Positions 1 to 16,381 of a stretch of DNA of 16,381 nucleotides are shown here, piece by piece; position 1 is the first letter of the stretch; each line of letters opens with the position of its first letter. The notes below the pieces were generated by a model, which saw only the letters and a list, made by a program, of their open reading frames with translations, did no database searches and was not told the DNA's origin. This DNA comes from Candidatus Muproteobacteria bacterium RIFCSPHIGHO2_01_FULL_65_16 (GTDB lineage Bacteria; Pseudomonadota; Gammaproteobacteria; Acidiferrobacterales; Sulfurifustaceae), in contig MFSY01000059.1 of assembly GCA_001785175.1 (NCBI GenBank), forward strand, positions 219 to 16,599. The letters run 5' to 3'. A program made the position numbers and the translations under genes.

Positions 1-7
1 GCCCGCG

Positions 8-454
8 CTATTTCGGCGGCAGCTTCACGACCGAGAGCCAGAAATTCTCGACCGCCTCCACGATCTTCATGAACTGGTCCAGGTTCACCGGCTTGGTGAT
101 ATAGGCGTTCACGTGCATGTCGTAGGCCTTGAGGACGTCGCGCTGGTCCTCCGAGGTCGTCAGCACCACCACGGGGATGCGCTTCAGGTCCGGATCGGAT
201 TTGATCTCCTCCAGCACCTCGCGTCCGTCCTTCTTGGGCAGGTTGAGATCGAGCAGGATCAGGTCCGGTCGCGGAGCGTCGGCGTACCGGCCCTGGCGCC
301 GCAGGAACGCGAGCGCCGCCTCGCCGTCCCCGACCACGCTCATCTTATTGAGCACCTTGGCGTCCTTGAATGCCTCCCGCGTCAACCGCACATCGGCGGG
401 GTTGTCCTCCACCATCAGGATCTCGATCAGGCTACCGCTCGTACTTGCTTTCAT
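8..454 (-). CDS. Single-domain response regulator (Rcp1-like receiver)
   Basis: A 148-residue stand-alone receiver domain with no output domain, so it probably works by protein-protein contact or as a phosphorelay intermediate. Visible receiver landmarks are the acidic pair E16-D17, phospho-acceptor D69 in a [13 protein letters not shown] context, T99/T100 and the conserved K121 in a YITKP motif. The wording is closest to the Rcp1 group of regulators that partner phytochrome-type or CHASE-type histidine kinases. Its ATG overlaps the stop of the upstream kinase gene (ATGA at 451-454), so the two are probably translationally coupled and the kinase is the likely phosphodonor. The gene is complete, ending in TAG at 8-10. 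Input signal and target are unknown. Family certain; partner inferred from context. Confidence 0.93.
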
Positions 455-2073
455 TGCTTTCTTCCTAAGTTCTTGCTGATTGTAAAATAAAACGTCGCGC
501 CCTTCCCCGCCTGCGACTCCACCCAGATGCGCCCGCCGTGATTTTCCACCACCTTCTTGCTGATCGCCAGGCCGATGCCGGTGCCCGGGTATTCGTCCTT
601 GCCGTGCAGGCGCTGGAAGATGACGAAGATGCGCTCGAAGTATTTCGGATCAATGCCGATGCCGTTGTCACGCACCGAGAACTGCCACGCGTCGGCCCGG
701 TCCGCCGCGGCGATGTGGATCGCCGGGGGCGTGCCGCCACGGTATTTGACGGCGTTGCTGATGAGATTCAAGAACAACTGGTGCAGCTGACCGGCGTCCG
801 CCGTCACCGTCGGCAGCGGATCGTGCGTCACCGTGGCGCGGCTCTCCTCGATCATCAGCTTGAGGCTGGCGAGGCTCTGCTTGAGGACGTCCTCGCACCG
901 GACCGGCTCGAAGGCCCGGCCGCGCGAACCCACCCTGGAGTAGGTCAGCAGGTCGCTGATCAGCCCCTGCATCCGGGTGGCGCCGTCCACGGCGAAGGCG
1001 ATGAACTCATCCGCCTCGGCGTCGAGCCGGCCCTGGTAACGCCGCGCGAGCAGCTGCACGTACCCGGCCACGATGCGCAGCGGCTCCTGCAAGTCGTGCG
1101 AGGCGACATAGGCGAACTGTTGCAGCTCGGCGTTGGAGCGCTCCAGGTCGGCCGCGTGCCGCGCCACCGCCTCCTCCGCCCGCCGGCGCTCGGCGTTTTC
1201 GTGCACCAGCTCGCGGTTCACCGCCTCGACCTCCTGCTCCTTGAACCACGCCTTCATGGCGAAATAGGCCGCCAGCGCCAGCAACAGCGCCATCACGATA
1301 CCCATTGTCAGCGTCACCTCGGGCAGCGGCGACCGCAGTTGCGCGAGATGACCGGCGTTCGGCCATACCCGCACGCGCCATGCGGCGCCGTAAGACTTGA
1401 TCTCCGCCTCCCGCACCCACTTAAGCTCGCCGCGCCCGTCGCCGGACAGATAGAGCTCTTCGGCGCCGTCGGCGATGGCGATGGCATAGCCTTCGTGCTT
1501 GGCGTCGGCGCGCAGGATCGCGTCGAACAGCTCGCGCCCCTGGAAGGCGCCGACAATGAAACCATCGAAGCCGTTATCGGAATAGATCGGCAGGAACGCG
1601 GCGAACGCCCCGGCGCCGAGGGGGCGGGTGATGGTCGCGCCGCGCGACCGCCGCGCCGTCTGAGCCGCGGTCCGCTGCCGCTCCTCGGTCCCGAGACCGA
1701 GCCCCGGGCCGGCCCCATTCCCCGCGCGCGGCACGACCCAGCGCACATCGAGCGCGGGGTCGGCCCACGCGATGGCGCGGTAACCCGGATAATGTTTGAG
1801 ATACAGCGCGGCGTCGCTCTCCCATTCCTTCCGCCCCGGCCGTCCGCGCATCTCCCAGCGCCGGACCATGCGGTCCAGCGCCTGGATGCGGGAATCCAGC
1901 GCGTGCCCGACGTCCTCGCTCACCGCCGCGGTCTTCATCTGAAGCGTGCGCGCGATATGCGCATCCTCCTGGGCCGCGAGCGCCTGCCATAAAAGCAGCG
2001 CCAGCACCGCCCCGCCGCCGCCGAGCGCGAGCGGCAGCCATCTGAGCAGGCCTTGCCTGGTTGGTTGATGCAT
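451..2073 (-). CDS. Membrane sensor histidine kinase, CHASE-like sensor, HisKA-HATPase
   Basis: Taken as 540 residues from the ATG at 2073. An N-terminal membrane segment (about 9-29) is followed by an extracytoplasmic region to about 250 that resembles a CHASE domain (my recognition, moderate certainty), a second membrane segment (about 252-275), a short coiled coil, a HisKA domain with phospho-acceptor H326 in [10 protein letters not shown], then an HATPase domain with N-box N440, G1 DNGIGID (469-475) and G2 GTGIGL (497-502). The HisKA wording is typical of kinases that pair with Rcp1-like regulators, matching the receiver gene that overlaps its stop codon. The frame stays open to a GTG at 2109, but those 12 extra codons are translated dispersed repeat, so I reject that start. 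No good Shine-Dalgarno precedes 2073, leaving the start somewhat uncertain. The ligand is unknown. Confidence 0.92.
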
Positions 2074-2096
2074 GTGTGAATTAATTCTGTTGGAAT

Positions 2097-2182
2097 CACG
2101 GATGCACACGGATAAACACAGATCGGAATAACGCCTTGTCTTTTGATCCTTAATTATCTGTGTTCATCTGTGTTTATCCGTG
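2097..2182. repeat. Inverted pair of dispersed intergenic repeats
   Basis: A 17-base word, ATCTGTGTTTATCCGTG, occurs at 2166-2182 on the plus strand and as its exact reverse complement at 2107-2123. Degenerate further copies flank it (2097-2106, 2156-2165 and 2191-2201). Words of this type are familiar as abundant non-coding repeats in many bacterial genomes (recognised from memory, not searched). The pair could fold into a long hairpin about 42 bases apart. It lies in the gap between the divergent kinase and CULT genes and gives false start extensions to both. Confidence 0.8.
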
Positions 2183-2212
2183 GTTGCGCCGTGTTTATCC
2201 GGAATAAACGCC

Positions 2213-2249
2213 TTTTCTCTGCGTCTCCGCGCCTCTGCGGTGAAAATCA
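2213..2249 (+). repeat. CTCTGCG/CCTCTGCGGTGAA dispersed repeat, copy 1
   Basis: The stretch contains CTCTGCGTCTCCGCGCCTC followed by TGCGGTGAAAAT. Related copies occur at 10232-10254 and 12061-12098, with an inverted one at 12021-12038. It is a short, non-coding, dispersed word found only between genes here. The forward frame runs through it and yields the spurious N-terminus of the following ORF. Confidence 0.8.
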
Positions 2250-2343
2250 TTTTTATCAGAAATTCCTCCGACGTATACTACTCGATGCGTTTCTTTTTAT
2301 GGAAGCGCCGCGTCTTGCGGCCCGGGGGCTCACGGATGTTTCC

Positions 2344-2751
2344 ATGGAACACGTCCTTGCCACGCTGCTGTTCTTAGATCCTCAGCAAGCCCCGGGGCGC
2401 CGGCCTGGGGCGGCGACCGCGCGCGCTGAAAAACCCGCAACGGAGCAACGCCTGTTTTGCGCCGCCTGCCGCCATCCGATCACGGCCCAGGGCGAGCGCA
2501 TCCAGGTGCATGGCGGACACGAGCACACCTTCACCAATCCGCACGGCTTCGTGTTTCACATCGGCTGCTTCCGCACCGCCGCGGGCTGCGCGGTGGACGG
2601 CGCGGCGACGGGCGAGCACACCTGGTTCAGGGGCTACGCCTGGAGCATAGCGGCCTGCGCCGACTGCCGGACGCACCTGGGATGGTTGTTCGAGGCCGCG
2701 GGCGAAAGTTTTTACGGCCTGATCATCCCCCGGCTCACCTCGGCCGCGTGA
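2344..2751 (+). CDS. Stand-alone CULT (cereblon-type) domain protein
   Basis: About 135 residues from the ATG at 2344. The core matches the CULT domain, the thalidomide/uridine-binding fold of eukaryotic cereblon that also occurs as a single-domain bacterial protein. Zinc cysteines are C39/C42 and C105/C108. The aromatic cage is W94, W100 and W114 followed by F116; the W-to-W spacings (6 and 14) equal those of human cereblon W380/W386/W400, and F116 sits where human has F402. H92 and N65 (in NPHG) match cereblon H378 and N351. Function in bacteria is unknown; ligand binding is inferred from the intact cage. The frame is open back to 2143, but that region is repeat-derived. Starts at 2299 and 2344 are both possible; neither has a strong ribosome site. 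It converges on the VIT1-family gene 13 bases away. Confidence 0.85.
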   Translation: MEHVLATLLFLDPQQAPGRRPGAATARAEKPATEQRLFCAACRHPITAQGERIQVHGGHEHTFTNPHGFVFHIGCFRTAAGCAVDGAATGEHTWFRGYAWSIAACADCRTHLGWLFEAAGESFYGLIIPRLTSAA

Positions 2752-2764
2752 CCGGCGCGCCGCG

Positions 2765-3487
2765 TCAGCCGACAGGCAGCGGGCCGCCGACGAAATATTC
2801 AACCGCCTTGCCGATGCCGTAACCGATGCCGGTGGCGGCCAGGGCGATGGCCAGGAATTCCAGGCCCGAGCGCCCCATGGACTGACCGGCGAGCCGGCCC
2901 TTGAACATGCCGACGCCGAAAAGCACCGCGCCCGTGAGCGCCGCCGCCACCAGCAGCGCCACATCCAGCGGCAACAACAGGAACGGCGCGAGCGGAATGG
3001 CGCCGCCGATGACGAAGGAAAGCGCCATCACCAGCGCCGCCTTGAGGGGGTTGTTGATGTCCGCGCCGCCCAGCCCCAGCACCTTTTCCTGAAACGTGGC
3101 CACGAACACGGACTTCTGCTGGTGCAGGAGCTTGACGATGCGATAGCCCGCCTCGCGGCTCAGCCCCTCGCGGTGCAGAAACTCGAGCAGACCCTCCTGC
3201 GCCAGGTACGGCTCCTGCTCGACGAACTCGGCTTCCTTTTTTAGCTCGTTGTCGAAAATCTCCTTTTCCGCCTTGGACGAGAGATAGGCGCCGGCCGACA
3301 TGGAGAAGGCCCCGGACAGGATCGAGGTCACGCCCGCCATCAGGATGATGAAGCGGTTCGCTCCCGCCGCCTGCATTCCGGCCAGCAGGCCGACGGTGGA
3401 GATGAGGCCGTCCTGGATGCCGAACACGAATTCGCGGATGCGGCCCTTGGCCTCGATTCTCCGGCGCTTCTCATCGGTGGGCAACAC
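2765..3487 (-). CDS. VIT1/CCC1-family Fe2+/Mn2+ transporter
   Basis: A 240-residue membrane protein of the VIT1/CCC1 (DUF125) family, which moves ferrous iron or manganese across membranes, usually in exchange for protons. The signature FGIQDGLISTVGLLAG is near residues 22-37. A Glu-rich cytoplasmic helix with several E residues (about 74-93) corresponds to the metal-binding domain of plant VIT1. About five membrane segments are visible, three of them in the C-terminal half. Start is GTG at 3485-3487, supported by AGGA at 3496-3499, 8 bases upstream. It follows the peroxiredoxin gene by 19 bases and is probably co-transcribed, which suggests a joint role in iron and oxidative stress control. 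Substrate choice (Fe versus Mn) cannot be decided from sequence. Confidence 0.93.
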   Translation of the reverse strand: MLPTDEKRRRIEAKGRIREFVFGIQDGLISTVGLLAGMQAAGANRFIILMAGVTSILSGAFSMSAGAYLSSKAEKEIFDNELKKEAEFVEQEPYLAQEGLLEFLHREGLSREAGYRIVKLLHQQKSVFVATFQEKVLGLGGADINNPLKAALVMALSFVIGGAIPLAPFLLLPLDVALLVAAALTGAVLFGVGMFKGRLAGQSMGRSGLEFLAIALAATGIGYGIGKAVEYFVGGPLPVG

Positions 3488-3506
3488 GGCTTGTGTCCTC
3501 GCCCGT

Positions 3507-4016
3507 TCAGCCGGTGGGCTCGCCGGGCTTCCAGTCCGCGGGGCACATGCGTCCGGTGCGCAGCGCCTCCAGGACGCGCAGCGTCTCGTCCACGCCGCGG
3601 CCCACGTTCATGTTGGACGCGACGCTGTACTGGATGACGCCGCCGGGATCAATGATGAATGTCGCGCGGATCGCCACGCCCTCCTTCGGGTGCAGCACGT
3701 GATAGGCGCGGGCGACGGTTTTGCCGGTGTCGCTCAGGAGCGGATAGGCGATGCCGCCGAGCTCCTCGGCCCAGGCGCGGTGGCTCTCCACGGAATCCAC
3801 GCTCACGCCGTAAATCCCCGCGTCCTCGCGGCGGAAATCGGCGGCCTTCTTGCTGAAGCCGATGACCTCGGTCGGGCAGACGAAGGTGAAATCGGCCGGA
3901 TAGAAAAACAGCACGTGCCACTTGCCGCGCGCCTCGCGCAGCGAATAGTTGCGGATTCTTCCCTGGTGCACGCCCGGCAGCTCGAACTCGGGCGCGGGAT
4001 CGGCGATGGTCAGCAT
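3507..4016 (-). CDS. 2-Cys peroxiredoxin (AhpC/Prx1 type)
   Basis: A 169-residue thiol peroxidase that reduces hydrogen peroxide and organic peroxides. The peroxidatic C47 lies in P40-x3-T44-x2-C47 (FTFVCPTE), the resolving C158 in RMCPADWKPG, and the active-site Arg is R117. These place it in the typical 2-Cys AhpC/Prx1 subfamily. The length is slightly short of AhpC (about 187) because the C-terminus ends soon after the resolving cysteine. It begins 52 bases after the ctaB stop and ends 19 bases before the VIT1-family transporter, so it may be read from the oxidase operon or from its own promoter in that short GC-rich gap. No ahpF or dedicated reductase is in the window. Confidence 0.95.
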   Translation of the reverse strand: MLTIADPAPEFELPGVHQGRIRNYSLREARGKWHVLFFYPADFTFVCPTEVIGFSKKAADFRREDAGIYGVSVDSVESHRAWAEELGGIAYPLLSDTGKTVARAYHVLHPKEGVAIRATFIIDPGGVIQYSVASNMNVGRGVDETLRVLEALRTGRMCPADWKPGEPTG

Positions 4017-4068
4017 CGCCCTATGGTAGGGAATTCCCCGGCGCCGGGCAAACCGCGCCGGCGCGGCG

Positions 4069-5037
4069 TCAGAACGTCACGGCGGGCAGCGCCTTGAGGA
4101 TATGCAGCCGGTAGTGGTCGGCCAGGAGCAGCGCGAACAGCAGCGTCAGATAATGGATCGAATAGCGGAAGGTCTTGCGCGCGAGCGCGTCGCTGTAGTC
4201 GCGGTACAAGCGCCAGGCGTAATACAGAAAACCGGCGTTCAGAACCAGCGCCCCCGCCAGATACGGCAAGCCGCTCATCCTGGTGGCGAACGGCATCAGC
4301 GTCACCGCCGCGAGCATGACGGTGTAGAGCAGGATCTGCAGCTGGGTGTACTCGCGCCCGTAGATCACCGGCAGCATCGGAATATTCACCTTGGCGTATT
4401 CCTGCGCGCGATAAAGGGCGAGCGCCCAGAAGTGCGGCGGCGTCCAGAGGAAAACGATCAGGAACAACAGCAGCGCGTCGGGCGCGACCTCGCCGGTGAT
4501 CGCGGTCCAGCCCAGGATCGGCGGCGCGGCGCCGGCGGCGCCGCCGATGACGATGTTCTGCGGCGTCGAGTGCTTGAGCCATACCGTGTAGATGAAGGAA
4601 TAACCGATGAGGGAAACAAACGTCAGGACCGCCGTGAGCCAGTTCACGCCCAGCGCCAGTATGGCCATGGAGAGCGCGCCCAGAACGGCCGCGAACACCG
4701 CGGCCGCGCGCGTGGTCAGATGGCCCGTGGGCAGCGGGCGGGCGCGCGTGCGCGCCATGACGGCGTCGGCCCGCTGATCGAGGATGTGGTTGACGGCGGC
4801 CGCGGACCCGGCGGCGAGGGCGATGCCGAGCGTTCCGAGGACCAGCGCCCCGAGCGGCGGTAGCCCCGGCGTCGCCAGAAACATGCCGACCACGGCGGTG
4901 AACACGATCAGCGCCACCACCCGCGGCTTCGTGAGCGCGAGATATTCGCGCGCCCGCAGCGCGAGGCGCGGGCGCGGCGTCGGGGCGTCAACAGCCGAAG
5001 CGGTCGGTTTCATGCGAACGGGCTCGATGCGGTTCAT
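4069..5037 (-). CDS. ctaB: Protoheme IX farnesyltransferase (heme O synthase)
   Basis: A 322-residue membrane prenyltransferase that adds a farnesyl group to heme B to give heme O, the precursor of heme A. The UbiA-type site N83-x3-D87-x3-D91 (NHILDQRADAV) is intact, followed by the family phrase TPQNIVIGGAAGA, and 7-9 membrane segments are apparent. The ATG at 5037 overlaps the ctaA stop (ATGA, 5034-5037), which favours this start over an in-frame ATG at 5013; the first about 25 residues are a non-conserved cytoplasmic tail. The same frame stays open far upstream to 6900, but that is GC-rich shadow across ctaA and coxC. It is the last cox gene of the cluster; no sco or surf1 follows. Confidence 0.96.
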   Translation of the reverse strand: MNRIEPVRMKPTASAVDAPTPRPRLALRAREYLALTKPRVVALIVFTAVVGMFLATPGLPPLGALVLGTLGIALAAGSAAAVNHILDQRADAVMARTRARPLPTGHLTTRAAAVFAAVLGALSMAILALGVNWLTAVLTFVSLIGYSFIYTVWLKHSTPQNIVIGGAAGAAPPILGWTAITGEVAPDALLLFLIVFLWTPPHFWALALYRAQEYAKVNIPMLPVIYGREYTQLQILLYTVMLAAVTLMPFATRMSGLPYLAGALVLNAGFLYYAWRLYRDYSDALARKTFRYSIHYLTLLFALLLADHYRLHILKALPAVTF

Positions 5038-6065
5038 ATCGTACGTTGCGGACGCGTCACATGATACAAGGTCACGAGGCTCATGAGCAGCAGCGCCGCC
5101 ACGGCGTTGTGCGCGACCGCGAGCGCGAGCGGCAGGTGGGTCACCGCCTCCATGACGCCGAGCGCGACCTCGGCCAGCAGCGGCACCAGCACCAGCAGCC
5201 CGTAGCGGCAGATCTTGTCCTCGCGGCCGACGCGCAGGAGGTGAAGCGCGAGCCAGCCCGTGTACAGCAGGACGGCGAGCGCGCCGATGCGGTGCGACAT
5301 GTGGACCGCGGTCGCCGCCGGCAGGTTCAGCGCCCGCCCTTCGTACTCCAGGCCGAGATCGCGCCACAGCATCAGGCCGTCGGTAAAGTCCATGGGCGGC
5401 CACCAGGCGCCCTGGCAGGTGGGGAAATCGGGGCACGCGAGGCCGGCGTAATTCACCATTGACCACCCGCCGAGGGTGATCTGGACCGCCGCCAGCAGCA
5501 GCGCGATCAGCACGCGCGGACGCAGCCGGCGCAGGAGCGGCGAGGCCGACGCCGGGCGCCAGAAGCGCTGCTCGCGCAGCGCGATCCACCACAAAAGCCC
5601 GAGGATGGCGAAGCCGCCGAGCAGCTGCGTCATCATGACCAGCGGCTTGAAGTGCAGCTCGATCGTCAACAGACCCGCGAGCGTCAGCCCGAACACCAGC
5701 AGCATGGTCAGGAGCGGGATCAGGACCTGCTGGCTGCGTTTGCGTTTCTTGAGCTGCCAGCCGAGCACCGTGAGGCGTATCAGTATCAGGCCCAGGGCGC
5801 CGGCGATGTAGCGCTGGGTCATGTCCTTCCACGCGCGCTTGTGGTCCGGCTTCTTCTCGCCCTCGAGCTGCCGCGCCTGGTCTATGTCCTGCGCCGTCTG
5901 CGGCGCGAACAGTTTGCCGTAGCAGCCGGGCCAGTCGGGACAGCCGAGCCCGGCCTCGGACAGGCGCGCGTAGGCGCCGAACACCACGGCGAGATAGGCG
6001 AAGAAGGCCGCGGACAGCGCCATGCGGAAGAACTTCGCGGACTTGCTCTTGCCGAGCATGCTCAT
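5034..6065 (-). CDS. ctaA: Heme A synthase CtaA/COX15, atypical N-terminal half
   Basis: A 343-residue, roughly 8-helix membrane protein of the CtaA/COX15 family, which oxidises heme O to heme A. Family motifs include RLSEAGLGCPDWPGC (34-48), a second loop NYAGLACPDFPTC, and the C-terminal heme-ligand histidines H258 (HMSHR) and H319 (VAHNAV). In the N-terminal half, the two positions that are normally His are Gln: Q84 in DMTQRYIAG (usually EMxHRxxAG) and Q147 in MMTQLLGG (usually xxxHLLGG); the catalytic Glu is D81. The gene is intact, 6 bases after coxC and overlapping ctaB. It may be an inactive or specialised heme A synthase. Family certain, activity doubtful. Confidence 0.93.
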   Translation of the reverse strand: MSMLGKSKSAKFFRMALSAAFFAYLAVVFGAYARLSEAGLGCPDWPGCYGKLFAPQTAQDIDQARQLEGEKKPDHKRAWKDMTQRYIAGALGLILIRLTVLGWQLKKRKRSQQVLIPLLTMLLVFGLTLAGLLTIELHFKPLVMMTQLLGGFAILGLLWWIALREQRFWRPASASPLLRRLRPRVLIALLLAAVQITLGGWSMVNYAGLACPDFPTCQGAWWPPMDFTDGLMLWRDLGLEYEGRALNLPAATAVHMSHRIGALAVLLYTGWLALHLLRVGREDKICRYGLLVLVPLLAEVALGVMEAVTHLPLALAVAHNAVAALLLMSLVTLYHVTRPQRTI

Positions 6066-6071
6066 CGGGCG

Positions 6072-6941
6072 CTACAGCCAGTAGACGAAGACAAACAGCA
6101 GCGCCCACGCGGCGCTTACGAACAGCCACTGCCACACGCCGGCCTCGAGGCCGAAGTGGCGGTCCGGGAGGAAATGGCCCTTGAGCGCGCGGCCGAGGAG
6201 CACGATCAACGCGCCGACGCCGGCGAGCGCGTAAACGGCGTGCAGGCCGGTCAGCACGAAGAATGTGGCGCCGTAGACCCCGGTCGCGGGGCGCAGGTTG
6301 AGCTCGGCATAGGCGCGCGCGTAGTCGTACACCTGCAATGCCAGGAAAACGGCGCCCAGGGCGATCGTGAGGAACAACCCGGTGATGAGCTGGGCGCGGT
6401 TGTCCCTGATCAATCCCCAATACGCCCAGACGACGGCGCCGGCCGAAATGAACAGGATCAGGGTGTTGATCGCGGGGATCCCCCAGGCGCCGATGGGCGA
6501 GAATTGGCCGGGCCCGGGGATGCTGTCCGGCGCCGCCGCCTCCGGCCCCCTCGGCCCGGCGGTCGGCCAGTCGGCGCTGAAGCCGCTCCAGAGATCGCCG
6601 CCGCCGAGCACCGGCAGCACTAATTGACGCAGATAAAAAAGCGCCCCGAGCAGCGCCGTGAAAAGCACGGCCTCGGCGAAAAGCAACCCGGCCATGCCCC
6701 AGCGGAACGAACGATCCACCACCTGGCTGTAGCCGCCGCGCTCGCCTTCCGCGATCACGCGTCCGAACCAGCGCGCGACCGTGAACGCAGTCACGGCGGC
6801 GCCGGCGAGAGCGAGCCACTTTCCGGGACCGACGCCGTTGACCGCGAGGCCCGCGCCGAGCGCCAGAACGAACAGGCCCGCGGCCGCGCCGAGCGGCCAC
6901 GGGCTCGTGTCGGGTGGAGAATAATGGTCGGCGGAAGCCAT
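6072..6941 (-). CDS. coxC: Cytochrome c oxidase subunit III, divergent
   Basis: A 289-residue, 7-helix membrane protein recognisable as CoxC/CtaE by WGIPAINTLIL, TELNLR-like AYAELNLR and the ALKGHF loop. Subunit III has no cofactor and supports proton uptake and stability of subunit I. The conserved helix-III Glu is present (E90). Other usual residues are gone: the C-terminal YWHFVDVVW motif reads QWLFVSAAW (271-279), losing the His and Asp; the usual HH after the second loop reads YW; and QVEEYxHAY reads QVYDYARAY. AAGG precedes the ATG by 4-5 bases. It lies 22 bases after coxA with no ctaG between them. A Pro/Gly-rich loop (about 112-150) is common in gammaproteobacterial homologues. Confidence 0.92.
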   Translation of the reverse strand: MASADHYSPPDTSPWPLGAAAGLFVLALGAGLAVNGVGPGKWLALAGAAVTAFTVARWFGRVIAEGERGGYSQVVDRSFRWGMAGLLFAEAVLFTALLGALFYLRQLVLPVLGGGDLWSGFSADWPTAGPRGPEAAAPDSIPGPGQFSPIGAWGIPAINTLILFISAGAVVWAYWGLIRDNRAQLITGLFLTIALGAVFLALQVYDYARAYAELNLRPATGVYGATFFVLTGLHAVYALAGVGALIVLLGRALKGHFLPDRHFGLEAGVWQWLFVSAAWALLFVFVYWL

Positions 6942-6963
6942 GTGCCTTCTCTGTCTCTTTAGA

Positions 6964-8529
6964 TCAGCGCAGTTTCGGCGGCGAGGTGAAGCTGTGGTAC
7001 GGCGGCGGCGAGCTCAGGGTCCACTCAAGCCCCTCCGCCCCCTCCCACACTCTGTCTTCGGCCCTGCGGCCGCCGCGGATGGTGCGCGCGACCATGACCA
7101 GAAACAGTATTTGCGCGAGCCCGAGGATGAACGCCCCGACCGTGGACAGCATGTTGAATTCGGCGAACGCCAGGGCGTAGTCCGGGATCCGGCGCGGCAT
7201 GCCGGCGAGCCCGAGAAAATGCTGCGGCAGGAACGCCAGGCCGAAGCCGAGCAGCGACAGCCAGAAGTGCCAGCGGCCGAGCCGCTCGTCATACATGCGG
7301 CCGGTCCACTTCGGCAGCCAATAGTAAACGCCGCCGAGGACGGCGAAGAGCGCGCCCGCGGCCAACATGGTGTGGAAATGCGCCACCACGAAATAGCTGT
7401 CGTGATACTGGATGTTCAGCGGCGCGAGCGCGAGCATGAGGCCGGACATGCCGCCGAGCGTGAACACGAGCACGAACGCGAGCGCGAACAGCATCGGCGT
7501 CTCGAAGCTCAGGCTGCCGCGCCAGATGGTCGCCACCCAGTTGAACACGACGACGCCCATCGGCACGGCGATCAGCATCGCGGTGAACATGAAGAACAGC
7601 CGGCCCGCGAGCGGCAGTCCGGCCACGTACATATGCGAGCCCCAGGAGATCAGGGCCAGCAGGGCGATCGCGACCGTGGCGTACATCATCGAGACCCGGC
7701 CGAACAGCGGCTTGCGCGCGAAGGTCGGAATGATCTGCGAGGCGATCCCGAACGCGGGCAGGATCAGGATATACGTCGCGGGATGACCGAAGAACCAGAA
7801 CAGGTGCTGCCACAGCCGCGGATCGCCGCCGCCCGCGGCGTCGAAGAACTGCGTCCCCAGGTGGCGATCGGCGAGCAGCAGCGCGCCCGCGCCCGCGAGC
7901 ACCGGCGTCACCGCGAGCAGCATGAGCGCCGTGACGAGCCAGGCCCAGGCGAAGAACGGCGCGCGCGTGAGCGCCATGCCCGGCGCGCGCAGATTGAGCA
8001 CGGTGGCGGCGACGTTCATCGCCCCGATCACCGCGGAGATGCTCACCAATTCCAGCGCGAGCACGGCGAAGTCCGTGCCGGCGCCGCCTTGCAGGACGAG
8101 CGGCGGGTACAGCGTCCAGCCCGTCGCGGGCGGACCGTTCGGTCCCGGGAGCAGCAGACCCGCGAGCAGCAGCACGAAGGCGAAGGGCAGGAGCCAGAAA
8201 CCCCAGGCGTTCAGGCGCGGCAGGGCCATGTCCGGCGCCCCGATCATCAGCGGGATCTGCCAGCTGGCGAGGCCGAGATAGGCCGGCACGACCACGCCGA
8301 AGATCATGATGAGCGCGTGCAGGCTCGCCAGCTGGTTGAAGAACAGCGGATCCAGCCACTGCGTCCCGGGCTGGAACAGCTCGGCGCGGATCACGAGCGC
8401 GAGCGCCCCGCCGACGAAAAACATGGCGCCGGCGAACCACAGATGGAGGCTGCCGACGTCCTTGTGGTTGACCGTGGACAGCCACCGGCCGACGCCGCCG
8501 GGGTGCGCGCTGGAGTGCTTCGTCGCCAT
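6964..8529 (-). CDS. coxA: Cytochrome c oxidase subunit I, lacking key CuB and proton-channel residues
   Basis: A 521-residue, 12-helix heme-copper oxidase subunit I, clearly related to the gammaproteobacterial aa3 CoxA. Present: low-spin heme ligands H71 and H386, high-spin heme ligand H384, CuB ligand H249, cross-link Tyr253, CuB ligand H299, Mg-site H376-D377, propionate Arg436-Arg437 and D100 of the D-channel. Changed: the second CuB His is Ser298 (WGSHM instead of WAHHM); the helix-VI Glu is Ala251 (GHPATY instead of GHPEVY); the K-channel Thr and Lys are Met324 and Val327 (PMGVVVFNW instead of PTGVKVFNW); a D-channel Asn is Ser89. GGGGAGGA lies about 8 bases before the ATG. One base separates it from coxB. 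Whether it still reduces oxygen is unknown. Confidence 0.95.
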   Translation of the reverse strand: MATKHSSAHPGGVGRWLSTVNHKDVGSLHLWFAGAMFFVGGALALVIRAELFQPGTQWLDPLFFNQLASLHALIMIFGVVVPAYLGLASWQIPLMIGAPDMALPRLNAWGFWLLPFAFVLLLAGLLLPGPNGPPATGWTLYPPLVLQGGAGTDFAVLALELVSISAVIGAMNVAATVLNLRAPGMALTRAPFFAWAWLVTALMLLAVTPVLAGAGALLLADRHLGTQFFDAAGGGDPRLWQHLFWFFGHPATYILILPAFGIASQIIPTFARKPLFGRVSMMYATVAIALLALISWGSHMYVAGLPLAGRLFFMFTAMLIAVPMGVVVFNWVATIWRGSLSFETPMLFALAFVLVFTLGGMSGLMLALAPLNIQYHDSYFVVAHFHTMLAAGALFAVLGGVYYWLPKWTGRMYDERLGRWHFWLSLLGFGLAFLPQHFLGLAGMPRRIPDYALAFAEFNMLSTVGAFILGLAQILFLVMVARTIRGGRRAEDRVWEGAEGLEWTLSSPPPYHSFTSPPKLR

Positions 8530-8530
8530 T

Positions 8531-9370
8531 TTATGGTCCTCCCCTGGATCCGGCGGTCGCGACCGGCGGCGCGACGGCGGGTTTGCTCTTACGCTGGCCG
8601 ACCCATTTGCCGAAGTCCTCCTGGCTCACGGCCTCGACCACGATCGGCATGTAGCCGTGGCCCAGGCCACAGAGCTCGGCGCACTGGCCGCGATAGGTGC
8701 CCGGCTCGTCAATCCGGACCCGGGTCTCGACGATGAAACCGGGGACGGCGTCCTGCTTGACGCCCAGCGCCGGCACCCACCAGGAGTGAATCACGTCGGC
8801 GGCGGTGAGCACGATGCGGATCTTCCGGTCCACGGGGAGGACGACGGCGTTGTCCACTTCCAGCAGATAATGCGCGCCCTTCGCGGCCTGGTTGTCGAGT
8901 TGCGCGCGCGGGGTGGCGAGGCTGCTGAAAAAACCGATGTCGTATTCGGGATACTCGTACTTCCACTTCCACTGGTAGGCGGTGATCTTTACGGTCATGT
9001 CGGGGCCGCCGGCGTCGCTCAGCTCGAGCAGCGTCATGGTGGACGGAACGGCCATGCCGATGACGATCACGAACGGAATCGCGGCCCAGGCGATCTCCAG
9101 CACGAGATTGTCGTGGAACCGCGCCGCCTTGTAGCCGCGGCCCTTGCGGTGCGCGATGACGGAATAAAGCACGACGCCGAACACGATCACGAATACGCCC
9201 AGGCACGCCAGCAGGATGAGATTATGCAGCTCCAGCAGCTTTTCGGCGGCGTCGGTGACGGGCCGCTGGAAGCCGAACCGGTAATCGGCGCGGACCAGGC
9301 CGGGAACGAGCCAGAGGCAGACGGCGATGACGGGAATTATCGCGCCTAGGAAACGTCTTGGGTGTGGCAT
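8531..9370 (-). CDS. coxB: Cytochrome c oxidase subunit II with intact CuA site
   Basis: A 279-residue membrane-anchored subunit that accepts electrons from cytochrome c. A signal-like segment (about 8-28) is followed by two membrane helices (about 47-72 and 90-112) and a periplasmic cupredoxin domain. All CuA ligands are visible: H195 (VIHSWW), C230, E232, C234 (QCAELC), H238 and M241 (HGYMPIVV). The helix-II Glu at the K-channel mouth is E92 (VLEIAW), and the aromatic electron-entry stretch QWKWKYEYP is present. The C-terminus has no fused cytochrome c domain. Start is ATG 9370; a TTG further upstream (9397) is less likely. A 276-base copy of its 5' end lies directly upstream. Confidence 0.96.
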   Translation of the reverse strand: MPHPRRFLGAIIPVIAVCLWLVPGLVRADYRFGFQRPVTDAAEKLLELHNLILLACLGVFVIVFGVVLYSVIAHRKGRGYKAARFHDNLVLEIAWAAIPFVIVIGMAVPSTMTLLELSDAGGPDMTVKITAYQWKWKYEYPEYDIGFFSSLATPRAQLDNQAAKGAHYLLEVDNAVVLPVDRKIRIVLTAADVIHSWWVPALGVKQDAVPGFIVETRVRIDEPGTYRGQCAELCGLGHGYMPIVVEAVSQEDFGKWVGQRKSKPAVAPPVATAGSRGGP

Positions 9371-9492
9371 GGATTTATTCTTCTGTCTCTGTTGCAAAAC
9401 GCGTGGCTACCCGTGCCCCGTTCTTATCGAGCCGCCCTTCGGGCGGCGTGTACTTGTGGGTGGCTGACCCACGGCAGGTGACTTTTCTTTGC
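9095..9492. repeat. 398-bp perfect tandem duplication, unit 1
   Basis: Bases 9095-9492 recur without any difference that I can see at 9493-9890, head to tail and with no spacer. The unit holds the first 92 codons of coxB plus 122 bases of upstream DNA. The outer edges share no obvious microhomology. It is either a very recent duplication or an assembly artefact. Confidence 0.92.
9424..9452 (+). repeat. TTATCGAGCCGCCC hairpin repeat, copy 1
   Basis: A 29-base word built round a 7-bp stem (GCCGCCC/GGGCGGC with a TTC loop at 9431-9447). Copies occur at 9822-9850 (the duplicated unit) and 16280-16308 (loop TGC), so it is a dispersed REP-like element and not specific to coxB. A second small hairpin, GTGGGT/ACCCAC, follows at 9456-9472. 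Confidence 0.8.
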
Positions 9493-9768
9493 CTCCAGCA
9501 CGAGATTGTCGTGGAACCGCGCCGCCTTGTAGCCGCGGCCCTTGCGGTGCGCGATGACGGAATAAAGCACGACGCCGAACACGATCACGAATACGCCCAG
9601 GCACGCCAGCAGGATGAGATTATGCAGCTCCAGCAGCTTTTCGGCGGCGTCGGTGACGGGCCGCTGGAAGCCGAACCGGTAATCGGCGCGGACCAGGCCG
9701 GGAACGAGCCAGAGGCAGACGGCGATGACGGGAATTATCGCGCCTAGGAAACGTCTTGGGTGTGGCAT
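9424..9768 (-). pseudogene. Truncated duplicate of coxB 5' end
   Basis: From the duplicated ATG at 9768, 92 codons are identical to coxB residues 1-92: signal segment, first helix and the start of the second helix, ending at Glu92. The frame then runs into hairpin repeat DNA for 22 codons and stops at TAA 9424-9426. It lacks the whole cupredoxin domain and every CuA ligand, so it cannot act as subunit II. If translated it would give a roughly 114-residue membrane peptide. It sits between the ancestral upstream region and the intact gene, so transcription of coxB from any promoter beyond 9890 would have to cross it. Confidence 0.85.
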
Positions 9769-9890
9769 GGATTTATTCTTCTGTCTCTGTTGCAAAACGC
9801 GTGGCTACCCGTGCCCCGTTCTTATCGAGCCGCCCTTCGGGCGGCGTGTACTTGTGGGTGGCTGACCCACGGCAGGTGACTTTTCTTTGC
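9493..9890. repeat. 398-bp perfect tandem duplication, unit 2
   Basis: This is the second copy of 9095-9492. It carries the truncated coxB start and continues at 9891 into the second arm of a 15-bp hairpin that unit 1 lacks, so unit 2 has the ancestral upstream flank and unit 1 is joined to the intact coxB gene. Confidence 0.92.
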
Positions 9891-10043
9891 GCGGCCAAAG
9901 AAAAGTCACCAAAAGAAAGGCCGCCCCGGATGGCGCGACTGCCACCCGCGCATCCGCGGTTCCGGGTCCCGGCGCTGATCTTACGAGGCATCCTGCCTCG
10001 AAGATCAGGCGCGGACATCCTGTCCGCGCCCCCTTCGGGGCGC
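9822..10043 (+). repeat. Composite hairpin-rich intergenic repeat block
   Basis: This stretch carries a series of near-perfect stem-loops: GCCGCCC/GGGCGGC (9829-9845); a 15-bp stem GGTGACTTTTCTTTG at 9875-9889 with its complement at 9896-9910; a 15-bp stem with one bulge at 9975-10008 (CTGATCTT to AAGATCAG with inner CGAGGCA/TGCCTCG); a 10-bp stem GGCGCGGACA at 10008-10017 with its complement at 10021-10030; and GCGCCCC/GGGGCGC at 10026-10043. The GTGACTTTTCTTTG unit and its neighbours resemble dispersed repeats common in gammaproteobacteria (memory, unsearched). No credible gene is present. Confidence 0.8.
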
Positions 10044-10158
10044 TCGCCCGGAACCTTGCGGTGCGCGGGCGCGCCTTACGGGGACCCGAAAACCAAACCC
10101 ACCTCAGTTCACGCTTTTGTGCCCTCGGTGTCCGCTCGCCCCGAGGGGTCACGATTCA

Positions 10159-10233
10159 AGCTGATCGCTGATCGCTGATAGCTGATAGCTCATTTAGCTG
10201 ATAGCTGATAGCTAATTTAGCTAATCGCTAATT
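10159..10233. repeat. Heptameric AGCTGAT/AGCTAAT tandem repeat
   Basis: About 75 bases made of loosely repeated 7-mers (GCTGATC, GCTGATA, GCTAATT), interrupted by CATTTAGCTG-type spacers. It is low complexity with frequent stop codons, so it is non-coding. It joins directly to the CTCTGCG-type repeat at 10232-10254. Confidence 0.8.
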
Positions 10234-10254
10234 TTCTCTGCGCCTCTGCGGTGA
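10232..10254 (+). repeat. CTCTGCG/CCTCTGCGGTGA dispersed repeat, copy 2
   Basis: TTTTCTCTGCGCCTCTGCGG followed by TGA, the same family as 2213-2249 and 12061-12098. It lies 53 bases beyond the bioD stop codon. Confidence 0.8.
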
Positions 10255-10307
10255 GACCGTCCTTTCAGCCTGCGGGCATTGCTTCGCCGCCGCGCGCGCC
10301 GGCTATT

Positions 10308-11000
10308 CTACCCGGTTTCCCCGGCGCTTTTCAGCAACGGCGAAAGCGCGATGGCGCTGCGGGAGATCGCGTCTTCTTCGTTTTCCACATAGGGCAGGCT
10401 GGCGAGCGGCGCGCCCAGCCGCTCTTGCAGCGCCGCCAGATTCTCCTCGAACATGGCCATGGCCGGGTCAATGCGGTTCGCCACCCAGCCCGCGAGCCGC
10501 GCGCCCGAACGGCCTATCGCCGCCGCCGTGAGCAGTGCGTGATTGAGGCAGCCGAGGCGCATGCCGACGACCAGGATCACGGGCAGCCGCAGGGTCACGG
10601 CGATATCCGCCATCGTGCGCCTTCCGTCGAGCGGCGCGAGCCAGCCGCCCGCGCCCTCCACAACCACCAGTGGCGCCAGCCGCCGCAGGCGCGCGAAATG
10701 TTCCTCGATCTTCTCCAGCCGGATCTCAACACCCGCCGCCGCGGCCGCGAGCTGCGGGGCGACGGGCGCGGCGAATGCATACGGATTGACATCCGCATAG
10801 TCGGCCTGGACCGAACCATGCGCCAGCAGGCGCTCGGCGTCCTCACAGCGAAGCCCGGACGGAGTCTCGCGGCACCCGCTGGCAACAGGTTTCATGCCCA
10901 CCGCCCGGTGCCCCGCGCGCGCGAGCGCGCGCAGCAACGCCGCGGCGAAGAAGGTCTTGCCCACGCCGGTGTCGGTGCCGGTGACGAACCAACCTCTCAT
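10308..11000 (-). CDS. bioD: ATP-dependent dethiobiotin synthetase
   Basis: A 230-residue cytoplasmic enzyme that closes the ureido ring of 7,8-diaminopelargonate with CO2 and ATP to give dethiobiotin, the penultimate step of biotin synthesis. The P-loop GTDTGVGKT (8-16, K15), the substrate-binding KPVASG (37-42) and the VEGAGGW motif (114-120) are all present, and the length matches BioD (about 225). The ATG at 11000 lacks a good ribosome site. It is the last gene of bioF-bioH-bioC-bioD, 65 bases after bioC; bioA and bioB are not in the window. Confidence 0.96.
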   Translation of the reverse strand: MRGWFVTGTDTGVGKTFFAAALLRALARAGHRAVGMKPVASGCRETPSGLRCEDAERLLAHGSVQADYADVNPYAFAAPVAPQLAAAAAGVEIRLEKIEEHFARLRRLAPLVVVEGAGGWLAPLDGRRTMADIAVTLRLPVILVVGMRLGCLNHALLTAAAIGRSGARLAGWVANRIDPAMAMFEENLAALQERLGAPLASLPYVENEEDAISRSAIALSPLLKSAGETG

Positions 11001-11065
11001 AAAGGTACGAGATGTCGAGATACGAGGGGCGGAAAAGATTTCGGGGTTTCATCAAGACTCACGTT

Positions 11066-11983
11066 TCAGTCCTCATTGACGGGCCAGGGTTGCGAGGAGG
11101 TTCTCCTGGATATGGAGACCGGTTTCCAACCCTCGTCCCCCGCCCCTCGTCCCTCGTCCCTTTTCTCCGGCGCCCAGGCGTGCCCGTACACCGCCTCGTA
11201 GGTCGCCGGTATGCGGCCGCCGACCGCCATGGACTCGTAGGCGGATCGGAAGCGCGCGAAGTGCTCCTTGCCGGTGAAGCCGCGCGGGCGGCCGCGGGCG
11301 ACGTTGTGCGCGCCCAGGCGCTTCAGATCGCGCAGCACCTCCAGCACGCCTCCGTAGGTGAGGGTGAAATGCTCCATGTCCATGACCGGATCGGCGAATC
11401 CCGCGCGCACCAGCGCGTCGCCCAGATCGTGCATGTCCATGAAGGCGTGCACATGCGGGCGATCGTCCACGGCGCCCCAGGCGCGACGCAGTTCGCGCAG
11501 CGTGTCCAGGCCGAAGGTGGTGAACATCAAAAGCCCGCCGGGGCGCAGCACCCGGCGGAACTCGGCGAACACCATGTCCGGTGTGCACCACTGCAGCGTC
11601 AGATTCGAGACGATCATGTCCACCGACGCCGGCGCCAGCGGCAGCGCCTCGATGTCGCCGCAGATGTACCGGCCGCGGCTGAACCAGCCGGCCTTGCGGC
11701 GTGCGTGCGCGGCCATGCCCGCGGCGATGTCCAGGCCCACGACCCGCGCGGCGCGGTAGCGCCGCGCGAGCGCGCGGCCGCCGTAGCCGGTGCCGCAGCC
11801 CGCGTCCAGGATGGTCTCCGGCCGGTGCCGGATCAGGTCCAGCCGCGCGAGCATGCGATCGGCGATCTCGCGCTGCAGCACCGCCGCGCCGTCGTAGGCC
11901 GCGGCGGCGCGCTCGAAGGAGACGCGCAGCTGCGTCTTGTCGAGCGCGAACAGCTCGTGGGCGGCGTTCTTATTCAGAGACAT
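11066..11983 (-). CDS. bioC: Malonyl-ACP O-methyltransferase with repeat-derived tail
   Basis: A SAM-dependent methyltransferase that caps malonyl-ACP so that fatty-acid enzymes can build pimeloyl-ACP methyl ester, the first step of biotin synthesis. Visible are the FERAAAAYD start region (23-31), SAM motif I LDAGCGTG (59-66), acidic D85, the SNLTLQWC motif (116-123) and the BioC C-terminal phrase PATYEAVYGHAW (259-270). The family normally ends near here (E. coli BioC is 251 residues), but this frame continues about 33 residues through a DEGRG-type tandem repeat (11131-11160) to TGA at 11066-11068. That tail is probably acquired repeat DNA. The ATG at 11983 has AGG directly against it, an unusual spacing, but no other start is convincing. 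Confidence 0.94.
   Translation of the reverse strand: MSLNKNAAHELFALDKTQLRVSFERAAAAYDGAAVLQREIADRMLARLDLIRHRPETILDAGCGTGYGGRALARRYRAARVVGLDIAAGMAAHARRKAGWFSRGRYICGDIEALPLAPASVDMIVSNLTLQWCTPDMVFAEFRRVLRPGGLLMFTTFGLDTLRELRRAWGAVDDRPHVHAFMDMHDLGDALVRAGFADPVMDMEHFTLTYGGVLEVLRDLKRLGAHNVARGRPRGFTGKEHFARFRSAYESMAVGGRIPATYEAVYGHAWAPEKRDEGRGAGDEGWKPVSISRRTSSQPWPVNED
11131..11160. repeat. CCTCGTCCC tandem repeat inside bioC 3' end
   Basis: Three degenerate units of CCTCGTCCC (with an interrupting CCGC) lie in the last part of bioC and encode the DEGRGAGDEG stretch. A related fragment, ACGAGATGTCGAGATACGAG, lies just beyond the stop at about 11007-11026. GAGGGACGAG-type repeats are common intergenic words in many bacterial genomes (recalled, not searched). 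Confidence 0.7.
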
Positions 11984-12020
11984 CCTAAAACTTTCCGTTT
12001 TCCTGATGGAACATCGGGCT

Positions 12021-12098
12021 CACCGCGGAGGCGCGGAGTTATTGAAACAAAAAACAGATATTTTCTCTGCGTTCTCTGCGTTCTCAGCGGTGAAAATC
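12021..12098. repeat. Inverted CTCTGCG-family repeats between bioH and bioC
   Basis: CACCGCGGAGGCGCGGAG at 12021-12038 is the reverse complement of the CTCTGCG/CGGTG word, and a direct copy at 12061-12098 ends AGCGGTGAAAATCGC. Together they form an inverted pair with about 22 bases between. This fills most of the 132-base gap between bioH and bioC, which are otherwise in one operon, and could fold in the mRNA. Confidence 0.78.
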
Positions 12099-12115
12099 GC
12101 TGTTTCTGAAATCTT

Positions 12116-12889
12116 TCAGATTCGCTCATTCAAAAAACGCCCCAGTTCGTGCCGGAACGCCTCCGGGTGCGACAAAAACGGCGCGTGCCCCGCGCCCGCG
12201 ACGACGGCGAGCCGCGCGCGCGGCAGTTGCGCCGCCAGGAATTCCGCCGCTTGCGGCGGCACGAGCCGGTCCCGCCCGCCGTGGACCACGAGCGCGGGCG
12301 CGCGGATGGCGGGGAGCGCGGCGCGCAAATCCGTTTCCTCGAGTATCCGCAGGCCCGCGCGCAGCGCCGCGACCTCCGGCCCGCCGTGATGCAGCAGGTC
12401 GGCGCGCAGGCGGCGCAGCACGTCGCGCTCGCGCTCGCTGTCCCCGAACTGCAGGCTCAGGAAACGCGCGAGGGCCGCCGAATAGTCCTGCTCCAGGTCC
12501 TGCGCGAACTGGCGCAGCGCCGCCGGCGCCGCCGCGCAGTCCCATCCCGGTGCCTGCGTGAATCGGGGGGTGGCGTTCACCAGCACCAGGCGGGCGACGT
12601 TTTGCGGCTGCCGCATGGCCGCCGTGAGCGCCACGAGCCCGCCGAGCGACCAGCCTACCCATACGGCCGGGGCCGGCGCGGCCTCGCACACGGCGTCCGC
12701 CAGCGTGTCCAGCGTAAAATCGTACGGCGGGCGGCGGTTGCGCCCGTGGCCGGGAAGATCAACCGTGGTCACGCGGAAATCCCCGCTCAAAGTCGCGCTG
12801 ACCTCCGACCAGACGCCGCCGTGCAGCCCCCAGCCGTGCACCAGCACCAGGTCCGGCCCTTCCCCGTCGCGTTCGTAATAGATCGTCAT
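12116..12889 (-). CDS. bioH: Pimeloyl-ACP methyl ester carboxylesterase
   Basis: A 257-residue cytoplasmic alpha/beta hydrolase that removes the methyl group from pimeloyl-ACP methyl ester and so ends chain growth started by BioC. The nucleophile is S81 in GWSLGG, the acid D207 in HGGRDRLVP and the base H235 in [12 protein letters not shown]207 and H235 fall at the same numbers as in E. coli BioH. The oxyanion region [10 protein letters not shown] (18-27) is typical. The ATG overlaps the bioF stop (ATGA, 12886-12889), indicating translational coupling. Confidence 0.96.
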
Positions 12890-14100
12890 GTCCGGCGGAC
12901 CTCTGCCAGCGCCGCCAGCAGGCGGTCCACATGCGCCTCTTCGTGCGCCGCCGAAAAGGTCACGCGCAGCCGCGCGCTCCCAACGGGCACGGTCGGCGGA
13001 CGGATGGCGGGCACGAGTACGCCGCGCGCGCGCAGTTTCCGGCTCGCCGCGAGCGCCGTTTCCGCGTCGCCCAGGATCAGCGGCTGGATCGGCGTTTCGC
13101 TCGGGCCCAACTCGAGCCCCAGCTCCCGCGCGCCGCGGCGGAAGCGCGCCACCAGCGCGCGCAGGCGCTCGCGCCGCCAGGATTCCGCGCGCGCTATTTT
13201 CAGGCTGGCGCGCGTCGCCTCGGCGACCGCCGGCGGAAGCGCGGTCGTATAAATATAGGTGCGCGCGAACTGGATCAGGGACTCGATCAGGTCGTCCGCG
13301 CCGGCGACAAAGGCGCCGAAGGTGCCGAAGGCCTTGCCCAGCGTCCCCACGAGGATGGCCGGCGGCTCCAGGCGGATGCCGGCGTGCTCGAACGAACCGC
13401 GGCCGGTCGCGCCCAAAACGCCGAGGCCGTGGGCGTCGTCCGCGAGCAGGCGCGCGCCGTACCGGCGCGCCAGCTCCATCAGGGCCGCGAGCGGCGCGAT
13501 GTCACCGTCCATGCTGAACACGGCATCCGTCGTGATCAAACTGGCGGATTGATGAGAGAGTCCTTTATCCCCCTCTCCCGCCGGGAGCGGGCGGGGGTGA
13601 GGGGATTTTTTCCGCGCTTGAGCGAGTTTCGTGGCCAGCCACGCCGCGTCGGCGTGCGGATAGCGAAGCACCCGCGCGCGCGCCAGGCGCGCGGCGTCAA
13701 TCAGCGAGGCGTGGTTGAGCTTGTCTTCGAAGACGGCCGTGTCTCGCCCCGCGAGCGCCGTCACCACGCCGAGATTGGCCATGTAGCCGGTGGAAAATAA
13801 AAGCGCCCGCGGCGCGCCGACAAATTCGGCCAGCTCCTCCTCCAGCAGATGGTGGGCGCGGCCGTGGCCGCTGACGAGGTGCGAGGCGCCGGCGCCCACG
13901 CCGTAGCGCTCCGCGCCGTCCTTGAACGCGGCGACGACGCGCGGGTGATTCGCCAGTCCGAGATAATCGTTACTGCAGAATGAAAGCAGCGTCTCGTCCC
14001 CGACGCGCACCTCCGCGCCCTGCGGGGAAGACAGGACCAGCCGCTCGCGGTAAAGCCCCGCGGCGCGCCGCTGGTCAAGCAGGCCCTCCGGCGGCTTCAC
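12886..14100 (-). CDS. bioF: 8-Amino-7-oxononanoate synthase with in-frame repeat insertion
   Basis: A PLP enzyme that condenses pimeloyl-ACP with L-alanine to give KAPA. From GTG 14100 it has 404 residues against 384 in E. coli. Motifs: SNDYLGL (43-49), LNHASL with H130, FSMDGD (195-200), DDAHGLG with D221/D222 and H224, PLP-lysine K256 in GTLGKAFG, and IRPPTVP near the end. Extra sequence at about 163-183 contains [12 protein letters not shown], the translation of a well-known dispersed GC-rich hairpin repeat. It sits between the strand preceding FSMDGD and the previous helix, a surface-loop position in the E. coli alignment, so activity could survive. The frame is open to 14223, but upstream codons look non-conserved, and GTG 14100 has GGGG about 7 bases ahead. 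Confidence 0.93.
13570..13605. repeat. [12 protein letters not shown] hairpin repeat inserted in bioF
   Basis: A GC-rich imperfect inverted repeat whose arms are CCCCTCTCCCGC and GCGGGGGTGAGGGG, separated by CGGGAGCGG. Read on the minus strand in the bioF frame it gives [12 protein letters not shown], a peptide string familiar from mis-annotated intergenic repeats in many proteobacteria. Its length keeps the bioF frame. Confidence 0.85.
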
Positions 14101-14192
14101 GGAAGCCCCAGCCTGGCGCTGTACACGGTGATGATGGGCATGATAATAAAATGGACTGCGCGGGCGGCTCGACTTGATGCGGCGAAACCGGC

Positions 14193-14220
14193 AGTTTAGC
14201 CCCTGGCCGGCGGCAGTCAA
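14193..14220 (-). promoter_or_regulatory. Putative bioF sigma70 promoter
   Basis: On the minus strand, -35 TTGACT (14215-14220) and -10 TAAACT (14193-14198) are separated by 16 bases, 5/6 and 4/6 consensus matches. Transcription would start near 14186 and give a leader of about 86 bases before bioF. The -35 overlaps the putative BirA operator. Confidence 0.5.
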
Positions 14221-14246
14221 CATGGATGATACGGGATGGTTTACAA
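14214..14246. promoter_or_regulatory. Putative BirA biotin operator
   Basis: The right half-site GGTTTACAA (14238-14246) matches the proteobacterial BirA half-site exactly. At the expected 15-base spacing lies a weak left half, CAGTCAACA (14214-14222, 5/9 matches to TTGTAAACC). It overlaps the -35 of the putative bioF promoter and the comF start codon, a position suited to biotin-dependent repression of the bio operon. The weak left half keeps this tentative. Confidence 0.5.
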
Positions 14247-14940
14247 CAGGCTAAAGGTTCTACAGGACTGGTTTCTCCCCGGAAGCTGCCTGCTGTGCGC
14301 CGCACCGGTGGGATTCGGCGCGGATTTTTGCCGTGACTGCGAGGCGTCGCTGCCACGGCCCGGCTCCACATGCCGGATATGCGCCGCGCCCCTCGAAGGG
14401 GCGGAGGATACCGACGCGCCCTGCGGCGAGTGCCAGAAACGCCCGCCGAAGTTCGCCCGGGTGCGGACGCTGTTTACCTACGCCCCACCGGTGGATCGCC
14501 TGATACAAAACCTGAAATACCACCGCCGGCTTGAACTTGCGCGCGTTCTGGGCGATCGGCTCGCCGGCTGTCTCGCGTCCCTGAACGAGCCGCGACCGGA
14601 CGTCATTGTGCCGGTGCCGCTGCACCGCTCGCGCCTGCGGGAGCGCGGCTACAATCAGTCGCTCGAGCTCGCCCGGCCCATCGCCCGCCGCCTGCGCCTG
14701 CCGCTCGATTACCGGAGCGTGCGCCGCACCCGCGCCACCGCGCCGCAGACCGAGCTGCCGCGCGAACAGCGGCGGAAAAACGTCCGCGGCGCCTTTCAGG
14801 CGGATAACGTGTTCGAGGGACGACGCGTCGCCGTGGTGGACGACGTCATGACCAGCGGGCATACCGCCGCCGCCCTGGCAGAGTGTCTGCGCAGGGCGGG
14901 GGCGAAGGAAATTCTAGTGTGGGTGGTGGCGCGGGCCTGA
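14236..14940 (+). CDS. comF: ComF/GntX-family phosphoribosyltransferase-like protein
   Basis: A 234-residue member of the ComF family, linked to use of imported DNA in transformation and, as GntX/YhgH, adjacent to bioH in E. coli. An N-terminal zinc-ribbon region has paired cysteines (C18/C21, C32/C35, C46/C49, C63/C66), then a PRTase fold with the PRPP-binding loop [13 protein letters not shown] (198-210) and the conserved RGYNQ motif (127-131). It is divergent from bioF with a 135-base gap. The ATG at 14236 has only a weak ribosome site and lies within the putative BirA operator, so a biotin effect on comF is possible but unproven. It converges on a 65-codon gene 13 bases downstream. Confidence 0.93.
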
Positions 14941-14953
14941 CCCCGCGCCCGGG

Positions 14954-15151
14954 TTACAGCCGGGGCTCGTTTTGTTGGAGTGTCTGTTTTTCAGAAGCGG
15001 CTTGGGGGCCGAGGCCGGCGCGCACGATCCTGCGCAGGTCGGCAAGCTCCCTCTGGAGCGCCGCGAACGCGGAGGCCAATTCCTTGGCTTCCAAGTCTTT
15101 CTCGTTTTTGCCGTGTGTTTCCATCTTCGTCTTGCGGAGCGGTTCACTCAT
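14954..15151 (-). CDS. Small hypothetical protein with helical/coiled-coil core
   Basis: 65 residues from ATG 15151. The start is chosen because AAGGAGGGTG stands about 5 bases upstream, one of the strongest ribosome sites in the window; a longer frame to 15322 has no comparable signal. The protein is charged and hydrophilic, with a heptad-like helix ELASAFAALQRELADLRRIV (28-47) and a polar, Gln-rich C-terminus. No membrane segment, signal peptide or cysteine. I do not recognise the family. It converges with comF. Expression is likely, function unknown. Confidence 0.7.
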   Translation of the reverse strand: MSEPLRKTKMETHGKNEKDLEAKELASAFAALQRELADLRRIVRAGLGPQAASEKQTLQQNEPRL

Positions 15152-15155
15152 GTCA

Positions 15156-15165
15156 ACACCCTCCT
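15156..15165 (-). promoter_or_regulatory. Strong ribosome binding site of the 65-codon gene
   Basis: On the minus strand the leader reads AAGGAGGGTGTTGAC immediately before ATG 15151. The near-consensus AAGGAGG at good spacing decides the start of this small gene. Confidence 0.7.
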
Positions 15166-15478
15166 TATGTTTCGACTGATTACGGAACCGTGAATGCCGG
15201 CGGTCGTGAGGAGTGGCTGGGCACGGTATTGCGGGTATTAAACGCCGTGCGCCGCCGGATACAAGCCAGTATAGGACAGAAAAGGATGACCGGCGCTCCT
15301 TCGCCGACAGACCGCCGGGCAAGGTACCACAATTAAGCGCGCTGGTGAGAACCGGCCGTCAGGTCACGGCTTAATAAGTAAATGCTAATACTCTAAACAG
15401 CTTGCCATGCCGCCAGAACCAGCGGCGGCGGAAGGCGTATCGCAAGCACGATCGCCAGACGCACCGTTGTCCTCAGCC
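15166..15478. other. Intergenic stretch without recognisable genes
   Basis: Between the 65-codon gene and the hairpin element I see no convincing frame, RNA gene or clear promoter. Local AT content rises near 15370-15400 (AATAAGTAAATGCTAATAC), which may mark a promoter, but I cannot assign it to a gene. Longer frames crossing here lack ribosome sites and run through the hairpin repeats. Confidence 0.5.
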
Positions 15479-15646
15479 CAGCAGGTTGCTGAAAAACTCG
15501 TTTTTCAGCAACCTGCGGTGCGGTCGAGGGACCGGCCGCCATTTTTCAAGCACGCAAGTGCTTGAAAAATGGAGCGAGCCGCGGACATGCGCCGCGGCGA
15601 AGCGAGCTGAAAAAGTCCAGGATGGACTTTTTCAGCATCCTGTTGG
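15479..15646. mobile_element. MITE/REPIN-like element with three perfect hairpins
   Basis: About 168 bases bounded by imperfect inverted ends: CAGCAGGTTGCTGAAAAA on the left, CAACAGGATGCTGAAAAA read inward from the right. Three perfect stems lie in a row: 17 bp at 15481-15516 with a 2-base centre, 15 bp at 15539-15572 with loop GCAA, and 14 bp at 15607-15637 with loop GGA. The TGCTGAAAAA core resembles dispersed gammaproteobacterial repeats (memory, unsearched). It encodes no transposase, so movement would need one in trans. Confidence 0.7.
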
Positions 15647-15707
15647 ACATCAAAAAGAAGATCAGCGCGGCGACGAAGAAGAGCGGTGCGGTGTACAAGA
15701 TCCTCAT
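15546..15707 (-). CDS. Possible small single-pass membrane peptide
   Basis: A 53-residue frame whose ATG (15705-15707) lies 2 bases after the stop of the preceding small gene. Residues about 3-20 form one strongly hydrophobic segment (ILYTAPLFFVAALIFFLM) followed by Arg and Lys, typical of a small inner-membrane peptide. The second half (about 24-53) is encoded by the hairpin element, including KKSILDFFS across the third hairpin, so the original C-terminus may have been replaced by the insertion. No good ribosome site is seen, so translation would depend on coupling. It may be chance; the opposite strand also gives a hydrophobic run. Toxin-like character is speculation. Confidence 0.4.
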   Translation of the reverse strand: MRILYTAPLFFVAALIFFLMSNRMLKKSILDFFSSLRRGACPRLAPFFKHLRA

Positions 15708-15709
15708 CG

Positions 15710-15904
15710 TTATTTTGGCAGGAGGCGCTGTTTCTGCGCGATCTCGACGAAGGTCTCGATGCGGATGAGCCGGCTGTCAATATCGCGGACCTCCTTCGCC
15801 ATCTTCTCCACCTGGTTCGAGAGCCGCTCGACTTCGCCCGCCAGGCGGATCGCGGACGTGAGCGCGTTAAATATCTTTTCGCTGATGGCCACGCGCGCCC
15901 CCAT
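15710..15904 (-). CDS. Small coiled-coil hypothetical protein, partner of the RHH-like gene
   Basis: A 64-residue, mainly helical protein with a heptad pattern from about residue 15 to 55 (AIRLAGEVERLSNQVEKM and RLIRIETFVEIAQ). Its ATG at 15904 lies 36 bases inside the upstream RHH-like gene in another frame, giving a 38-base overlap and probable translational coupling; GGGCGGA precedes it. It has no cysteine, catalytic motif or membrane segment. Similar small RIETxxEIA-ending proteins next to RHH genes are familiar to me from other proteobacteria, but I know no assigned function. It could be an oligomerising partner of the upstream protein. Confidence 0.75.
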   Translation of the reverse strand: MGARVAISEKIFNALTSAIRLAGEVERLSNQVEKMAKEVRDIDSRLIRIETFVEIAQKQRLLPK

Positions 15905-16166
15905 GTTTCCGCCCGAAGTGCCGCAGCGTTTCCTCGACCTCCTTCTCCGCGCGCGCGAGCGCCTGCAACGCCCGCTTGTTGGTGCGGATCACTTCATCGG
16001 CCAGGTGCTCCAGGTCTTTTTGGTCCTGGCCCGCCGGCTCGTAGGCGTCTATCGCGCGGCGGTGGATCTCGGCCGCCGACAGCCGCATGGCCTTGGCCAG
16101 GGAATCGAGTTTTCTCCGCTGCTCCCGGCGCAGCAGCACAACGGTGCGTTCCAACAGCGCGCTCAT
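15867..16166 (-). CDS. Ribbon-helix-helix-like small regulator
   Basis: 99 residues. Residues about 7-42 fit a ribbon-helix-helix DNA-binding fold: a short strand RTVVLL, helix REQRRKLDSLAKAM, a turn with Ser30, and helix AAEIHRRAIDAY, as in VapB-like antitoxins. The rest is charged and helical (DLEHLADEVIRTNKRALQALARAEKE), ending in a basic tail. The ATG at 16166 has AGGAGGA 6 bases upstream, and palindromes overlie its promoter, as expected for autoregulation. It heads a small operon with overlapping genes. A toxin-antitoxin role is inferred from layout only; no known toxin fold follows. Confidence 0.75.
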   Translation of the reverse strand: MSALLERTVVLLRREQRRKLDSLAKAMRLSAAEIHRRAIDAYEPAGQDQKDLEHLADEVIRTNKRALQALARAEKEVEETLRHFGRKHGGARGHQRKDI

Positions 16167-16172
16167 CGGTTA

Positions 16173-16222
16173 TCCTCCTGTGCCATGCCGGGTTTTGTAG
16201 CACATGTGCATCATATGTGCAA
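16173..16222 (-). promoter_or_regulatory. Promoter and ribosome site of the RHH-like operon
   Basis: On the minus strand, -35 TTGCAC (16217-16222) and -10 TACAAA (16194-16199) are separated by 17 bases. The expected start is near 16187, leaving a leader of about 20 bases that carries AGGAGGA (16173-16179) before ATG 16166. Confidence 0.55.
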
Positions 16223-16229
16223 TTTGCAC
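16200..16229. promoter_or_regulatory. Palindromic operator array over the RHH promoter
   Basis: GCACATGTGC (16200-16209) is a perfect 10-base palindrome and GTGCAATTTGCAC (16217-16229) a perfect 13-base one. ATGTGCA is repeated at 16204-16210 and 16215-16221, exactly 11 bases apart, one helical turn. This covers the -35 and the spacer. Arrays of half-sites at such spacing are typical for RHH repressors, so the RHH-like protein itself is the likely binder. Confidence 0.6.
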
Positions 16230-16279
16230 GGCCGCGCCGCCGACCGCGCGTCGTCCGCCACGGCCGTGACCTTACTTCA

Positions 16280-16308
16280 TTATCGAGCCGCCCTGCGGGC
16301 GGCGTTTA
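16280..16308 (+). repeat. TTATCGAGCCGCCC hairpin repeat, distant copy
   Basis: The word at 9424-9452 recurs with a TGC loop instead of TTC and one further change near the end. The DNA beyond it to 16381 holds short palindromes (GTGCATGGATGCAC near 16342; GCGCAGGGATGCGC at the very end) and no gene that I can support. Confidence 0.75.
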
Positions 16309-16381
16309 TATGAATGCGGGATGCTCCATTATTTCCCGTGCCGTGCATGGATGCACCAATGCCGCGGGCGCAGGGATGCGC

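Follow-up and report, generated by a model that had tools for sequence, protein, structure and literature searches.

A putative aa3-derived complex without an intact CuB site in two genera of one gammaproteobacterial family

Can an oxidase subunit that has lost a ligand of its copper centre and residues of both of its proton channels still belong to a complex that the cell maintains? The question is raised by a subunit I gene (coxA) in a stretch of 16,381 nucleotides (the window) on contig 59 of a 1.7 Mb genome of Candidatus Muproteobacteria that is 79% complete (G000). The textbook core of an A1-type oxidase includes the ligands of CuB, the Glu of the D-channel and the Lys of the K-channel. 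An earlier note, made from the letters alone, proposed that an otherwise ordinary CoxA had lost one residue of each kind and that it forms, beside an intact subunit II, a maintained heme-copper complex in which CuB and proton pumping are altered or absent, such as a non-pumping oxidase, an NO-handling enzyme or a sensor. Heme-copper oxidases are defined in PMC6431628 by a binuclear centre with CuB, and all members except the NO reductases (NORs) are said there to require copper.

The gene lies in a minus-strand cluster, coxB-coxA-coxC-cox15-ctaB-peroxiredoxin-VIT1, with intergenic gaps of at most 52 bases. coxA (6964..8529) is an open frame of 521 amino acids, intact as the earlier note had described it, without the equivalents of H333, E286 and K362 (R. 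sphaeroides numbering). Its product matches PF00115 at 476 bits and falls just below the cut-off of NCBIfam CtaD_CoxA (644.5 versus 670.75), as does a second CoxA of the same genome on contig C89. Upstream is coxB for subunit II (8531..9397; PF00116, PF02790), listed with a TTG start and with a possible downstream ATG; a 398-base tandem duplication, real or an assembly artefact, covers its 5' end (window about 9096-9890; 300 bases matched at 100%). Downstream, after a gap of 22 bases without cox11 (6942..6963), follow coxC for subunit III (6072..6941; PF00510), cox15/ctaA for heme A synthase (5034..6065; PF02628) and ctaB for heme O synthase (4069..5037; PF01040). A peroxiredoxin gene of the AhpC/TSA type (3507..4016; PF00578) begins 52 bases after ctaB on the same strand and is followed by a gene for a VIT1-family transporter (2765..3487; PF01988).

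Residue equivalences were counted by hand in a phmmer alignment to R. sphaeroides 1m56 chain A, in which window residues 89, 251, 298, 324 and 327 correspond to N121, E286, H333, T359 and K362. The window protein carries N121S, E286A, H333S, T359M and K362V, and reads GHPATY, WGSHM and VPMGVVVFNW where most relatives read GHPEVY, WAHHM and VPTGVKVFNW. In HPATY (7771..7785, minus strand, as are the other sites) the CuB ligand His249 and Tyr253 are kept and Glu251 is replaced by Ala (codon 7779-7777). Of the CuB His pair in WGSHM (Ser298-His299, 7633..7638), only the second member is left. The K-channel Thr and Lys are both lost in M324-G-V-V327 (7549..7560; M324 codon 7560-7558, V327 codon 7551-7549), and Ser89 (8263..8265) takes the place of the D-channel Asn121. 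Translation and alignment bear out the four replacements named in the earlier note (Ser298, Ala251, Val327 and Ser89), its residues and coordinates being right, and add T359M. The heme ligands, the cross-link Tyr and the Mg site are all present, as it had stated: heme a H71 and H386, heme a3 H384, Y253 and H376/D377, together with H249, H299 and R446/R447. Changes at columns conserved at >=97% also include D372N and Y387T.

How unusual these losses are can be seen from 126 distinct full-length CoxA proteins (>=50% identity, window included) that were chosen by likeness to the window; their named part comprises the 80 best among at least 595 stretches that matched. H333, E286, N121, S201 and Y422 are kept in 124 of the 126 listed proteins; the two exceptions are the window and a copy on contig 19 of G001, a 75% complete assembly that represents a different genus within the family. 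All 126 retain the heme ligands, Y288 and H334, and 125 retain H284. The K362 position is more permissive, with Lys in 117 proteins, Leu in seven and Val in two (window and G001), and its loss alone was rejected as a mark of lost function since the seven with Leu retain an intact CuB site and E286. S142G is uninformative (Gly in 10/126). No homologue with the standard residues was found at more than 95% identity, the level at which a sequencing error would be indicated; among the matches listed, the nearest relatives are 69% identical to the window CoxA and the G001 copy 67%.

The search for homologues with the same signature, proposed in the earlier note, leads to the G001 copy, which shares the replacements: H333 is Ser, K362 is Val and the D-channel Glu286 is absent (window FFGHPATY, G001 FFGNSAEY). 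At H284 the G001 copy has Asn, which leaves it a single CuB His; its Tyr288 is kept. The His284-Tyr288 cross-link pair therefore has both residues in the window and has lost its His in G001. Among the CoxA matches at >=50% identity in 57 genomes of the order, the signature occurs in G000 and G001 only. In a sample of the class (369 genomes), a search at E <= 1e-236 returned just the window and one standard copy, a threshold that would miss a copy as distant as that of G001, and the pattern W[AG]-[S/T/C/R]-HM ... F[NS]W was found in one of the 369 genomes, the window's own, G001 being outside the sample.

The two copies appear to descend from one altered ancestor. Of 193 positions that the other relatives conserve at >=97%, both copies have changed at 22, the window alone at seven and G001 alone at 21. 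In the CoxA tree the window and G001 form one clade (100/99) beside the standard CoxA of the order, and this placement in a subunit I phylogeny, another suggestion of the earlier note, nests them inside the A1 CoxA; by sequence and tree position the protein is a member of the A family. The pair still groups when 37 shared-derived columns are removed (SH-aLRT 86) and is also joined in the coxC (98) and coxB (96) trees. The CoxA stem is 0.39 long and the tips 0.43 and 0.90 versus a median tip of 0.11, branch lengths which show that constraint was relaxed. For the control genes bioC+bioD+ctaB+cox15 the pair groups weakly (52) with tips of 0.27 each versus a median of 0.34; because these tips are ordinary, the acceleration belongs to the oxidase subunits.

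The subunits are unequally affected. Changes at columns conserved at >=97% number 28/186 in the window and 40/186 in G001 for coxA, 19/70 and 20/70 for coxC, 5/53 in each for coxB, 2/64 in each for ctaB, and 0/35 and 1/35 for cox15. The CuA motif of subunit II is intact in both variants (alignment with seven relatives), and both proteins stop before the C-terminal cytochrome c domain of the relatives, so the intact subunit II of the earlier note holds for the CuA ligands and fails for that domain.

The gene content around coxA is also altered. Cox11 is described as the CuB factor in the available parts of PMC6696091 and PMC9145763. cox11 lies within 1 kb after coxA at 97 of 104 standard loci (those with at least 1.5 kb of downstream sequence) versus neither of the two variant loci. 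The seven standard loci without it are L056, L097, L125, L131, L132, L168 and L170; they include the full-length CoxA copy of G038, and coxC directly follows coxA in four of them. Since such loci exist, the loss of cox11 fits the loss of CuB but does not prove it. At two of the seven, L131 and L132, a standard coxA (65% identity) stands alone, 16-18 kb of sequence giving no match to coxB, coxC or cox11. PF04442 (cox11) is found as a single copy in each of 11 of 12 genomes; G000 has it only beside the C89 oxidase, and none was found in G001 (75% complete). The peroxiredoxin and VIT1 genes stand within 6 kb downstream at both variant loci versus none of 82 standard loci, and among 14 genomes a peroxiredoxin 75% identical to that of the window occurs in G001 only (the other 12 have at best 44%, one having no match). 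SURF1 is near the G001 copy and not near the window copy; it lies within 6 kb at 72 of the 84 loci with at least 5.5 kb of downstream sequence. The sole SCO copy found in G000 is on C13.

The variant gene can be compared with several known systems. The A1-type aa3/caa3 operons of the order (G017:C18, G006:C48) have the same gene order (bio genes-coxB-coxA-coxC-cox15-ctaB), and the window and G001 copies occupy the same site beside the same biotin genes, as positional orthologues. Their CoxA proteins are 68-69% identical to that of the window and share the CuA and heme ligands and the Tyr, but they have three CuB His, E286, K362, cox11 and a cytochrome c domain in subunit II. The C89-type CoxA, found in G000 and six other genomes, likewise has no K-channel Lys but keeps the three CuB His and E286. 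A2-type enzymes have no E286 and carry a Tyr-Ser motif instead; such compensation was considered and rejected for the variant, in which no Tyr-Ser motif was seen. With these precedents, neither the loss of E286 alone nor that of K362 alone would suffice to argue for a change of function. Where a CuB ligand is lost together with the key residues of the two proton channels, O2 reduction coupled to pumping becomes very unlikely.

In excerpts of PMC6696091 and PMC9145763, R. sphaeroides aa3 made without Cox11 or Surf1 yields aa3 protein lacking CuB, and without Surf1 10-15% of the enzyme holds heme a3 but no CuB. Those mutants represent a laboratory defect with ligands and channels intact, whereas the variant is a natural lineage. 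No published description of a naturally CuB-less A-family oxidase was recognised in a literature search made mostly at the level of abstracts, with subscription literature largely outside it.

The locus probably encodes a maintained three-subunit A-family complex that arose from an ordinary aa3/caa3 oxidase, lost its CuB centre and both proton-uptake channels and is not a normal O2-reducing pump. The residue losses and shared derived residues, their occurrence in a second genus, the intact CuA and heme ligands, the intact heme A genes, the open frames and the purifying selection are all properties of the sequences themselves, and to this extent they support the interpretation of the earlier note, a maintained complex whose CuB and pumping are altered or absent; of the functions it had offered, one is unsupported and another unlikely, as discussed below. 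In this family electrons pass from cytochrome c to CuA, heme a and the heme a3-CuB site (PMC9145763, in the part available). In the variant the route would be the same as far as heme a and would end at a mononuclear heme a3 with no copper next to it, and no protons would be drawn from the cytoplasm. Without CuB copper and cytoplasmic protons the complex should be unable to reduce O2 to water or to pump as aa3 does.

What the complex might do instead is a matter of graded guesses. The chances seem about even that a naturally CuB-less aa3 lineage, present in at least two genera, has been recruited, either as an enzyme with a mononuclear heme a3 (a cytochrome c-driven peroxide reductase, for instance) or as a sensor. 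With distal His299 and Tyr253 still in place, heme a3 could reduce a small oxidant with electrons from cytochrome c. Hydrogen peroxide is the most likely such oxidant, although this particular reaction is a guess and by itself rather doubtful; it is suggested by the retention of His299 and Tyr253 and by the peroxiredoxin gene in the operon of both genera. Excerpts of PMC9604133 report that known aa3 forms ferryl states with H2O2. Counting against a heme a3 enzyme, deletion of Cox11 leads to accumulation of apo-COX I (PMC6696091, in part), which suggests that heme a3 might be absent here too. If the recruitment is true, the lineage offers a natural experiment on heme a3 without copper and a case of a proton pump turning into something else. 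The annotation 'cytochrome c oxidase' alone does not prove aerobic respiration.

Of the other explanations, a sensor, electron-transfer or structural complex without catalysis at heme a3, such as a gas-binding regulator or an electron carrier in a supercomplex, is unlikely but fits the retention of electron entry together with the loss of catalysis and proton paths. A response regulator gene, joined in the window by a histidine kinase gene, lies in the wider neighbourhood, but these genes are set apart from the operon by other genes and no signalling domain is fused to the complex or encoded in the operon. Such a complex also overlaps with the recruited enzyme, differing only in the last step.

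The main rival is a slowly decaying remnant: the oxidase would have lost its function after becoming redundant in the common ancestor of both genera, and would persist under weak constraint with no new role. It is viewed as unlikely, and the best evidence for it is the long branches. The coxA, coxB and coxC branches are accelerated, G001 deviates at 40 of 186 conserved coxA columns, most of the shared changes take away polar residues, G000 has another A-family oxidase (C89), and SURF1 and SCO are absent at the window locus. Against this, the CuA and heme ligands are kept, the peroxiredoxin and VIT1 genes are in both operons, and the variant is the only PF00115 protein found in G001 (75% complete), where the heme A genes are intact. 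The frames are also open in both lineages. In a simple neutral simulation of one lineage at 0.325 substitutions per site (half the dS of coxA), the chance of finding no stop was 0.001 for coxA, 0.018 for coxB and 0.025 for coxC. Between the window and G001, dN/dS is 0.40 for coxA (bootstrap 0.32-0.49), 0.33 for coxB and 0.39 for coxC. The neighbours range from 0.18 to 0.40 (bioD 0.40, peroxiredoxin 0.36, cox15 and ctaB 0.31 each, bioC 0.29, the response regulator 0.26 and VIT1 0.18), so that coxA stands at the top of their range. Standard coxA pairs give 0.05-0.10, at higher and more saturated dS, a rough comparison which suggests that the variant is less constrained than coxA in standard lineages. 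An old pseudogene was rejected on the open frames in both lineages and the dN/dS, which leaves decay that is slow or recent as the rival; these together with the shared replacements argue equally against an error. In our reading, constraint was relaxed for a time and selection then acted on the altered complex.

That the complex is still an O2 reductase, in which the ligands that are left bind copper and a different chaperone inserts it, is very unlikely. The window keeps two CuB His and Tyr253, G000 has cox11 elsewhere, and the seven standard loci without adjacent cox11 are precedents for its absence from the operon; but G001 has one CuB His only, two being missing there and one in the window, and both proton channels are altered in both copies. 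The working non-pumping O2 reductase suggested in the earlier note is unlikely on the same CuB losses.

An NO reductase derived from the A family is also highly improbable, and the NO-handling enzyme of the earlier note finds no support. NORs arose within the heme-copper superfamily and have no CuB. The genome has genes related to nitrogen oxides, among them an eNOR-like operon on C13. Its subunit I reads GHSSQQI (L003; L130 2975-5241), a small CoxB-like subunit II is encoded upstream, and aligned homologues in two other genomes have Gln at the Tyr position, which is the mark of eNOR in the accessible portion of PMC8756737. That such an operon is already present counts against this reading. 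According to the same portion, including Table A4, E, N, Q or D takes the place of the active-site Tyr in the known NOR subfamilies, which count cNOR and qNOR beside sNOR, eNOR and gNOR. The last three resemble the variant in belonging to the superfamily, in having an altered active site and in their cupredoxin subunit II. They replace the Tyr, however, whereas both variant copies keep it (Tyr253 in the window), lose CuB His and nest in the A1 CoxA, and no extra acidic ligand is seen at the CuB place.

A sequencing or assembly error can practically be dismissed: the genome is an incomplete draft with the tandem duplication at the 5' end of coxB, but a second genus shares the replacements and the changes are in frame at many sites.

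The remaining oxidases of the two genomes give the setting of the variant. Four PF00115 proteins were found in G000, namely the C89 CoxA, the window copy and two divergent ones encoded on C13, and neither G000 nor G001 yielded a cytochrome bd subunit I. In seven genomes of the order, the C89-type subfamily (L129, which is G000:C89, and L167-L172) combines K362L with an intact Glu286 and all three CuB His, and cox11 follows coxA at five of its seven loci (all but L168 and L170). On C13, dsrA and dsrB score above their NCBIfam cut-offs. Upstream of them, L130 10000-11412 encodes a divergent COX1-family protein of 470 amino acids (PF00115 39.9 bits, no NCBIfam match) that contains GGGHVMQ and has no WxHH motif.

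Several minor features were seen along the way. Adapter contamination was considered for the unusual start, 'MCIRDS', of the ORF at 451-2109 and rejected, as the pattern is absent with up to two mismatches. In other genomes, L179 (G003:C1, about 993596) is a divergent CoxA (42% identity) in a frame of 1184 amino acids, in which Gln replaces the K-channel Lys and Val replaces Asn121, and at L173 (G041:C79, about 13118-14615) coxA is split across two frames by a frameshift or an error. In the window, short-repeat-like runs occupy intergenic sequence at about 2100-2180 and 12030-12090, one being an inverted repeat of the ctgtgtttatccg type and the other a repeated ctctgcgttc.
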